A program made the position numbers and the translations under genes. Below the pieces are notes generated by a model that saw only the letters and a program-made list of their open reading frames with translations, searched no databases and was not told the origin of the DNA. Positions 1-64,000 of a stretch of 64,000 nucleotides of DNA are shown one piece after another. Each line of letters begins with the position of its first letter. Positions within the stretch are counted from its first letter, which is position 1. The stretch lies in assembly GCF_015354315.1 (NCBI RefSeq), contig NZ_JADKYY010000003.1:62001-126000 (forward strand). Reading direction: 5' to 3'. This stretch comes from Planobacterium oryzisoli (GTDB lineage Bacteria; Bacteroidota; Bacteroidia; Flavobacteriales; Weeksellaceae).

Positions 1-287
1 GTACCTCTCATTTCTCCCGCAGCATTTAAAAGAACGCATGCGTTATCGTCAAATTTAATGTAAGATCCATCCTTTCTTCTCACGGCTTTCTTTGTACGTA
101 CAACAACCGCTTTAGAAACTTGACCTTTCTTAGCATTACCTTGTGGTGTAGAATCCTTGATAGTCACTACGATCTTATCACCAACTGAAGCATATCTTCT
201 TCTGGTACCACCCAGAACTCTGATCACCAATACTTCTTTTGCACCGGTATTATCAGCTACTTTTAATCTTGATTCTGTTTGTAACAT
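1..287 (-). CDS. rplN: 50S ribosomal protein L14 (C-terminus cut by window edge)
   Basis: L14 binds 23S rRNA at the subunit interface. The minus-strand reading starts [13 protein letters not shown], continues through the family-typical [15 protein letters not shown] stretch, and runs off the left edge of the window, so only about 95 residues are visible. The ATG at 285-287 overlaps the last base of the rpsQ TAA stop (TAATG), which implies translational coupling. The gene follows rpsQ as in the usual S10-spc gene order. The assignment is secure; only the C-terminus is missing. Confidence 0.97.
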
Positions 288-541
288 TACTTAGCTTTTT
301 CAATGATTCGTACTAATCTCCATCTCTTGCTCTTGCTTAGAGGTCTTGTTTCAGTAATTAATACTGTATCTCCCTCATTGCACTCGTTATTCTCATCGTG
401 TGCGGTGTATTTTTTCGTCTTTAATACGAACTTACCGTACATTGGATGTTTCATTCTCAGGGTCTCACTAACAACAATAGTTTTTTCCATTTTGTTGCTG
501 GAAACAACGCCGATTCGTTCTTTTCTTAAATTTCTTTCCAT
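287..541 (-). CDS. rpsQ: 30S ribosomal protein S17
   Basis: Primary 16S rRNA-binding protein of the small subunit, 84 residues, normal for the family. It starts [21 protein letters not shown], and the KMEKTIVV and HPMYGKF segments are typical of the S17 OB fold. It lies between rpmC and rplN on the minus strand. Its stop codon shares one base with the rplN start, so the pair is probably translationally coupled. Confidence 0.98.
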
Positions 542-553
542 TTCTAAATGAAA

Positions 554-739
554 TTATTGTTTGTTAGTTAACTCAGTATGTACTCTAGCGATCGTCTTTC
601 TCAAATCTCTGATCTGAATAGGGTTCTCTACAGGGCTGATTTTGTGAGCTAATTTTAATTTTGTGTATTCAGCTTTCAATTCAGCAAGTTTGATTTGTAG
701 GTCACCTGCGCTTAAATTTTTGATGTCAGCTTTTTTCAT
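554..739 (-). CDS. rpmC: 50S ribosomal protein L29
   Basis: Small two-helix protein near the exit tunnel of the large subunit. I chose the ATG at 737-739 (MKKADIKNLSAGDL, 61 residues), which matches the usual L29 length. The open frame continues 13 codons further up and into the end of rplP, but that extension is not family-like. The IRDLRKTIARVHTEL segment is the conserved C-terminal helix. It sits between rplP and rpsQ in the S10 operon, 10 bases after the rplP stop. Confidence 0.96.
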   Translation of the reverse strand: MKKADIKNLSAGDLQIKLAELKAEYTKLKLAHKISPVENPIQIRDLRKTIARVHTELTNKQ

Positions 740-749
740 TTTCAAAGAT

Positions 750-1175
750 TTATTGAGGTTTAACGAAATCGTTTGCAACTACAAATTTGGTCACTACCGG
801 TAATTTTTGTGCTGCAAGTCTAAGTGCTTCCTTAGCTACTTCGTAAGGAACACCACCAACTTCGAACATAATTTTACCTGGCTTTACTACAGCTACCCAA
901 TACTCCACGGCACCTTTACCCTTACCCATACGAACCTCTGCAGGTTTTTTAGTAATTGGCTTGTCCGGGAAGATTTTGATCCATAGCTGACCTTCTCTTT
1001 TCATATATCTCGTTGCCGCAATACGTGCAGCCTCGATTTGTCTTGCAGTGATCCAAGCGCCGTCTATTGCCTTGATTCCGAAAGTTCCATACGCAAGCTG
1101 TGAGCCTCTCTGCGCATTTCCTTTCATCTTCATCTTATGAACACGACGGAATTTGGTTCTTCTTGGTTGTAACAT
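750..1175 (-). CDS. rplP: 50S ribosomal protein L16
   Basis: L16 contacts the A-site tRNA region of 23S rRNA. It has 141 residues and begins [19 protein letters not shown], with the conserved GTFGIKA and RMGKGKG segments. It belongs to the minus-strand S10 operon, but the spacer on its upstream side toward rpsC is 96 bases. That is the longest gap in this operon, and it contains a tandem heptamer and an inverted repeat, reported separately. Identity is secure. Confidence 0.98.
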
Positions 1176-1182
1176 AATTTCT

Positions 1183-1272
1183 AAATTTTAGATTTTAGAT
1201 TTTAGATTTTAGATTTTTATATTTTAAAAGAGTAACGGTAATTTAAAATGCAAAACTTCTAATCTAAAATTT
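1183..1272. repeat. Heptamer tandem repeat with flanking inverted repeat in the rplP-rpsC spacer
   Basis: Four perfect tandem copies of TTTTAGA lie at 1186-1213. The 12-mer AAATTTTAGATT at 1183-1194 is the exact reverse complement of 1261-1272, so transcripts could fold the whole spacer into a stem with a 66-base loop. All the other gaps in this operon are 0-31 bases. This could be replication slippage in a permissive spacer or a transcript-processing or attenuation element; the sequence alone does not decide. Confidence 0.85.
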
Positions 1273-2012
1273 TAATTATTATTGTTTCTTCTTGGTCTTC
1301 TGTCACGATCGCCTCCTCTGTCGTTTCTGTCTCCTCTTGGAGCAGATTTCTTCTGTTGTTGGCCTACAAGTGGAGTAAGATCTCTCTTACCGTACACCTC
1401 TCCTTTCATGATCCACACTTTCACACCAAGTCTTCCGTACGTAGTATGTGCTTCTGACCAGTGGTAGTCAATATCAGCACGGAACGTAGATAATGGAATT
1501 CTTCCGTCTTTGAAAGACTCACTTCTCGCCATTTCCGCACCGTTAAGACGTCCAGAGATCATAACTTTGATTCCTTCTGCACCCATTCTCATGGAGCTTG
1601 CAATTGCCATCTTTACAGCTCTTCTGTACGAAATTCTGTTTTCGATTTGCTTTGCAATGCTGTCTGCAACAAGTACTGCATCCAGTTCAGGTCTTTTAAT
1701 TTCAAAGATATTAATCTGAACTTCTTTACCAGTAAGCTTCTTAAGCTCTTCTTTTAGCTTATCTACTTCCTGTCCGCCTTTACCGATGATTAGACCTGGT
1801 CTGGCAGTTGTAATAGTTACAGTTACTAGCTTAAGTGTTCTGTCGATGTATATTCTAGATACACCACCTTTAGATAATCTTGCTTCAAGGTATCTTCTGA
1901 TTTTGTGGTCCTCAGCGATTCTATCACCGTAGTTTTTACCACCAAACCAGTTAGAATCCCATCCTCTGATGATACCTAATCTGTTACCAATTGGATTTGT
2001 CTTCTGTCCCAT
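1272..2012 (-). CDS. rpsC: 30S ribosomal protein S3
   Basis: S3 lies at the mRNA entry of the small subunit and has helicase activity with S4 and S5. The 246-residue product starts [20 protein letters not shown] and has the KH-domain motif GLIIGKGG near residue 75 and the RMGAEGIKV region in the C-terminal domain. The tail is an Arg/Gly/Asp/Asn-rich low-complexity stretch ending in Asn residues, a common lineage-specific extension. It is 8 bases downstream of rplV. Confidence 0.98.
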
Positions 2013-2020
2013 ACCTTGAA

Positions 2021-2419
2021 TTAATTTTCTTTATTGCCTAAGATTAAAGTAACGTGGTTCGATCTTTTTCTGATTCTGTACCCTCTACCTTGTGGTGCTG
2101 GTCTTAGTCTCTTAAGTTGTCTTGCACTGTCTACAAAGATTTCCTTTACGATAAGGTTTGCCTCTTCTATATCAGCTCCTTCGTTTTTAGTCTGCCAGTT
2201 AGCAATTGCAGAAAGAAGTAATTTCTCCAATTTATTTGAAGCCTCCTTTTTGGAGTATTTCAAAATGTACAATGCTTTATCTACTTTTTCTCCGCGGATG
2301 ATATCAGCAACTAATCTCATTTTTCTAGGAGAAGAAGGGCAGTCATTAAGACGGGCTTTAATCACGTCTTTGTTCGCTTCTTTTCTAGCGATTGCGCTAT
2401 CTTGTTTTCTTGATCCCAT
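2021..2419 (-). CDS. rplV: 50S ribosomal protein L22
   Basis: L22 lines the exit tunnel with a beta-hairpin, the site of macrolide-resistance changes. The 132-residue product begins [18 protein letters not shown]. It contains the conserved [14 protein letters not shown] motif and ends in the hairpin region [19 protein letters not shown]. It lies 5 bases after rpsS in the minus-strand S10 operon. The N-terminal extension of about 15 residues before the conserved core is slightly longer than in E. coli. Confidence 0.97.
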
Positions 2420-2424
2420 AATGA

Positions 2425-2703
2425 TTATCTGCTTCCTTTATTTTTATTACCACCGTGACCTCTAAAAGATCTAGTCGGAGAAAATTCGCCTAACTTGTGA
2501 CCCACCATGTTTTCAGTTACATATACAGGAATAAAAGATTTTCCGTTATGTACTGCAATAGTTTGTCCTACAAAGTCCGGAGAGATCATAGATGCTCTGG
2601 ACCAAGTTTTAATAACAGTCTTTTTACCAGACTCTACATTTGCCTGAACCTTCTTATCTAAAGTATGATGAATGAATGGTCCTTTTTTAAGTGATCTTGC
2701 CAT
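2425..2703 (-). CDS. rpsS: 30S ribosomal protein S19
   Basis: Head protein of the 30S subunit that contacts S13 and the A-site finger. The 92-residue product [15 protein letters not shown] carries the invariant KKGPF start, TWSRASMI and the [17 protein letters not shown]-terminal motif. The gap to rplB is two bases. Identity is secure. Confidence 0.98.
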
Positions 2704-2705
2704 AA

Positions 2706-3527
2706 TTATTTTCTTTTAGATACGATGTAACGGTTAGACCCTTTGTTTTTCTTTCTGGTTTTGTATCCTTTAGCAGGCATACCGTTTCTTGATCTTGGAT
2801 GACCTCCTGATGAACGACCTTCACCACCACCCATTGGGTGATCAACTGGGTTCATCACTACCGGTCTAGTTCTAGGTCTTCTACCTAACCATCTGCTACG
2901 ACCCGCTTTTCCGGATACTGTTAGCTGGTGGTCAGAATTGGAAACCGAACCAATCATAGCGATACACTCAGTTAGAATCATTCTGGATTCCCCTGAAGGC
3001 AGCTTAACAATTGCGTATTTTCCGTCTCTGGAAGTAAGCTGGGCAGAAGATCCAGCAGATCTTGCCAAAATTGCGCCTTGTCCAGGTCTCATTTCGATAC
3101 ATGAAATCACAGTTCCCAAAGGAATGTTTTTCAGTTTCATCGCGTTACCTACTTCTGGTTCTGCAGAATCAGCAGAAATCACTTTTTGATCTACTTTAAT
3201 GCCGTTTGGAGCAATGATGTATCTTTTCTCACCATCTGCATATTCCAAAAGTGCGATAAAAGCAGTTCTGTTTGGATCATACTCTACAGTCTTCACCGTA
3301 GCTTCAACATCAAACTTGTTTCTCTTGAAGTCGATAATTCTGTATTTCTTTTTGTGTCCACCTCCGGTGTAACGCATGGTCATTTTACCAGTCTGGTTAC
3401 GTCCACCTGACTTTTTAATACCAACTGTAAGGGATTTCTCCGGCTTGTTGGTAGTAATTTCCTCAAAGTTGTTCACAACTCTGAATCTCTGTCCCGGGGT
3501 GATAGGTTTTAATTTTCTAACAGACAT
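2706..3527 (-). CDS. rplB: 50S ribosomal protein L2
   Basis: Core protein of the large subunit, needed for subunit association and peptidyl transferase assembly. The 273-residue product starts [15 protein letters not shown] and carries [15 protein letters not shown] and the C-terminal [20 protein letters not shown] region with the conserved histidine of L2. It is encoded between rplW and rpsS, in normal S10 operon order. Confidence 0.98.
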
Positions 3528-3558
3528 TACTATTATTTATAATTATTTAAAAATATTC

Positions 3559-3846
3559 TTACACTGAGAAAATGTCGATAACCTCGCCATCAGCAAGAGT
3601 AACAACTGCTTTCTTTAGTTTGTTGGTTTTTCCAACTTGAAGTCCTTTTTTAGTGTATTTAGCAGAAACTTTAGGAGCATAAATCATGGTTCTAACGTCC
3701 GCTACTTTCACACCATACGCTGCCTCTACCGCATTTTTGATCTGAATCTTATTCGCTTTTGGATCTACCAAGAAAGAATAAGCACCTCTAAGATCTGTAA
3801 GATAGTTGGCTTTCTCTGAAATGACCGGTTTTATAATAACTGACAT
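3559..3846 (-). CDS. rplW: 50S ribosomal protein L23
   Basis: Exit-tunnel rim protein that docks trigger factor and SRP. The 95-residue product MSVIIKPVISEKANYL has the family-typical KPVISEK start and the AYGVKVADVRTM segment. It sits three bases downstream of rplD and 31 bases upstream of rplB on the minus strand. Confidence 0.97.
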   Translation of the reverse strand: MSVIIKPVISEKANYLTDLRGAYSFLVDPKANKIQIKNAVEAAYGVKVADVRTMIYAPKVSAKYTKKGLQVGKTNKLKKAVVTLADGEVIDIFSV

Positions 3847-3849
3847 GAT

Positions 3850-4479
3850 TTATTTCTTTAAATTTTCCTGGAATTTTTCAACGGCACCTTCAAAGAAAAT
3901 GATCTCACCTGCATTCACAAGATCGTATGAGCTGATCTCGTTGTACTTAAGAACTCTAGTCTTAGGTAAGTTTCTTGAAGATAAATACACATTTTTGTTA
4001 GCTTCCGGAAGGATGAACAACGCTTTTTTACCGTTTAGTTCCAATGCGTTTAATACGCTGATGAAATCTTTGGTCTTAGGAGCGTTTAGGCTCAAGTCTT
4101 CCAATACTTTAATACTGTTGTCTTTCAGCTTTTGAGAAAGTACGGATTTCTTAGCAAGTCTCTTAAGAGCTTTGTTAAGTTTGAATCGGTAGTCTCTTGG
4201 TTTTGGACCAAATACTCTACCCCCTCCTTTGAAAGTTGGAGACTTGATATCCCCGTAACGGGCAGATCCAGATCCTTTTTGCTTCTTAAGCTTTCTGGTT
4301 GAAGCAGTAATCTCGCTTCTCTCTTTAGCTTTATGCGTTCCCTGTCTTTGTGCAGCCAGGTACTGTTTTACTTCTAGGTAAACCGCATGCTGGTTAGGCT
4401 CAATTCCAAAAACGGAATCATCAAGCGTCACTTTTCTTCCGGTTTCCTTACCTGAATTATTTAATACTACTAGCTCCAT
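3850..4479 (-). CDS. rplD: 50S ribosomal protein L4
   Basis: Exit-tunnel protein; in gammaproteobacteria L4 also represses its own operon through the leader. The 209-residue product starts [14 protein letters not shown] and has the conserved loop [20 protein letters not shown] followed by [15 protein letters not shown]. Its ATG lies 10 bases inside the end of rplC (4470-4479), indicating coupled translation. Whether L4 autoregulation exists here cannot be told from the sequence. Confidence 0.98.
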
Positions 4480-5093
4480 CTTCTTACAATTACATATGAA
4501 TTTTTAGCTCCCGGAACAGCACCTTTTACTACTAAAAGATTTTGCTCTTCATCTACTCGTAACACTTGAAGGTTTTGAACAGTCACCTGCTTACCTCCCA
4601 TTCTTCCGGCCATTCTCATACCTTTGAATACTCTTGATGGATCAGAACCAGCACCAATGGAACCTGGAGCTCTTAAACGGTTATGCTGACCGTGGGTGGC
4701 CTGCATTACCCCACCAAAATTGTGTCTTTTCACAACACCCTGAAAACCTTTACCTTTAGAAGTACCGGTAACATCCACGTACTCACCCTCATTGAAAAGG
4801 TTCACTTTAACCTCATCACCAACCGAAAGGTTTTCAAATCCATGTTTGAATTCAACCAATTTCGCCTTTGGTGCAGAACCAGCCTTTTTAAAATGGCCAG
4901 CTAACGCTTTTCCAACGTTCTTCTCACTCTTGTCATCGAAACCTAGCTGCACGGCTACATAACCGTCAGCATCTTCAGTTCTGACCTGTAAAACCGGACA
5001 TGGCCCCGCTAGTATAACGGTACATGGGATGTTTTTCCCATTCTCGTCAAATAGCGATGTCATTCCGATCTTTTTTCCAATAATACCTGACAT
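4470..5093 (-). CDS. rplC: 50S ribosomal protein L3
   Basis: Assembly-initiator protein near the peptidyl transferase centre. The 207-residue product [19 protein letters not shown] carries the [15 protein letters not shown] and [26 protein letters not shown] motifs; Gln in THGQ-H is the position methylated in many bacteria. It is the first gene of this S10 transcript because rpsJ is about 4.4 kb away at 9540. A matching promoter lies about 100 bases upstream. Confidence 0.98.
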
Positions 5094-5191
5094 TATTCTA
5101 TTATATATCTATTGTTTACACTGTTTGCTCATCGGTTTCGAAGTGATTTCTATATTACAATTAGGCACACGTCTCCCCTAAAATGAGTGTG

Positions 5192-5222
5192 CAAATTTAT
5201 GAAATAATTTGGAACTGACAAA
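5192..5222 (-). promoter_or_regulatory. Predicted promoter of the rplC-led S10 operon
   Basis: Read on the minus strand, TTTG (5222-5219), 19 bases, then TAAATTTG (5199-5192). This is an exact fit to the Bacteroidota sigma-A form TTTG-N19-TANNTTTG. The predicted start is near 5185, leaving a leader of about 90 bases before rplC. A 6-bp inverted repeat, GCACAC (5165-5170) with GTGTGC (5187-5192), overlaps the predicted start. The same element and spacing occur before rpsL, rpsT, a tRNA-Glu and rimP in this window. Confidence 0.8.
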
Positions 5223-5334
5223 CAGAGAGTTAAAAAAACTTTCTGCACAGCAAGGAAAAAGAGCATGTAGTGCGGATGCTTCCTGAGATTGGATGTAATC
5301 GATTGGTTTAGAAGCTAAAGCCCCCGTAGTGCAG

Positions 5335-6522
5335 TTAGGATTTGGATAAGCGCCGGTACCAGATTAAAAAACCTGTTACAGGCAGCAAACAGCCACAAAG
5401 AGATGCTATAAAATACAGAATGATGCTCGGCAGCCCTAAGATCTCACCCGTGTGGAGTGGTTTGACTAGTGCCGTAAATTGCCGGTCCAACGAAAGCTCG
5501 GTAAAGCGCTGACTTTCTTTCAGGACGCCTTCCTTATCATACGATAGGGTGCTTGGAAGGAGTGCTCCTAAGTACTGTGAGCGCTCCAGCTTGGTGACAT
5601 TATACCGCGGATCCTCAGCCGTAGGAAGCGTCAGAGTAAGGGCTCCACGGGAAGGAAACAGCTGATGTGTCTTTTGCGTTAGGCTGTCCAGATTAACTTC
5701 CTGCAGTGCCTTAGGAGTGGAAAGCTCCTTCTGCCTTGCCAGCATATCGTCCATGAGTGCATCAAAAGCATCACTGTTATCCGTAACTGCAATCTGGGAA
5801 AGCGGCGTGCCACCCAGCGATACAATTAGGGTGTTTTTTACCCAGGGATAGGTGACGTACAGACCGGTCACAGAAATAAAAAAAAGTAAAAGCATACTGT
5901 AAAATCCTACTACCTTATGCAGATCGTAATTTAGCCTGGCAAACTTGGCGTTCCATTTTACAGTAAGGCCTTGTTTTAAGTACTTTATTTTTTTTGGAAC
6001 CCAAAGGACAAGCCCTGACAACATTAAAAACAGAAACATAAGTACGCCCACCCCGATAATGTGCTTCCCCACGTCACCCATTAGGAATGTCCGGTGAAAA
6101 TCCAGCACCACATCAAAAAAACGGTTTAATGACACATCCGAACTGCCCAGTTCTGCTTTTAAATAAGGATTGAAATGCACCGACTCCACAGCACCCTGGG
6201 CATTCTCGTATCCGATCAGCCAGGAACGGGAGCTAGACTCAGGGATGTGCACCGACAGGAGTTTTTTGTCCTGCTGGGACAAATGAGCTTGTAGCTGGCT
6301 GAGCGAAAGGGGCGCCGCCGATTCATCTACAAAAACCTTTTCGTAATTGTAGAGTTCAATAATCTGGGTCTTAAACGCATAGACCGCTCCGGACAAACTG
6401 GTTAGAAATACCACTACTGAGCACAAAAGACCTACCCAGAGATGGAGCAGCCACAGTATATACCGCAATGGTGTCTCGCTTGAGCGCTTGACGCGGAACA
6501 AACTTTTTGTAAACTTTCTCAT
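5335..6522 (-). CDS. PepSY-domain inner-membrane protein, possible siderophore/ferric reductase
   Basis: The 395-residue product has four likely membrane segments at about residues 25-48, 152-172, 202-226 and 362-385, with a large periplasmic region between the first two and another before the last. Conserved histidines stand in WLLHLWVG, DFHRTFLMG, DLHKVVGFY and KPLHTGE. This is the PepSY_TM architecture; the P. aeruginosa member FoxB reduces siderophore iron through heme. Its place as last gene after a siderophore receptor and a lipoprotein supports a role in releasing iron after uptake. Heme binding is inferred from the family. The 52-base gap from the lipoprotein gene fits one operon. Confidence 0.85.
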   Translation of the reverse strand: MRKFTKSLFRVKRSSETPLRYILWLLHLWVGLLCSVVVFLTSLSGAVYAFKTQIIELYNYEKVFVDESAAPLSLSQLQAHLSQQDKKLLSVHIPESSSRSWLIGYENAQGAVESVHFNPYLKAELGSSDVSLNRFFDVVLDFHRTFLMGDVGKHIIGVGVLMFLFLMLSGLVLWVPKKIKYLKQGLTVKWNAKFARLNYDLHKVVGFYSMLLLFFISVTGLYVTYPWVKNTLIVSLGGTPLSQIAVTDNSDAFDALMDDMLARQKELSTPKALQEVNLDSLTQKTHQLFPSRGALTLTLPTAEDPRYNVTKLERSQYLGALLPSTLSYDKEGVLKESQRFTELSLDRQFTALVKPLHTGEILGLPSIILYFIASLCGCLLPVTGFLIWYRRLSKS

Positions 6523-6574
6523 AGCAAAAAGAACAGAAATTGCTTTCTGTTCTCAAAAAGGGTGGGTTTTGTAT

Positions 6575-7192
6575 CTACTTCTCGCTTCTGTTGGAAGGCT
6601 TAACGTCCTTCACCACTGTTAAAAATGCGGCATACTGCTCTGGTGTAAGCGCTTTTTCAATAGCTGCTTTACGCTGCGTATCATACTTAGTCCAGTACTC
6701 TGCAGCCAAGTCATTATTGCCATGGTAGACATCATGCGCTTCGTGGTACGCTTTTTCAAACGCATTATTGGCCGCGTTTACCACTTGCATCTGCGTCTGA
6801 TCCAGACCTGCTTCGTTTTCTATACGGGCAAGAAGCGCGTCATTATACCGTGGACGCTTACGGGTATTTTTCTCTACAAAGCGCTCATAGACTTTCATTT
6901 GTTCTGCATTCAAAAGAGCGGCTATTTCCCCGTCCTGCTTTTTTTGAATTTCTTCCATCTTAGAGAATAGTACTACGCGATCCGGCTTTTCTCCCTGTGT
7001 TTCGCGAAAGGCCTTTCGTTCCTGATCGTACTTGGAAGTGATGGCATCATACTTTGTAGCCGTCTCACCTTGTAGATTAAGTTCCTTCTTTACGAGGGAA
7101 TAGTCCGCAGTCTTTCTTTTTCCCCCTTTATCACTACAGGAAAAAAGAGTGAATAGAAGCGTAGCAGTAAGTAGAAATTTTAGTGTTTTCAT
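6575..7192 (-). CDS. Lipoprotein with CpxP/Spy-like repeats in the iron operon
   Basis: The 205-residue product starts MKTLKFLLTATLLFTLFSCS; the LFSC lipobox predicts cleavage before Cys19. The mature part is almost entirely charged helix. It contains two LTxxQ-like segments, LLNAEQMKVYERF near residue 95 and LTPEQYAAFLTVV near residue 180, reminiscent of periplasmic CpxP/Spy/ZraP proteins but not a clear member. It lies 30 bases after the siderophore receptor and 52 bases before the PepSY protein. A role in periplasmic handling of iron or siderophore is inferred from context only; an assembly or chaperone role is equally possible. Confidence 0.75.
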   Translation of the reverse strand: MKTLKFLLTATLLFTLFSCSDKGGKRKTADYSLVKKELNLQGETATKYDAITSKYDQERKAFRETQGEKPDRVVLFSKMEEIQKKQDGEIAALLNAEQMKVYERFVEKNTRKRPRYNDALLARIENEAGLDQTQMQVVNAANNAFEKAYHEAHDVYHGNNDLAAEYWTKYDTQRKAAIEKALTPEQYAAFLTVVKDVKPSNRSEK

Positions 7193-7222
7193 GTGTCGTT
7201 AGGTATTAATTATGTGTTGTGT

Positions 7223-9394
7223 TTAGAATTTATAGCTGATCTGCGCAGAAAAATGACGCGGAAGAATTTGATCGATGTACCCTCCTCGGAAATAGGAGTT
7301 GTATCCAACCTCATCGAAGATATTGTTAAAGAAAACGCGCAGATCCAAGCTGCTGTTCCACTGGTATCCAACCTGAGCATCTACCGTTGTATAGGCCTTC
7401 ATAAGAAATGGCTTAACACCAGGTTCCACGCCTAATACATGGCCGTTATAAAAAGTTTTCTGCGTAAAGTCATCCACGGGTCTTTCTCCTACATAATAGA
7501 TTCCCGCGCCAATATCCATTCCCCGCAAAGCACCGGTAGAAAAACGGTAATTCAGCCACCCATTGGCCGTATGGTTGGGGGAATTCATCGGCGCAGATCC
7601 GTTTACATAGGCCGGGGAATCCTGGTATTTTGCGTCCAGGTACGCCCATCCGGTCATTACCTGCAACTCCGGGGAAATTCTTCCTATTACCTCAACCTCC
7701 AGTCCTTTACGGTTAAGAGACCCTGCCAAGTCGTAGTATCCGGTGGCATTTCCGTTCTGGTCCAGCACCGAGTAGGAGAGATTGGAGGTATTGATATCAA
7801 ACAGGGTCAAGTTAACCCGGAGCTTCTCATCCAACCAGTCGGACTTAATACCTGTTTCCCACTGCCTGGTGGAAGAGGGACCCGTAGTTCCTCCGCCCTG
7901 CAATGGATTTGCAGCGCTTCTAAGTGAGGTAGTAGTGGTATAGGATCCAAATATATTTATATTCTCTTTTGGAAAGAACATCACTCCTAAAGCAGGATTC
8001 CATGCATCGCTATCTTCCTCCCCGGATCTGCCGTTAAGTTTACTGTAACGAAGACCTAGATGCATCTTGATGAATTTACCCATGGCCACAACATCCTGTA
8101 CCATAAACCCTACCGTGGGCGCTAGGGCGCGCACCGGCGCGGAGGCCAGTTCAAAATTCGTATAGTCCACCCCTTCCGGCAACGTATTGGAAACGTCTTC
8201 CAGAACATTTATCTGGTCAATATTTTTCGGTTTGTAAGAGGTGGTTAGTACTTCCGACTGCTTCCAGTCCACGCCTAACTGAACAATGTGATTGGCAAAT
8301 CCGGTCCGAATGCCTTGTCCGATAAGATCCACTTGAAGAACCTGATTTATATCTTCTCTATGGCTCTTTCCTAGGGTACGGTTGCGCAGTTCATCGGGCG
8401 CACTACGGTTCACTGGGCTAAGTGCGGCACCGGTATTCTCTAGCGTGTAACTGCTTCCCATATACGCCGTCCGTACCTTCCACTTATCAGAAAGCTGGCG
8501 GTTTGCGGTTATAGAGTAATTGAACGTTTCGGTATGCGCATCGTCCGTGCGGAATCCTAAAAACTTTCCTTTAGGCATCTCATAAAGCGCATTAACATCA
8601 CCCCCAGCAAGATTCACCGTACCCCTGTCCGGAGTAGTGTGGTTATTCATATAGTCCATCTCTACTACAAGAGTGGTTTTCTCATCCGCACGCAGCGCAA
8701 CGGAGGGGTTCACATAAATTCTGTTGGTTTGCACCCCTTTCCGGAATGAATTACTATCCTGAAAAGCCCCATTGAAGCGAACTGCAACTTTTCGGTCCTT
8801 ATCGAGAACTCTTTGAAAGTCTACCGTAGGACGATAGAAATCCCAACTTCCATAACGCATTCCTACCTGGGTCTGGTTGATAAAACGTGGAGTCTTTGTA
8901 ACCATATTTATAACGCCCCCTGCGGCGCCCAGACCGTCCCCTATTCCTTGCGTCACTGCGGCCGATCCTTTGATTACCTGTATGGATTCTATTCCCTGCA
9001 TATCGGTAAGCATCGAACCAGTTCTAAAATCCGAATCCATAAGTACACCGTTCTTAAGTACCGGAACTCCCCGGTACCCTCTAACAGACATGGACTCTTT
9101 AACGCCTCCGTAACTACCAAATTGTATTACACCGGGAATGTTCTTCACTACGTCTGTGACCGTAAGACCACCAAGTTCCTCAATTACGCGGTGCGATATA
9201 ACCGATATGCTTTGTATCTGATCCCGAGGTTTAAGTGGAAGCCGCGTGATTTCTTCCAGGCCCTCTGGCTGCTTGTTTTTCTCTCCAAACAGTTCGACTT
9301 TGTCAATGGTGTATACTTTGGATTCTTCCGTGGTCTCCTGCGCGTAGAGGGTACCTCCTAAAACGAGCAGCGCAATACTTATTTTATTTTTCAC
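7223..9394 (-). CDS. TonB-dependent siderophore receptor
   Basis: Outer-membrane receptor for a ferric siderophore. The 723-residue product begins with a signal peptide (MKNKISIALLVLGGTLYAQ). A plug domain of about residues 55-170 follows with the marks VTDVVKNIPGVI, VRGYRGVPVLKNG and GLGAAGGVINMVTK, then a 22-strand-type barrel ending QISYKF with the usual terminal Phe. The FecA/FhuA-like plug and length put it in the TonB-siderophore family rather than SusC. It is the first gene of a three-gene operon with a lipoprotein and a PepSY protein. A Fur-like palindrome overlaps its predicted promoter. The substrate is unknown. Confidence 0.93.
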   Translation of the reverse strand: MKNKISIALLVLGGTLYAQETTEESKVYTIDKVELFGEKNKQPEGLEEITRLPLKPRDQIQSISVISHRVIEELGGLTVTDVVKNIPGVIQFGSYGGVKESMSVRGYRGVPVLKNGVLMDSDFRTGSMLTDMQGIESIQVIKGSAAVTQGIGDGLGAAGGVINMVTKTPRFINQTQVGMRYGSWDFYRPTVDFQRVLDKDRKVAVRFNGAFQDSNSFRKGVQTNRIYVNPSVALRADEKTTLVVEMDYMNNHTTPDRGTVNLAGGDVNALYEMPKGKFLGFRTDDAHTETFNYSITANRQLSDKWKVRTAYMGSSYTLENTGAALSPVNRSAPDELRNRTLGKSHREDINQVLQVDLIGQGIRTGFANHIVQLGVDWKQSEVLTTSYKPKNIDQINVLEDVSNTLPEGVDYTNFELASAPVRALAPTVGFMVQDVVAMGKFIKMHLGLRYSKLNGRSGEEDSDAWNPALGVMFFPKENINIFGSYTTTTSLRSAANPLQGGGTTGPSSTRQWETGIKSDWLDEKLRVNLTLFDINTSNLSYSVLDQNGNATGYYDLAGSLNRKGLEVEVIGRISPELQVMTGWAYLDAKYQDSPAYVNGSAPMNSPNHTANGWLNYRFSTGALRGMDIGAGIYYVGERPVDDFTQKTFYNGHVLGVEPGVKPFLMKAYTTVDAQVGYQWNSSLDLRVFFNNIFDEVGYNSYFRGGYIDQILPRHFSAQISYKF

Positions 9395-9416
9395 AAGTCA
9401 TAATTTATTTCCAGTG

Positions 9417-9447
9417 CAAATATATTATTTTTAATTGTTCTAAATAA
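9417..9447 (-). promoter_or_regulatory. Predicted -7 element and Fur-like palindrome before the siderophore receptor
   Basis: On the minus strand TATATTTG (9424-9417) fits the -7 consensus; no TTTG stands at the -33 distance. Directly upstream, 9425-9447 is a 23-base imperfect palindrome centred at 9436. Its outer six bases on each side are exactly complementary (TTATTT / AAATAA), and the left half on the minus strand reads TTATTTAGAA. This resembles the AT-rich Fur boxes of flavobacteria and would occlude the promoter when bound. Assignment to Fur is inferred from motif style and from the downstream iron genes. Confidence 0.6.
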
Positions 9448-9474
9448 GAAAAAGTACTGACAAAAATCATATGC

Positions 9475-9507
9475 ATAAAAAAACTGCACCTTTTCAGATG
9501 CAGTTTT
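9475..9507 (-). terminator. Intrinsic terminator after rpsJ
   Basis: The 9-bp stem AAAACTGCA (9480-9488) / TGCAGTTTT (9499-9507) with a 10-base loop is followed on the minus strand by a run of T residues. It lies 33 bases past the rpsJ stop and just before the iron operon promoter, so the str operon transcript should end here rather than continue to rplC. Confidence 0.8.
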
Positions 9508-9539
9508 ACGTATTGTCCAGGACACCTAGGTCCTTAGTA

Positions 9540-9845
9540 TCACACTTTAATTTCTACGTCAACTCCTGACGGAAGTTCTAGCTTCATTAGAGCATCCACC
9601 GTTTTAGAAGAAGAAGAGTAGATATCCATTAATCTCTTGTGTGCAGATAATTGGAATTGTTCCCTTGCTTTCTTGTTTACGTGCGGGGATCTTAGTACAG
9701 TAAAGATCCTTTTGTTGGTTGGCAATGGAATAGGTCCATTTACCACCGCTCCTGTAGCTTTTACAGTTTTTACGATTTTCTCTGCAGATTTATCTACTAA
9801 GTTGTAATCGTAAGACTTAAGTTTTATTCTGATTCTTTGTGACAT
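9540..9845 (-). CDS. rpsJ: 30S ribosomal protein S10
   Basis: S10 is a head protein of the 30S subunit and a NusE partner in antitermination. The 101-residue product [20 protein letters not shown] has the conserved [10 protein letters not shown]-type start and the [12 protein letters not shown] segment. It lies 19 bases after fusA as the last gene of the str operon and is followed by a terminator. In many bacteria it leads the S10 operon; here it is 4.4 kb from rplC because of the inserted iron operon. Confidence 0.98.
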
Positions 9846-9864
9846 TTTAAATCTAATTTTTAAA

Positions 9865-11982
9865 TTAACCTCTAGCTTTTGCGATTACTTCCTCAGCGAT
9901 ATTCTGCGGAGCAGGTTCGTACTTTTCAAATTCCATTGAAGAGGTAGCTCTACCTGAAGAAAGCGTTCTTAGTGAAGTTACATAGCCAAACATCTCAGAA
10001 AGCGGAACGAATGCTTTGATGATTTTTGCATTGTTACGATCGTCCATACCGTTCACTGTTCCTCTTCTTCTGTTAAGGTCACCCACAATGTCCCCCATAT
10101 ATTCTTCCGGTGTCACCACCTCAAGCTTCATAATAGGTTCCATAATAACTGCTTTAGCAGCTCTACCGGCTTCCTTGAATCCCATCTTAGCGGCAAGTTC
10201 GAAGGATAGCTGGTCGGAGTCCACTGCGTGGAACGATCCGTCTTTTAGAACAATCTTCATGGCCTCAACTTCAAATCCAGCAAGTGGACCGTTTTTCATT
10301 GATTCCTTGAATCCTTTTTCTACAGAAGGAATGAATTCCTTAGGAATGTTACCTCCCTTGATTTCGTTCACAAACTCAAGACCAGTTTTCCCTTCGTCCG
10401 CTGGACCAATTTGGAAAACGATATCTGCAAACTTACCTCTACCACCAGACTGCTTCTTGTAAACCTCTCTGTGGTTTGCAGTAGCTGTAAGAGCTTCTTT
10501 GTATTCTACCTGCGGCTGTCCTTGGTTTACTTCAACCTTGAACTCTCTACGCATTCTGTCAACAATAATATCCAAGTGCAACTCACCCATACCAGAAATA
10601 ATGGTCTGACCAGATGCCTCATCGGTTTTAACCTGGAACGTTGGATCTTCCTCTGCAAGTTTCGCAAGAGCATTACCCATCTTATCCTGGTCTGCTTTAG
10701 TTTTAGGTTCTACAGCAATACCAATTACTGGATCTGGGAAAATCATAGATTCAAGAACAATTGGGTTCTTCTCATCAGATAGTGTATCCCCAGTCTTAAT
10801 ATCTTTAAATCCAACTGCAGCACCAATATCTCCAGCTTCGATAAATTCTACTGGATTTTGCTTGTTAGCGTGCATCTGATAGATTCTAGAGATTCTCTCT
10901 TTGTTACCAGATCTGGTATTAAGTACATACGATCCTGCATCTAGTCTACCAGAGTATGCTCTGAAGAATGCTAGACGTCCAACGAATGGGTCGGTCGCAA
11001 TCTTAAATGCAAGTGCAGCAAACGGTTCCTTTACATCCGGCTTTCTCGTAATAGGAAGATCGGTCTTAGGATCTGTTCCGTCAATAGCTTCCTTATCCAT
11101 TGGAGATGGAAGATATTTACAAACTGCATCTAACATGAATTGTACTCCCTTATTTTTGAAGGAAGAACCACAAGTCATTGGTATAATAGAAAGATCGATA
11201 GTTGCTTTTCTTAAGGCTTCGTTGATTTCCTCCTCAGTAATGGAATCCGGATCTTCGAAGAACTTCTCCATTAATGTATCGTCGTAATCAGCTACAGCTT
11301 CAACTAATTTTTCTCTGTACTCAAGAACTTCCGCTTTCATATCTTCTGGAATTGGCACCACGTCAAAGGTTGCCCCTTGCGTATTCTCATGCCATATGAT
11401 TGCACGGTTCTTGATCAAGTCTACCACACCTTTAAAATCTTCCTCAGCACCAATTGGAAGTACAATTGGAACAGCATTAGACCCTAGCATTTCTTTCACC
11501 TGCTTACACACGTTTAAGAAATCAGCACCTTGTCTGTCCATCTTGTTAACGAATCCCATACGTGCAACTTTATAGTTGTCAGCAAGTCTCCAGTTAGTTT
11601 CCGATTGCGGCTCCACACCATCTACAGCTGAGAAAAGGAAAACAAGACCATCAAGAACTCTTAAAGATCTGTTTACCTCCACTGTAAAATCTACGTGCCC
11701 TGGGGTATCGATAATATTGAAATGGTATGCCTTAGTTTCAGAAGTAGGCTCTCCTTGTTCGGTTGGAAAGTTCCAAGAACATGTAGTAGCTGCAGAAGTA
11801 ATGGTAATACCTCTTTCCGCTTCCTGCTCCATCCAGTCCATTGTGGAAGCACCTTCGTGCACTTCTCCAAGTTTGTGGGTCTTTCCGGTGTAGAATAAAA
11901 TCCTTTCTGTCGTGGTGGTCTTACCTGCATCAATGTGCGCAGCAATACCAATGTTTCTTGTAAGTTTAAGATCTCTTGCCAT
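9865..11982 (-). CDS. fusA: Translation elongation factor G
   Basis: GTPase that drives translocation and, with RRF, ribosome recycling. The 705-residue product has G1 AHIDAGKTT (residues 15-23), the switch motif RGITI near 58, G3 DTPGHVDF (92-99) and G4 NKMDR (146-150), followed by domains II-V. Domain IV carries the GGRGKFADI region. Length and context between rpsG and rpsJ are normal for EF-G, so this is the main fusA rather than a tetracycline-protection paralogue. Confidence 0.98.
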
Positions 11983-11988
11983 TTCAGA

Positions 11989-12465
11989 TTAGAATTTAAA
12001 GTGAGAGAATGCTTTGTTAGCTTCTGCCATCTTGTGAGTATCGGATTTCTTCTTATATGCCGCACCTTCTTCTCTGGAAGCAGCGATGATCTCCGCAGCA
12101 AGTTTTAATGCCATGGATTTATCGTTTCTGGCTTTAGCGTACTTGATAAGCCACTTCATTGCCATGGAGATTTTTCTGTCTGCTCTAATAGGCATCGGAA
12201 TCTGAAAGTTCGCACCCCCTACCCTTCTTGAACGTACCTCCACGTGTGGCATAACGTTAGTAAGAGCATCTTTCCAGATTTCAAGGGAAGACTTTTCATT
12301 ATCTCCTTTCTTTGACTCCACTACTTCTAGGGCGTCATAAAATATTTTGAATGCGATGGATTTTTTTCCATCAAGCATTAAGTTATTCACGAATCTAGTT
12401 ACCAATTGATCATTAAATTTTGGATCCGGTAACAACGGTCTTTTTTTCGCTTTTGTCTTTCTCAT
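11989..12465 (-). CDS. rpsG: 30S ribosomal protein S7
   Basis: Initiator of 30S head assembly. The 158-residue product [19 protein letters not shown] carries [16 protein letters not shown] and the [18 protein letters not shown] motif near residue 80. It lies 25 bases after rpsL and 6 before fusA in the minus-strand str operon. Confidence 0.98.
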
Positions 12466-12490
12466 TGTTTCGTTTCTAAAAATTTAATGT

Positions 12491-12895
12491 TTACTTCTTC
12501 TTACCAGTAGGCGCAGCCTGACCTGGCTTAGGTCTCTTAGCTCCGTACTTGGATCTTCTTTGGGTTCTACCATTAACACCAGCGGTGTCAAGTGCTCCTC
12601 TAACAATGTGATAACGTACTCCCGGTAGGTCTTTCACCCTTCCGCCACGCACCAATACTATCGAGTGCTCTTGAAGATTATGTCCTTCGCCCGGGATATA
12701 AGCGTTGACTTCCTTACCATTGGAAAGTCTAACCCTTGCAACTTTTCTTAGTGCAGAGTTAGGTTTCTTAGGCGTGGTGGTATATACTCTCGTACATACG
12801 CCTCGTCTTTGTGGACATGATTCAAGGGCAGCCGATTTGCTCTTCTTGGCAAGTGTGGCTCTTCCTTTTCTAACTAATTGTTGAATAGTAGGCAT
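12491..12895 (-). CDS. rpsL: 30S ribosomal protein S12
   Basis: Decoding-centre protein. The 134-residue product [19 protein letters not shown] has [16 protein letters not shown] and [14 protein letters not shown]. The streptomycin-relevant lysines (Lys43 and Lys88) are present, which is the drug-sensitive form, and Asp89, the target of RimO methylthiolation in E. coli, is conserved. It is the first gene of the str operon, with a consensus promoter about 25 bases upstream of the start codon. Confidence 0.98.
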
Positions 12896-12919
12896 TTAAT
12901 TGCTTTTTATTTTAGGGTG

Positions 12920-12950
12920 CAAAAGTAGTGAAATATTTTTTATCCACAAA
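12920..12950 (-). promoter_or_regulatory. Predicted promoter of the str operon (rpsL)
   Basis: On the minus strand TTTG (12950-12947), 19 bases, TACTTTTG (12927-12920). This is an exact match to the TTTG-N19-TANNTTTG form. The leader to the rpsL start would be only about 18 bases. It lies in the 232-base gap divergent with dps; no other clear signal was seen in that gap apart from the dps -7 element. Confidence 0.8.
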
Positions 12951-13097
12951 TGGGTGTAATGAAATTTGTAAGTAAAATAAACTATCGATCAAATAGTTAC
13001 CACCCAAAAAATATAATGCGCGATAACCCATCGAAACACCTAATATGTAAATTGATAAGTTCTATAGCAAAGAAATGGGCATCCAAAGGGCATTTTG

Positions 13098-13105
13098 TAT
13101 CTTTG
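13098..13105 (+). promoter_or_regulatory. Predicted -7 element of dps
   Basis: TATCTTTG fits TANNTTTG and lies 22 bases before the dps ATG. No TTTG stands at the usual -33 distance, which would fit a promoter that needs an activator such as OxyR; that last step is inference. Confidence 0.5.
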
Positions 13106-13127
13106 ACTAATCAAAAAAAATATTATT

Positions 13128-13604
13128 ATGAAAAATTCTAACATCATTGGACTTAAAGAAACGGACTGCACGGCTATTGCTGACAAACTCAATGTACTTT
13201 TGGCAAATTACTCTGTATTCTATCAAAATACTAGGGGAGCACATTGGAACATTAAAGGAGAGCAGTTCTTTACATTACACCCTAAATTTGAGGAACTTTA
13301 TAACAACCTCGTTTTGAAAATTGATGAGATCGCCGAGCGTATTTTAACCTTGGGTGCCACCCCGGCGCACAACTACTCGGACTATCTGGAAGTATCTACT
13401 ATAAAAGAGAGCAAGGAAGTTAGTGACGGCACGAAAGCAGTGGAGAATATTCTTAGTTCGTTTAAAACGGTGATAGACCTTCAAAGGGAACTACTGGATA
13501 TCACGGAAAAGGCGGGCGATGAAGGAACCAATTCACAGATGAGTGACTACATCACCGAACAGGAAAAAGAAGTTTGGATGTATAACTCCTACCTCGGTAA
13601 GTAA
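13128..13604 (+). CDS. dps: Dps family ferritin-like DNA-protection protein
   Basis: Dodecameric mini-ferritin that oxidises and stores iron and protects DNA under peroxide stress. The 158-residue product has the ferroxidase signature: His in RGAHWNIKG near residue 39, and the HPKFEELYNNLVLKIDEIAER stretch supplying Asp and Glu ligands. The start at 13128 leaves a short leader after the TATCTTTG element. It stands alone between the divergent str operon and pncB and is followed by a strong terminator. The N-terminus has few lysines, so DNA binding, as in E. coli Dps, is not assured. Confidence 0.94.
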   Translation: MKNSNIIGLKETDCTAIADKLNVLLANYSVFYQNTRGAHWNIKGEQFFTLHPKFEELYNNLVLKIDEIAERILTLGATPAHNYSDYLEVSTIKESKEVSDGTKAVENILSSFKTVIDLQRELLDITEKAGDEGTNSQMSDYITEQEKEVWMYNSYLGK

Positions 13605-13626
13605 GCCCCAGGTAATCCCTTTACTT

Positions 13627-13660
13627 AAAATAAGCATTCTTCGGAATGCTTATTTTATTT
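13627..13660 (+). terminator. Intrinsic terminator after dps
   Basis: A perfect 13-bp stem at 13627-13639 / 13644-13656 closes on a TTCG tetraloop and is followed by an ATTT-rich tail. It lies 22 bases past the dps stop. Confidence 0.85.
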
Positions 13661-13667
13661 GATTATG

Positions 13668-13675
13668 TACTTTTG
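13668..13675 (+). promoter_or_regulatory. Predicted -7 element of pncB
   Basis: TACTTTTG fits TANNTTTG and is 16 bases upstream of the pncB ATG. The -33 position falls in the dps terminator and has no TTTG, so support is moderate. Confidence 0.45.
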
Positions 13676-13691
13676 TATTTAAACCCTTCCT

Positions 13692-14867
13692 ATGACTCCA
13701 GTAAAACTGAATTCCATCCTTGATAACGATTTTTATAAAATCACGATGCAAAATGCTGTAGTGAAACTTTTTCCCACGCAGCGGGTCAAGTATGAATTTA
13801 TTAACCGTGGCAACCACCATTTTCCCGAAGGTTTCGGAGAGAAACTGCAGCATTCGGTTGCAGCAATGGCGCAACTGTGTCTAACTAAAGAAGAGAAAAT
13901 TTATCTACAGAAAACCTGTCCGTACTTGGAACTTCCCTACTTGGATTTTCTAGAAGGTTTTCGATATGATCCTTCGGAAGTGCTAATACAGCAAGTCGGA
14001 AATGACCTTCAAGTAAGTGTAGAGGGTTATTGGTACCGCACAATCCTTTGGGAAGTACCGCTTCTGGCTTTAATTTCGGAACTGCACTACGAGTTAAACC
14101 ACCTAGAAAGAGATACTAATACTACAGTAGCACATACAACAATCGAGAAGGCTCAAAAATTAAACTCTCTAGGAGTCACCTTTGCGGAATTCGGTACCAG
14201 ACGAAGACACTCTTATAAGGTTCATGATTTGGTTGTTCATTCCTTAACACAGGCAAGCGATTCGAAGTTCATCGGTAGCTCCAATGTACATTTTGCCATG
14301 AAATACGGAATAAAGCCCATTGGTACACACGCACACGAATGGTTTATGTTTCATGGAGCACAATACGGATTCAAAATGGCCAATGAAGTAGCACTCGAAC
14401 ACTGGGTGGATGTATACCGCGGTGATTTGGGGGTAGCACTCTCAGACACGTATACAACAGAGGTGTTTTTCCGCCAGTTCGACAAGAAATTTGCGAAGCT
14501 TTTTGACGGAGTTCGGCACGACAGTGGCGATCCTCTTGAATTTGCAGATAAAACCATTGCACATTACAAAAGTCATGGTATTAATCCCCTATTTAAATAT
14601 ATTATATTCTCCGACGGATTAAACCTTGCCAAAGTGGAAGAAATCACCCACTACTGTCGAGACAAAATTGGAATTTCATTCGGCATAGGCACTAATCTCA
14701 CCAACGATGTGGGGCTTCAACCCATGAATATCGTCATGAAACTATACGGCGTACAGGCTGATAATGGGGATTGGCTCCCTACCATTAAGCTTTCTGATGA
14801 AAAAGGAAAATATACTGGTGACCCCACAATGATCAAATTGGCGAAAGAATTTCTACGAATAAGTTAA
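13692..14867 (+). CDS. pncB: Nicotinate phosphoribosyltransferase
   Basis: Converts nicotinate and PRPP to nicotinate mononucleotide in NAD salvage. The 391-residue product matches the family length. It has the start MTPVKLNSILDNDFYKITMQ, GTRRRHSYKVHD near residue 168 and SNVHFAMKYGIKPIGTHAHEW, where His215 aligns with the phosphorylated catalytic histidine of E. coli PncB. Later motifs DSGDPLEF and FGIGTNLTND are also typical. It is followed after 5 bases by a lipoprotein gene, so a transcription unit running on to rmuC and the methyltransferase is likely. Confidence 0.96.
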   Translation: MTPVKLNSILDNDFYKITMQNAVVKLFPTQRVKYEFINRGNHHFPEGFGEKLQHSVAAMAQLCLTKEEKIYLQKTCPYLELPYLDFLEGFRYDPSEVLIQQVGNDLQVSVEGYWYRTILWEVPLLALISELHYELNHLERDTNTTVAHTTIEKAQKLNSLGVTFAEFGTRRRHSYKVHDLVVHSLTQASDSKFIGSSNVHFAMKYGIKPIGTHAHEWFMFHGAQYGFKMANEVALEHWVDVYRGDLGVALSDTYTTEVFFRQFDKKFAKLFDGVRHDSGDPLEFADKTIAHYKSHGINPLFKYIIFSDGLNLAKVEEITHYCRDKIGISFGIGTNLTNDVGLQPMNIVMKLYGVQADNGDWLPTIKLSDEKGKYTGDPTMIKLAKEFLRIS

Positions 14868-14872
14868 AAAAT

Positions 14873-15358
14873 ATGCGCACCCTATTTTACTTAACCCTGC
14901 TGGCATTCGGAGTAATCGGATGCACCGCGAAAAATAAAATCGTACCTACCGAACCGCTTGCTGGTGGGTACGACCATCGTTTGGCAGATTCGCTTGGAGC
15001 CGACCAGCGCGGAATGAAAAACTATATGCTGGTCCTTTTAAAGACGGGTCCCAAGGACAGCGTCATTACCGATACCCAAAAGCGCGCGGAAATTTTCAAG
15101 GGGCACTTCGCCCATATGGAGAAAATGCAAAAAGAGGACAAACTCATTATGGCCGGGCCCTTTGCCACCAAGAACCACCTCGCGTACCGGGGACTGTTTC
15201 TGCTGCAGGCCGCTTCCCCGGAAGAAGCACGGGCTATAGTACAGGGCGACCCCAGTATTGCTAGCGAAATATTTTCTGTTGAAATACTTCCTTTCTACGG
15301 TTCGGCTGCCCTTCCGATGCATTTGAAGTACCACCAAAGGATAAGTAAACAGGACTAA
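14873..15358 (+). CDS. Lipoprotein with YciI-like domain
   Basis: The 161-residue product starts MRTLFYLTLLAFGVIGC, a signal peptide with a lipobox and lipid-bearing Cys17. The mature part holds a YCII-like fold: MKNYMLVLLKTGP, HFAHMEKMQKEDKLIMAGPF, YRGLFLLQAASPEEARAIV and a C-terminal EILPF strand. Cytoplasmic YciI proteins are small dimeric enzymes or sensors of uncertain role; here the domain is exported and lipid-anchored. The gene sits between pncB and rmuC with gaps of 5 bases on both sides. The function is unknown. Confidence 0.8.
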   Translation: MRTLFYLTLLAFGVIGCTAKNKIVPTEPLAGGYDHRLADSLGADQRGMKNYMLVLLKTGPKDSVITDTQKRAEIFKGHFAHMEKMQKEDKLIMAGPFATKNHLAYRGLFLLQAASPEEARAIVQGDPSIASEIFSVEILPFYGSAALPMHLKYHQRISKQD

Positions 15359-15363
15359 ACCTA

Positions 15364-16875
15364 ATGGAAACAACTACGCTACTTCTAGGGCTTTTACTTG
15401 GGCTATTAATTGGTATAACCATTGCCTATTTTGTACTGAAAGCTAGCTACATACCCCGTAGAGAATTGGAAAAGCAGAGAACTGATCTGATTCAGACTAA
15501 GGCGGAACTTCAAAGTGCGCAGCAGCAGCTATCACAGTACCAACAATCCCTTCGCGAAAATAAAGATGAGCTTCAGCAGCAGAGCGATGAACTCGGACGG
15601 GCGCTGCAGCAGGCAGCGGGATTAGAAGCCACAAAACGCGCACTAGAACAAACCCTCAAAGACAGCCGAGAAAGCGAGCTTCAATTTAAAGCAGAAAGCA
15701 ACCGTAAAGAGCTACAGCTCCAGGAATTAATCGCAACAAATGCAGACCTGAGCGCCAAGCACGACGCTGTCCAATCCTTACTTGAACGCCAAAAAAAAGA
15801 AATCGAAAAACTACAGGAAGCAGCCGAATTACAGTTTGAAAACCTAGCCAATAGGATTCTTGAAGAGAAAACATCCAAATTCACCGCGCAAAACACCTTG
15901 CAACTTAAAACCATTCTCGAACCTTTTCAAGAAAAGATTACGGAGCTAAAAAACAAGGTAAGCGAGACGTACGATCGGGAATCCAAAGAACGCTTTTCCC
16001 TAGGGGAAAAAGTGCGAGAACTGGCAAGTCTCAACCAGCAAATCTCCCAGGATGCAAAAAACCTTACCCGGGCACTTAAAGGGGAAAGCAAAACACAGGG
16101 ACGCTGGGGGGAAATGATACTGGAAAGCATTCTGGAGAAATCCGGCCTTTCCAAAGGGCGCGAATACTTTTTGGAACAGCAGCTCACAGACCGTAACAAC
16201 CAAGCCCTGTATTCCCAGTACAGTGGCAAGAAAATGCGCCCGGATGCTATAATTAAATACCCCGACGATCGAAACGTAATAATCGATTCCAAAGTATCGC
16301 TCACCGCATTCGCGGAATTGACGGAAGATCTTCAGCCGGAGCAGTATAAGGTAAAATTAAATGCACACCTTGCCTCCGTCAAACAGCACATTATGCAGCT
16401 TAGTCAAAAGGCGTACGACGACTATGATAAATCGCTTGACTTTGTTATGATGTTCATCCCCAGTGAACCCGCCTACATTGCAGCAATGCAGGCCGACCCC
16501 AACCTATGGAACTTCGCCTACGAGAAACGGATACTGCTTCTAAACCCGAGTAATTTGATTACCTCTCTTAAGCTTATTTCCGATTTGTGGAAACGCGAGG
16601 CGCAAAACCAAAACTCCTTGGAAATCGCGGATCGGGGCGCAAAATTATACGATAAATTCGTAAGCTTTGTAGAGAACCTCGAAAAGGTGGGCAAAAACCT
16701 GGACACTGCAAGATCCGCGTACGATGAAGCCTATAAGCAGCTCTACACGGGAAAGGATAATCTAATACGCCAGACGCAGCGAATGAAACAATTAGGTCTT
16801 AAGCCAAAGAAGAATGTACCCCAAAATCTGATTGATTTGGATGCAGCCGATACTGAAACTCCCTTACTTCCATGA
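15364..16875 (+). CDS. rmuC: RmuC family DNA recombination protein
   Basis: The 503-residue product has an N-terminal membrane anchor (residues 5-26), a long Gln/Glu-rich coiled coil to about residue 165, and then the RmuC nuclease-like domain with GRWGEMILESILEKSGL and PDAIIKYPDDRNVIIDSKVSL. RmuC proteins limit inversions and rearrangements at repeats; the biochemical activity is not well defined. The stop codon overlaps the start of the following methyltransferase (ATGA at 16872-16875), so the two are translationally coupled. Confidence 0.94.
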   Translation: METTTLLLGLLLGLLIGITIAYFVLKASYIPRRELEKQRTDLIQTKAELQSAQQQLSQYQQSLRENKDELQQQSDELGRALQQAAGLEATKRALEQTLKDSRESELQFKAESNRKELQLQELIATNADLSAKHDAVQSLLERQKKEIEKLQEAAELQFENLANRILEEKTSKFTAQNTLQLKTILEPFQEKITELKNKVSETYDRESKERFSLGEKVRELASLNQQISQDAKNLTRALKGESKTQGRWGEMILESILEKSGLSKGREYFLEQQLTDRNNQALYSQYSGKKMRPDAIIKYPDDRNVIIDSKVSLTAFAELTEDLQPEQYKVKLNAHLASVKQHIMQLSQKAYDDYDKSLDFVMMFIPSEPAYIAAMQADPNLWNFAYEKRILLLNPSNLITSLKLISDLWKREAQNQNSLEIADRGAKLYDKFVSFVENLEKVGKNLDTARSAYDEAYKQLYTGKDNLIRQTQRMKQLGLKPKKNVPQNLIDLDAADTETPLLP

Positions 16876-17654
16876 TTGAGAGCATACAAAATCCGAAAAT
16901 TAAAGCGTTGGTAAAAATCCAGCAAAGCAATGCAGAGCGCCGCAAAGAAAACAAAATTATCGTGGAAGGACGCCAGGAAAATACGCTGGCCCTTTCAAAG
17001 GGCTACGAGCCTTTGGAGTTTTATATTTGCAGCACCATCTTCCCAGATGCGCTGCCCTCCCAGGCAAAGGTGCATTTGGTAAGCGAGAAAGTGTATGAAA
17101 AAATCGCCTACCGAGGGGGCACAGAAGGTATTGTGGGCGTATATAGATCTGTAGAGCATTCCCTGGGCAACTATACGCCGTGCGATGCGGTCTCTATTAT
17201 TGTGGTAGAAGGAAGCGAGAAACCCGGAAACCTGGGGGCCATAATTCGGAGCTGTGAAGCTCTTGGCATAGACAGTTTGATCATTACCGATCCCAAAACC
17301 GATCTGTACAATCCCAACGTGATCAGAAGCAGCGTGGGTTGCGTCTTCTTACTTAAAATCTTCACAACTACAAACGAAGAGCTGCATAATTTTTTAGAAA
17401 AAAACCGTATTGCTCTCTATACAACAGATATGCACACCGAAGCGCGCGCCATCGATTCGGTAGATTTCACCAGGTCCTGCGCATTACTTTTTGGAACCGA
17501 GCACTCCGGCATTTCCACCTTCTGGAAGAAAAAAGGACAGAATGTTTTAATTCCAATGCATGGAACTATTGATTCTCTGAATCTGAGCAATGCGGTTGCC
17601 ATCAGTGCATACGAAATGCAAAGACAAAAGACTTCCTCCCGCCAAAGCTTATAA
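16872..17654 (+). CDS. SpoU/TrmH family RNA 2'-O-methyltransferase
   Basis: SAM-dependent methylation of a ribose in rRNA or tRNA. The 260-residue product has an N-terminal substrate-binding domain (IQNPKIKALVKIQ, KIIVEGRQ). The SPOUT domain shows all three motifs: EGSEKPGNLGAIIRSCEALG, LLFGTEHSGIS and IPMHGTIDSLNLSNAVAISAYE. The exact nucleotide target cannot be read from the sequence; RlmB-like and TrmH-like members are both possible. It is the last gene of the rmuC unit and has a strong terminator just after its stop. Confidence 0.92.
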   Translation: MIESIQNPKIKALVKIQQSNAERRKENKIIVEGRQENTLALSKGYEPLEFYICSTIFPDALPSQAKVHLVSEKVYEKIAYRGGTEGIVGVYRSVEHSLGNYTPCDAVSIIVVEGSEKPGNLGAIIRSCEALGIDSLIITDPKTDLYNPNVIRSSVGCVFLLKIFTTTNEELHNFLEKNRIALYTTDMHTEARAIDSVDFTRSCALLFGTEHSGISTFWKKKGQNVLIPMHGTIDSLNLSNAVAISAYEMQRQKTSSRQSL

Positions 17655-17660
17655 AAGCAA

Positions 17661-17699
17661 AGAAGCCGTCTCGCATGCGAGACGGCTTCTTGTTTTTTC
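17661..17699 (+). terminator. Intrinsic terminator after the SpoU methyltransferase gene
   Basis: A 30-base perfect palindrome at 17661-17690 (core GAAGCCGTCTCGC and its complement) is followed by TGTTTTTT. It starts 6 bases past the stop codon and lies before the convergent lipoprotein gene. Confidence 0.92.
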
Positions 17700-17711
17700 T
17701 GTAACTAGTGA

Positions 17712-17945
17712 TTAGTTAGCAGCGTCAGTTGCAACTTCAGCAGCATCTTCAGCTACAGTAGCAGCAGAATCAGCTACAGCAGCAGCAGAATCAGCTACAA
17801 CAGCAGCAGAATCAGCAACGATAGCAGTAGAATCAACTAGAACTTCAGTAGAATCAGTTGTAGCAGCAGCATCAACAGTTTCAGTTTTTTTACAAGCTAC
17901 AAGAGCAAGAGCAGCTACACCAGCTACGAATAAAGACTTTTTCAT
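17712..17945 (-). CDS. Small Ala-rich heptad-repeat lipoprotein
   Basis: The 77-residue product starts MKKSLFVAGVAALALVACKK, with lipobox LVAC and Cys18. After a short KKTETVDAAATTDST linker it is made of seven-residue units of the form (A/V)xADSAA (for example VADSAAVVADSAA), rich in Ala, Val, Asp and Ser. A period of seven with small hydrophobic residues suggests a coiled coil anchored in a membrane, comparable in layout to Braun's lipoprotein but without a C-terminal Lys. Together with the neighbour at 18046-18384 it forms a paralogous pair. The function is unknown. Confidence 0.75.
   Translation of the reverse strand: MKKSLFVAGVAALALVACKKTETVDAAATTDSTEVLVDSTAIVADSAAVVADSAAAVADSAATVAEDAAEVATDAAN
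17740..17865 (-). repeat. 21-bp coding minisatellite in the heptad lipoprotein gene
   Basis: Six consecutive 21-base units start at 17740, 17761, 17782, 17803, 17824 and 17845. The three central ones share GCAGCAGAATCAGC, and the 17761 and 17782 copies agree over 18 bases. Each unit encodes one heptad. The same unit appears twice in the neighbouring paralogue (18239 and 18260). Confidence 0.85.
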
Positions 17946-17990
17946 AATAAATTATTGTTTTAAAAATTGTTTTTTTGAATTTCAAGCGTG

Positions 17991-17998
17991 CAAATTTA
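17991..17998 (-). promoter_or_regulatory. Predicted -7 element of the 17712 lipoprotein gene
   Basis: On the minus strand TAAATTTG fits TANNTTTG and lies 46 bases before the ATG. No good TTTG stands at the -33 distance. The 100-base gap between the two lipoprotein genes contains no clear terminator. Confidence 0.45.
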
Positions 17999-18045
17999 CT
18001 TAAATTTTTAAATGTTGCACATTTTTTTTTAAATGTTACGAAGAA

Positions 18046-18384
18046 TTAATTTGCAGCGTCCTTCACCGCTTTCTTGGCATCCTTAGCAGCATCGGCAGCA
18101 GCATCAGCAGCACCTTTCGCAGCATCGGCCGCTCCTTCTGCAGCATCCTTAGCGATCTCTGCACCGGCAGCAGTAGTCGCTGCAGCAGCATCCTTAGCAG
18201 CATCCACAGTAGCAGTAGCAGCAGAATCGACAACTGCAGCAGCAGAATCTGCTACAACTGCAGCAGAATCAGAAAGCGCAATTGCAGTGGAATCTGCAGC
18301 GCTGGCTGTTTCAACAGTTTCCGTCTTTTTACAAGCTACTAATGTAAGGGCTGATACTCCGGCAATTAATAATACTTTTTTCAT
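18046..18384 (-). CDS. Ala-rich lipoprotein, paralogue of the 17712 gene, LEA-like tail
   Basis: The 112-residue product starts MKKVLLIAGVSALTLVACKK, with the same lipobox and KKTETVE linker as the 17712 gene. It shares the DSAAVVADSAAAV heptads over residues 38-56. Unlike the paralogue it then has a long tail of AKDAAEGAADAAKGAADAA type with many Lys, a composition like LEA proteins or other amphipathic stress-related helices. No catalytic motif is seen. Location outside the cytoplasm, tethered by lipid, is well supported; any role in envelope spacing or stress is speculation. Confidence 0.75.
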   Translation of the reverse strand: MKKVLLIAGVSALTLVACKKTETVETASAADSTAIALSDSAAVVADSAAAVVDSAATATVDAAKDAAAATTAAGAEIAKDAAEGAADAAKGAADAAADAAKDAKKAVKDAAN

Positions 18385-18460
18385 TGTTAATAAATTTGTG
18401 TGGTTTGAATTTACTATTTTTGATTATCGAAATTTCTCTTGCTGAGGCTTTTCGACATGA

Positions 18461-18468
18461 CAAAGGTA
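18461..18468 (-). promoter_or_regulatory. Predicted -7 element of the 18046 lipoprotein gene
   Basis: On the minus strand TACCTTTG fits TANNTTTG, 76 bases before the ATG. The -33 distance has no TTTG, so support is moderate. Confidence 0.4.
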
Positions 18469-18506
18469 GAAGCGAAGCGAAAATAGTCTCTGAAAATTGA
18501 TTGTAA

Positions 18507-18530
18507 TACCTTTGTAAAACAGTTTTACAA
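18507..18530 (+). promoter_or_regulatory. -7 element and perfect 19-bp palindrome before the 18534 gene
   Basis: TACCTTTG (18507-18514) fits the -7 consensus. Overlapping it, 18512-18530 is the perfect inverted repeat TTGTAAAACAGTTTTACAA (9 bp each side of one central base). The palindrome covers the -7 element and the predicted transcription start, the classical position of a repressor operator, and ends 3 bases before the TTG start codon. No intrinsic-terminator tail follows. Confidence 0.65.
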
Positions 18531-18533
18531 TTT

Positions 18534-19688
18534 TTGATATCTGAATATCAATTAATTAAACAAAACTATACCAATTTGACTGATTTGGATTTACTGCATT
18601 TCGAACAGCTAAAAAGCGAAATTCAGACAAAATATTTACAGACACATACCCCATCTAATGAGAATATTGCTCATTGGAAAGGCATAGATATAATATATTT
18701 TCAGGAAGACCTGCGAAAAATTGCCAAAGGAAATATAAGTGAGAAATCCTTTTACACCTACTTCAAGACTTCGCCAGTGACAAAACTGCCCCGGATCGAC
18801 ATTCTAAATTTATTGTCCCAGTATGCGGGGTACCAATCGTGGTTTGATTTTAAAAAGCAACATCTTTTTGCAAATGAAATCCTTGAAAACGACTTGGAGG
18901 ACGAGCAGCTCGAAAGTAAACTCGAAAACGATTTGCGCAGTGCTCCGGTCGAGGAGGAACTAATACCCGTTGCTCAAAAAAGTGATCCTACGCCAATAAA
19001 AACGGAAACGGATTTGACGCATGAGCCTACGCGCAGCACCGGTGTTGAGAGAAAAAGAATACCCTCCTACAGTATTCCTAAATACCTTATTTTAGTTGCG
19101 GCAGCCACGCTCACTTTTTTATTGGGACTCTTTATATTCCGGGACCAGCTTTTCAGTAAGGAGTATTATTACAATTTCATCGATTCGGATCGAAATTCGA
19201 AGATAAATGCGGAACTGCAAGTGCAAATATTAAAGGAAAACGAGTCGCCCATTCTCTATACTGCAAAGCCCAATGAACCCTTTGTATATAAGAATCCGAC
19301 CACCAAGACATTAACTATGGTGGTCTCCTCCCCCTACTACAGAACAGACACCATAAGAAGGAACCTTGAAACCGCACCCGAAAGCGAAATCATTGAGCTC
19401 AAGCCCAACGACTACGCTATTATGCTCTACTACTACTCCAATTCGTTGCAGGACATTAAGCGCAAGAGGGAAACCCTCAATTACCTTATTAGCAGTGACG
19501 CGTTAATATACCAAGTGTATGACAATGAAACCTACGGAATCGAAACACTGGACAAGCAGCGCTACATCACACTAGTGACTACTCCGACCACTTCACTTAA
19601 AAACCTGGAAGTGATCGACACGAAAATGGAAAATGGAAAAATTGTATTAATAAAATTTAGAATCTCACAAAATGAGCAGACTCCATAG
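18534..19688 (+). CDS. Single-pass membrane protein with HTH-like cytoplasmic domain
   Basis: 384 residues from a TTG start at 18534; no ATG lies in the first part of the frame and an in-frame stop lies at 18504. Residues 1-112 form a helical domain with a segment (ISEKSFYTYF, then ILNLLSQYAGYQSWFDF) similar in style to N-terminal helix-turn-helix-like modules common in Bacteroidota. Residues 113-178 are an acidic/Pro linker, 184-202 one membrane helix, and 203-384 a predominantly beta extracytoplasmic domain. The layout recalls ToxR/CadC-type membrane regulators, but no known DNA-binding family is recognised with confidence. The end overlaps the start of the next lipoprotein gene. Confidence 0.75.
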   Translation: MISEYQLIKQNYTNLTDLDLLHFEQLKSEIQTKYLQTHTPSNENIAHWKGIDIIYFQEDLRKIAKGNISEKSFYTYFKTSPVTKLPRIDILNLLSQYAGYQSWFDFKKQHLFANEILENDLEDEQLESKLENDLRSAPVEEELIPVAQKSDPTPIKTETDLTHEPTRSTGVERKRIPSYSIPKYLILVAAATLTFLLGLFIFRDQLFSKEYYYNFIDSDRNSKINAELQVQILKENESPILYTAKPNEPFVYKNPTTKTLTMVVSSPYYRTDTIRRNLETAPESEIIELKPNDYAIMLYYYSNSLQDIKRKRETLNYLISSDALIYQVYDNETYGIETLDKQRYITLVTTPTTSLKNLEVIDTKMENGKIVLIKFRISQNEQTP

Positions 19689-20253
19689 ACACGTCCTCGT
19701 TCTTTTAGTGACACTGGTACTGTTTTCTTGTCAGGAAAAACCGCAGGGCCCGGTGTCATTGGAACAGGTCAAATACAATAATAATAAGACGAGCTACCCC
19801 GACACCAAGATGGACAGCTTACAGGCTATCAATGCCATTACACGCCAGAAAGTCCAGGAAGTTATTGACCTCTCCATTCTGTACAGCTCCGGTAAAAAAG
19901 ACACTGAAATTGATTCTGCGATGTATACCCAGATCTTGGGTTATTTCCACGCACCGGACAGTTTAACGCTCCAGCCGTTACTTCAGGAACTGGAAGGGTT
20001 CAAAGTGCGCAGCGCAAAGGTCAATAACCTTCAGGTATACGAAGAGTATCATGAGCAGGATACCCTTAACTTTGCACGGTTCCAAGTGGATTATTTTGAC
20101 GCATCAAATAAGCCCATTGCGCGCAAACAAAGAGAAGCGCAGTATATTCTTGTATCCTCGCCCCAAAAATTCAAGAAACAGTTTCGTTTTTATTTCCTAA
20201 CCTTTTACAATCAGCCTATAAAAGACAGTATCTCGGAAGCGGTAACTAAATAA
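19672..20253 (+). CDS. Lipoprotein coupled to the membrane regulator-like gene
   Basis: The 193-residue product starts MSRLHRHVLVLLVTLVLFSC, a signal peptide with an LFSC lipobox. No known domain was recognised; the mature part is polar with several Tyr/Phe-rich strands (LNFARFQVDYFD, FKKQFRFYFLTFYNQ). The start lies 17 bases inside the previous gene, so the membrane protein and this lipoprotein are probably made together and may interact outside the cytoplasm. Its last 43 bases overlap the convergent cyclo-ligase gene. Confidence 0.75.
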   Translation: MSRLHRHVLVLLVTLVLFSCQEKPQGPVSLEQVKYNNNKTSYPDTKMDSLQAINAITRQKVQEVIDLSILYSSGKKDTEIDSAMYTQILGYFHAPDSLTLQPLLQELEGFKVRSAKVNNLQVYEEYHEQDTLNFARFQVDYFDASNKPIARKQREAQYILVSSPQKFKKQFRFYFLTFYNQPIKDSISEAVTK

Positions 20254-20777
20254 TGTAGGGGCACATCGTGCGGATGTACATCAGTAATAATTTCTAAAGG
20301 AGGAAAAAACCCTACGCCAATACGCAGTGAGCTCTCGTCCAGCGTACTAAAAAACGAGTCGTAGTATCCCTTACCGTATCCTACCCGGGCTCCACTGCTG
20401 TCGGCATATAGTAGCGGCGTGACAATGTAATCGTAATGGGCGCGCTTCACATCAGTATTGCTCTCTGGCTCCCTAATTCCAAAAACGCCTGCCGTAAGTT
20501 CCGTATCAGGCCTGAGCGCTACCGAAATCATTTTTCCATCAACGATTTTGGGTACAAACACATCAACCTTGTTCTTATGGCAATAATCTACAAGATACGC
20601 GGTATCCACCTCATTAAATTTGGAGCTGCTTAAAAACAGGTGCATGGAATCTCCTGGCCCTGGAGCGAAGTGGCTTATAATGCGCTCACAAATAGATTTA
20701 GAGAGCGCATCAATCTCCGTGCTGCTTAACTGCTTTCTCCTGTCCAGATAAATCGATCGAAGTTCCTTCTTGAGCAT
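20211..20777 (-). CDS. 5-formyltetrahydrofolate cyclo-ligase
   Basis: ATP-dependent conversion of 5-formyl-THF to 5,10-methenyl-THF. With the ATG at 20775-20777 (MLKKELRSIYLDRRKQL) the product has 188 residues. The family motif GARVGYGKGYYDSFF near residue 130 and the C-terminal PHDVPLHYLVTASE are present. The open frame could begin 12 codons earlier, but the chosen start matches homologues and overlaps the ferredoxin stop by one base (TAATG). The 3' end overlaps the convergent lipoprotein gene by 43 bases, and both reading frames look genuine there. Confidence 0.93.
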   Translation of the reverse strand: MLKKELRSIYLDRRKQLSSTEIDALSKSICERIISHFAPGPGDSMHLFLSSSKFNEVDTAYLVDYCHKNKVDVFVPKIVDGKMISVALRPDTELTAGVFGIREPESNTDVKRAHYDYIVTPLLYADSSGARVGYGKGYYDSFFSTLDESSLRIGVGFFPPLEIITDVHPHDVPLHYLVTASEILSFIG

Positions 20778-21007
20778 TACACCATTTTTACCGAGATTAT
20801 ATTTACAGGGCACGCTTTAGCTGCTTTTTCGCAGGGGTCAAAGGCGTCCTGAAGCGGCGTCTTAATAGTATGGAACCCCTTTTTCTCAATGGACCGCAGC
20901 AAAACGGATTTCCCGTCTTTCTTGGACATTCTGAAATATTCAGGAGCAAATTCGGCGCAATAGTTACAGCCAATACACTTTTCCCTCTGTAAGGTTACTA
21001 TTACCAT
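20777..21007 (-). CDS. Ferredoxin, [4Fe-4S] type
   Basis: Small electron carrier of 76 residues. Cysteines in KCIGCNYCAEFAP (CxxCxxC) and in ACPVNII supply a cluster, and the spacing fits a ferredoxin with a single 4Fe-4S cluster (fer4_13/15-like). It lies 9 bases after the U32 gene and overlaps the cyclo-ligase start, so the three are one operon. As the U32 protein carries its own Fe-S site, this ferredoxin may feed it electrons; that partnership is inferred from position only. Confidence 0.9.
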   Translation of the reverse strand: MVIVTLQREKCIGCNYCAEFAPEYFRMSKKDGKSVLLRSIEKKGFHTIKTPLQDAFDPCEKAAKACPVNIISVKMV

Positions 21008-21016
21008 TTTTAAAGT

Positions 21017-22261
21017 CTATGCGCTGACGATTTTGTATAACTTATCGGAAGGACGAACTCTAAAATCAGTCTTGAACGTTACCACATCTGATTTGCTGGC
21101 CACCAGCGAATCCGCCTTTTGATCCACCATAAAATCCTCCACTACCATTTCCTGGGATCCCGTGGTTGGACCCTGAATCAAAATTTTGTCTCCTTTATTA
21201 AGATCGTAGGCCTCAATTAAAAATTCAGCAATATTAGATTTAGGGTAAAAGTGCCTTCCTTTTCCAATGTAAATTTTCTTCTGGGTCGCATTCGATCCCG
21301 GATTTTCAGACCATTCCCCTAATTCCTGACCCAAGTAATATCCGCTCCAAAAGCCTCTATTGTACACCGTTTCAAGTCGGGACATCCAGTCGCTGACTTT
21401 CTCTTGTGAAAAAGTTCCCTCCGCTATGGAGTCAATTGCCTCGCGGTAGCATTTTATCACTGTGGCAACATATTCCGGCGCTCTTCCCCTACCTTCAATT
21501 TTCAGCACTTTCACCCCTGCATCCACAATCTGATCCAAAAAGCCAATAGTGCATAGATCTTTAGGCGACATCATGTATTCATTATCAAGCTCGATCTCAA
21601 AGCCCGATTCCTGATCAATTACCGTATATTTCTTACGGCAATTCTGTTTGCAGGCTCCACGGTTCGCGGAGGAATTATGGGAATGCAGACTTAGGTAGCA
21701 TTTACCGGATACGGCCATACATAGCGCTCCGTGCCCAAAAATTTCAATCTCCACCAGGTTTCCAGAAGGTCCTTTGATCTGTTCCCTTTCAATTTGATCA
21801 CAAATCTTTTTGATCTGCGTTATACTTAACTCCCGGCTCATTACCATCGTATCGGCAAAAAGCGCATAGAACTTCACCGTTTCGATGTTCGTGATATTAA
21901 TTTGCGTGGAGATATGAACTTCCATACCTATTTGCCGCGCATAGGAAATAACCGCTTGGTCCATTGCAATCACAGCAGTCAGATCTGCAGCTTTCGCTTT
22001 ATCCAGTAAGGTTTTTATAATCGATAGATCATGGTCGTAAATGATCGTATTTAAGGTCAGGTAGGTTCGAACCCCTTTTTCCTTACAACGCCTGGAAATT
22101 TCCGGAAGGTCGTCAATGGTAAAATTCATAGAAGCCCTTGCTCTCATGTTCAGCTGTTCCACTCCAAAATAAATGGAATCCGCACCGTTATCTAGTGCAG
22201 CTTGCATTGCTGTAAAGTCCCCTGCAGGAGCCATCAATTCTATTTTGCCAGATGCAGTCAT
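21017..22261 (-). CDS. U32 family protein, probable tRNA-hydroxylation TrhP homologue
   Basis: The 414-residue product shows the U32 signature: ELMAPAGDFTAMQAALDNGADSIYFG at the N-terminus, FGHGALCMAVSGKCYLS and NRGACKQNCRKKY, whose four cysteines bind an Fe-S cluster. Family members include TrhP (YegQ), needed for 5-hydroxyuridine at tRNA wobble positions, RlhA and UbiU/V. Length and C-terminal beta domain favour TrhP. Older annotation as a peptidase is doubtful, as no protease active site is seen. First gene of an operon with ferredoxin and 5-formyl-THF cyclo-ligase. Confidence 0.9.
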   Translation of the reverse strand: MTASGKIELMAPAGDFTAMQAALDNGADSIYFGVEQLNMRARASMNFTIDDLPEISRRCKEKGVRTYLTLNTIIYDHDLSIIKTLLDKAKAADLTAVIAMDQAVISYARQIGMEVHISTQINITNIETVKFYALFADTMVMSRELSITQIKKICDQIEREQIKGPSGNLVEIEIFGHGALCMAVSGKCYLSLHSHNSSANRGACKQNCRKKYTVIDQESGFEIELDNEYMMSPKDLCTIGFLDQIVDAGVKVLKIEGRGRAPEYVATVIKCYREAIDSIAEGTFSQEKVSDWMSRLETVYNRGFWSGYYLGQELGEWSENPGSNATQKKIYIGKGRHFYPKSNIAEFLIEAYDLNKGDKILIQGPTTGSQEMVVEDFMVDQKADSLVASKSDVVTFKTDFRVRPSDKLYKIVSA

Positions 22262-22280
22262 ATAGTAATTTAAATTTTTG

Positions 22281-22288
22281 CAAAGATA
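22281..22288 (-). promoter_or_regulatory. Predicted -7 element of the U32 operon
   Basis: On the minus strand TATCTTTG fits TANNTTTG, 20 bases before the ATG. The -33 distance has no TTTG. It lies in the 235-base gap divergent with htrA. Confidence 0.45.
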
Positions 22289-22459
22289 CTGTTTTAAAAT
22301 TTTGTGTGTTAGCCAGATACGTGTGACAATTTGACTTCACCATGTAGATTTGGACAGAAATTTGCATAATCAATCTTAAATAGGTGTAATTGTTGTTAAA
22401 ATTTAGTTAATAATGAAACGCGCCCTATAATATATATACCTATTAGATGATTAAATTGA

Positions 22460-22467
22460 TAAATTTG
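22460..22467 (+). promoter_or_regulatory. Predicted -7 element of the htrA-type gene
   Basis: TAAATTTG fits TANNTTTG and is 29 bases before the ATG at 22497. No -33 TTTG is present, which would suit stress-dependent control, but this is not shown. Confidence 0.4.
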
Positions 22468-22496
22468 ATGTGTTTAAAATTAAACAACGATTTAAG

Positions 22497-24008
22497 ATGA
22501 AGGAAACAATTAAGAAATTCCTGCCCTATGTAGCGGTAGGAGTGCTCTCTGGAGCTACCGTTTTTGGTGGTATTGAACTAACGAAAGAGCAAAATACTGC
22601 ATCCGACACAGGCTACTTCAGTACCGTAAAGGATCCGCAAACGCAATTTGTAGGCATGAATATGAGCGGACTGGGTGAGGATTTCACGAAGGCTGCAAAA
22701 ATGACCGTTCCTGCCGTAGTAACTATAAAGAACTACACCAACAGGACGGCAGGGAGAAGTACAGAACAGGATATATTTGATTACTTCTTTGGTAATCCAC
22801 GACCGCAACAAAGACAGAAGCCGGATAATATGCCAAGTGGCATGGGGTCAGGCGTTATCATTTCTCCCGACGGGTACATTATCTCCAACAACCATGTCGT
22901 TGCTGGCGCGAACAAGCTTGAAGTGGTTTTAAGTAATAAAAAAACCTACGTTGCAACGTTAGTTGGGACCGATCCCAACACAGATATCTCGCTTTTGAAA
23001 ATTGATGAAAAAGGCTTGCCATACCTAAACTTTGCAAATTCCGATCTTGTGGAAGTGGGCCAGTGGGTGCTTGCAGTGGGTAACCCGCTGGGACTTAATT
23101 CTACGGCAACCGCAGGAATTATTTCTGCTAAAGGAAGAGGGATCGGTATATTAGCCCAAGGATCGGCTTCCAATCCTATTGAAAGTTTCATTCAGACCGA
23201 CGCTGCAATTAATATGGGTAACTCTGGAGGGGCCTTGGTAAACACCAATGGGGATTTAATTGGTATTAATTCGGCCATAGCTTCAACGACTGGATACTAC
23301 CAAGGTTATGGTTTTGCCGTTCCATCTAATCTGGCACGGAAGATCGTAGAGGATATTAAGAAATTCGGTATAGTACAGCGTGGATTCTTAGGAGTAACCT
23401 CCCTGGACTTATCCGACGCGCAACAGGTTTCCCAATACAACCAGCAGTTTAAAGCCAATATTAAACCCGGAATAGGGATGTATATCAGAGACGTCGCCGA
23501 TAACAGTGGCGCAGAGGACGCTGGATTACGTTCGGGTGATGTGATTACCAAAATAGACAACGTGACGGTATCGGATTTTGCGGATCTCTCTCTGGCGGTA
23601 GGAAGCAAACGCCCAGGAGATGCAGTGAATGTCACATTCCTTAGAAACGGTAAGGAATCTACTGTCCGGGTGGTTCTTAAAGACCAGAAAGGAAATACGA
23701 AGGTACGCACCAAAGCGGATCTAACGGTGAGTGAAAAAATTGGAGCGGAATTTCAACCCTTAAATGAAAGTTTTAAAACACGTTACGGCCTAAACAGTGG
23801 AGTACTTGCCCGCGGCGTTGTGGAGGGCGGTGAAATAGCCAAGATTGGTATTGTAGACAACTATATAGTAATGGAAATCAACGGCAAACCCGTGAATTCA
23901 CAAAAGGACGTAGATAAAATTCTGGACGGTTATACTGGAAATGTCCAAGTAAAGTATGTGGACGAGTACGGGAGAATCTATACGCAGGGTTTTAAAATGC
24001 CCAACTAA
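22497..24008 (+). CDS. HtrA/DegP-type periplasmic serine protease
   Basis: 503 residues from the ATG at 22497 (MKETIKKFLPYVAVGVLSG); a GTG nine codons earlier is possible but would precede the hydrophobic anchor with a basic stretch. After the signal anchor (residues 9-25) comes the trypsin-like domain with His133 (SNNHVVAG), Asp163 (NTDISLLKID) and Ser243 (NMGNSGGAL). Two PDZ domains follow (about residues 295-385 and 410-500, the second less regular). It degrades or refolds misfolded envelope proteins. It is monocistronic with its own terminator and divergent from the U32 operon. Confidence 0.95.
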   Translation: MKETIKKFLPYVAVGVLSGATVFGGIELTKEQNTASDTGYFSTVKDPQTQFVGMNMSGLGEDFTKAAKMTVPAVVTIKNYTNRTAGRSTEQDIFDYFFGNPRPQQRQKPDNMPSGMGSGVIISPDGYIISNNHVVAGANKLEVVLSNKKTYVATLVGTDPNTDISLLKIDEKGLPYLNFANSDLVEVGQWVLAVGNPLGLNSTATAGIISAKGRGIGILAQGSASNPIESFIQTDAAINMGNSGGALVNTNGDLIGINSAIASTTGYYQGYGFAVPSNLARKIVEDIKKFGIVQRGFLGVTSLDLSDAQQVSQYNQQFKANIKPGIGMYIRDVADNSGAEDAGLRSGDVITKIDNVTVSDFADLSLAVGSKRPGDAVNVTFLRNGKESTVRVVLKDQKGNTKVRTKADLTVSEKIGAEFQPLNESFKTRYGLNSGVLARGVVEGGEIAKIGIVDNYIVMEINGKPVNSQKDVDKILDGYTGNVQVKYVDEYGRIYTQGFKMPN

Positions 24009-24031
24009 ATTGCAGTAATTTTTATAAACTC

Positions 24032-24071
24032 AAAGCGGAATAATCTGTTGGATTATTCCGCTTTTTTATTT
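24032..24071 (+). terminator. Intrinsic terminator after the HtrA gene
   Basis: A 14-bp stem (24032-24045 / 24051-24064; core GCGGAATAATC) with a 5-base loop is followed by TTTATTTT. It overlaps the last codons of the convergent aroQ gene. Confidence 0.9.
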
Positions 24072-24478
24072 TGGGTTAAAAACTGCACTGCCATCCTGTA
24101 CCCCTCCAATCCAAAACCGGAAATCAGTCCGTCCATAGCAGGGGCGGTCACAGACTTGCGTCTGAATTCCTCCCTTTTATATATATTGGATATATGCACC
24201 TCCACTTTAGGCACCGCAATAGTTCTTAGGGCATCTGCAATCGCATAGGAATAATGGGTATAAGCACCGGGGTTTATAACCAATGCATCAAAATCACCTT
24301 CTTGCAATCGGTCAATGATGACGCCTTCGTGATTGGATTGGTAGTATTCCAACAAAGTACCATCAAACAAGGGTCTTAAATTCTCCAGATACTGTTCCAT
24401 ACTTAACTCTCCGTAAATTTCTGGTTCGCGACTGCCTAAAAGATTAAGATTAGGTCCGTTAAGTATTAATATGCGCAT
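24053..24478 (-). CDS. aroQ: 3-dehydroquinate dehydratase, type II
   Basis: Third step of the shikimate pathway. From the ATG at 24476-24478 the product has 141 residues, the usual type II size. It has the family start MRILILNGPNLNLLGSREPEIYG with the catalytic Tyr near residue 22, ALVINPGAYTHYSYAIADAL (His) and VEVHISNIYKREEFRRKS (His, Arg). The open frame extends 80 codons further upstream, but that part is not family-like and overlaps the ku start region. Its 3' end is within the htrA terminator. Confidence 0.96.
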   Translation of the reverse strand: MRILILNGPNLNLLGSREPEIYGELSMEQYLENLRPLFDGTLLEYYQSNHEGVIIDRLQEGDFDALVINPGAYTHYSYAIADALRTIAVPKVEVHISNIYKREEFRRKSVTAPAMDGLISGFGLEGYRMAVQFLTQNKKAE

Positions 24479-24572
24479 GGTAAAGGATTTGACCAAAGAT
24501 ACTAAACCTACCCTTAGAGGGAAAATACCCCCTCGATTATTTACAGAAAAAATTTGGAAGCATATTTGATAC

Positions 24573-25376
24573 ATGAAAAGTAAAACATCGATCATGCGTG
24601 CAATATGGAATGGTGCCATTGGTTTTGGCCTGGTAAATATCCCGGTAAAGTTGTATTCAGCGGTGGAACAGAGCAATCTGGACCTGGATATGCTGGATAA
24701 AAAAGACCTCTCCAACATTCAATTTAAGAGGGTTAACGCCACGACGGGCAAAGAGGTAAAGTGGGAGAACATTGTCAAGGGGTATAAACTGGAAGACGAA
24801 TACATTGTGCTCACCGACGAGGACTTCGAGGCAGTGAGTCCTGAGAAATCGAAAATCCTATCCATTACGCAGTTCGTGGACACCAGCGAGATAGACAGTG
24901 TATATTTTGAGACCTCCTATTTTTTGGAGCCGCAAAAGAACGGCGAACAGGCCTACCAGCTTCTTTTGCAGGCTCTACTTAAAACCAAGATGGCGGGCGT
25001 TGGTACTTTTATCTTAAGGGAAAAAGAAATCTTAGGTCTGGTGCGGCCCTACGATGAGAAGATCCTTATGGTTACCCGTATGCGCTACCCTGAGGAAATC
25101 CGCTCTTATGAAGACCTTAAAGTTCCTAAGGCAAAAAAAACAAAAGGAAAGGAACTCGAGATGGCAGAAAGCCTTATCAAACAATTGGCTTCGGAATTTG
25201 ATCCCGGCGAATTCACCAACACCTATAACGAAGAATTATTAGAGCTCATAAAAGCCAAAGCGAAGGGAACGCCGAAAAAAGCGCCTGAAGAGAAAGACGC
25301 TGAAGATGTGGATCCTACCGACCTTATGGCACAGCTAAAAGCAAGTTTAGAAGCTTCAAAAAAGAAAGCAGGGTAA
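24573..25376 (+). CDS. ku: Ku protein of bacterial non-homologous end joining
   Basis: Homodimeric ring that binds double-strand DNA ends and recruits LigD. The 267-residue product has the family start RAIWNGAIGFGLVNIPVKLYSA, the core beta-barrel with YFLEPQKNGEQAYQLL, and a Lys/Glu-rich C-terminal tail after residue 205. A second possible start is the ATG at 24594 (MRAIWNG), seven codons in. It is separated by 6 bases from ligD, so the pair is one operon. Confidence 0.95.
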   Translation: MKSKTSIMRAIWNGAIGFGLVNIPVKLYSAVEQSNLDLDMLDKKDLSNIQFKRVNATTGKEVKWENIVKGYKLEDEYIVLTDEDFEAVSPEKSKILSITQFVDTSEIDSVYFETSYFLEPQKNGEQAYQLLLQALLKTKMAGVGTFILREKEILGLVRPYDEKILMVTRMRYPEEIRSYEDLKVPKAKKTKGKELEMAESLIKQLASEFDPGEFTNTYNEELLELIKAKAKGTPKKAPEEKDAEDVDPTDLMAQLKASLEASKKKAG

Positions 25377-25382
25377 TTACTA

Positions 25383-27836
25383 ATGAGCGGTCCTCTTTCC
25401 AAATACCACGATAAACGGAACTTCGACTCCACCCCGGAGCCCAAAGGCAGTATTGAGAAAAGTGGCAAGCACTTGCGGTTTGTTGTACAACGCCATAAGG
25501 CCTCGCGTCTCCACTACGATCTACGATTAGAAGCCGGGGGCGTTCTAATGAGCTGGGCTGTACCAAAAGGCCCCTCTCTGGATCCTTCCGATAAGCGCCT
25601 TGCCATAAGAACTGAAGACCATCCTATTCAGTACCTTAGCTTTGAAGGCAAAATCCCTAAAGGCAATTACGGAGCAGGAGAAATGGACATCTGGGACGCG
25701 GGAACCTACCGTCTTATAGAGCCTAATGAAAATGTTCTTGCAGAGGATCAAATTAAGGCAGAAATCGATTCCGGATCGTTAAAATTCGTGTTGGAAGGAG
25801 CGAAACTGAAAGGAGAATTTGCACTGGTCCGTCTGAAGGACCCCAAACAAGATAATGCATGGTTACTGATTAAGCACAAGGATGCACATGCGGTAACGCC
25901 CTATGATAGTGAGGACCATTTGTCCAAACCTTCCCAGGCTCCATTGCAAAAAACCAAAAGCAATACTAAAAATGAATCCCTTACAGACGAGAACGCACCG
26001 GGCACATTTAAACCGATGCTGGCAGAAGTTAAAAAAGATGCATTTTCACACTCGGACTGGGCATTTGAAATTAAATGGGATGGATACCGCGCCATTGCAG
26101 ACTTGCGGGGCGAGCCTATAATAACTTCAAGAAACGGACATTCTCTAAACCAGAAGTATCCCAAGCTTCTAAGCGCCCTGTCTTCACAGACCCACACGAT
26201 GGTCCTTGACGGAGAAATAATAGCCTATAATAAGGATGGCCTCCCGGATTTTGGAATTTTGCAAAGCGTGGAACAGGACACAAAGCACTCGGTCTACTAT
26301 CAGGTCTTTGATCTGTTGTACCTAAACGGTCATTCCACCCTAAATCTAAGTTACCTGCAACGCAAGGAGCTTCTAAAAGATGCTCTGGACGCGCACCCGC
26401 TCATACAGTACCACGACCACGTGCTTGAAAAAGGAAAGGAATTTTTCTCCCTAGCAAAACAAAAAAACCTAGAAGGAATTATTGCCAAACATACCGATAG
26501 TCTGTACAGCCCAGGACAGAGAACCGGTCAGTGGCTAAAGATTAAAACCAACGAGACCACCGACGTGTATATTTTGGGTTATACTAAGCCCGGAGCAGGC
26601 AGACAGCATTTTGGCTCTTTACTCATTGGGCAGTTTCGAGAAGGTACTATGGAATTTATGGGTCATGTAGGTACGGGGTTTTCCAGTAGCCAGCAGAAGG
26701 ATTTGAAAGAAAAAATGGAGGCATTGGCACAAAACGAGCCGCCGGTGGATCCCGCTCCTAAAACCAATGGTACCCCGGTGTGGATTAAACCCAAGCTCCT
26801 GGCAGAAATCAAATATACGGAACGAACCAAAGACAATAAATTCCGGCACCCTGTATTTATTAGAATAAGGGAAGAGTTTGATACATTGCATAGGGGGGAG
26901 GTAAAACAAAAAAAGAGAGTTCCTCTACCAAAAGGAATTAAGATCACCAATCCGTCAAAAGTATACTTTCCAGAGAAAGCAGTAACCAAAAGCGATCTGA
27001 TCGCATTTTACCAGAGTATATCAAGTTATATTCTACCGCATCTAGTTCAGCGTCCCCAGTCGCTTAACCGCTATCCGAACGGCATAAACGGGCTGAACTT
27101 TTACCAGAAAGACACTGCGGATTTCGCGCCCCCCTGGATGGAGACCGCACGGTTTTATTCCGAGTCTGCGGAAAAGGAAATTGAATATATTCTTTGCAAT
27201 AACATCAAAACTATGGCCTATTTAAATAATTTAGGCTGTATTGACTTCAATGTGTGGACTTCTAAATTAGAGACCATCGATAACCCCGATTATCTGGTGT
27301 TGGATCTGGATCCTTCTGAAGGAAACAGCTTTCAGGACGTAATTGAAACGGCCCTAGCCGTAAAAGAGATCCTGGATCTGGGAGAAATCCAAGGATACTG
27401 CAAGACCTCCGGCAGTAGCGGAATTCATATATATATCCCTATGGGCGCTGAGTACAATTTTGATCATGTACGCCATTTTGCCCATGTGCTAATGAAGATG
27501 GTTCAAAAGAAACTTCCCACGCTGACTACTCTGCAAAGAAGCTTAAGTAAGCGGGATAGAAACAAGATCTATCTCGACTATCTGCAGAACAGAAAAGGAC
27601 AAACGCTTTCGAGCGTCTACAGCGTGCGGCCTAATGCCCATGCAAGTGTATCGATGCCTGTGGACTGGCAGGAGCTGACTGGGGAATTAAGGCCGCAGGA
27701 TTTCACCATTGAAAATGCTAAGGAAAGGATTGAGAAAAGAGGGGATATCTTCCTTCCTGTTCTCTCCCAATCTACGGATATATTAGTGGCTTTGGAGAAA
27801 CTATCAGGTAACGGGAACACTCCAGAAAATAAATAG
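25383..27836 (+). CDS. ligD: Multifunctional DNA ligase LigD (PE-LIG-POL order)
   Basis: The 817-residue product joins three activities. Residues 1-170 form the 3'-phosphoesterase with metal-site residues His38, His44, Asp46 (RLHYDLR) and His80. Residues about 205-510 form the ATP-dependent ligase with nucleotidylated Lys231 in FEIKWDGYRA. Residues about 530-810 form the primase-polymerase domain with the acidic LVLDLDPSEG motif and KTSGSSGIHIYIPM. The order PE-LIG-POL occurs in Bacteroidota and differs from mycobacterial POL-PE-LIG. Together with Ku it forms a complete two-gene end-joining system. Confidence 0.96.
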   Translation: MSGPLSKYHDKRNFDSTPEPKGSIEKSGKHLRFVVQRHKASRLHYDLRLEAGGVLMSWAVPKGPSLDPSDKRLAIRTEDHPIQYLSFEGKIPKGNYGAGEMDIWDAGTYRLIEPNENVLAEDQIKAEIDSGSLKFVLEGAKLKGEFALVRLKDPKQDNAWLLIKHKDAHAVTPYDSEDHLSKPSQAPLQKTKSNTKNESLTDENAPGTFKPMLAEVKKDAFSHSDWAFEIKWDGYRAIADLRGEPIITSRNGHSLNQKYPKLLSALSSQTHTMVLDGEIIAYNKDGLPDFGILQSVEQDTKHSVYYQVFDLLYLNGHSTLNLSYLQRKELLKDALDAHPLIQYHDHVLEKGKEFFSLAKQKNLEGIIAKHTDSLYSPGQRTGQWLKIKTNETTDVYILGYTKPGAGRQHFGSLLIGQFREGTMEFMGHVGTGFSSSQQKDLKEKMEALAQNEPPVDPAPKTNGTPVWIKPKLLAEIKYTERTKDNKFRHPVFIRIREEFDTLHRGEVKQKKRVPLPKGIKITNPSKVYFPEKAVTKSDLIAFYQSISSYILPHLVQRPQSLNRYPNGINGLNFYQKDTADFAPPWMETARFYSESAEKEIEYILCNNIKTMAYLNNLGCIDFNVWTSKLETIDNPDYLVLDLDPSEGNSFQDVIETALAVKEILDLGEIQGYCKTSGSSGIHIYIPMGAEYNFDHVRHFAHVLMKMVQKKLPTLTTLQRSLSKRDRNKIYLDYLQNRKGQTLSSVYSVRPNAHASVSMPVDWQELTGELRPQDFTIENAKERIEKRGDIFLPVLSQSTDILVALEKLSGNGNTPENK

Positions 27837-27978
27837 AAGTACTGTACTAAGACTCCAAATCCCCACTATACTACCCGCTCTGCAACTACTGCATTAAAAA
27901 CTCTGGTGTTAAACCGTACATTTTTAGTGCACAAGGTGCCGTTGAATATCCAATGGTATGCACAGGTATCCGCATAAA

Positions 27979-28010
27979 AAAAAGAACTTCGTCCGAAGTT
28001 CTTTTTAATT
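27979..28010. terminator. Bidirectional terminator between ligD and rpsT/tRNA-Glu
   Basis: The 10-bp stem AAAGAACTTC (27981-27990) / GAAGTTCTTT (27995-28004) with a 4-base loop has A residues before it and T-rich sequence after it, so it can serve both ligD (plus) and the rpsT-tRNA-Glu transcript (minus). The 140 bases between the ligD stop and this hairpin hold nothing recognisable. Confidence 0.85.
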
Positions 28011-28015
28011 TTTAG

Positions 28016-28087
28016 TAGCCCGTAGGGGAATCGAACCCCTCTTGCAAGAATGAAAATCTTGAGTCCTAACCGATAGACGAACGGGCC
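28016..28087 (-). tRNA. tRNA-Glu (UUC), first copy
   Basis: The 72-base cloverleaf on the minus strand has acceptor stem GGCCCGT / ACGGGCT, anticodon stem CAAGA / TCTTG with loop TTTTCAT (anticodon TTC, Glu) and T-arm GGGGTTCGATTCCCC. CCA is not encoded. It begins 10 bases after the rpsT stop and is probably cleaved from the rpsT transcript. Confidence 0.95.
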
Positions 28088-28097
28088 GCTATAACTA

Positions 28098-28352
28098 TTA
28101 AGCCAGTTTATTAACGTGCTTAGTTAATTTGCTTTTTAGGTTAGCCGCTTTATTCTTGTGAATAATGTTCTTTTTAGCCAACTTATCAACCAAAGAGATC
28201 ACCTTAGAAAGTTGCTCTGTAGCAGCTTCTTTATTCACTTCATTACGAAGACCCTTTACAGCAGTCCTTGCAGTCTTGTGATAATATCTATTACGAAGCC
28301 TTTTAGCTGCGTTTTGTCTGATTCTCTTTAATGCTGATTTATGATTTGCCAT
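28098..28352 (-). CDS. rpsT: 30S ribosomal protein S20
   Basis: Primary 16S rRNA-binding protein of three helices, 84 residues: [21 protein letters not shown], rich in Lys and Arg, with the conserved [18 protein letters not shown] tail. It lies between two tRNA-Glu genes on the minus strand, with one exact consensus promoter 23 bases upstream and a possible second one further up. Confidence 0.97.
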
Positions 28353-28374
28353 AATTGTTTCTCAATTGTGGGTG

Positions 28375-28405
28375 CAAAGATATAACATTTTTTAATTTGC
28401 GCAAA
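28375..28405 (-). promoter_or_regulatory. Predicted proximal promoter of rpsT
   Basis: On the minus strand TTTG (28405-28402), 19 bases, TATCTTTG (28382-28375), an exact consensus. The -33 element lies in the 14-bp perfect palindrome AATTTGCGCAAATT (28394-28407). Confidence 0.8.
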
Positions 28406-28479
28406 TTTTATTTGAAAAAAATTGCTCTGGTTTTCTATCTTTTTATTTTTTGAATAAAGAAAACCCTTTTCTTGCATCC

Positions 28480-28516
28480 GGTTGCAAATATATAAGAAAT
28501 AATATCATTTGCAACC
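28480..28516 (-). promoter_or_regulatory. Possible distal rpsT promoter inside a perfect inverted repeat
   Basis: GGTTGCAAAT (28480-28489) and ATTTGCAACC (28507-28516) are exact complements with a 17-base spacer. On the minus strand the two arms contain GTTG (28515-28512) and TATATTTG (28492-28485), 19 bases apart, so a near-consensus promoter is embedded in the repeat. As an RNA hairpin it lacks a T-tract, so it is a poor terminator for the upstream tRNA-Glu. Confidence 0.45.
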
Positions 28517-28556
28517 ACCGAATTTAAGAACTTGTATATCTTTTACGCCCGGTTTG

Positions 28557-28628
28557 TAGCCTATAGGGGAATCGAACCCCTGTTGCAAGAATGAAAATCT
28601 TGAGTCCTTACCACTAGACGAATAGGCC
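28557..28628 (-). tRNA. tRNA-Glu (UUC), second copy
   Basis: The 72-base cloverleaf on the minus strand has acceptor stem GGCCTAT / ATAGGCT, the same anticodon arm and loop TTTTCAT (anticodon TTC) as the first copy, and T-arm GGGGTTCGATTCCCC. It differs from the first copy in the acceptor stem, with paired changes that keep pairing, and in the D-loop. CCA is not encoded. Confidence 0.95.
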
Positions 28629-28644
28629 GTTTAATTTAAGCGTG

Positions 28645-28675
28645 CAAAATTAACAAATAAACACTAAAATTCAAA
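28645..28675 (-). promoter_or_regulatory. Predicted promoter of the second tRNA-Glu
   Basis: On the minus strand TTTG (28675-28672), 19 bases, TAATTTTG (28652-28645), an exact consensus, 17 bases before the mature tRNA 5' end. It starts right after the amidase stop codon. Confidence 0.8.
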
Positions 28676-28677
28676 GC

Positions 28678-29979
28678 CTACTTCACAACCTTCTGAATGA
28701 CCAGATTCTTAAGTCCCTTTTTTTCTAGATCTTTCATAATAGCAATCGCTTCCTCCAGGGTTTTAGCAGTACCGTAGGTATAGTAAAAAACACCTCCTAC
28801 TTTTGTTCGGACCGCCTTGTCGCTTACCGCTTTTAAAATAGGTGAGGAACTCGCCAACCTGTCCTTTCCGGCATATATTTCAATGGTATAGTAACCGGAG
28901 GCTAATTTTTGGTCCGGGGTGAACCCAATGGAGGTAGCATTTTTAAACCCTGCATCCCGCGCGGTCTTGATATTGCGGTCCCTAACGGAGGCCATGTTGG
29001 TATTAGCATAGTAGTATTTGTATAGATTGCCTTCCTTAATAGTAAGTATGTAATTGAGTCCTTTGAGTGCAGGATCTCCGGGTACATACTTGCTTGGAGA
29101 ACTCATCAGCAAAATTCTAAAATCATTTTTAAGAGGCTGCTCTTCCACTACTGCCGGTTTGGATTCCACGATCCGGCCACCGCCTGATTTTCGGTCGTAG
29201 GCCTTCTTGTAGCTAATCACCGCCTCATAAATACTTTCTGATATTTCTGCCTGGCCCTTACTGGAAGCTAAATAATGAGCTTCATCGTAATTACTCACAA
29301 AACCCACTTCGATTAGAACAGAAGGCATTGCATTCATTCTCAAGACGTGCAAGTTCATTTGTTTAACCCCTCTAGAGAGCCGCTTGTCTTTATTAGCAAA
29401 ATTTCCTTCAATAAATCCCCCTAAAATAAGACTGCCCTCCAAATACCTACTCTGCTGTATTTTAAGTGCAATCAAAGACTCCGGGGAAGAAGGGTCATAA
29501 GAGCCAAAAGTCTGCCTGTCCTGAGCGTCTAAGAAAATCACATCATTCTCTGCTTTGGCCACTTCAAGATTTGTTCTATTCTGATCAGGACCCTGTACAT
29601 AAGTCTCCGTACCATAAGGAGACGTTTTCTGATTTGCATTTACGTGAATAGAGAGGAACAAATCTGCTTTACTGCGATTGGCCAAATTGGTCCGCTCTGT
29701 AAGGGTTGGGTATACGTCAGTCTTTCGGGTGTATATTACTTTAAAATCTTTGTGCTTTTCAAGCATCCTACCCACGGCTAACGCCACATTGAGTGTTACG
29801 TCCTTTTCCGCAACATAGCCTATCTCGGGATATGTCCTTGCTGCTCCATGGTCTTTGCCTCCATGCCCGGCATCTAAAACAACTATAAATTTCTCCTGTG
29901 CGCCTAATGTAAATGTGAAGAGCAGGAGCGCGATGCTTAAATATTTAGAGAGCACACTTGTTATTATGTATATCTTCAT
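28678..29979 (-). CDS. N-acetylmuramoyl-L-alanine amidase (Amidase_3) with SPOR-like C-terminus
   Basis: Periplasmic zinc hydrolase that cleaves the peptide from glycan strands in septal or remodelled peptidoglycan. The 433-residue product has a signal peptide to about residue 27. The catalytic domain supplies zinc ligands His39 (LDAGHGG), Glu58 and His112 (LSIHVNAN) and the general base in VLIEVGFVSN. The last 150 residues include two SPOR-like stretches (YYTIEIYAG and YYTYGTAKTLEEA) that may bind denuded glycan. It is divergent from the LptD-like gene with almost no gap. Confidence 0.92.
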   Translation of the reverse strand: MKIYIITSVLSKYLSIALLLFTFTLGAQEKFIVVLDAGHGGKDHGAARTYPEIGYVAEKDVTLNVALAVGRMLEKHKDFKVIYTRKTDVYPTLTERTNLANRSKADLFLSIHVNANQKTSPYGTETYVQGPDQNRTNLEVAKAENDVIFLDAQDRQTFGSYDPSSPESLIALKIQQSRYLEGSLILGGFIEGNFANKDKRLSRGVKQMNLHVLRMNAMPSVLIEVGFVSNYDEAHYLASSKGQAEISESIYEAVISYKKAYDRKSGGGRIVESKPAVVEEQPLKNDFRILLMSSPSKYVPGDPALKGLNYILTIKEGNLYKYYYANTNMASVRDRNIKTARDAGFKNATSIGFTPDQKLASGYYTIEIYAGKDRLASSSPILKAVSDKAVRTKVGGVFYYTYGTAKTLEEAIAIMKDLEKKGLKNLVIQKVVK

Positions 29980-30002
29980 TATATGATAAAAATAATTTAA
30001 TT

Positions 30003-32627
30003 TTGAGCCCTATTAACTTAAATATTAAGCGGATCAAAAGCGGTTTCAAAAATATACCACATATTCTTACAATCCTAATTTTTAACAGTTTTTTAGCACT
30101 GCTTAGTGCTCAAAATATGCCTAAAAATGAGGATGTTAATCTATCTGTTCAGACTGGCGACACTATAATTAAACCTCGGGAGCAACTCCAGGACATTGTA
30201 AAGTCTTCAGCGGATAATATCAGAAACGATATACCTAAGAAAATGACTTACCTCAACAAAAATGCTGAGGTATCCTATCTAGACCTTAACATCAAGGCCG
30301 ACTATATTTCCATTGATTGGAATACAGGAAACGTCTTTGCAAGAGGAAAACTAAATGAGGAGGGCAGGGTGATAGAACCAGTATTAACGGAACAAGCAGG
30401 CAAGCTCTACGAAACAGATCAGTTCAACTTTAACTACAAAACGCAACAGGCCATTGCTTACAATGCCCGCACGGAGGAAAGTGAAGGTGTAATTGTTGCG
30501 CAAAAAACAAAAAAGGTGAACGATTCGGTATTTTTTATGCGGCGTGGGATGTATACCACCGATGAGTATTTTTTAAGCAAAAAAGACACTCTAGCAGATT
30601 ACTATCTTCTTGCGCCCCACATTAAATTAATAAAAGGGAAGGACCGCTCACAAGTCATTACCGGGCCTATTCAAATGTATATTGAAAACGTTCCTACTCC
30701 CCTAGCTCTACCATTTGGTATACTTCCGTTTTCTGATAAGAGAACTGCAGGAATACTAATACCTAGCTTTGGAGAACGTCAGGACGTAGGCTTTTTCCTT
30801 AACAGTCTTGGGTACTACCAGCCTATTGGTGAACACTTCGATGTAAAGGTGCTGCTTGATTTTTTCACCAAAGGTAGTTGGAACATTCGCCCAGAAGTAA
30901 ACTATAGAAAAAACTACAAATTCAATGGGAACTTCTCATCCGAGGTGGGAACCACCGTGCGAGGAATTAAAGGCCTAGACGACTACAGTAAGTCTTCAAC
31001 CTACCGAATTGGGTGGAGACACCAACAAGATCCAAAGGCGAACCCGTATTTCAATTTTTCCGCATCTGTGGATATTGTGAGTAATAAATTCTATACCAAC
31101 ACCATCAATAACAACCATATATTTAACGAGCGGGTATTAAATACACAGCAGAATTCAACAATAAGTGCAACTAAGCGGTTTTTGACTCTCCCATTAACTA
31201 TAACCGGTACTGCCTCCTATTCGCAGAACTTCGCGGATGGAACGGTAAATTTAAGGCTCCCGCAAATGAATGTGGCAGTAAATCAATTCTATTTATTCAA
31301 ACCTAGAAACGGAGCCATAAGGGAAGGGCTTTTGGAAAACATTACTCTTAATACCGGCCTAAACTTCACAAATTATGTCAATAGCGTAAAAGAGGAAGAT
31401 ATGTTTCAAAAGGCAATGTGGGACAACCTACAGACCGGCGTGCAAAATAATGTTGCTTTATCCACCAACACCACCATTGCCAAATACTTCACTTTTAGCC
31501 TGTCGGCCAATGCAAACAATGTACTTACTACAAAAACGGTTCGCAAAGTGTACGACCCCATTGAAAATCGGATAGAAAATGAGTTTAGTAAGGGGATTGC
31601 TGGTTATTCGACCTTTTCTACTAGTGCCAGTATTCAAACCACTCTCTACGGATTGTTGAGTTTTAAAAAAGGAGCTCTTGTGGAACGAGTCCGCCACATG
31701 GTCACTCCAAGCATTGGTTTCACCTACCAGCCAGACTTTGGCGCACCTAGTTGGGGATATTACAGAAACTACTATACCCCTGCGGGAGAGCTCACGCCGT
31801 ATTCTATTTTTGATGGAGGTATATTCGGTTCCCCGCCCACTGGAATGATTGGAGGACTAACCTACAATATTGGGAATAACATAGAAATGAAGGTGCGGTC
31901 AAAAGAAGATTCCACGGGTATAAAGAAGGTCAAACTGTTTGAGAACCTCAACATTTCAGGTGGATATAATTTTGCTGCAGAGCGTTTTAAATGGTCAATG
32001 ATCAATGTAAACGGTCAGACGTCCTTTTTTGATGGCAAGATAAGCTTGAATTCCAGTTTGGTGATCGACCCTTACGAGACCATTTATAACGACCTTGGAG
32101 TGGGTACACGGACCGAAAATTTCGGCAAATTCAACGTTCAAGGGTTTAATGTACAATTTTCATTGCCGCTGAGCGAGACTCTATTTGCAAGTAAAGACAA
32201 GAAATCTCCAGAAGAACGCTACGATACAAAAGGTAAGATAAGGTACGAGAATTATTTCTTTGATCAGTACAATTATGCCCATTTCTCTCAACCTTGGACT
32301 CTAAATCTTAATGCCAATTACGCCTACACTAAGGGCGGCTCTCAATTTGGATCCACAGTTGCCTCGGTAGGTATTGACGGGTCTTTGAAACTTACTCCCT
32401 ATTGGAATATAAACGGAAGTACCCACTACGATTTTGTCACTGGCAAGCTCGCCTATACAAGGCTCGGCTTCAATAGAGACCAAAGAAGTTTTACTATTGA
32501 TTTCAACTGGGTTCCCTTCGGGCAATATAAAGTGTATGACTTCTTCATCGGTATAAAAGCAAATATTTTAAGAGATGCAGTGAAATACAGGGACCGCAGT
32601 TTTGTCGAACCCAATCCACGGTTCTAG
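30003..32627 (+). CDS. Putative LPS-assembly protein LptD
   Basis: Outer-membrane LPS insertion protein. The frame lacks an ATG near its start; I chose the TTG at 30003 (874 residues, signal-peptide-like N-terminus ending LLSAQ), because the TTG at 29958 would overlap the divergent amidase start. A periplasmic beta-jellyroll region (SVQTGDTIIKPREQL and the following OstA-like repeats, with YISIDWNTGNVFARG) is followed by PLALPFGILPFSDKRTAGILIPSFG, a strong LptD mark, and a large barrel. Proteins of this divergent LptD type are usual in Bacteroidota. The start codon remains uncertain. Confidence 0.85.
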   Translation: MSPINLNIKRIKSGFKNIPHILTILIFNSFLALLSAQNMPKNEDVNLSVQTGDTIIKPREQLQDIVKSSADNIRNDIPKKMTYLNKNAEVSYLDLNIKADYISIDWNTGNVFARGKLNEEGRVIEPVLTEQAGKLYETDQFNFNYKTQQAIAYNARTEESEGVIVAQKTKKVNDSVFFMRRGMYTTDEYFLSKKDTLADYYLLAPHIKLIKGKDRSQVITGPIQMYIENVPTPLALPFGILPFSDKRTAGILIPSFGERQDVGFFLNSLGYYQPIGEHFDVKVLLDFFTKGSWNIRPEVNYRKNYKFNGNFSSEVGTTVRGIKGLDDYSKSSTYRIGWRHQQDPKANPYFNFSASVDIVSNKFYTNTINNNHIFNERVLNTQQNSTISATKRFLTLPLTITGTASYSQNFADGTVNLRLPQMNVAVNQFYLFKPRNGAIREGLLENITLNTGLNFTNYVNSVKEEDMFQKAMWDNLQTGVQNNVALSTNTTIAKYFTFSLSANANNVLTTKTVRKVYDPIENRIENEFSKGIAGYSTFSTSASIQTTLYGLLSFKKGALVERVRHMVTPSIGFTYQPDFGAPSWGYYRNYYTPAGELTPYSIFDGGIFGSPPTGMIGGLTYNIGNNIEMKVRSKEDSTGIKKVKLFENLNISGGYNFAAERFKWSMINVNGQTSFFDGKISLNSSLVIDPYETIYNDLGVGTRTENFGKFNVQGFNVQFSLPLSETLFASKDKKSPEERYDTKGKIRYENYFFDQYNYAHFSQPWTLNLNANYAYTKGGSQFGSTVASVGIDGSLKLTPYWNINGSTHYDFVTGKLAYTRLGFNRDQRSFTIDFNWVPFGQYKVYDFFIGIKANILRDAVKYRDRSFVEPNPRF

Positions 32628-32658
32628 TTTTTTTAATCTTAACATAGTGGTATATTTG
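32628..32658 (+). promoter_or_regulatory. Predicted promoter of ridA
   Basis: TATATTTG (32651-32658) fits the -7 consensus, with TTTT (32628-32631) in place of TTTG 19 bases upstream. It starts right after the LptD-like stop codon; the leader is about 20 bases. Confidence 0.6.
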
Positions 32659-32681
32659 CACCATTCAAGTTCTTTTGCGTA

Positions 32682-33062
32682 ATGAAAAAGATTATATCTT
32701 CCACCAAAGCACCGGCCGCAATAGGCCCTTATTCGCAGGCCATTTTAGTTAATGGAGTACTGTATATATCCGGTCAGATTCCCTTGGATGCAGCTTCGGG
32801 TAAACTTGTAGAAGGCATAGAGAAAGCCACACACCAGGTTATGAAAAATCTGGAAGCTATTCTACTGGAAGCGGGAATGAGCTTCACCAATGTCGTGAAA
32901 GCCAGTATATTTCTTAAGAACATGGACGATTTCGCAGCGATGAATGACATCTACGCTTCGTATCTGGATCCAGACCATTATCCTGCTCGGGAAACGGTTC
33001 AGGTATCATGCCTTCCTAAAAATGTGGATATTGAAATTTCCATGATCGCACACCAACTCTAA
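32682..33062 (+). CDS. ridA: RidA family enamine/imine deaminase
   Basis: Hydrolyses reactive enamine intermediates such as 2-aminoacrylate released by PLP enzymes. The 126-residue product has APAAIGPYSQAILVNG, ISGQIPLD and the C-terminal YPARETVQVSCLPKNVDIEISMIA, which contains the catalytic Arg (PARE) and the conserved ExE region. The length is normal. It is followed after 4 bases by a small membrane protein. Confidence 0.95.
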   Translation: MKKIISSTKAPAAIGPYSQAILVNGVLYISGQIPLDAASGKLVEGIEKATHQVMKNLEAILLEAGMSFTNVVKASIFLKNMDDFAAMNDIYASYLDPDHYPARETVQVSCLPKNVDIEISMIAHQL

Positions 33063-33066
33063 GCGC

Positions 33067-33522
33067 ATGAATTTCATTCGCAACACCATTGCTGTGATGG
33101 TTGGCTTGGGAGTAGCTGCCTTAGTCATAAGTTTGGGGATCCGAATTAACCCAGATTGGGTTACGTACGACCGATTCTCACCATTCCAAAACTGGGAGAA
33201 ATTTCTCTTTTCTATGCGAGGAAGGGACGAATTTTTCGTGTTTCTACTTTTTCTCTCTGGCGCAGCAGCAACGGTCGGAGGAGTTATAACCGCTATTGTG
33301 GTAAAGTACGCTAAGGTCGCCTACGCTATATTAATTGGGTTTATTTTGCTCTTTATAGCCATGCTGGATATTATCATATTTCCCTACCACCCGACTTTTT
33401 ATAAAATACTAATTTTCCTCACCTTCTTTCCCTTTGCTTGGCTGGGTGGCAAAATCACCGAAGTTCTATACGAAAGGAAAAAGAGCAGGGAAAGAAATAA
33501 ATTCCGAAAACCCCAACCTTAA
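33067..33522 (+). CDS. Small four-helix membrane protein of unknown function
   Basis: The 151-residue product has hydrophobic segments at about residues 5-25, 57-79, 84-106 and 111-131, with a soluble loop of 30 residues after the first and a basic C-terminus (YERKKSRERNKFRKPQP). No family was recognised. It is transcribed with ridA (4-base gap) and is followed by a strong stem-loop. Confidence 0.7.
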   Translation: MNFIRNTIAVMVGLGVAALVISLGIRINPDWVTYDRFSPFQNWEKFLFSMRGRDEFFVFLLFLSGAAATVGGVITAIVVKYAKVAYAILIGFILLFIAMLDIIIFPYHPTFYKILIFLTFFPFAWLGGKITEVLYERKKSRERNKFRKPQP

Positions 33523-33544
33523 TTTAAGCTCCTCATAACCAAAT

Positions 33545-33582
33545 AAACTGCCCCCAAAAGTCTAGCTTTTTGGGGGCAGTTT
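33545..33582. terminator. Bidirectional terminator between the 33067 gene and pckA
   Basis: A 15-bp perfect stem at 33545-33559 / 33568-33582 (core CTGCCCCCAAAA) with an 8-base loop lies between convergent genes. The minus-strand tail TTTATTT is better than the plus-strand one. Confidence 0.85.
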
Positions 33583-33619
33583 AAATGTAAAATGTTGATT
33601 ATTTAACTTTTTGCAACCT

Positions 33620-35224
33620 TTAAAGTTGAGGTCCCGCGCTTATCAAGCGTTTTCCTTCTTCTGTATCAGTATATTGTTCAAAGTTTTTCACGTACCTTGA
33701 AGCTAAATCCCGGGCTTTGTCTTCCCATGCTTGAGCTGATTCATAGGTTTGGCGCGGATCCAAGATACCCTCAGAAACGTTTGGTAGAGCTGTTGGTATC
33801 TCCAAATTCATAATTGGAAGAGTTGCTTTTTCGGCAGTATCGATCGATCCGTCTAAGATGGCATCAATAATAGCTCTCGTATCCTTTAAAGATATTCTTT
33901 TACCAGTGCCATTCCATCCTGTATTCACTAAGTACGCTTTAGCACCGTGTTCCCTCATTTTGCCAATCAATGTCTTGGAGTACATTGTAGGATGGAGTGT
34001 TAAGAAAGCCTCTCCAAATGCAGGTGAAAAGGACGGTTGTGGTTCTGTAATTCCTCTTTCGGTACCAGCTAATTTCGAAGTGTATCCACATAAGAAATGG
34101 TATTGTGCTTGATCATCATTAAGAACGGACACTGGAGGAAGAACTCCGAACGCATCCGCACTTAAATAGATTATCTTATTGGCATGACCTGCCTTTGAAG
34201 GAAGTACAATCTTATTTATATGATAGATAGGATATGAAACGCGCGTATTTTCTGTAATGGAATTGTCTGAATAATCCGCTTCACCGTATTCGTTAACTAC
34301 TACATTTTCCAATAGGGCATCGCGTTTGATTGCTCTGTAAATGTCTGGCTCTTTTTCCTCACTTAAATCAATCACTTTGGCATAACAACCACCTTCGTAA
34401 TTAAATACTCCGTTATCATCCCATCCGTGTTCATCGTCTCCAATCAGGTACCGTTTAGGATCGGCAGAAAGTGTAGTTTTTCCTGTTCCTGAAAGACCAA
34501 AGAAAAGTGCCACATCTCCTTTTTCACCCACATTTGCAGAACAATGCATAGAAGCCATACCTCTAAGTGGAAGGTAGTAATTCATCATGGCGAACATTCC
34601 TTTTTTCATTTCTCCTCCGTACCACGTACCACCTATGATTTGAATCTTTTCCGTAAGGTTAAACATTACAAAATTCTCAGAGTTCAAACCTTGTGCTTCC
34701 CAATTAGGATTTGTGGTCTTCGAACCATTCATTACGATGAAGTCAGGTTCTCCGAAGTTTTCCAACTCATAGTGGGAAGGACGGATAAACATATTAGTTA
34801 CAAAATGTGCTTGCCAAGCAACCTCCATAACAAATCGAACTTTAAGTCTCGTATCAGGGTTTGTACCACAAAATGCATCCACCACGTAAATACGTTTTGA
34901 AGTGGAGAGTTGATCCAATACTAACTTTTTGCATTCACCAAAAATCTCAGGAGTAGTAGGGAAATTCACCTTACCATCCCAGCAAATCGTATCTTTAGTT
35001 ACATCATCTAAAACAATATAACGGTCCTTAGGCGAACGACCCGTAAAAATACCTGTCTTTACTGCCACAGCTCCCGATTCAGTCACTGCACCTTTTTCGA
35101 ACCCTTTATTCTTAGTTGAGGTTTCGGCCTTAAATAATTCTTCATAGGAAGGATTATAGACTACCTCTTGGTACCCTGTAATTCCTAACTCGTGCAGCTC
35201 TTGGATGACCTTAATGTTTTTCAT
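33620..35224 (-). CDS. pckA: Phosphoenolpyruvate carboxykinase (ATP)
   Basis: Converts oxaloacetate and ATP to PEP, the gateway of gluconeogenesis. The 534-residue product has [12 protein letters not shown], the [10 protein letters not shown] region, P-loop [16 protein letters not shown] and [21 protein letters not shown], all diagnostic of the ATP-dependent enzyme. It is transcribed alone on the minus strand. Confidence 0.97.
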
Positions 35225-35256
35225 AAAAAATAGTTTAGCGATTTAATTTTGAAGTA

Positions 35257-35264
35257 CAAATTTA
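35257..35264 (-). promoter_or_regulatory. Predicted -7 element of pckA
   Basis: On the minus strand TAAATTTG fits TANNTTTG, 33 bases before the ATG; the -33 distance lacks TTTG. The rest of the 127-base gap to the GHMP kinase gene shows nothing further. Confidence 0.45.
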
Positions 35265-35351
35265 TGATTAATGCAAAATTTAAGTGCTTTTAAAGATAAT
35301 GATATTAGTCAGAAACAGCAAGAATAAATAAGTATTATAACCGCCTATAAA

Positions 35352-36254
35352 TCAAGCAATTAAATCGCCCCATGTAAATACTGAGTGAAAACCCTTTTCG
35401 TGAAAATAGTCCTCAAAACCGCTAAAGCGTTGGGTCATAACAAAATCGCCGCCCCAGGCTCCTAAGCTTTTTACAAATACAGGAATATCCGAAAAACGTT
35501 CTTGTTTTACCGTTTTAAGTCCTAGAAAGGAAGAAAGTGCCAATTCGTGCGATTCCATCAGATTACCAAATTCGTGTAAATTTGTGCAATTTATTGTGTA
35601 ATTTGTAATTTCAGAGAGATGTGCTATCAAATGTGAGGAATAAGGCTGCTTTCGATAACGATTTATACCCTCGCGAGAATCTTGCTTAGTATTAAGAGGA
35701 ACGAAAAGCAATTCTTTTATGAAACTAGGTTTAAAATCTACTTCCTCCACCATTCGTTTCCCCTTATAAAGCTGGTAGGTAAGTGGCGTCCCATGAAGGG
35801 CTACTGCAATATCGTAACCGCTTCCTCCTAGAACATCCTCATTTAATTCGTACGGATCCACACCAGCCCACCGCGCTACATTAGCTATCAGCGTAGAGCT
35901 ACTTCCAAGCCCATAATGCGCCGGAAATTCCAATCGCGTCGTGATACATAATGGGTTGTCAAAGAGATTGGGATTTTTTCGCGCGACAGTGTGAAGAAGA
36001 CTAGCAACGAATTCTGCCGCTTTTTGGTTATTAGTACTAGTAATGCGCAGAGTAGTTATTTCAAACTGTACTGTAAGCCAATGCTTTTCTTGATGAAAGG
36101 CATTCCATTGGATATACTTTCCATCAAAATCAGATTCAACTTCTAGAGTCTGTCCTAATCTTGTAGGGACAGCAAAACCGATTGCACCGTCTAGAACCGC
36201 ATATTCCCCGGTAAGAAGGAGTTTTCCAGGTGTTCGCAACCTAGTAGTGGCCAT
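35352..36254 (-). CDS. GHMP family kinase, mevalonate-pathway type
   Basis: The 300-residue product shows LRTPGKLLLTGEYAVLDGA at the N-terminus, the phosphate-binding GLGSSST near residue 115 and GGSGYDIAVALHG near 142, the layout of GHMP kinases acting on mevalonate or phosphomevalonate. Flavobacteria make isoprenoids by the mevalonate route, so a role there is likely, but the exact substrate cannot be set from the sequence. It lies 2 bases after fabD, so the two are cotranscribed. Confidence 0.82.
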   Translation of the reverse strand: MATTRLRTPGKLLLTGEYAVLDGAIGFAVPTRLGQTLEVESDFDGKYIQWNAFHQEKHWLTVQFEITTLRITSTNNQKAAEFVASLLHTVARKNPNLFDNPLCITTRLEFPAHYGLGSSSTLIANVARWAGVDPYELNEDVLGGSGYDIAVALHGTPLTYQLYKGKRMVEEVDFKPSFIKELLFVPLNTKQDSREGINRYRKQPYSSHLIAHLSEITNYTINCTNLHEFGNLMESHELALSSFLGLKTVKQERFSDIPVFVKSLGAWGGDFVMTQRFSGFEDYFHEKGFHSVFTWGDLIA

Positions 36255-36256
36255 AG

Positions 36257-37135
36257 TTATAATGCGGAAGTTACACTCACGGACGGATCTATTTTCTTTA
36301 TAAGTCCTTGTAGTGTTTTACCAGGACCAACCTCCACGAAGAGTTCGGCTCCATCCTTTATCATATTTTGCACACTTTGGGTCCATTTAACAGGACCTGT
36401 AAGTTGAGCAATCAGATTTTTCTTTATTTCATCCGCATCCGTTACAGCACTGGTAGTAATATTTTGATAAACAGGTAAAGTAGCCTTACGGAACTTAGTG
36501 TTTTCGATGGCCGCTGCTAACCTGTCCTGTGCGGACTGCATAAGAGGTGAGTGGAAAGCTCCATTGACAGGCAAAAGCAAGGCTCTCTTTGCGCCTGCTT
36601 CTTTGAGTAGACCACAGGCCGATTCAACAGCCGTGGTCTCACCAGAAATTACTAGTTGGCCCGGGCAGTTGTAGTTTGCTGGGACTACGATTCCATCGAC
36701 TTGGGCACAAATCTCTTCCACGAGTGCATCCTCTAACCCCAAGATGGCAGCCATCGAGGAAGGGTTCGTGTCGCAGGCATCCTGCATCGCCTGCGCACGT
36801 TCGTAGACTAGGCGTAGGCCGTCCTCAAAGGAAAGAACACCATTGGCTACTAATGCGGAGAATTCACCAAGCGAATGTCCAGCTACCATCTGAGCACCCA
36901 GAGCGTTTATTGCTTTCACCGCAGCAACAGAGTGAATAAATATAGCAGGTTGAGTTACACTGGTTTTCTTAAGATCCTCATCCGCGCCTGAAAACATAAT
37001 AGATAGTATGTCATAACCTAAAATGTCATTAGCTGAATCCATAAGATCCTTAATATCTTTTCGGGAATCGTAGAGCTCCTGGCCCATTCCTACATACTGC
37101 GCACCCTGTCCTGGGAACACTAAAGCTTTGCTCAT
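36257..37135 (-). CDS. fabD: Malonyl-CoA:ACP transacylase
   Basis: Loads malonate onto acyl carrier protein for fatty acid synthesis. The 292-residue product has FPGQGAQYVGMG, the nucleophile elbow GHSLGEFSA (Ser88), and His195 in GAFHSPLM as the catalytic partner. The length is normal. It is in an operon with the GHMP kinase and 58 bases downstream of the LysM protein gene. Confidence 0.96.
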   Translation of the reverse strand: MSKALVFPGQGAQYVGMGQELYDSRKDIKDLMDSANDILGYDILSIMFSGADEDLKKTSVTQPAIFIHSVAAVKAINALGAQMVAGHSLGEFSALVANGVLSFEDGLRLVYERAQAMQDACDTNPSSMAAILGLEDALVEEICAQVDGIVVPANYNCPGQLVISGETTAVESACGLLKEAGAKRALLLPVNGAFHSPLMQSAQDRLAAAIENTKFRKATLPVYQNITTSAVTDADEIKKNLIAQLTGPVKWTQSVQNMIKDGAELFVEVGPGKTLQGLIKKIDPSVSVTSAL

Positions 37136-37193
37136 AATTTAACTTAAGATTTAAAAGTAATTCTACTTCTAATGAATTTAAATGGTATAGTTT

Positions 37194-39053
37194 TTAAGGC
37201 ACTAAGCGAATGACCCGGTACCCTGTATTTATGTATGCACCTCCCCTTTGGGCACGAACATATTCAAATTTAGTCGCAAGCTGTGTCTGTACTTTGCCGA
37301 TTTGCTTGAAAATCTCACCTTTGGCATTTTCTCTGCTTAGTACATCGGACACTACATCGAATCCTATGATGGCATATTTTGATGGCATCTTACAATAAAG
37401 CCTGTCGTATTCTCCAAGAACCTGTTTTTCAAACTTACCGTCTGTATTGACTTTCCGGTCCATTAGATAAACCAAATTCGCTTGACTTAGTTCATCAATT
37501 CGGGACTCGAAAATACTGTTGTAGTACATGCTAAATGCTTTTACGCCAGAAACTTGAGAAGAAAGCTCAATGACTTTTTTACCAAAATCCTCGCCAAGCC
37601 CCTCCTCATTGGAAGCAAGTACTGCAATGACTGGAGCATCTTGGCCTGTGGCCATGTTTTTGTCCAGCTGTATAGCACTAGGACTACTTACCACGACAAT
37701 TTCGCCGTTTTTAAGCTGCTTTTCTAAAGAGGCTTTTACCAATGCAACACGCTCTGAACCTCTTTCCCCAACGATGTAAATCTTCTGGTTGGAGTACACA
37801 TTTTTCACTTCATCTGCGATTTTTTCGGCATAAACCTTATCCGTAGTTTCTACTATAATCAAGTTATTATAACCGTAAAGATCTTCAGAGTTAGCAAATG
37901 GCGCGACCACCGGAATCTTAGTATCTCCAATGTAATCCAGGACTTCCAATACACTTGACTTGAATAGCGGACCAATTATCAGATCCGTGTTATCTTTATT
38001 AATCTGGCTTAGGCTTTGCTTAAAGCTTTGCTCGTTTCCAGCATCCACAATTTTAACATCTAACTTCTGACCACCTTTAGCACTTCTTTCAATGGCTAAT
38101 TTGGCTCCTGTCAGAAAATCGGTGCTAATGGAGCGGTATCTAGAGTCGTTACTATCAAAGCCAAATGGCAGCATGATAACTACGTTCAGTGCATCACCAG
38201 ACTTTTTGGAATATTGTGCATCCAGCACTTTTATCCTTAACACCATCCCCGACCTAAGGCCTGAAGAAAGTTCCGGATTAAGCGAAAGGAGCTGGTCTAA
38301 AGTAATTCCAAACCGGTTTAAGATTCCAAAAACTGTGTCTCCACTTTTCACAGTGTACGTTACATACTCGTGATCGGAGCTCTCTTGTACCGTATCGTTG
38401 GTAGCGGAATTTTCAGATTTAACTTCTACCTGCGCAGTAGCTGAGGATGCATCACCGCCATTGTTAGGACCTTGCGTAGAGGCAGGAATAACGATAATAT
38501 CTCCGGCCTTCAATCCTTTGGATTCCAAACCAGGATTGCTCGCAAATAATTCCTGCTGGGAAATATTGAATTTGCGTGTTATTTTGTAATAATTATCTCT
38601 TGGCTCAACGGTATATTTTTCAAGAGATCCAGTTGCCAGCACCGTAGAATTTTCACTCACTGTACCCTTACCATAACGCTGAATGTTGGCAAGAGGCAAT
38701 ACAATCCTGTTACCAATTTTCATCTTAGACTCCAGATCTGGATTCAAGGAACGGAGTTGCTGCTCGGTTATGTGGTACTGCTTAGTAATTCCATATATCG
38801 TCTGTTTGGGCTGTAAAATAATATAGCCATTAGCTGAAGAGCTTTTCGTAGTACTATTTCTTACCACAAGTACTTGACCAATAGCGATTGTACCGTCCTT
38901 AATCGAAGGATTAAGTGCGTAGAGCTCGGACAAGGACAGTCCGTATTTTTTTGAAATATTATAAGGTGTATCACCTTTGGAGACAGTATGGTTTTGAGCC
39001 TGAGCCCCAAAAGTTAAACCAAAAGCTGTTATTAAAAGAATTTTTTTAATCAT
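37194..39053 (-). CDS. LysM protein with periplasmic-binding-protein-like domain
   Basis: The 619-residue product has a signal peptide to residue 19. Four LysM modules follow at about residues 21-65, 74-118, 147-191 and 231-275 (each YxVxxGDTxxxI...LxxLNP). From residue 285 to the end comes a type-1 substrate-binding-protein fold (VVIMLPFG, GAKLAIERSAKGG, DLIIGPLFKSS, PVVAPFANS). LysM attaches the protein to peptidoglycan. The hybrid layout is found in Bacteroidota and resembles LpoA-like or LivJ-like proteins; the ligand is unknown. A TATTTTTG -7 element on the minus strand lies at 39080-39073. Confidence 0.82.
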   Translation of the reverse strand: MIKKILLITAFGLTFGAQAQNHTVSKGDTPYNISKKYGLSLSELYALNPSIKDGTIAIGQVLVVRNSTTKSSSANGYIILQPKQTIYGITKQYHITEQQLRSLNPDLESKMKIGNRIVLPLANIQRYGKGTVSENSTVLATGSLEKYTVEPRDNYYKITRKFNISQQELFASNPGLESKGLKAGDIIVIPASTQGPNNGGDASSATAQVEVKSENSATNDTVQESSDHEYVTYTVKSGDTVFGILNRFGITLDQLLSLNPELSSGLRSGMVLRIKVLDAQYSKKSGDALNVVIMLPFGFDSNDSRYRSISTDFLTGAKLAIERSAKGGQKLDVKIVDAGNEQSFKQSLSQINKDNTDLIIGPLFKSSVLEVLDYIGDTKIPVVAPFANSEDLYGYNNLIIVETTDKVYAEKIADEVKNVYSNQKIYIVGERGSERVALVKASLEKQLKNGEIVVVSSPSAIQLDKNMATGQDAPVIAVLASNEEGLGEDFGKKVIELSSQVSGVKAFSMYYNSIFESRIDELSQANLVYLMDRKVNTDGKFEKQVLGEYDRLYCKMPSKYAIIGFDVVSDVLSRENAKGEIFKQIGKVQTQLATKFEYVRAQRGGAYINTGYRVIRLVP

Positions 39054-39091
39054 TGTGCAGCTGTATTACTTGCAAAAATAATGCTTTAAAA

Positions 39092-40681
39092 TTAAATCGG
39101 AAGGATGATAAGCGCCGATTTGGTCACCTCCATTTCTTGGTAACAATTTTGAAGCCAATCTTTACCATAATCCCTGTAAAAAACACTGAAGTTCAGTACC
39201 CTTTCCTGCCAAAGTCCACGAGGGTGGATTTCGTTGTAAAGTTGCTCAATACGTTCTACTTTTTCGCCGTGTTTGATTTTTTCTGCCCGCAATAACCTCT
39301 TTCTAAAGCGATTGTAGGATTTCGTCTGCCGTGCCTGTTCAGCCTCCACCATTTGCATGAAACTTCCCTCGGTCTTTTGTGCTAATTCACCCAACTGCTC
39401 AAAAGCATCTTTTAATCCCTTTTCTAACTGATCTATCTGATCCTTAAGAGAAGATTCTTCCAAAAGATAGCTTTTTAGAAACTGGTGAAGAGGTTGAAAA
39501 AAATCAATGGGATCTCTCTGCAGCTTTTCAATCTTAACTCTTGTTTTTTTAGAAAGAAACAACAATGAGTTACGTGGTATAAGTATAGGAAAAGGAACTC
39601 CCATCTTACTGAAGTACTCTGGAAGTTGAATCCAATACATTATTTCTGCATTACCTCCTATATAGGCTATATTAGGGAGGATCTTCTGCTGATATATTGG
39701 ACGCAGTAAGGCATTCGGACTGAAACGTTCAGGGAATTTTTCCAGTACTTCCATTAGCCCAGAGACAGAAAACACCTCGCCTGTTTCCAAAAGACGGAAA
39801 CCACCATTGTGGGACTCAATTCTTTGACGAATTGTGTCCAAATGAAATAAATTAATAGAACGAGGATTGACTTGCAGCCTGCCGTACTTTTTGAGTATCA
39901 TCTCATTACGACCCTTTGTTTCGTGAAATAAACTCTGATTTAATAACTCCTCTTTAAAATACGGAATCATTTCCTGCTTAAGTGTTCTCGTATCCCCATC
40001 CAGCACCAGCAATCCATAACTGGAAAACAAATGCTGAACAATTTCCCTTGTGGACTCAGCCAAGTTCTTTCCAGGGGTGTACGCATCCATTAGCAATCGG
40101 CTAAGCTCTGTGCCATACACCGTATCCCTAACTTCCTGGGAAAACGCTTCGTTAAAGGAAATATCTTTGGGAACTATCCTGCCAACAGCACCTCCACTTT
40201 CTCCCTGTATGTGATACGTTGCCTGCAGCGTGGAAAAGTGGTCAATTTCGTCCAAGTCATGATCTTCTGAAGCCATCCAGAAAATTGGCACAAAATTAAA
40301 TTCGGGCAACTCAGTGCGCAGATAATGCGCCGTTTTGATGGTTTGAAGAATTTTGTATATAAAGAAAACAGGACCCGTAAATAGATTCAGCTGGTGCCCT
40401 GTACACACAGTAAAAGTATTCTCTTGTATCAGCAATCCTAAAGATTCCTTTTGCTCAGGAGCTATTGGGAGACATCCATGTTGCCTTTCTAGTTCTTGGC
40501 AAAGAACGGCTCGCTCATGACCAGAGAAAGCGCCTTGTTGCTGTTCTATCTGTTTCCTAATGGATTCGATAGTAAATAAAGAATCTTCTAAGCCAGGAAC
40601 TTCCCTATTGAGAAAATCTCTAACTAGTTGGGGAATACTTGACAGCGACCTAAAGTCACTAATGGTTCGTTCATTATTCAT
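39092..40681 (-). CDS. bshC: Bacillithiol biosynthesis cysteine-adding enzyme BshC
   Basis: Final step of bacillithiol synthesis, adding Cys to GlcN-malate. The 529-residue product has the signature VCTGHQLNLFTGPVFFIYKI, FVPIFWMASEDHDLDEI and a long helical coil at about residues 425-480, as in structural members. Bacillithiol occurs in Firmicutes and in many Bacteroidota. The gene starts one base after the porin stop, so the two are cotranscribed; bshA and bshB are not in this window. Confidence 0.92.
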   Translation of the reverse strand: MNNERTISDFRSLSSIPQLVRDFLNREVPGLEDSLFTIESIRKQIEQQQGAFSGHERAVLCQELERQHGCLPIAPEQKESLGLLIQENTFTVCTGHQLNLFTGPVFFIYKILQTIKTAHYLRTELPEFNFVPIFWMASEDHDLDEIDHFSTLQATYHIQGESGGAVGRIVPKDISFNEAFSQEVRDTVYGTELSRLLMDAYTPGKNLAESTREIVQHLFSSYGLLVLDGDTRTLKQEMIPYFKEELLNQSLFHETKGRNEMILKKYGRLQVNPRSINLFHLDTIRQRIESHNGGFRLLETGEVFSVSGLMEVLEKFPERFSPNALLRPIYQQKILPNIAYIGGNAEIMYWIQLPEYFSKMGVPFPILIPRNSLLFLSKKTRVKIEKLQRDPIDFFQPLHQFLKSYLLEESSLKDQIDQLEKGLKDAFEQLGELAQKTEGSFMQMVEAEQARQTKSYNRFRKRLLRAEKIKHGEKVERIEQLYNEIHPRGLWQERVLNFSVFYRDYGKDWLQNCYQEMEVTKSALIILPI

Positions 40682-40682
40682 A

Positions 40683-42596
40683 CTAGTGGAAAAGGTGCCA
40701 GAGGATGCCTATATTTAATCGAAAATCGTACAATGGGTAATAGGGTGCGGTATAGGATCGATTTTGAAACGCAGCTGCAGTAAGGTTCTGCCCTTCAATA
40801 TAGAATTGCATGGTTTTAACCTTCATGTTAAAAAAGACGTCCACTATAGGTTCATTCCCGATGGAATATGCAGTAGCCGTAGGCAGATAAAACTCGTTAA
40901 CCTCTGGAGAGAATTCCCTTGAATGAAAACCACTGAAATAATAAACTTTAAGTCCGGTCATGATTTCTGCAGCATTTTTAAAGGCTTTGCTTTGAAAGAA
41001 AAGATTCACTCGACCAATTAATTCCGGGGCGGGATATACTTCCTTCGCGCCGGTGATCATCTGAAAGGTTAGGCGGGGTTGCAGGTTAAACTTTCCAAAC
41101 CTGAAATGTGCCTGCCCTCCTATTTGGGTTGCTCCTACATCAGAGGACTGCTGGATGCTACGCTGCGCATCAATATAGGTGTAATTGGATACATTAAAGA
41201 AATCTGCATACAGACTGGCTTTCATCCAGGGAATTCGAAGTTCACCGCCGATACCAAGAATATTCTGGTTCTTGAAATCCTCTAGTGTATAGTTCCACGA
41301 CGCAATGGGGGATGCGTTGGTTAGTAAATTAAAGGAAGGTGCCGTACTTAAATAGTTTAGTTTTGCTAACAACTGGTATCCAGCCCAAGGTTCCAATGTG
41401 AGCGTACTACGAGAACTTATATGATTCCCAAAAACATCACCACGCAAAAGCTCGGCAAATGAATTGAGCTCAATTTTATCCCGAAGATTCCAACGAAGAC
41501 GGGCTAAAGCCCCTAATCGATTTTCTTTAAAAAAATCTCCGGCCATCTCTCCAGAGCCCGTGGGAGCGTTTTCACTGCCAAGCTCTAATATCTGGTATTT
41601 TATACCAGCGCTTAATTGGAAATTCTCTTTATCCCAAAGCGCGCTAAGTGAATTGCTTAAATTGTTGGAGTATTTCTTACTTGCTAAAGATCTACCCTGT
41701 ACTAAATCGGTATAAAATCCAGTGTCAGATACCCCCACATTGTAGTAATACTTGTTTCCCTGATGGGATATCGTATGGGACAATTTGAAAGGAATTTTTT
41801 CTGGATTGAAAGGCGCAAAAGTTTGCGTAAGATAATACCTACGCGCGGAGAACCTTGAATCCGAGTCATTCAAATTCACTTCCAGATTTTGACGGTTTCG
41901 AAACCGGGAGTCTCCCCCCAGAAACAGTTCCAAATCCTTTATACCCCCGTACTCTTCGTTGTTTACATTCTGATGGATAAAGTGAGCAACGAATCCATAC
42001 TTTCCGGAATCTGTTTTATAATTGGCAGAGAAAAGTGTATGGTTATTGGCTGCAAGGCTATTCGTGTAGAAACCCTCGGACCGTAACCCCATATACTCTA
42101 CCGCAATATTGAAATTGCGTCCCACATTTTGTGTATATGTGGACTGAAGCGCAGCTCCGTTACGCATGGCACTATGGTATAAAAAGGAAGTGGTGGGTGT
42201 CTTCACATCATAGTATTTAACACTGTCACTCTCAATATAGAAAAAGGACTTTCTTTCTGGAAGCAGGTCGTGAATCGGGGAGCTATCCGGTCGAAACAGC
42301 AGCCTTTGGAAACCACTTCCGATATTAGCAAACTGAATGGACCCATAGTTGTCCTTATTATTGTACTGCGTGAGTCGGTAGGACCGCTCCACAGTAAAAG
42401 TAGTATCATATGTCACGACAGGACCAAATTCGGTCCTGTAGGTATAGTCTTCAATAGTGGGTTGAAAGATATTCATAGAATCCTTTCCTCCATTATCCAC
42501 CACCAAAGTATCGCTTGGAATTCGTGAATTAGTCTTGTTGATTATCTGTGCATTAAACAAGGAGCTTATGAGCAGCAGGATAAAAAAGTATTTCAT
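40683..42596 (-). CDS. Putative outer-membrane porin (Porin_10-like)
   Basis: 637 residues from the ATG at 42594-42596 (MKYFFILLLISSLFNAQ, a clean signal peptide); the open frame goes 23 codons higher, but that part passes through the upstream terminator region. The mature part has many alternating aromatic strands, a short plug-free N-terminus, and ends in LWHLFH. It fits the Bacteroidota putative porin family; the solute is not known. The next gene, bshC, follows after one base. Confidence 0.8.
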   Translation of the reverse strand: MKYFFILLLISSLFNAQIINKTNSRIPSDTLVVDNGGKDSMNIFQPTIEDYTYRTEFGPVVTYDTTFTVERSYRLTQYNNKDNYGSIQFANIGSGFQRLLFRPDSSPIHDLLPERKSFFYIESDSVKYYDVKTPTTSFLYHSAMRNGAALQSTYTQNVGRNFNIAVEYMGLRSEGFYTNSLAANNHTLFSANYKTDSGKYGFVAHFIHQNVNNEEYGGIKDLELFLGGDSRFRNRQNLEVNLNDSDSRFSARRYYLTQTFAPFNPEKIPFKLSHTISHQGNKYYYNVGVSDTGFYTDLVQGRSLASKKYSNNLSNSLSALWDKENFQLSAGIKYQILELGSENAPTGSGEMAGDFFKENRLGALARLRWNLRDKIELNSFAELLRGDVFGNHISSRSTLTLEPWAGYQLLAKLNYLSTAPSFNLLTNASPIASWNYTLEDFKNQNILGIGGELRIPWMKASLYADFFNVSNYTYIDAQRSIQQSSDVGATQIGGQAHFRFGKFNLQPRLTFQMITGAKEVYPAPELIGRVNLFFQSKAFKNAAEIMTGLKVYYFSGFHSREFSPEVNEFYLPTATAYSIGNEPIVDVFFNMKVKTMQFYIEGQNLTAAAFQNRSYTAPYYPLYDFRLNIGILWHLFH

Positions 42597-42613
42597 GCAA
42601 ATGGTCTTGTGGA

Positions 42614-42621
42614 CAAATTTA
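42614..42621 (-). promoter_or_regulatory. Predicted -7 element of the porin-bshC unit
   Basis: On the minus strand TAAATTTG fits TANNTTTG, 18 bases before the porin start; the -33 position falls into the SusD terminator and lacks TTTG. Confidence 0.45.
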
Positions 42622-42633
42622 AGAAATAAGCCG

Positions 42634-42662
42634 ATATAAAAAACCCCGCATAAATGCGGGGT
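42634..42662 (-). terminator. Intrinsic terminator after the first SusC/SusD pair
   Basis: On the minus strand the 8-bp stem ACCCCGCA / TGCGGGGT with a 4-base loop (42662-42643) is followed by TTTTTTATA. It lies 22 bases after the SusD stop. Confidence 0.92.
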
Positions 42663-42683
42663 CAAAAATGGTATTGAAAAAAT

Positions 42684-44255
42684 TTAATACCCAGGGTTCT
42701 GTTGGCCAGCAAGTACGGCATTGGCACTAGTTTCCAAAGTTGGAATAGGCCATACATAGCGGTGTTCAGAGTACGCCATCGCTGGTACGTCTCCTGTTTT
42801 GATAACGTAAGGAACTCCAATTTGGTAGTCTGCAACGACAGGATTAGCACCGTTCTTGTATTTTGCAGGCACCCCATCCATTGGAGCAATATCGTCATGC
42901 TGCAACCTGTGGATGGTGTTCCATCTTAAACCTTCCGCAAGAAATTCAATTCTTCTTTCAAGTAGGATAGCATTTACTGCAGCGGTACGGTTAGCAAATA
43001 GTGTATATTGTTCCGTGGCAGGACTGGCAAGGGAACGGTTACGAACCGCATTCAGATCTGCAAGGTAAGAGGCGTCGTTGAGCCTGGCTTTGGCCTCTGC
43101 ACGATTTAAAAGAACCTCCGCGTATCTAAGTAGCGGGGAAGCATCAGATAATGTCGAAGTATCTTTATACTTCAAGGTATAGTAACCAGAAGTCCTCTTG
43201 TCCACTAGACTAGCACCCCTCCTCTTGTCCGTAGCAAGCCATCCTGCATTATTCCAAATGATTGGACTTATTGCAATTAAGCTACGTCCATTGTATTGGG
43301 AAGCCAGGGCTCCATTTACACTTGGGTTGTTGGTCGCAGAGTTTTCTAGGGAAAAGATGCTTTCCGAGTTTCCGTAGTTGTTTGCAAACGGAGTATTTGG
43401 ATCTGGCGTAAGTGTAAATTTCCCGTCCAGCTTATTGGCCTCGGTAATAACTTTTGCATAGTCTCCCTTACTTAAGTAAACTCTAGTTTTTAGTGCAATC
43501 GCAGCTTCACGGGAAACATATACAATCGCATTTTTGCCAGATCTCGCACTAGCAGGAATATAACTTTCTGCCATATCCAAGTCTGCAAGAAGTTGCGTAT
43601 AGTTCTCAGCTACAGAGCCACGTCCTAAACTAGCGTTTTCTTCAATTGTAGCTACAGAATTACTGGCTTTTGTACGGTAAGGAACTCCCGCGTGCGATGC
43701 ATCGGCCGTGTGTTTGTACGGACGAGCAAAGAAATTAAGTAGCTCATAGTGGCTGAATGCTCTAAAGAAGAGCGCCTGTCCTATGTAGTCTTTTCCTTCT
43801 GCATCAGTAAGCACACCTTTCTCTACTGCCTTGGTGACTCCCTCAATCACTAGATTGGCTCTGTTTATCAGTCGGTAAGTATCTACCCAATAATACACCG
43901 TATTTAAAGCTCCAGCAGGGTCCCAAGTACCTTGATAAGTTATGGCATAGAACGAGGCAGTATTTACCATATCTTCCCCACGCATATCATTTTGCTGAAA
44001 GTATGCAGCACCAAACGGATAACCACGACCGGCAGTTGAGGAGCCCCCGTTATTGTAAAGTCCTACCTGGGCTGCCTGGTACATTCCATTTACGGACAGT
44101 ACGATATTCTCTTTAGTGTCAAAGGCTACATTTTCACTAATCTGGTTGTAGGGTTCCAGATCCATAATGTTTTCTCTGGTACATCCTGTCATCACTAAGC
44201 CCGCTGCGGCAAGGGACAGAACGTACTGCTTAAGTTTCATATTTTTTAAATTCAT
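42684..44255 (-). CDS. SusD/RagB family nutrient-binding lipoprotein (pair 1)
   Basis: Surface lipoprotein that caps its SusC partner and captures substrate. The 523-residue product has a signal peptide and lipobox (LVMTGC; Cys25), the TPR-like helices of SusD (GQALFFRAFSHYELLNFF near residue 160) and the C-terminal RAEAKARLND, LLERRIEFLAEGLRW motif. It follows its SusC by 12 bases. The start could be five codons later (MKLKQY). The substrate is unknown. Confidence 0.93.
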   Translation of the reverse strand: MNLKNMKLKQYVLSLAAAGLVMTGCTRENIMDLEPYNQISENVAFDTKENIVLSVNGMYQAAQVGLYNNGGSSTAGRGYPFGAAYFQQNDMRGEDMVNTASFYAITYQGTWDPAGALNTVYYWVDTYRLINRANLVIEGVTKAVEKGVLTDAEGKDYIGQALFFRAFSHYELLNFFARPYKHTADASHAGVPYRTKASNSVATIEENASLGRGSVAENYTQLLADLDMAESYIPASARSGKNAIVYVSREAAIALKTRVYLSKGDYAKVITEANKLDGKFTLTPDPNTPFANNYGNSESIFSLENSATNNPSVNGALASQYNGRSLIAISPIIWNNAGWLATDKRRGASLVDKRTSGYYTLKYKDTSTLSDASPLLRYAEVLLNRAEAKARLNDASYLADLNAVRNRSLASPATEQYTLFANRTAAVNAILLERRIEFLAEGLRWNTIHRLQHDDIAPMDGVPAKYKNGANPVVADYQIGVPYVIKTGDVPAMAYSEHRYVWPIPTLETSANAVLAGQQNPGY

Positions 44256-44267
44256 TGTTGTAAAATT

Positions 44268-47147
44268 TTAGAAAGTTGCATTTAAACCAATGGAGAATGT
44301 TCTTTGTCTCGGTACTGAATTATAATCCATACCATTGCTTTCCATTTCTGGGTCAATACCACTGTAGTTAGTAAACATAAAGGCATTCTGAACCACTCCG
44401 TAAATTCTAAGCTTTGTTAGTCCCACAGCCTCGAAGATAGAAGGATCCATCGTATAGCCAAGTGTCATGTTATCAATCTTAACGAAATCTCCGTCTTCAA
44501 TGAAACGGGAGTTTGCCACTCCTTCCAAGTTAATGAAGTTTCCTCTACTTCCCCATAATCTTGGAGTCCATCCATCTCCTGGATTTTCAGCACTTTGCCA
44601 TCTACCAAGGATTTCTGTTCCGTTGTTATAGAAATCCTGGTTAAGAAGTTCTCTTCTCGTGACGTTAAAGATCTTGTTGCCTCCACTGAATCTCGCCATA
44701 ACGCTAAAGTCAAATGCTTTATACTTGAAATTAGTAGATAGTGAACCAAAATACGTAGGCAACGTGTTTCCAAGGATATAACGGTCGTCGTTACTTAAAG
44801 AAGATGCTGCTCCTAAAGTACCTGGATTCGCAGGATCAAAACCGTAGTATCTACTGTTTGCGATATTACCTTGAACTAAGGATCCATCCGCCTTGTAGTA
44901 CACTGGGTTACCGTTTGCAGAGTTCACCCCCCAATACTTAAATCCGTACAGTGATCGAAGGGACTCTCCTTCTCTTATTAAATAAGCGGTCTGACCGTTC
45001 TGAGATTGAATAATATCATTACCGTCCACTAAGGTCTGTACCTCATTTTCAATTAAAGTAAGGTTCCCTCCTAGACTCCAGCGGAAATTTTCCGTTCTGA
45101 TAATATCCGCGTTTGCAGTAAATTCAAAACCTCGGTTCTCCATTTTTCCAATATTCTTGTTGATGGAATTATTAGGCACACCTAATGAAGGAGATACAGG
45201 CACGGCAAGGATAAGACCGTCATTTACGTTAACGAAGTAATCAGCATTAAGTGTAATACGGTTGTTAAGGAAACCAAAGTCCGCTCCGATGTTTTGTTTC
45301 GTACTTGTTTCCCACTGCAACTGGTCGTTACCTGCTTGAGAATACCCTATACCTGTGTAATCTGCATACTTGTAACTACTGTAAAGCCCAAGGTACGGAT
45401 AGTTACCAATTTCAGTGTTTCCAACCTTTCCGTAAGATGCGCGTAGTTTAAGTTCTGAGAGAGCGTCATTACCTTTAAGGAAGTTTTCATTGGATACAGT
45501 CCAACCCACAGAAACCCCAGGGAAATTACCCCACTTGTTAGCCTCTGGTAATGAAGAAAGTCCATCTCTTCTGATACTGGCCTGTAAGAAGTACTTATTG
45601 GCAAAATTATAACTGAAACGTGCTGCATAGGATATCAGTCCGTTCTCAGAAGCCCCACCTCCGGAATACTGGGTAGTATAAGATCCTGAAATAACATTTA
45701 CGGACCCAAAGAAGTCAGCAGACAATCCTTGTCCGTCAGCGAAGAAGGAGTTAGAACGTTGTTTTTGGTACTCATTAACTAGCACAAGGTTTAAGTTATG
45801 CTGGTTAAAGGATTTACGCATATTTACGATATTCTGGATATTCCAACGGTCTAGGTTCAAATAGTTGTTGTCTATATATCCTCCTCTTGAAAACCCGTCT
45901 CCGTGTACCCTATTCCAGTAAAGGAATCCGGTTGTAACAGAACGGTCTTTACTTATTTGAAGACGGTAGTCTAACCAATCAGTAACAGTTACATCAGCAG
46001 CGGCGCTACCTATAAAACGGGTAAGGTCCGAGGAATACTTATTATTGCGAACGATGTACGCGATATTGGTAAGGTTGCTGGTAATTGGGATGTTATTTTC
46101 CCACTGTCCAACTCTACTGGTGGTGCCTTCTGTGAAGATATTGTAGCCGGTTGGTGTGGACGGGTCGTATATCGGAGTGTTAGGTAGCTGCCTTACAGCA
46201 CTGAACATTGCTCCTGAGATGGAATTATAACCGTTGTTTAGACCCTCATAACCGGTCTCGGAATATGCCATACTAGTGCTTAGTTTTAACCAGTTGGTCA
46301 CTTTCTGATCCGCATTCAAACGAAGGGAAGTTCTTTCCATTGCGTTCGGCATGATTACCCCTTCCTGCGTCGTATAACCAAGGGAGGCATAATAGTTACC
46401 TTTTCCTAGTCCACCGGTCATAGATAAAAAGTGGTCCATTTGGGTACCAGTTCTTAAGACGGCATCCTGCCAGTCGGTATTGTACTCAGAACCTTTAGCC
46501 CAAACCGTATTTGCTGCGCCAGATTTCTCATTTGAGATTGTAAGGAAGTCAGGAGTTTGTAGCAAGTCAAACTTCTTAACCACGTTGGCGATACTGAACT
46601 GGTTATTGTAGTTCACGGAGAATTTACCGCCACGTCCTTTTTTAGTTGTAATTAAGATTACTCCATTCGCAGCTCTGGATCCATAAATCGCAGTAGCAGC
46701 ACCGTCCTTAAGAACGGTCATGTCCTCAATATCCGCAGGGTTAATATCTGCTAGCGCATTGGCCGGTGTATTACCTCCTCCAGTATCACCAGCAAACATC
46801 GGTACACCATCGATTACATAAAGTGGAGATGTTCCGGAAGAAATGGAATTAATACCGCGGATCCTAACCACAGGTGCACGACCAATCTCTCCCGAGTTAT
46901 TGACCACTTGTACCCCTGAAGATCTTCCCGCAAGTTGCGCCTCAAACGTAGGTGTATTCAAGTTAGCAATTTCCTCTCCCTTCACCGAAGAAAGCGAAGA
47001 AGTAACGTCAGATTTACGCTGCGTACCATACCCTACTACCACGACCTCATCAATATCTCTGACCCGGGTTGTGTCAGTCTGTGCCTCCATTCCTTGAGAT
47101 AGGAAAAAAAGTACACCAGCACTTAATACTTTTAATTTCACATTCAT
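44268..47147 (-). CDS. SusC/RagA family TonB-dependent transporter (pair 1)
   Basis: The 959-residue outer-membrane transporter has a signal peptide (MNVKLKVLSAGVLFF), TonB box DIDEVVVVGYGTQ at about residues 31-43, a plug with LAGRSSGVQV, RIRGINSI and LKDGAATAIYGSRAANGVI, and a barrel ending IGLNATF. It lacks the carboxypeptidase-like N-terminal domain found in many SusC proteins, as only about 10 residues separate the signal peptide from the TonB box. No glycoside hydrolase or sigma/anti-sigma pair is adjacent. Confidence 0.94.
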   Translation of the reverse strand: MNVKLKVLSAGVLFFLSQGMEAQTDTTRVRDIDEVVVVGYGTQRKSDVTSSLSSVKGEEIANLNTPTFEAQLAGRSSGVQVVNNSGEIGRAPVVRIRGINSISSGTSPLYVIDGVPMFAGDTGGGNTPANALADINPADIEDMTVLKDGAATAIYGSRAANGVILITTKKGRGGKFSVNYNNQFSIANVVKKFDLLQTPDFLTISNEKSGAANTVWAKGSEYNTDWQDAVLRTGTQMDHFLSMTGGLGKGNYYASLGYTTQEGVIMPNAMERTSLRLNADQKVTNWLKLSTSMAYSETGYEGLNNGYNSISGAMFSAVRQLPNTPIYDPSTPTGYNIFTEGTTSRVGQWENNIPITSNLTNIAYIVRNNKYSSDLTRFIGSAAADVTVTDWLDYRLQISKDRSVTTGFLYWNRVHGDGFSRGGYIDNNYLNLDRWNIQNIVNMRKSFNQHNLNLVLVNEYQKQRSNSFFADGQGLSADFFGSVNVISGSYTTQYSGGGASENGLISYAARFSYNFANKYFLQASIRRDGLSSLPEANKWGNFPGVSVGWTVSNENFLKGNDALSELKLRASYGKVGNTEIGNYPYLGLYSSYKYADYTGIGYSQAGNDQLQWETSTKQNIGADFGFLNNRITLNADYFVNVNDGLILAVPVSPSLGVPNNSINKNIGKMENRGFEFTANADIIRTENFRWSLGGNLTLIENEVQTLVDGNDIIQSQNGQTAYLIREGESLRSLYGFKYWGVNSANGNPVYYKADGSLVQGNIANSRYYGFDPANPGTLGAASSLSNDDRYILGNTLPTYFGSLSTNFKYKAFDFSVMARFSGGNKIFNVTRRELLNQDFYNNGTEILGRWQSAENPGDGWTPRLWGSRGNFINLEGVANSRFIEDGDFVKIDNMTLGYTMDPSIFEAVGLTKLRIYGVVQNAFMFTNYSGIDPEMESNGMDYNSVPRQRTFSIGLNATF

Positions 47148-47172
47148 ATTAACAGTTTATTATACATTGACA

Positions 47173-47204
47173 CAAATATGTTCAAAATATATCAATCACA
47201 CAAA
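47173..47204 (-). promoter_or_regulatory. Predicted promoter of SusC/SusD pair 1
   Basis: On the minus strand TTTG (47204-47201), 20 bases, CATATTTG (47180-47173), one mismatch to TANNTTTG. The same CATATTTG, with a -33 TTG at the same 20-base spacing, precedes pair 2. The remaining part of the 502-base gap up to 47590 is AT-rich with no recognisable gene or structure. Confidence 0.55.
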
Positions 47205-47589
47205 TTTTAAACAAAGTATTTTTTAACTTATTTTAACAAGTTTTTATTTCCTAACTCTCTGTTTATTAATTATTTAAAAATCTCCTGTGCTAAACATTTA
47301 ATTAAACGATCAGAAAACTGCAATTATGAGTAGTATTACTTATTAACAAATTTTATATAAAATATGGTAAACCGTCATCATATCTTACATCTAGTACATT
47401 GATATAACTTTTCAAACTTTTTTAAAAAATAATAAAACAAATGCTCATACAAATACAAATTTCATAAAATTGCCTCTATAGTAAATCATGACTATCATAT
47501 CTGTCAAATTATTACTAACGTCGTAGCCAAAACAAAAAAAATATCAGCATAACATACTTTAGACCTTACTAAACACTTTTTTAGTGGAA

Positions 47590-47624
47590 TAAATAAAAAA
47601 GCCAGGAATATAACATCCCTGGCT
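47590..47624 (-). terminator. Intrinsic terminator after SusC/SusD pair 2
   Basis: On the minus strand AGCCAGG / CCTGGCT (47624-47618 and 47606-47600) with an 11-base loop is followed by TTTTTATTTATT. It lies 26 bases past the SusD stop. Confidence 0.85.
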
Positions 47625-47649
47625 AACTATGTATTATAAGCACTCTAAC

Positions 47650-49068
47650 TTATCTATCGGCATTAATTGAAGCATCAATATTTGGGTTTGCATCAATCTC
47701 AGCTTGAGGAATTTTCAAGAAGAAACGCTTATCATTAGGAAGCATTGGTTTGCTTGCTAAATTAACTCTATGGAAAGCATCTCTAGGTAGTCCTCTTTGA
47801 AGTCTCTTAGCGTCATACCATTCAACACCTATCTCACCATAAAGCTCTTTTTTACGCTCAGTTAAAATTTCTTCCAACAAAGCACTTCCAGTATTAGCAG
47901 ATTTAACTTTGCTTGGATCTCTGTTTACTTGCAATGAGTATAATAAAGCATGTGCTGCAGCTGGATTACTATGATATAAAGCTTCTGCTTCAATCAAGAT
48001 CATCTCTGCCGTCCTAATCAGAGCTAGATCCGCATCAAATGCAAATTTAAATTTAGTTGTATACCACTGACGGTAATCTGTAACTCCGGTTTGCTTAAAC
48101 GTGTTTCTAACATCAGTTGGAGAAAAAAGTGCCACGAAATTCCTATTGATAAAAGTATTATTATAAGCACTTTCAGTTCTTGTGTAGAAACCGTGCGGAG
48201 CTAAATAATAATAATTTGATTGATCGGCGGTTTGTGGATCAGCTAAAAGCCATTCTACACCTTCATCCATATCGTCAAACCCTAATTTATAAACACTTGG
48301 ACTTAGCGCGGAAGCAACATTACCACCGTAAGCAGCTCTAGCATTCGACGCAGCTTTTGGCCAATCTTCCATTACTTGGTAAACTCTTGCAGCAACAGCA
48401 TGGGTTACCGCTTTATTAAAATAAGACTTATTTTCTCTGCTCATAGTACCAATGCTTAAAGCATACTCGAGGTCCTGAGTTATTTGAGCATACATCTCTT
48501 GCATAGTACTCATAGGCTTTCCTTCTAGCGCACCTGCTTCAGTATAAAGCGGCGGAGCTGGTAGTGAAGGATCATAAGAGTAGGTGTGCTGAAATTCTAA
48601 ACTTAATTCAAAGTAGAAAAAAGCTCTCATAGTATACGCCTGCCCAAGTAGTTCATCTTTCTCTACTTGACTAATAGCTGTACTTTTCTCAACTCCATCA
48701 ATGAAAGCATTCACCTGACCGATAAGATAATAAGGGAAATTCCAAGTAAATACTGTTCTTCTGTAGTTTGGTTCTCTATTGTCATTCTCGTAGTCAAAAG
48801 AAAACCAGCTACCGTTATTGATGGATATATTACCTTTATTTTCTCTCGCGAAATATAGAGACCCTAGATTTCCCGCGTCGGTAGCAGTAAACTGCCCTCT
48901 AGTCCTTCTTAAGATTCCTGCTATGTGCGCTTTAGCACCTTGATAAGAACCATATGCCACATCTGGTGCTACAGCGTCCGTGGGTGCAGGCTCGTTCAAA
49001 TATTCTTCACGACATGACTGAACAAATCCAATCAATACTATGAATAAAAATAGACTAATATTTTTCAT
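47650..49068 (-). CDS. SusD/RagB family nutrient-binding lipoprotein (pair 2)
   Basis: The 472-residue product starts MKNISLFLFIVLIGFVQSC, with lipobox VQSC. It carries SusD marks: GQAYTMRAFFYFELSLEF near residue 147, RTAEMILIEAEALYHSNP and ILTERKKELYGEIGVEWYDAKR at the C-terminal side. It pairs with the SusC 19 bases upstream. Its sequence is clearly different from pair 1, so the two pairs probably serve different substrates. Confidence 0.92.
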   Translation of the reverse strand: MKNISLFLFIVLIGFVQSCREEYLNEPAPTDAVAPDVAYGSYQGAKAHIAGILRRTRGQFTATDAGNLGSLYFARENKGNISINNGSWFSFDYENDNREPNYRRTVFTWNFPYYLIGQVNAFIDGVEKSTAISQVEKDELLGQAYTMRAFFYFELSLEFQHTYSYDPSLPAPPLYTEAGALEGKPMSTMQEMYAQITQDLEYALSIGTMSRENKSYFNKAVTHAVAARVYQVMEDWPKAASNARAAYGGNVASALSPSVYKLGFDDMDEGVEWLLADPQTADQSNYYYLAPHGFYTRTESAYNNTFINRNFVALFSPTDVRNTFKQTGVTDYRQWYTTKFKFAFDADLALIRTAEMILIEAEALYHSNPAAAHALLYSLQVNRDPSKVKSANTGSALLEEILTERKKELYGEIGVEWYDAKRLQRGLPRDAFHRVNLASKPMLPNDKRFFLKIPQAEIDANPNIDASINADR

Positions 49069-49087
49069 TTTAAATTTTCTTATTTAA

Positions 49088-52009
49088 TTAAAATCCAACG
49101 TTTACTCCTAAAGAGACTGTTTTTAGATTGTAAGATCTACTATCTGTAGTTCCAGAAATTCCTTGTTCCGGATCGATACCTTTGTGGCTCTGCCAAGTCC
49201 ATAGATTGTCCCCCTGTAAGAATATTTTCATGTTCGAAAGCCCCATGACATCTATCAAGTCTCTATTAACATTATAGCCGATTGTTAAAGCCTTTAATCT
49301 GATATAATCATTCTCGAAAAGGAATCTTGACGATGTTGATGCATTCTGGTTGTTGGAAACAATATTCATTGGAACGTCTGTAATGTCACCAGGTTGCTGC
49401 CACGCATTTTTAACATCCACATGCTGCTGTCTACCTATTGATGCAAATCCACTCATAAGCGCTGCATACGATGAGTCGTATACATACGATCCAAATGCGA
49501 AATTGAACAAAGAGTTAATTTCAAAATTTGCAATTCTAAAATTATTTGTAAATCCTCCTCTAAACTTTGGTAATGAACTACCAAGGTATCGCTTACTAGA
49601 TTCCACGTTAGCGAGGTTGTAATTTGAAGTAACTTCTCTAGTAACAGTTCCATCGGCATTTTCTTTGTCATAATACCAAGTTCCCATACCAGTCTGAGGG
49701 TCAACACCCGCCCACTCAACTAAAAAGAAGTCAAATAGAGATCTACCCACTTCCCAACGCTTTGTACCATTGATGAATGATTCCTGTGTTAGCTCAGTGA
49801 TTTCATTTTTTTCAAATGTCACATTTAAATTTGATCTCCAACTAAACTTTTCAGTATCAACGTTTAATGTATTTAAATTAACTTCCCATCCATAATTTCT
49901 TAAGGCACCTACATTAGTAGTAATGGAGGTATTACCAGTAGATCCAGGTAGGGGCTTAGCGTAAATCAAATCAATTGACTCTTTATTGAAATAATCTACA
50001 TCGGCTGTAATTCTGTTGTTAAAGAAGCCCATCTCTGCTCCTGCATTAAATGACGCAGTCTTTTCCCAAGTCAAGAAATAATCTCTGGCGCCTCCAAGAA
50101 TTATTCCGGTTTGATCTAAGTTATTCCAACCAGTATTGTAGACTGCCAGGTATGGGAAATAACTGGTGGTGGCATTGTTTCCAAGTTCACCGTAAGATGA
50201 TTTAAGCTTCAAGTAATTCATCACATTATTTTGGAAGAAATTCTCTTGACTAACAACCCATGCACCTCCGACAGAGAAGAAAGTACCCCAACGCGTCTCA
50301 GGTGAAAACCTTGTAGAACCGTCTGTTCTAACAGAACCTTCTACGAAATATTTTCTGCCGTAGTTATATGCCGCACGTCCTAGGTAACCCACAAGTCTTT
50401 CTTGATTGATATATCCACCAACTCCTTCTGGCAATGTAGATCCGTTCAAAACAAAAACTTCCGGAAGATAACCTGTCCCTTGAGCACTTAAAGCATCATA
50501 ACGATAGTCCATAAGCTCGAAAATCGCCTGTGCGTTAACGTTATGCTCACCAAAGCTCTTATCAAATGTTAAACTATTAGTCCAGTTTATAGTTTTTGCA
50601 AGATCTCGGCCTTGAGATACTCTTCCACCCACACTTGCAGCATTACCGTATAAGTAATGATCGTAGTCATAACTATCGTAAGTATAGAGCTGGAAAGACC
50701 CTTGAGATCTTAGTTTAAGGTAATCTGTAAATGAAACTTCTGCAAAACCATTCGTAAAAACATCATAGCGATTATATCTTATCTTATAATTATACAATGC
50801 TCCGACTGCATTTTCATTATTAAGGATTTCACGCTGTGCGTTGACACGACGTCCTGATGAGGCATTATTTCCATAATCATACTGTGGATTTCCAAAATTG
50901 TCTAAAATCAAATTTCCATTCTCATCTCTCATGTGCAATGGATAAATGCTAGGCATTGTATAGATCCACTGGATAGCACTCTGATAGGAAGAACCAGACT
51001 GTGTAGGATAGTTTTGAGATGAACTTGTAAAGGAGGTATTTAATCCAACTTTCAACCAATTATTAACTTTGGATTCAACGTTACCTCTAAACCCAATTCT
51101 TTCGAATTTAGAAGTTTTTACGTTTCCATACATGTCAAGATAATCTGCTCCTACAAAATATGTAGTATTCTCACTACCACCTGTTAAGCTGAATCTATGC
51201 TCTTGCTTGAAAGCGGCATTGTTAATTAGCTCTTTCTCCCAATCTGTATCCCACAGTAAAGTAGCTCCATTAACCACATTTCCATTAGCATCAATTGGAT
51301 TATTGACATTATATGGGTTATACCCCAATCTGGTAATTAGGTTATTGGTTGCGAACTGTGCGGCCTCCGCAGCCGATTTACCTCCATTAACAATCTCATT
51401 ATTACGGAGAGCCTGCCAAGTATATCTCATGAAGTCTTCAGATCCCATAACCTCATGAAAAGGAACGGCATTTGTAGATACCCCCGCTAACGAAGTTATG
51501 CTAACGCGCGGCTTTTGATTAGTACGACCTTTTTTAGTAGTAATAATAATTACACCATTTGCAGCTCTTGAACCGTATAGTGCTGTAGCTGACGCGTCTT
51601 TAAGAACCGACATAGATTCTACCTGATCTTGAGGAATGGAGTTAATATTTCCTCCATAAGGAGAACCGTCCACAATAATTAGCGGCTGCGTGCTAGCATT
51701 GATGGATGAAATCCCCCGGATATATATGGACGGGTTGTCCCCAGGCATACCACCTGTAGATATTACATTTACCCCTGCCACAGTACCTTGTAACGCACTA
51801 AGTACACTTGTAGCTTGCTGACTCTCAATTGTTTTTTTATCGACAGTTGCAACGGAACCAACGATTGCCTCCCTCTTCTGTGTACCAAATGCAACAACAA
51901 CAACCTCCTCCACATTTTGTGTTCTCAAAGAATCCTGTTGAGCAAAGGCCATCTGACCACCCATAAAAAACAGGGCACCGGCCGTAAGTACTCTTAATTT
52001 CACATTCAT
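49088..52009 (-). CDS. SusC/RagA family TonB-dependent transporter (pair 2)
   Basis: The 973-residue transporter has signal peptide MNVKLRVLTAGALFFMGGQ, nearly the same as in pair 1. The TonB box is NVEEVVVVAFGTQ, the plug has LQGTVAGVNV, YIRGISSI and LKDASATALYGSRAANGVI, and the barrel ends SLGVNVGF. It also lacks the carboxypeptidase-like N-terminal domain. It forms an operon with the SusD that follows. No polysaccharide-degrading enzymes are nearby, so peptides, glycans or other nutrients are all possible. Confidence 0.94.
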   Translation of the reverse strand: MNVKLRVLTAGALFFMGGQMAFAQQDSLRTQNVEEVVVVAFGTQKREAIVGSVATVDKKTIESQQATSVLSALQGTVAGVNVISTGGMPGDNPSIYIRGISSINASTQPLIIVDGSPYGGNINSIPQDQVESMSVLKDASATALYGSRAANGVIIITTKKGRTNQKPRVSITSLAGVSTNAVPFHEVMGSEDFMRYTWQALRNNEIVNGGKSAAEAAQFATNNLITRLGYNPYNVNNPIDANGNVVNGATLLWDTDWEKELINNAAFKQEHRFSLTGGSENTTYFVGADYLDMYGNVKTSKFERIGFRGNVESKVNNWLKVGLNTSFTSSSQNYPTQSGSSYQSAIQWIYTMPSIYPLHMRDENGNLILDNFGNPQYDYGNNASSGRRVNAQREILNNENAVGALYNYKIRYNRYDVFTNGFAEVSFTDYLKLRSQGSFQLYTYDSYDYDHYLYGNAASVGGRVSQGRDLAKTINWTNSLTFDKSFGEHNVNAQAIFELMDYRYDALSAQGTGYLPEVFVLNGSTLPEGVGGYINQERLVGYLGRAAYNYGRKYFVEGSVRTDGSTRFSPETRWGTFFSVGGAWVVSQENFFQNNVMNYLKLKSSYGELGNNATTSYFPYLAVYNTGWNNLDQTGIILGGARDYFLTWEKTASFNAGAEMGFFNNRITADVDYFNKESIDLIYAKPLPGSTGNTSITTNVGALRNYGWEVNLNTLNVDTEKFSWRSNLNVTFEKNEITELTQESFINGTKRWEVGRSLFDFFLVEWAGVDPQTGMGTWYYDKENADGTVTREVTSNYNLANVESSKRYLGSSLPKFRGGFTNNFRIANFEINSLFNFAFGSYVYDSSYAALMSGFASIGRQQHVDVKNAWQQPGDITDVPMNIVSNNQNASTSSRFLFENDYIRLKALTIGYNVNRDLIDVMGLSNMKIFLQGDNLWTWQSHKGIDPEQGISGTTDSRSYNLKTVSLGVNVGF

Positions 52010-52037
52010 ATTAACAAAATTTAATATTATATTTTCG

Positions 52038-52069
52038 CAAATATGTTAAAAAATCCCAACACACGCAAG
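52038..52069 (-). promoter_or_regulatory. Predicted promoter of SusC/SusD pair 2
   Basis: On the minus strand CATATTTG (52045-52038) with CTTG (52069-52066) 20 bases upstream, the same layout as pair 1. In addition, 51994-52016 around the start codon is identical to 47132-47154 of pair 1. Confidence 0.5.
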
Positions 52070-52239
52070 TTTACTGTATTAAAGTTTGGAATTATACAAT
52101 TAGTTTCAGGTTTTTTTAATGAATAAATGAATCGACTCAACGATTATTTAATTATTTGAAAAGAAGCTGTCTAATTTTAGCAAATAGCTGATAGTTATCA
52201 TATTATAATTTAGAATTAATTTAAATAAGCAAATAAGCA

Positions 52240-52267
52240 AATAAAAAAGCCACCTCAAGGTGGCTTA
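52240..52267 (-). terminator. Intrinsic terminator after infB
   Basis: On the minus strand AGCCACC / GGTGGCT (52265-52259 and 52254-52248) with a 4-base loop is followed by TTTTTTATTTG. It lies 20 bases past the infB stop and ends the rimP-nusA-infB transcript. Confidence 0.9.
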
Positions 52268-52284
52268 AACTGTAGTAATTAACA

Positions 52285-55131
52285 CTATTTAAGTTTTTTC
52301 TTTACAGCTACTTCTTCATAAACTTCTAGGATATCTCCCACTTCAATGTCGTTGTAGCCCTTTATATTAAGACCACACTCGTAGCCTTTTGTGACTTCTT
52401 TAACATCGTCTTTAAAACGCTTCAAGCTTTCCAGCTCCCCGTCGTGTTTTACGATACCTTCCCGAAGTAGGCGAATTTTCGAATTCCTAGTAACCTTTCC
52501 TGTTAGGACCATACAGCCCGCAATGGTTCCTACTTTGGAAATTTTAAATACTTCACGGATCTCTACGTTACCGATCACTTGTTCTTTAATCTCTGGAGAT
52601 AACATTCCCTCCATTGCCTCTTTGACTTCGTCAATGGCCGCATAGATAACCGAATAGGTTCTGATCTCGATTTCTTCTTTATCGGCTAGATCCTTGGCGT
52701 TGGCTCCAGCACGTACATTAAATCCAATTACAATAGCATCGGATGCTGTAGCCAGTAGAATATCCGATTCAGTGATTTGTCCTACTCCTTTATGCAGAAT
52801 ATTGATCTGAATTTCTTCCGTAGATAGTCTTTGCAACTGATCCGAAAGAGCCTCTACCGAACCGTCCACATCCCCTTTAAGGATAATGTTAAGTTCTTTA
52901 AAGTCTCCAAGAGCAATACGTCTTCCAATTTCATCCAATGTAAGATGTTTCTTGGTCCGTATCGATTGTTCCCTCTGTAATTGCTCTCTCTTATTAGCAA
53001 TGGACTTAGCTTCGCGCTCGTCCTCAAAGACACGGAATTTATCCCCTGCTGTTGGTGCGCCGTCCAGACCAAGAATCGTAACTGGAATGGAAGGACCAGC
53101 TAGCTCCATTGGCTTTCCGCGCTCGTCGAGCATCGCCTTAACTTTACCGTGGTTCTTACCTGCCAGTACATAATCTCCAACTTCTAAAGTACCCGATTGG
53201 ATAAGCACTGTGGAGACATACCCTCTACCCTTATCTAAAGAAGCTTCAATTACAACTCCCTGCGCTTTCTTGTCTGGATTGGCTTTAAGCTCCAGGAGTT
53301 CTGCCTGAAGCAACACTTTTTCAAGCAATAGGTCGACATTCGTACCAAATTTTGCAGAGATTTCTTGAGATTGTACATTACCACCCCACTCTTCTACCAA
53401 TATATTCATACTGGAAAGTTGTTGACGGATATTGTCTGGGTTTGCATTAGGTTTATCCACCTTATTTAATGCAATAATCATTGGAACACCAGCTGCCTGC
53501 GCATGTGCTATGGCTTCCTTGGTCTGTGGCATTACATCATCATCCGCTGCAATCACAATAATTGCAATATCGGTAACTTGTGCTCCACGTGCACGCATCG
53601 CAGTAAACGCTTCGTGACCAGGAGTATCTAAAAAGGTTATTTTCTGACCGTTTTCTAACTGCACGTTATAAGCACCGATATGCTGCGTAATCCCTCCGGA
53701 TTCACCGGCAATTACGTTTGCCTTACGTACATAATCGAGAAGTGACGTTTTACCATGGTCCACGTGACCCATCACGGTAACAATAGGTGCTCTAGGAGAT
53801 AGATCCTCTTCTTTGTCTGGAGTTTCCTCTTCTGCTGCTTCTTCAAGATCTGCATCGGAGAATTCAATATCGTAACCAAATTCATCAGCTACCAGCTGCA
53901 AAGTGTCGGCTTCTAGACGTTGGTTCATAGTTACCATCACTCCAAGTGAGAAGCAGGTGGAGATTACTTCGGTAGGGTTAACATCCATTAGTGATGCCAG
54001 TTCCCCCACAGTAATATATTCCGTTACTTTCAAAGTTCTGTCCTGCGCATCCATTTCTTGTTGAAGCTCGTCTTGCTCCCTTCTAAATGAACGCTTTTCG
54101 CGACGGTGCTTGGCTCCTTTAGATTTCCCACCCTTATTGGTGAGCTTCTCTAAAGTCTCCCGGATTTGATTTTTAACGTCCTCATCCGAAAGTTCCACAG
54201 GCATTACTTTCTCACCTCTGCGTCCTCCTTTCTTGTTGCCCGCTTGTCCCGGTCGGTTTTGCCCCCCTTGTCCTGGGCGTGTACCTCCCTGTCCAGGACG
54301 GTTACCAGTTTGAGCTCCCGCAGTGCCTTGCGCAGAACCAGGTCCACTTACTGGTTTTTCAATTCTCTTGCGCTTTTTCTTTTTATCTGCACTTGCTTTA
54401 CTCTTTGACTGAAACTGAGAAAGATCTACCTTTTGCTCAAGAATTTTAGGGCCATCGAGTTTTTGGTATAGTGTTTTATGTTTTGCTGGCTCTTCAAAAG
54501 AAGGACTTGCAATCTCGGATTTAACCTCCGGTTGCCCGATTTTTTCTTCTGTAGGGCTTACAGCGACCTCCGCTTCTTTCGCTGGCTCCGGCTCTTTGGC
54601 TGGTTCCACCGCTTTTGTAGATTTAGCTTTTGGCGTTTTAGGCTTGGATGAAGATTCTATTTTCGACAAATCAATTTTGCCCAGCACATTGAATTCCTGA
54701 CGCTGAGGTTTCTCTTGTTCCTCAACAGATTTTTCAGGGGTCTCCTTACTTGTACTCTCCTCTACTGCCGGTTCGACTGCTTTAGGGACCTCAGGGGCGG
54801 CTTCAGGCTCTGCTGATTTCGCATCCAGATCAATTTTACCAAGAACTTTGGTCTCTGCCTTGAGTTGCGATTTAGCACGGATTACCTCCGGCTTCTTCTC
54901 TTCTAGTTCCAGTTTCTCCTCCGGAACCTTCGAAATTACCACCTCATGCGAAGCCTTACGCTGTTCACCGTCTTTGGCAAACTCGGCCTGCAGTGCAGAA
55001 TATGCCGCTTCTTCCAATTGAGCGTTTGGGTTGCTTTCCACCTCAAAACCTTTGGTCTGCAGAAACTCCACAAGCCTTGACATTGAGATATTAAACTCCT
55101 TTACCGCTTTATTTAATCTAATTTTTGGCAT
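52285..55131 (-). CDS. infB: Translation initiation factor IF-2
   Basis: GTPase that places initiator tRNA on the ribosome. The 948-residue product has an N-terminal IF2_N module ([24 protein letters not shown]), a long low-complexity Glu/Lys/Pro linker in which VLGKIDL occurs twice (96-102 and 149-155), and a Gly/Gln/Arg-rich stretch at 270-305. A second IF2_N module near 370-425 precedes the G domain with GHVDHGKT (455-462), DTPGHEAF and NKVDK, then domains II-IV. It is the third gene of the rimP operon. Confidence 0.97.
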
Positions 55132-55186
55132 TTATACTTTTAACTTTTTATTTTTTTGTTCTGTGATCTGGCCTGGGCTGTATTAA

Positions 55187-56422
55187 TTAATCTTCAAACT
55201 CTTCTTTAAGAATCTGTTTCACCTCATCAATAGTTTCCTCCTCCAAATCGGTCATATTAAGTAGGCTCTCCGTATCTTTATCCAACACACTCTTTGCTGT
55301 TAAGAGTCCTACTTTCTTAAATTCATTAAGAATCCACTGCTCAATATCGTCAGAGAATTCATCCAATTCTACATCGTCTTCTTCTACGGTCTCTCTATAG
55401 ACGTCTATTTCGAAATCGGTTAACCACGAAGCGAGTCGTATATTTTGTCCCTGCTTCCCTATCACCTTTGAAATTTCTTCCACCGGCGTGTAGACCATTG
55501 CATAGGCCTGCTCGGGCTTGATTTCAATCTTATTTATAGTAACATTGCCCAGGGCTCTTTTTACCATGATCTCAGGATTTTTTGACCACTGGATAACGTC
55601 TATATTCTCATTGCGAAGCTCACGTACCACACCGTGAATCCTACTTCCCTTCACTCCTACACAAGCTCCAACAGGATCTATCCTGTCGTCATACGCATCC
55701 ACCGCAATCTTAGCTTTCTCACCCGGTATACGTACTACTTTTTTCAATATGATCGTGCCATCTTGGATTTCCGGAATTTCAAGCTCAAGAAGCTTCTCCA
55801 AAAATTTAGGCGCCGTTCTGGAAACAATAATTTGCGGTTTAGAACCTTTAAAGTCTACACTTTCCACGATAGCTCGTACATTCTCTCCTTTCTTGAAAAA
55901 GTCGGAAGGAATTTGATTCTCTTTAGGAAGAATAAACTCATTACCTTCATCATCCAGCAAAATTACATGTTTGTGGCGTATGTGGTGTACCTCACCTACC
56001 ACAATTTCTCCTATTCGGTCCCGGAACTGCTCATAAAGCAGAGCATTGTTGTGCTCCTGCAACTTAGTGGCCAGAATCTGCTTCAAAGTTAAGATATTTC
56101 TCCTACCTAACTGCGCAACCGGAATTTCCATCGTATAGTCTTCACCAACCTCAAAGGTGGGATCAATCTTTTTGGCCTCGGAAATCTCAATTTCTAAATC
56201 ATCGTCTTCAGACATTCCATCTTCGACAATAGTTTTATTTAGGAAAATTTGAAAATCACCCTTGTCCGGGTTTACAATCACATCAAAGTGATCATCGGAA
56301 TCGTATCTCTTTCTAAGAAGTGTCTTTAACGAGTCCTCTATGATGGCCATCAGGTCGATCTTACTAATACTCTTCTCGTCCTTAAAGTCACCAAACGCTT
56401 CGATTAAAGCTATATTGTCCAT
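55187..56422 (-). CDS. nusA: Transcription termination/antitermination factor NusA
   Basis: RNA polymerase-associated factor for pausing, termination and antitermination. The 411-residue product has an N-terminal domain (MDNIALIEAFGDFKDEKSIS), an S1 domain (GEIVVGEVHHIRHKHVILL) near residue 135, and KH domains with GACVGVKGSRIHGVVREL and ISKVIGKQGQNIRLASWL. The C-terminal acidic tail of about 60 residues replaces the repeats of E. coli NusA. It lies 51 bases downstream of rimP and is cotranscribed with infB. Confidence 0.96.
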   Translation of the reverse strand: MDNIALIEAFGDFKDEKSISKIDLMAIIEDSLKTLLRKRYDSDDHFDVIVNPDKGDFQIFLNKTIVEDGMSEDDDLEIEISEAKKIDPTFEVGEDYTMEIPVAQLGRRNILTLKQILATKLQEHNNALLYEQFRDRIGEIVVGEVHHIRHKHVILLDDEGNEFILPKENQIPSDFFKKGENVRAIVESVDFKGSKPQIIVSRTAPKFLEKLLELEIPEIQDGTIILKKVVRIPGEKAKIAVDAYDDRIDPVGACVGVKGSRIHGVVRELRNENIDVIQWSKNPEIMVKRALGNVTINKIEIKPEQAYAMVYTPVEEISKVIGKQGQNIRLASWLTDFEIDVYRETVEEDDVELDEFSDDIEQWILNEFKKVGLLTAKSVLDKDTESLLNMTDLEEETIDEVKQILKEEFED

Positions 56423-56473
56423 TATCTTTTGGTTTATATTTTATAATTACTCTAGGGAAGTTCCACTACCCTA

Positions 56474-56941
56474 CTAAAACTTAACCACTACCGTGGCCTT
56501 CTTTATTTCACTGTATCTGATTTCGAGTGTTTCCTCAACATCAACTTTTCCTTTTCCCACTTCCTTTGGCTTTCTGTAGCGAAGCAGTAGCGCAATACCC
56601 TCATCGCTAACTGCCTGAAGCTCCCCTTCAATTTCCTTATCGTCTTGAAGAAGTACCTTCAAATCACGACCAATATTTTTCTTGAATTGTCGCGGCATGG
56701 TGAGTGGTTCACTTAGCCCTGCGGACATGACCTGTAAACTGAAATCATGAGCCTCCCGATCCATGTTAAATTCCACAGCACGGCTAGCATCCAAACAATC
56801 TTGAAGCGTCACTCCTTGGTCGCCATCCAATACTACAGTCACATCATCTGCAGCAGATATTTTCAAATCCAATAGAAAAAGATCGGTTCTTTGGGAGAGA
56901 AACTCCTCTAAAAGCGCAGTTATTTTTTCTTTAAATTCCAT
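56474..56941 (-). CDS. rimP: Ribosome maturation factor RimP
   Basis: 30S assembly factor. The 155-residue product MEFKEKITALLEEFLSQRTDL has an N-terminal alpha/beta domain with QGVTLQDCLDASRAVEFNMDRE, the VMSAGLSEPLTMPRQFKKNIGRDL region typical of RimP, and an SH3-like C-terminus. It is the first gene of the rimP-nusA-infB operon, a common order in bacteria. Its leader contains a terminator-like hairpin. Confidence 0.93.
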   Translation of the reverse strand: MEFKEKITALLEEFLSQRTDLFLLDLKISAADDVTVVLDGDQGVTLQDCLDASRAVEFNMDREAHDFSLQVMSAGLSEPLTMPRQFKKNIGRDLKVLLQDDKEIEGELQAVSDEGIALLLRYRKPKEVGKGKVDVEETLEIRYSEIKKATVVVKF

Positions 56942-56970
56942 AGGTATACGGTCTTATTCGGGAAGGATAC

Positions 56971-57000
56971 GAAAAAAGGCTTTCTTTTCGAAGGCCTTTT
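56971..57000 (-). terminator. Terminator-like hairpin in the rimP-nusA-infB leader
   Basis: On the minus strand AAAAGGC/C...GCCTTTT with an inner extension (arms 57000-56990 and 56984-56974; 7 bp plus a G-T pair plus 3 bp; 5-base loop) is followed by TT and C, giving six T in a row. It lies between the promoter at 57053-57023 and the rimP start, so it could attenuate the operon. The T-tract is short and partly within the stem. Confidence 0.55.
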
Positions 57001-57022
57001 CATCTGTTCCGTATTTCCGTTG

Positions 57023-57053
57023 CAAAGATAATAAATTTATAGCATATTGCAAA
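57023..57053 (-). promoter_or_regulatory. Predicted promoter of rimP-nusA-infB
   Basis: On the minus strand TTTG (57053-57050), 19 bases, TATCTTTG (57030-57023), an exact consensus; the leader is about 75 bases. The spacer contains TATAGCATAT (57038-57047), which recurs inverted at 57083-57092 toward ugd. Confidence 0.8.
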
Positions 57054-57092
57054 ACCCGCCTCTAATGGCAACCTATTGTAGTATATGCTATA

Positions 57093-57132
57093 GGTATAAA
57101 CATACCATTCAATAGTATTTTTTCTAAATTTG
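57093..57132 (+). promoter_or_regulatory. Predicted -7 element of ugd with small inverted repeat
   Basis: TAAATTTG (57125-57132) fits TANNTTTG, 19 bases before the ATG. At the -33 distance there is no TTTG; instead the inverted repeat GGTAT-AAAC-ATACC (57093-57106) occupies that place and could bind an activator. Confidence 0.45.
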
Positions 57133-57151
57133 TAGCAAAATTTTGCGGTAA

Positions 57152-58462
57152 ATGAAAATTACTATTGTGGGCACTGGCTATGTAGGACTGGTTACTGGAA
57201 CTACTCTTGCAGAACTAGGAAATGAAGTGTATTGCGTAGACGTAGACCAGGAAAAAGTGCGTCTTATGACCGAAGGCACGGTACCAATTTATGAGCCTAA
57301 CCTCGAAGAAATGTTTCTTCGCAACATCCAGGCCCAACGACTTTTCTTTACCACAGACCTGCAAATGGCCTTAAAACAAAGTGAGGTCGTGTTTTTGGCT
57401 CTTCCCACGCCTCCAGGAGAAGACGGTTCCGCGGACCTCACTTATGTACTAGGAGTAGCGGAACAGATTGGAAGCCTGATGGATTCCTACAAGATAGTAG
57501 TCAATAAATCCACCGTACCGGTAGGTACTGCAGATAAGGTTCGCAGTGTAATAGCCGGCAAGACCAATATCGAGTTTGATGTGGTATCCAATCCAGAGTT
57601 TCTCCGGGAAGGGTTCGCTGTGGAGGATTCGATGAATCCAGCCCGGATTGTGGTCGGTTGTGGCTCTGAGCGCGCCCGTTCCATTATGTCGGAGATTTAC
57701 CGACCGTTTACCAACACCGGAATCCCCATTATCTTCATGGATGAGAAATCGTCCGAACTAACAAAATATGCCGCAAACTCGTTCCTTGCTGTAAAGATCA
57801 CTTTTATGAATGAAATAGCGAATTACTGTGAGATGGTTGGCGCAGATGTAGATATGGTTCGGCTAGGTATGGGCAGTGACGATAGGATCGGACACCGATT
57901 TCTTTTCCCAGGCATAGGATACGGCGGAAGTTGCTTCCCGAAAGACGTAAAGGCACTCATTGAATCCGGGCACCAAAGCGGGTTTGACTTTCAAATCCTT
58001 AAGGCCACTGAAAAGGTGAACAAGGTGCAGAAAACCATATTGGTGGACGAAATTGAAAAGTTCCTTGGCACTCTGCAAGGAAAAAAAATCGCAGTGTGGG
58101 GCCTAGCATTCAAGGCCAATACAGACGATATCCGTGAGGCATCTTCGCTAGACAACATTAGAATGCTCCTGGATAGGGGCGCTAGTGTAACGGCTTATGA
58201 TTTAGTGGCAGAGAGCAATGTGAGAAAAATTCTTGGAGACCAGATCTCGTATGCCCCAAGCATGTACGAAGCCATTGAAAACGCAGACGCACTTCTAATC
58301 GCCACGGAATGGCCGGAATTCAAGAACCCCAATTTTGGCATCATGGCACAGCGCTTAAAGAATAAGGCCATCTTTGACGGAAGAAATATGTTCTCGCTGG
58401 ATCTTGCGCGACAACATGGCTTTTATTACAACAGCATAGGTCGCACCACCGTTGGTGGGTAA
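57152..58462 (+). CDS. ugd: UDP-glucose 6-dehydrogenase
   Basis: Oxidises UDP-glucose to UDP-glucuronate with two NAD, for surface polysaccharide. The 436-residue product has the Rossmann motif GTGYVGLVTG at residues 7-16, TVPVGTADKV near 121, the catalytic Cys261 in YGGSCFPKD and a C-terminal nucleotide domain with AFKANTDDIREASS. A UDP-ManNAc dehydrogenase is less likely because of length and motif details. It is followed after 18 bases by a carbonic anhydrase gene, with no polysaccharide genes nearby. Confidence 0.94.
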   Translation: MKITIVGTGYVGLVTGTTLAELGNEVYCVDVDQEKVRLMTEGTVPIYEPNLEEMFLRNIQAQRLFFTTDLQMALKQSEVVFLALPTPPGEDGSADLTYVLGVAEQIGSLMDSYKIVVNKSTVPVGTADKVRSVIAGKTNIEFDVVSNPEFLREGFAVEDSMNPARIVVGCGSERARSIMSEIYRPFTNTGIPIIFMDEKSSELTKYAANSFLAVKITFMNEIANYCEMVGADVDMVRLGMGSDDRIGHRFLFPGIGYGGSCFPKDVKALIESGHQSGFDFQILKATEKVNKVQKTILVDEIEKFLGTLQGKKIAVWGLAFKANTDDIREASSLDNIRMLLDRGASVTAYDLVAESNVRKILGDQISYAPSMYEAIENADALLIATEWPEFKNPNFGIMAQRLKNKAIFDGRNMFSLDLARQHGFYYNSIGRTTVGG

Positions 58463-58480
58463 CCCTTTAAACCACAGACA

Positions 58481-59161
58481 ATGAGCAGAAACTACGAGAC
58501 CATTTTTGAAAACAACAGAAGTTGGATTCAGGAGAAACTAGGTGACGACCCTGACTTTTTCCGTAAATTGGAAGCAGGTCAGAATCCGGAATATCTGTAC
58601 ATTGGATGCAGTGATTCCAGAGCCACTGCCGAAGAGCTCATGGGACTGAGGCCTGGAGAAGTTTTTGTACATCGGAATATCGCCAATGTGGTAAACGCGC
58701 TCGATATGAGTTCCACAGCAGTTATTCAATACGCGGTACAACATCTGCAAGTCAAGCATATCATAATCTGCGGACATTATGGATGTGGAGGCGTAAAAGC
58801 CGCTATGACTCCCCAAGACATGGGACTACTTAATCCGTGGCTTCGTAACATCCGAGATGTATACAGAATACACCAAACACAGCTCGATGCCATTGCAGAC
58901 GAAGCACTGCGATACAACCGCCTAGTAGAACTCAATGTACAGGAGCAGTGTATCAATGTGATTAAAATGGCTTGCGTTCAGCAGCGCTATATCGTGGATC
59001 AATACCCCATCGTACACGGATGGGTTTTTGATATGGGCACGGGAAAGCTCATTGATCTGAATATTGATTTTGAAGAAATCCTCCACGGCATCCAAAAAGT
59101 GTATGATTTGACCGATTCAGATTGGGTAATGAGTCGCAAGAAAAACAAGAATCTTCTTTGA
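58481..59161 (+). CDS. Beta-carbonic anhydrase 1
   Basis: Zinc enzyme interconverting CO2 and bicarbonate. The 226-residue product has the zinc and catalytic residues Cys43, Asp45, Arg47 (YIGCSDSRATAEE) and His99, Cys102 (ICGHYGCGGV). This is the E. coli Can-like branch; C-terminal features YPIVHGWVFDMGTGKLIDL fit. No signal peptide is seen, so it is cytoplasmic. It is the first of two carbonic anhydrases around a SulP transporter and is followed by a composite stem-loop. Confidence 0.95.
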   Translation: MSRNYETIFENNRSWIQEKLGDDPDFFRKLEAGQNPEYLYIGCSDSRATAEELMGLRPGEVFVHRNIANVVNALDMSSTAVIQYAVQHLQVKHIIICGHYGCGGVKAAMTPQDMGLLNPWLRNIRDVYRIHQTQLDAIADEALRYNRLVELNVQEQCINVIKMACVQQRYIVDQYPIVHGWVFDMGTGKLIDLNIDFEEILHGIQKVYDLTDSDWVMSRKKNKNLL

Positions 59162-59213
59162 TTATAGATTTTGAATATTAATTTTAGTTAATATTAAGAT
59201 TAAATCTATAATC
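59160..59213. repeat. Composite inverted repeat after carbonic anhydrase 1
   Basis: An outer perfect 12-bp pair, GATTATAGATTT (59160-59171) with AAATCTATAATC (59202-59213), encloses an inner perfect 8-bp pair, AATATTAA (59174-59181) with TTAATATT (59188-59195). It begins within the stop codon of carbonic anhydrase 1 and ends 3 bases before the -33 of the next gene. There is no T-tract, so it is not a standard terminator. Confidence 0.85.
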
Positions 59214-59215
59214 AC

Positions 59216-59246
59216 TTGCGCATTATTTAGTCTATTATTATATTTG
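59216..59246 (+). promoter_or_regulatory. Predicted promoter of the small exported protein/SulP unit
   Basis: TTG (59216-59218), 20 bases, TATATTTG (59239-59246). The leader to the TTG start codon at 59266 is about 13 bases. Confidence 0.6.
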
Positions 59247-59265
59247 CAACTGTTTTATTTTTAGA

Positions 59266-59574
59266 TTGAAGCAATTTACCTACATAGCAGTTTTGGCAAT
59301 TTTTGTCAATTTCATGGCTCTTCCTTCGGTGGGAGTGCTGCTCGGATTTGACGTTCCTACAACCAATGTAGTGAGCTCAGAAGAAGAAACCCATTCTTCA
59401 AATTTCACATTGTTTGAAAAAACGCTTCCTGGCACCATTAGTGTACACGACTTCATCAAATTTTTCGCAGAGCGCTCTCTCAACCAACTGAGCACTATCT
59501 ATTCAGAGGACTTTCACCTCTCTCCTCTTCTTACTATATTTTCTCCTCCTCCAGAGGATTTGATTTTTTCATAA
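59266..59574 (+). CDS. Small exported protein of unknown function
   Basis: 102 residues from a TTG start (M)KQFTYIAVLAIFVNFMALPSVG; no ATG exists before the hydrophobic segment. Residues 3-28 form a signal peptide or anchor. The mature part has acidic Ser/Glu patches, LFEKTLPGTISVHDFIKFFAERS and a Pro-rich end (SPPPEDLIFS). No family was recognised. It has its own promoter and precedes the SulP gene by 122 bases, a gap that shows only a short GTGGC-ATA-GCCAC hairpin (59649-59661). A part in anion uptake is inferred from position. Confidence 0.6.
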   Translation: MKQFTYIAVLAIFVNFMALPSVGVLLGFDVPTTNVVSSEEETHSSNFTLFEKTLPGTISVHDFIKFFAERSLNQLSTIYSEDFHLSPLLTIFSPPPEDLIFS

Positions 59575-59696
59575 CTCCGCTCTCTGAACCCTTTCGCATA
59601 AGCAATCTTGCCACTGGTTCAGATATTTCACTAAAGTACCACTGTGCTGTGGCATAGCCACTTGTTTCGGTCGCAGCTATTAACTACTTCATAAAA

Positions 59697-61304
59697 ATGA
59701 AAAAATCAAATTTTAACCTTGGAGGGATTAAACAGAATGTCCCTTCCGGAGTTGTCGTCTTTCTTGTCGCACTCCCACTTTGTCTAGGAATCGCCCTTGC
59801 TTCTGGCGCTCCTCCACTTTCTGGTATTATTGCGGGAATCGTCGGAGGTATTGTAATTGGAAGCCTCTCCAACTCCCATATTTCGGTTTCCGGCCCTGCC
59901 GCAGGTCTGGCTGCCATAGTATTAAGCGCCATTACTGAATTGGGCGCATTTGAAATATTCCTGTGCGCAGGAGTAATTGCTGGAGTTTTGCAGCTCCTCT
60001 TAGGATTCATGAAGGCCGGAAGTATTTCCAACTATTTCCCTAACAGTGTTATTGAAGGGATGCTTGCCGGGATTGGAGTAATCATCATATTAAAACAGAT
60101 TCCTTATGCCCTGGGCTACGAAGGTTCATCCTTTAGCAGCGAAAGAGTATTTGAGAGTGGCTATAGCATTGAGAGTATCTGGTTGTATATTCAAAGTATC
60201 TTCGACTCTATTCATCCGGGTGCCGTTCTCATAACTCTGATTTCCCTAGCAATCCTTTTGGCATGGGATAAAATTCCTGCATTAAAGAAACTAAAGATGT
60301 TACCTGGGGCACTTGTAGCGGTTATTGCCGGTATTGCTCTAAATGCACTCTTTCTCTCTACGGGAAGTAGCCTGGCTATAGAAAGCAAACACCTGGTAAA
60401 TTTACCCGTACCACAATCCTTGGGGGATTTTGCAGGACTTCTGACACTTCCCGACTTCTCGGGATTCCTCAACCCTCAGGTGTGGGTTGTGGGCGCCACA
60501 ATTGCAGTGGTAGCTTCCATTGAAACGTTACTTTGTATTGAAGCATCAGACCGCCTCGACAAGCAAAGACGCCTTACAGACACCAACAATGAGCTGCGTG
60601 CGCAAGGTATTGGAAACCTAGTTAGTTCCTTTATTGGCGGGCTACCCATTACCTCTGTAGTGGTGCGCAGTTCTGCAAATGCCAATTCAGGGGCCACACA
60701 TAAATCCTCTACGATTATGCACGGAATATTACTTCTGATTTGTGTGCTGGCCATACCCTTTCTATTAAACATGATCCCACTGGCAACGCTTGCTGCAGTT
60801 TTACTGTTGGTAGGTTACAAGCTTGCCAGCCCTGAAAAAATTAAGAATTTCCTGAAGAAAGGCAAGTTTCAGTACATTCCTTTCCTAGCTACTATTTTAG
60901 CAGTAGTATTTACGGATCTACTAACGGGAGTGGCTATAGGAATGGCCATTGCAATCTTTTTCATCTTACAGGGCAACATGAAACGTGCGTACTACTTTAG
61001 CAGGGAGGAGCTTCAGGACGCGGACGAGATCACTTTAAAACTTGCCGAAGAAGTTTCCTTTCTTAATAAGGCAGCAATTAAGAAAACCTTAAAAAACATC
61101 CAACCTAATTCCAAGGTGACCATTGATGCGAAGGGAACTTCCTATATCACTGCCGACGTGATTGAGCTTATTCAAGATTTTGCAAACATTCGTGCCAGGG
61201 AAGAACAGATCCAAGTGCAGCTTATAGGTTTTAAGACCAATTACAGTCAATACGAGCACGACCAACACTCACATATCACGATCGACCATAGAAGATCAAT
61301 GTAA
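59697..61304 (+). CDS. SulP family anion transporter with STAS domain
   Basis: The 535-residue product has GGIKQNVPSGVVVFLVALPLCLGIALASGAPP and SHISVSGPAAGLAAIV, which form the anion site of SLC26/SulP proteins. There are about 12 membrane segments to residue 420 and a C-terminal STAS domain (VTIDAKGTSYITADVIELIQDF near 480). Substrates of the family include sulfate and bicarbonate. Flanking carbonic anhydrase genes favour bicarbonate, as with BicA. The 40-base gap to the second anhydrase suggests cotranscription. Confidence 0.93.
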   Translation: MKKSNFNLGGIKQNVPSGVVVFLVALPLCLGIALASGAPPLSGIIAGIVGGIVIGSLSNSHISVSGPAAGLAAIVLSAITELGAFEIFLCAGVIAGVLQLLLGFMKAGSISNYFPNSVIEGMLAGIGVIIILKQIPYALGYEGSSFSSERVFESGYSIESIWLYIQSIFDSIHPGAVLITLISLAILLAWDKIPALKKLKMLPGALVAVIAGIALNALFLSTGSSLAIESKHLVNLPVPQSLGDFAGLLTLPDFSGFLNPQVWVVGATIAVVASIETLLCIEASDRLDKQRRLTDTNNELRAQGIGNLVSSFIGGLPITSVVVRSSANANSGATHKSSTIMHGILLLICVLAIPFLLNMIPLATLAAVLLLVGYKLASPEKIKNFLKKGKFQYIPFLATILAVVFTDLLTGVAIGMAIAIFFILQGNMKRAYYFSREELQDADEITLKLAEEVSFLNKAAIKKTLKNIQPNSKVTIDAKGTSYITADVIELIQDFANIRAREEQIQVQLIGFKTNYSQYEHDQHSHITIDHRRSM

Positions 61305-61344
61305 ATTATTATTTTTAAAACGATTTTTCAATTATATATAACTT

Positions 61345-61980
61345 ATGAAAGCACATACATCAGAAACCCAAGCCACTATAACACCTGAAAAAGCACTGGA
61401 ATTCCTCAAGGAAGGAAATAAGCGCTTTGTAGGAAACCTAAAAGTAAACCGCAATCTACTGGAGCAAGTTAATGATACGCGGCAAGGCCAATGGCCCTTT
61501 GCCGTGATTCTAAGCTGCATTGATTCCCGTACCTCTGCCGAACTTATCTTCGACCAGGGACTTGGAGATATTTTTAGCATCCGTATTGCAGGAAACTTTG
61601 TGAATCAGGACATCTTGGGATCCATGGAATTTGGTTGCAACGTAGCAGGCTCAAAACTTGTGGTTGTTCTCGGCCACAGCAAATGCGGAGCTCTGAAAGG
61701 CGGCTTGGATGCACCCAAGATAGAAGGCCTGGGGATGGACAACCTAAATCATCTAATCTACCATTTTCAACCTTGTATTGACAAGATCATTAAAGAGGGT
61801 GAAGAGCGCAGCTCCACCAATGAGGATCTGCTTGAAAGACTTAATATCTGCAACATTGAAAAAACCATGGACGATATCCGTCACCAAAGCTCTACTCTTA
61901 GAACTTTGGAAGAGGAGGGGAAAATCAAGATCGTGGGTGCTAATTACTGCGTGGAAAGTGGCGAGGTAACCTGGCTATAG
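61345..61980 (+). CDS. Beta-carbonic anhydrase 2
   Basis: The 211-residue product has the zinc and catalytic residues Cys58, Asp60, Arg62 (LSCIDSRTSAEL) and His111, Cys114 (GHSKCGALKGG). It is only distantly similar to carbonic anhydrase 1 in this window and belongs to a different branch, so it is not a recent duplicate. No signal peptide is seen. It follows SulP by 40 bases and has a terminator after it. Confidence 0.94.
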   Translation: MKAHTSETQATITPEKALEFLKEGNKRFVGNLKVNRNLLEQVNDTRQGQWPFAVILSCIDSRTSAELIFDQGLGDIFSIRIAGNFVNQDILGSMEFGCNVAGSKLVVVLGHSKCGALKGGLDAPKIEGLGMDNLNHLIYHFQPCIDKIIKEGEERSSTNEDLLERLNICNIEKTMDDIRHQSSTLRTLEEEGKIKIVGANYCVESGEVTWL

Positions 61981-62006
61981 ATTTCTTTAGAACCTTGAAG
62001 AATAAT

Positions 62007-62040
62007 AAACTGCTCTCAAATGGATTTGGGAGCAGTTTTG
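62007..62040 (+). terminator. Intrinsic terminator after carbonic anhydrase 2
   Basis: A 14-bp stem (62007-62020 / 62025-62038) with one G-T pair and a 4-base loop is followed by TG. It closes the ugd-to-anhydrase side. The following 90 bases up to pth show nothing further. Confidence 0.8.
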
Positions 62041-62132
62041 CTTCGTAAAGAAAGACTGGAAAGAATGCCAGCCTTATGCCTCACGTCTACGGTACAGAAT
62101 CCTTTTCAGTTCAAAACAGAGCAGTATTTTAC

Positions 62133-62696
62133 TTACTTTCCGTTAAAAGCACTCATGGTATTTGCAATCCCAGCAAATACAAAACTAAGTGAAGCCTTAG
62201 CGGCCATTTCGATGCGCTCGCTAAGGCTTTCCTTCTCTTTATCATTCCATTCACCAAGTACATAATCCACCTGGGTACCTTCTGCAAAATCGGCTGATAT
62301 TCCAAACCGAAGCCGCGGATAAAGTTGTGTCCCTAGCTCCTGCGCAATACTTTTAAGCCCGTTATGACCGGCATCACTACCTTTGGCCTTCATTCTAAGT
62401 GTTCCAAAGGGAAGAGCGAGATCGTCGGTGAGTACAAGCACATTTGAAAGGGGGATTTTTTCTTTTTCCATCCAATATTTCACTGCTTTACCCGAGAGGT
62501 TCATATAGGTATCGGGTTTAAGAATAAGGACTTTTCGACCCTTGTACTTTCCCTCTGCCATCCACCCAAAATTGGTGGATTTGAAAGGAGCTTCAAGAGA
62601 GCTAGCCATTTGCTCGGCAATTTTAAATCCAATATTGTGGCGGGTTTGGGCATATTCATCCCCTTTATTTCCCAGTCCTATTATCAGGTATTTCAT
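62133..62696 (-). CDS. pth: Peptidyl-tRNA hydrolase
   Basis: Recycles peptidyl-tRNA released from stalled ribosomes. The 187-residue product MKYLIIGLGNKGDEYAQTRHN has Asn10 and catalytic His20, KPDTYMNLSGKAV, LVLTDDLALPFGTLRMKAKGS and AGHNGLKSI, all standard. It lies 21 bases downstream of mfd on the minus strand. Confidence 0.97.
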   Translation of the reverse strand: MKYLIIGLGNKGDEYAQTRHNIGFKIAEQMASSLEAPFKSTNFGWMAEGKYKGRKVLILKPDTYMNLSGKAVKYWMEKEKIPLSNVLVLTDDLALPFGTLRMKAKGSDAGHNGLKSIAQELGTQLYPRLRFGISADFAEGTQVDYVLGEWNDKEKESLSERIEMAAKASLSFVFAGIANTMSAFNGK

Positions 62697-62717
62697 AAAG
62701 TATTTACTATGGCATTA

Positions 62718-64000
62718 TTAGTAGGATGCACGAATGTTCATCAGTAGTTGGGTAAGCTCTGCAACACTCTGCACATTATCCTTACGTATCAACAACTGGC
62801 TTCCATCCTTGCTGTGCTTCTCTTTGAGTTTAGCCTCGGTAGGATTTGCGCTAAGATAATGTAACATCTTATGAAACTTATCACTTGCGTAGAAACGGTC
62901 CTGTGGATTAGAAGGGAAGTACCCCAGGAATACCCCGGCTTTAAGTACGAGTTTATCAAAACCAACCTCTTGGGCAAGCCACTTTAACTCTACAGACTTA
63001 AGTAAGTCTTCCGCCTGCATAGGCATCCGTCCAAAACGGTCCTTTAGTTCTTCGGCAAAGCTTGCTAGCTCCCCCGGTCCTTTCAAGTCAGCCAGGCGCT
63101 GGTAAAGCACCAGTCGCTCTTCGGTACTTTGAACATAATCGTCCGGAAGCATCAGTTCCAGGTCCGTATCTATGTTTACATCGCGACGGGTTTGGATAAG
63201 TTTTTGTCTTTGTTCTTCGTTCTCAAATAAATTTTCGAATTCCTCCGTGTTCTGAAGTTCTTCAAGAGCTTCCTGCATTATTTTCTGATAGGTTTCAAAG
63301 CCCATTTCGTTAATAAAGCCACTTTGCTCGGCGCCAAGTAGATCGCCCGCTCCACGGATTTCCAAATCCTTCATCGCAATGTGAAAACCAGAACCTAAAT
63401 CGGAAAACTGCTCTATAGCCTCCAGACGTTTTCTGGCATCGCTGGAAATAAGTTCATAGGAAGGAGTAATTAGGTAACAAAAGGCTTTACGGTTAGAGCG
63501 ACCTACTCGTCCACGCATCTGATGCAGATCGGCCATACCGAAACGCTGCGCATCGTTTATGAATATGGTATTGGCGTTTGGAACATCTACACCACTTTCC
63601 ACAATAGTGGTAGAAACCAGAACATCGTATTTCCCTTCCATAAAATCCAACACATTAGTCTCAAGTTGCTTTCCTTCCATCTGTCCGTGACCGGTAACCA
63701 CACGAGCCTGGGGCACCAGCCTTTGGATCAGACCGGCTATTTCCTTGAGATTTTCAATGCGGTTATTAATAAAGTAAACCTGACCATCACGCTGTAGTTC
63801 GTAAGACACAGCATCGCGGATAAGTTCCTCATCAAAACCCACCACATGCGTTTCCACCGGCTGGCGATTAGGTGGTGGCGTCTTAATAACCGAAAGGTCT
63901 CTTGCGGCCATCAAAGAGAATTGCAACGTCCTAGGAATGGGCGTAGCTGTCAGAGTTAAGGTGTCAATATTGCTCTTTAAGGTCTTTAACTTGTCTTTTA
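62718..64000 (-). CDS. mfd: Transcription-repair coupling factor Mfd (5' part outside window)
   Basis: ATP-driven translocase that removes stalled RNA polymerase and recruits UvrA. The visible 427 residues continue without a stop to the right edge. They include TLTATPIPRTLQFSLMAARD (helicase motif III region), FINNRIENLKEIAGLIQ, STTIVESGVDVPNANTIFIN, motif VI HQMRGRVGRSNRKAFCYL, the TRG-like segment and the D7 domain at the C-terminus. The N-terminal UvrB-like and RNA polymerase-binding domains lie beyond the window. Confidence 0.96.
   Translation of the reverse strand, partial: KDKLKTLKSNIDTLTLTATPIPRTLQFSLMAARDLSVIKTPPPNRQPVETHVVGFDEELIRDAVSYELQRDGQVYFINNRIENLKEIAGLIQRLVPQARVVTGHGQMEGKQLETNVLDFMEGKYDVLVSTTIVESGVDVPNANTIFINDAQRFGMADLHQMRGRVGRSNRKAFCYLITPSYELISSDARKRLEAIEQFSDLGSGFHIAMKDLEIRGAGDLLGAEQSGFINEMGFETYQKIMQEALEELQNTEEFENLFENEEQRQKLIQTRRDVNIDTDLELMLPDDYVQSTEERLVLYQRLADLKGPGELASFAEELKDRFGRMPMQAEDLLKSVELKWLAQEVGFDKLVLKAGVFLGYFPSNPQDRFYASDKFHKMLHYLSANPTEAKLKEKHSKDGSQLLIRKDNVQSVAELTQLLMNIRASY

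Follow-up and report, generated by a model that had tools for sequence, protein, structure and literature searches.

In the window, the stretch of 64,000 nucleotides of Planobacterium oryzisoli DNA analyzed here, two overlapping genes, termed A and B, are found downstream of a palindromic sequence and opposite to a divergently oriented lipoprotein gene. The features of the locus are as follows, with the basis of each assignment in parentheses.

17712..17945, minus strand: second Ala/Asp/Ser-rich lipoprotein gene, 77 aa, possible regulon member (open reading frame, beside the first lipoprotein gene)
18046..18384, minus strand: divergent Ala/Asp/Ser-rich lipoprotein gene, 112 aa, probable target (open reading frame, composition)
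18461..18468, minus strand: -7 box TACCTTTG of the divergent lipoprotein promoter (box-operator spacing)
18501..18507, plus strand: third half-site TTGTAAT, direct repeat 11 bp upstream of the next half-site (kept in 76 aligned intergenic regions)
18507..18514, plus strand: -7 box TACCTTTG of the A-B promoter, overlapping the operator (sequence, present in most loci)
18512..18530, no strand assigned: palindromic operator TTGTAAA-N5-TTTACAA, TTGTAAAACAGTTTTACAA, putative binding site (unique match, conserved position)
18576..19688, plus strand: gene A, predicted membrane-tethered regulator, 370 aa (orthologs, conserved TTG start)
18576..18863, plus strand: A residues 1-96, cytoplasmic helical domain, probable DNA-binding domain (AF2 model, alignment)
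18864..19082, plus strand: A residues 97-169, acidic variable linker (composition, alignment, low pLDDT)
19083..19139, plus strand: A residues 170-188, single membrane helix with KRK on its N-terminal side (hydropathy, AF2 helix 169-187)
19152..19427, plus strand: A residues 193-284, ectodomain part 1, predicted transthyretin/carboxypeptidase-regulatory-like beta sandwich (pLDDT about 80-85)
19428..19685, plus strand: A residues 285-370, ectodomain part 2, alpha/beta, fold uncertain (alignment, low-confidence model)
19672..20253, plus strand: gene B, lipoprotein with predicted NTF2-like domain (ATG start at 19672)

The original prediction, which had been made from this sequence, placed the start of A at the TTG at 18534. 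The frame is open from there, but sequence homology between the 57 orthologs sets in at the TTG at 18576 and in-frame stops are located upstream of this position in several orthologs, so that the latter was taken as the true start. A TTG was found at this position in 49 of the 57 orthologs from Weeksellaceae loci and also in 18 of 22 Flavobacteriaceae orthologs. Conservation of this codon suggests that low synthesis of A matters. The two open reading frames and their overlap of 17 bp (19672-19688) are real, as described before. Named genomes among the relatives, of Chryseobacterium, Kaistella and Amniculibacterium, assign this genome to the Weeksellaceae. Gene A was present in 33 of the 36 Weeksellaceae genomes searched, B likewise in 33, always side by side. 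At the level of loci, a few of which represent the same genome taken twice, A and B were adjacent in 57 of 57 Weeksellaceae cases, with an overlap of 8-23 bp in 56 of them. Among 299 Flavobacteriaceae genomes 22 carried A. A small lipoprotein gene followed in all 22, overlapping A by 4 bp in 19 loci. In a profile comparison its product proved homologous to B (probability 96.4%, E 1.2e-9), with weak conservation. B was not found apart from A in any of the genomes searched. A complete lack of linkage in other genomes, named before as an outcome that would refute the original reading, was not observed; the two genes are strongly linked (57/57 and 22/22 loci). The conserved gene order comprises rmuC, a TrmH-type methyltransferase gene, small lipoprotein genes, A-B, a 5-formyltetrahydrofolate cyclo-ligase gene and a gene for a U32 peptidase. 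Here, the cyclo-ligase-like gene (20211-20813, minus strand) converges on B with slight overlap, and such an end-to-end overlap recurs in many loci.

Neither A nor B was assigned to a family by Pfam, NCBIfam or PADLOC, and PDB sequence searches yielded nothing of use. Residues 1-96 are the best-conserved region of A in the ortholog alignment. Helices were modelled at residues 37-50, 56-65, 73-83 and 89-96 (AF2, pLDDT about 63-81), and no strands. In a comparison with HTH_3 (PF01381) domains of the same bacterial family, the domain aligned in register over residues 43-85, albeit weakly (hhalign E 0.0048, probability 7.4%). In a fold search with the A model, the matches were filled by the beta domain of the ectodomain, not by the N-terminal domain. 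A DNA-binding role of the domain is probable, while its fold is tentative, as judged from a medium-confidence model and the weak XRE alignment (probability 7%). The domain is of a type seen in Bacteroidota, with no more than a weak resemblance to XRE. Weak relatives of it were observed across Bacteroidota at the N-termini of large proteins resembling NTPases and of other membrane proteins with one helix (L224, L229, L233, L225-L228, L230). Some of these gave NACHT-like NTPase matches below the curated cut-off, and a membrane helix is present in some others. No Pfam model matched the domain.

The acidic linker of A that had been noted before was recovered, with 17 D/E versus 8 K/R. The membrane helix previously given as residues 184-202 corresponds to residues 170-188 after correction of the start, and the best 19-residue hydropathy window starts at 170. 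Hydropathy and model predict a topology with this single membrane helix and a periplasmic C-terminal domain. Ectodomain part 1 resembles 5aq0 (Z 9.2, 80 residues, rmsd 2.4 A; VIA) and the SusC NTE domain 9hfj (Z 8.4; VIA). In part 2, residues Y330, P337 and F361 are conserved. For B, the assignment as lipoprotein held: it has a signal peptide with lipobox, of which Cys20 is invariant in 42 orthologs. Behind the lipobox an NTF2-like domain was modelled at residues about 46-187 (AF2 mean pLDDT 76.6). The model resembles many NTF2-like chains (Z 8.5-10.9, rmsd 3-5 A; VIA), with an E of 0.01 at best in Foldseek; no Pfam model, including NTF2-like ones, matched B. Homology of the ectodomain parts of A to B was not supported (profile probability about 4%).

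The palindrome reported before at 18512-18530 is real and is the only match of TTGTAAA-N4..6-TTTACAA in the 2.1-Mb genome. It was found at the same place before A in 55 of the 57 Weeksellaceae ortholog loci. Together with the adjacency of A and B in all 57 loci, the unique match and the conserved position show that palindrome and gene pairing are beyond chance. The palindrome forms the center of an operator of three half-sites (TTGTAAt, TTGTAAA, TTTACAA). Flavobacterial -7 boxes (TAnnTTTG) are located at -12 to -5 (PMC9723704). Using this position, transcription of A is predicted to start from its box at 18507-18514 at about 18519, inside the palindrome. The divergent lipoprotein gene has a predicted transcription start at about 18456, which places the operator center at about -65. 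A second conserved element was observed in the 5' leader of A at 18542-18550 (TGAATATCA) and 18555-18558, with the consensus TGAtAATCAA followed by TTAA in most loci; it may serve as an additional binding site or in translation.

Comparable divergent lipoprotein genes were found at nearly all ortholog loci. In all 55 Weeksellaceae loci with the palindrome, the distance from the operator center to the divergent -7 box was 52-54 bp, a constancy which could partly reflect common descent of one short intergenic region. The composite pattern of operator plus box was detected in 161 of 197 Weeksellaceae genomes, as a rule with one or two occurrences per genome, and the reversed pattern used as control gave no match in any of the 197. 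It was present in 30 of 33 genomes with A and in 0 of 3 without A (Fisher P about 0.003); the genomes with A yet without the exact pattern were G003, G022 and G028. In Flavobacteriaceae, the divergent gene encodes a DUF4349 lipoprotein in 20 and a YfbK/vWA protein in 2 of the 22 loci. The palindrome is present in 12 of these; the remaining 10 have half-sites without the full palindrome, and some Flavobacteriaceae half-sites are arranged in tandem at 11-bp steps. A spacing of 51.5-52 bp was found for 9 of the 12 palindrome loci (10 of 13 values in the histogram). As operator and spacing are kept while the divergent gene differs between the families, the site follows A and the target changes. 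The palindrome had been placed correctly at the promoter of A in the original prediction, which missed its fixed-spacing role at the promoter of the divergent lipoprotein gene, the probable target.

Sites were also observed away from A. The composite pattern precedes an Ala-rich lipoprotein gene far from A in one genome (G012) and a DUF4349 lipoprotein gene in another (G017). In several genera, additional sites close to A are followed by further Ala-rich lipoprotein genes, paralogs with their own operator. No exact operator was found upstream of the second lipoprotein gene of the window (17712-17945, minus strand). Composite matches at the level of the order in G232, G569, G051 and G041 appeared chance-like, with neither A nor a lipoprotein gene beside them, and were rejected.

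From the sequence data we consider it quite likely that A is a membrane-tethered transcription factor, which represses itself and activates the divergent gene, with B as its periplasmic partner. The pair most likely constitutes a family-wide membrane-spanning gene switch, which would sense envelope conditions and, through one very strictly conserved site in the DNA, raise expression of the neighboring surface-lipoprotein gene and lower that of A and B. The cytoplasmic N-terminal domain of A would bind the TTGTAAA half-sites in the intergenic region; a factor other than A could bind the operator. Bound A would repress the A-B operon, since the operator covers the -7 box and the transcription start of A. 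By its position, bound A would most likely activate the divergent lipoprotein gene, as the operator at about -65, a half-site at about -48 and a spacing fixed across two families represent an activator position. The ectodomain of A and the NTF2-like B may form a periplasmic sensing unit, which would adjust the activity of A to the condition of the envelope or its lipoproteins. The regulator would be kept scarce by its conserved TTG start and by an operator that overlaps its own promoter. The membrane-spanning regulator, the lipoprotein partner and the promoter palindrome of the original reading are retained here; its assignment to the ToxR/CadC type is not, and as a whole it was largely correct but too narrow.

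One possible signal is the load of glycosylated lipoproteins. D-S/T-x motifs fit the consensus for O-glycosylation in Bacteroidota (PMC12871550). The lipoprotein encoded at 18046-18384 has four D-S-(A/T) motifs, and the target lipoproteins of this locus have four and five D-S/T-x motifs. A bolder version, which we regard as speculative and improbable, would make A-B a homeostatic sensor of the load of outer-membrane (O-glycosylated) lipoproteins. The divergent or DUF4349 lipoprotein would be both output and reporter read by B, and the domain of A would found a Bacteroidota-specific class of membrane-tethered regulators.

Four other explanations were weighed. B might be an envelope protein in its own right that only shares a transcript with A, which is compatible with the main reading of A. 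We find this doubtful. In its favor, contact between A and B is hypothetical and B is weakly conserved in Flavobacteriaceae; against it, B never occurs apart from A in the genomes searched and the reading frames overlap throughout. Somewhat less probable still is repression by A of the two divergent promoters alike, to be lifted by a signal that arrives through B. Repression is common among membrane-bound and divergently encoded regulators, and the operator overlaps the A promoter. At the lipoprotein gene, however, the operator lies about 65 bp upstream of the transcription start, outside the core promoter, and a spacing of 52-54 bp across families fits contact with the polymerase better than a steric block.

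RodZ combines a helix-turn-helix domain, one membrane helix and a beta domain, and A has its parts in the same order. A could accordingly be a RodZ-like structural protein that binds cytoplasmic proteins instead of DNA, the operator belonging to another factor. This is improbable, because A has no Pfam match to RodZ models, the operator tracks A and not the divergent gene between families, and it is missing where A is missing, with few other loci marked. Very improbable is that the palindrome acts at the RNA level, as a hairpin or attenuator within the leader of A, despite an inverted repeat near the gene start and the second conserved element TGANNATCA in the leader, since the spacing to the opposite-strand promoter is conserved, the palindrome arms are A/T-rich and weak, and the predicted start inside the palindrome leaves the 5' arm untranscribed.

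If A is the membrane-tethered transcription factor that we favor, several known systems invite comparison. ToxR/ToxS and CadC likewise have a cytoplasmic N-terminal regulator domain, a linker, one membrane helix and a periplasmic sensing domain, and in ToxRS an accessory gene directly follows. Their DNA-binding domain is an OmpR-type winged helix, in contrast to the domain of A, modelled as helices only, and the partner is here a lipoprotein with an NTF2-like model. The style of ToxR/CadC proposed before was not supported: PF00486 had no Pfam match in 42 A orthologs, hhalign against 31 local PF00486 domains revealed no similarity (P 0.34, probability 0.2%), and strands are lacking in the N-terminal model. 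A was therefore not filed under ToxR/CadC, as the defining domain is missing, though it would work alike. Membership in RodZ was rejected as well, HTH_25 and DUF4115 being without match (E up to 10 for A; families listed for 42 orthologs); A differs from RodZ further by its conserved operator and its lipoprotein partner. FecR-type anti-sigma factors of Bacteroidota share one membrane helix and a periplasmic sensing domain with A. No FecR domain match and, among the conserved neighbors of A, no sigma factor gene were found, and this assignment was dropped. The lipoproteins RcsF and NlpE report the state of the envelope to an inner-membrane regulator and act on phosphorelays, whereas in the present system the probable DNA-binding domain is part of the regulator. 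HigX of Caulobacter is a membrane-bound transcription factor at envelope-gene promoters (PMC13384398). It resembles A, whose binding is inferred, as a membrane-bound regulator of envelope genes but has a LytTR domain, four membrane helices and no periplasmic domain (PMC13384398).

In the open-access literature we found no description of this pair, of its site or of DUF4349 in Bacteroidota. Envelope signaling in this phylum has so far mostly been attributed to sigma/anti-sigma pairs and hybrid two-component systems. If our reading is true, A-B would represent a further route, both widespread and genetically simple, in which a regulator with a lipoprotein partner acts at fixed promoter geometry on an operator conserved to the base pair. 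A is kept in nearly every genus of Weeksellaceae, the family of Chryseobacterium, Elizabethkingia and Riemerella. The locus would also provide a first testable context for the DUF4349, YfbK-type and Ala/Asp/Ser-rich lipoproteins, for which no function in these bacteria was found in the literature.

A second, divergent type of A-B pair was observed in L101 (4591-6082), L102 (4672-6085), L104 (4105-5540) and L103 (4862-5758). In L101 and L104 the pair is oriented divergently from a SIMPL (DUF541)-type gene, and the sequence of L102 indicates the same arrangement. TTTTACAG-like repeats are located between the pair and the SIMPL gene in L101 and L104. The exact operator was not found at L101, L102 and L104, which have related half-sites only. 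Elsewhere in the window (24573-27836, plus strand), reading of the translations alone indicated adjacent genes for a Ku-like protein and a multidomain LigD-type DNA ligase-like protein, as in bacterial end joining.
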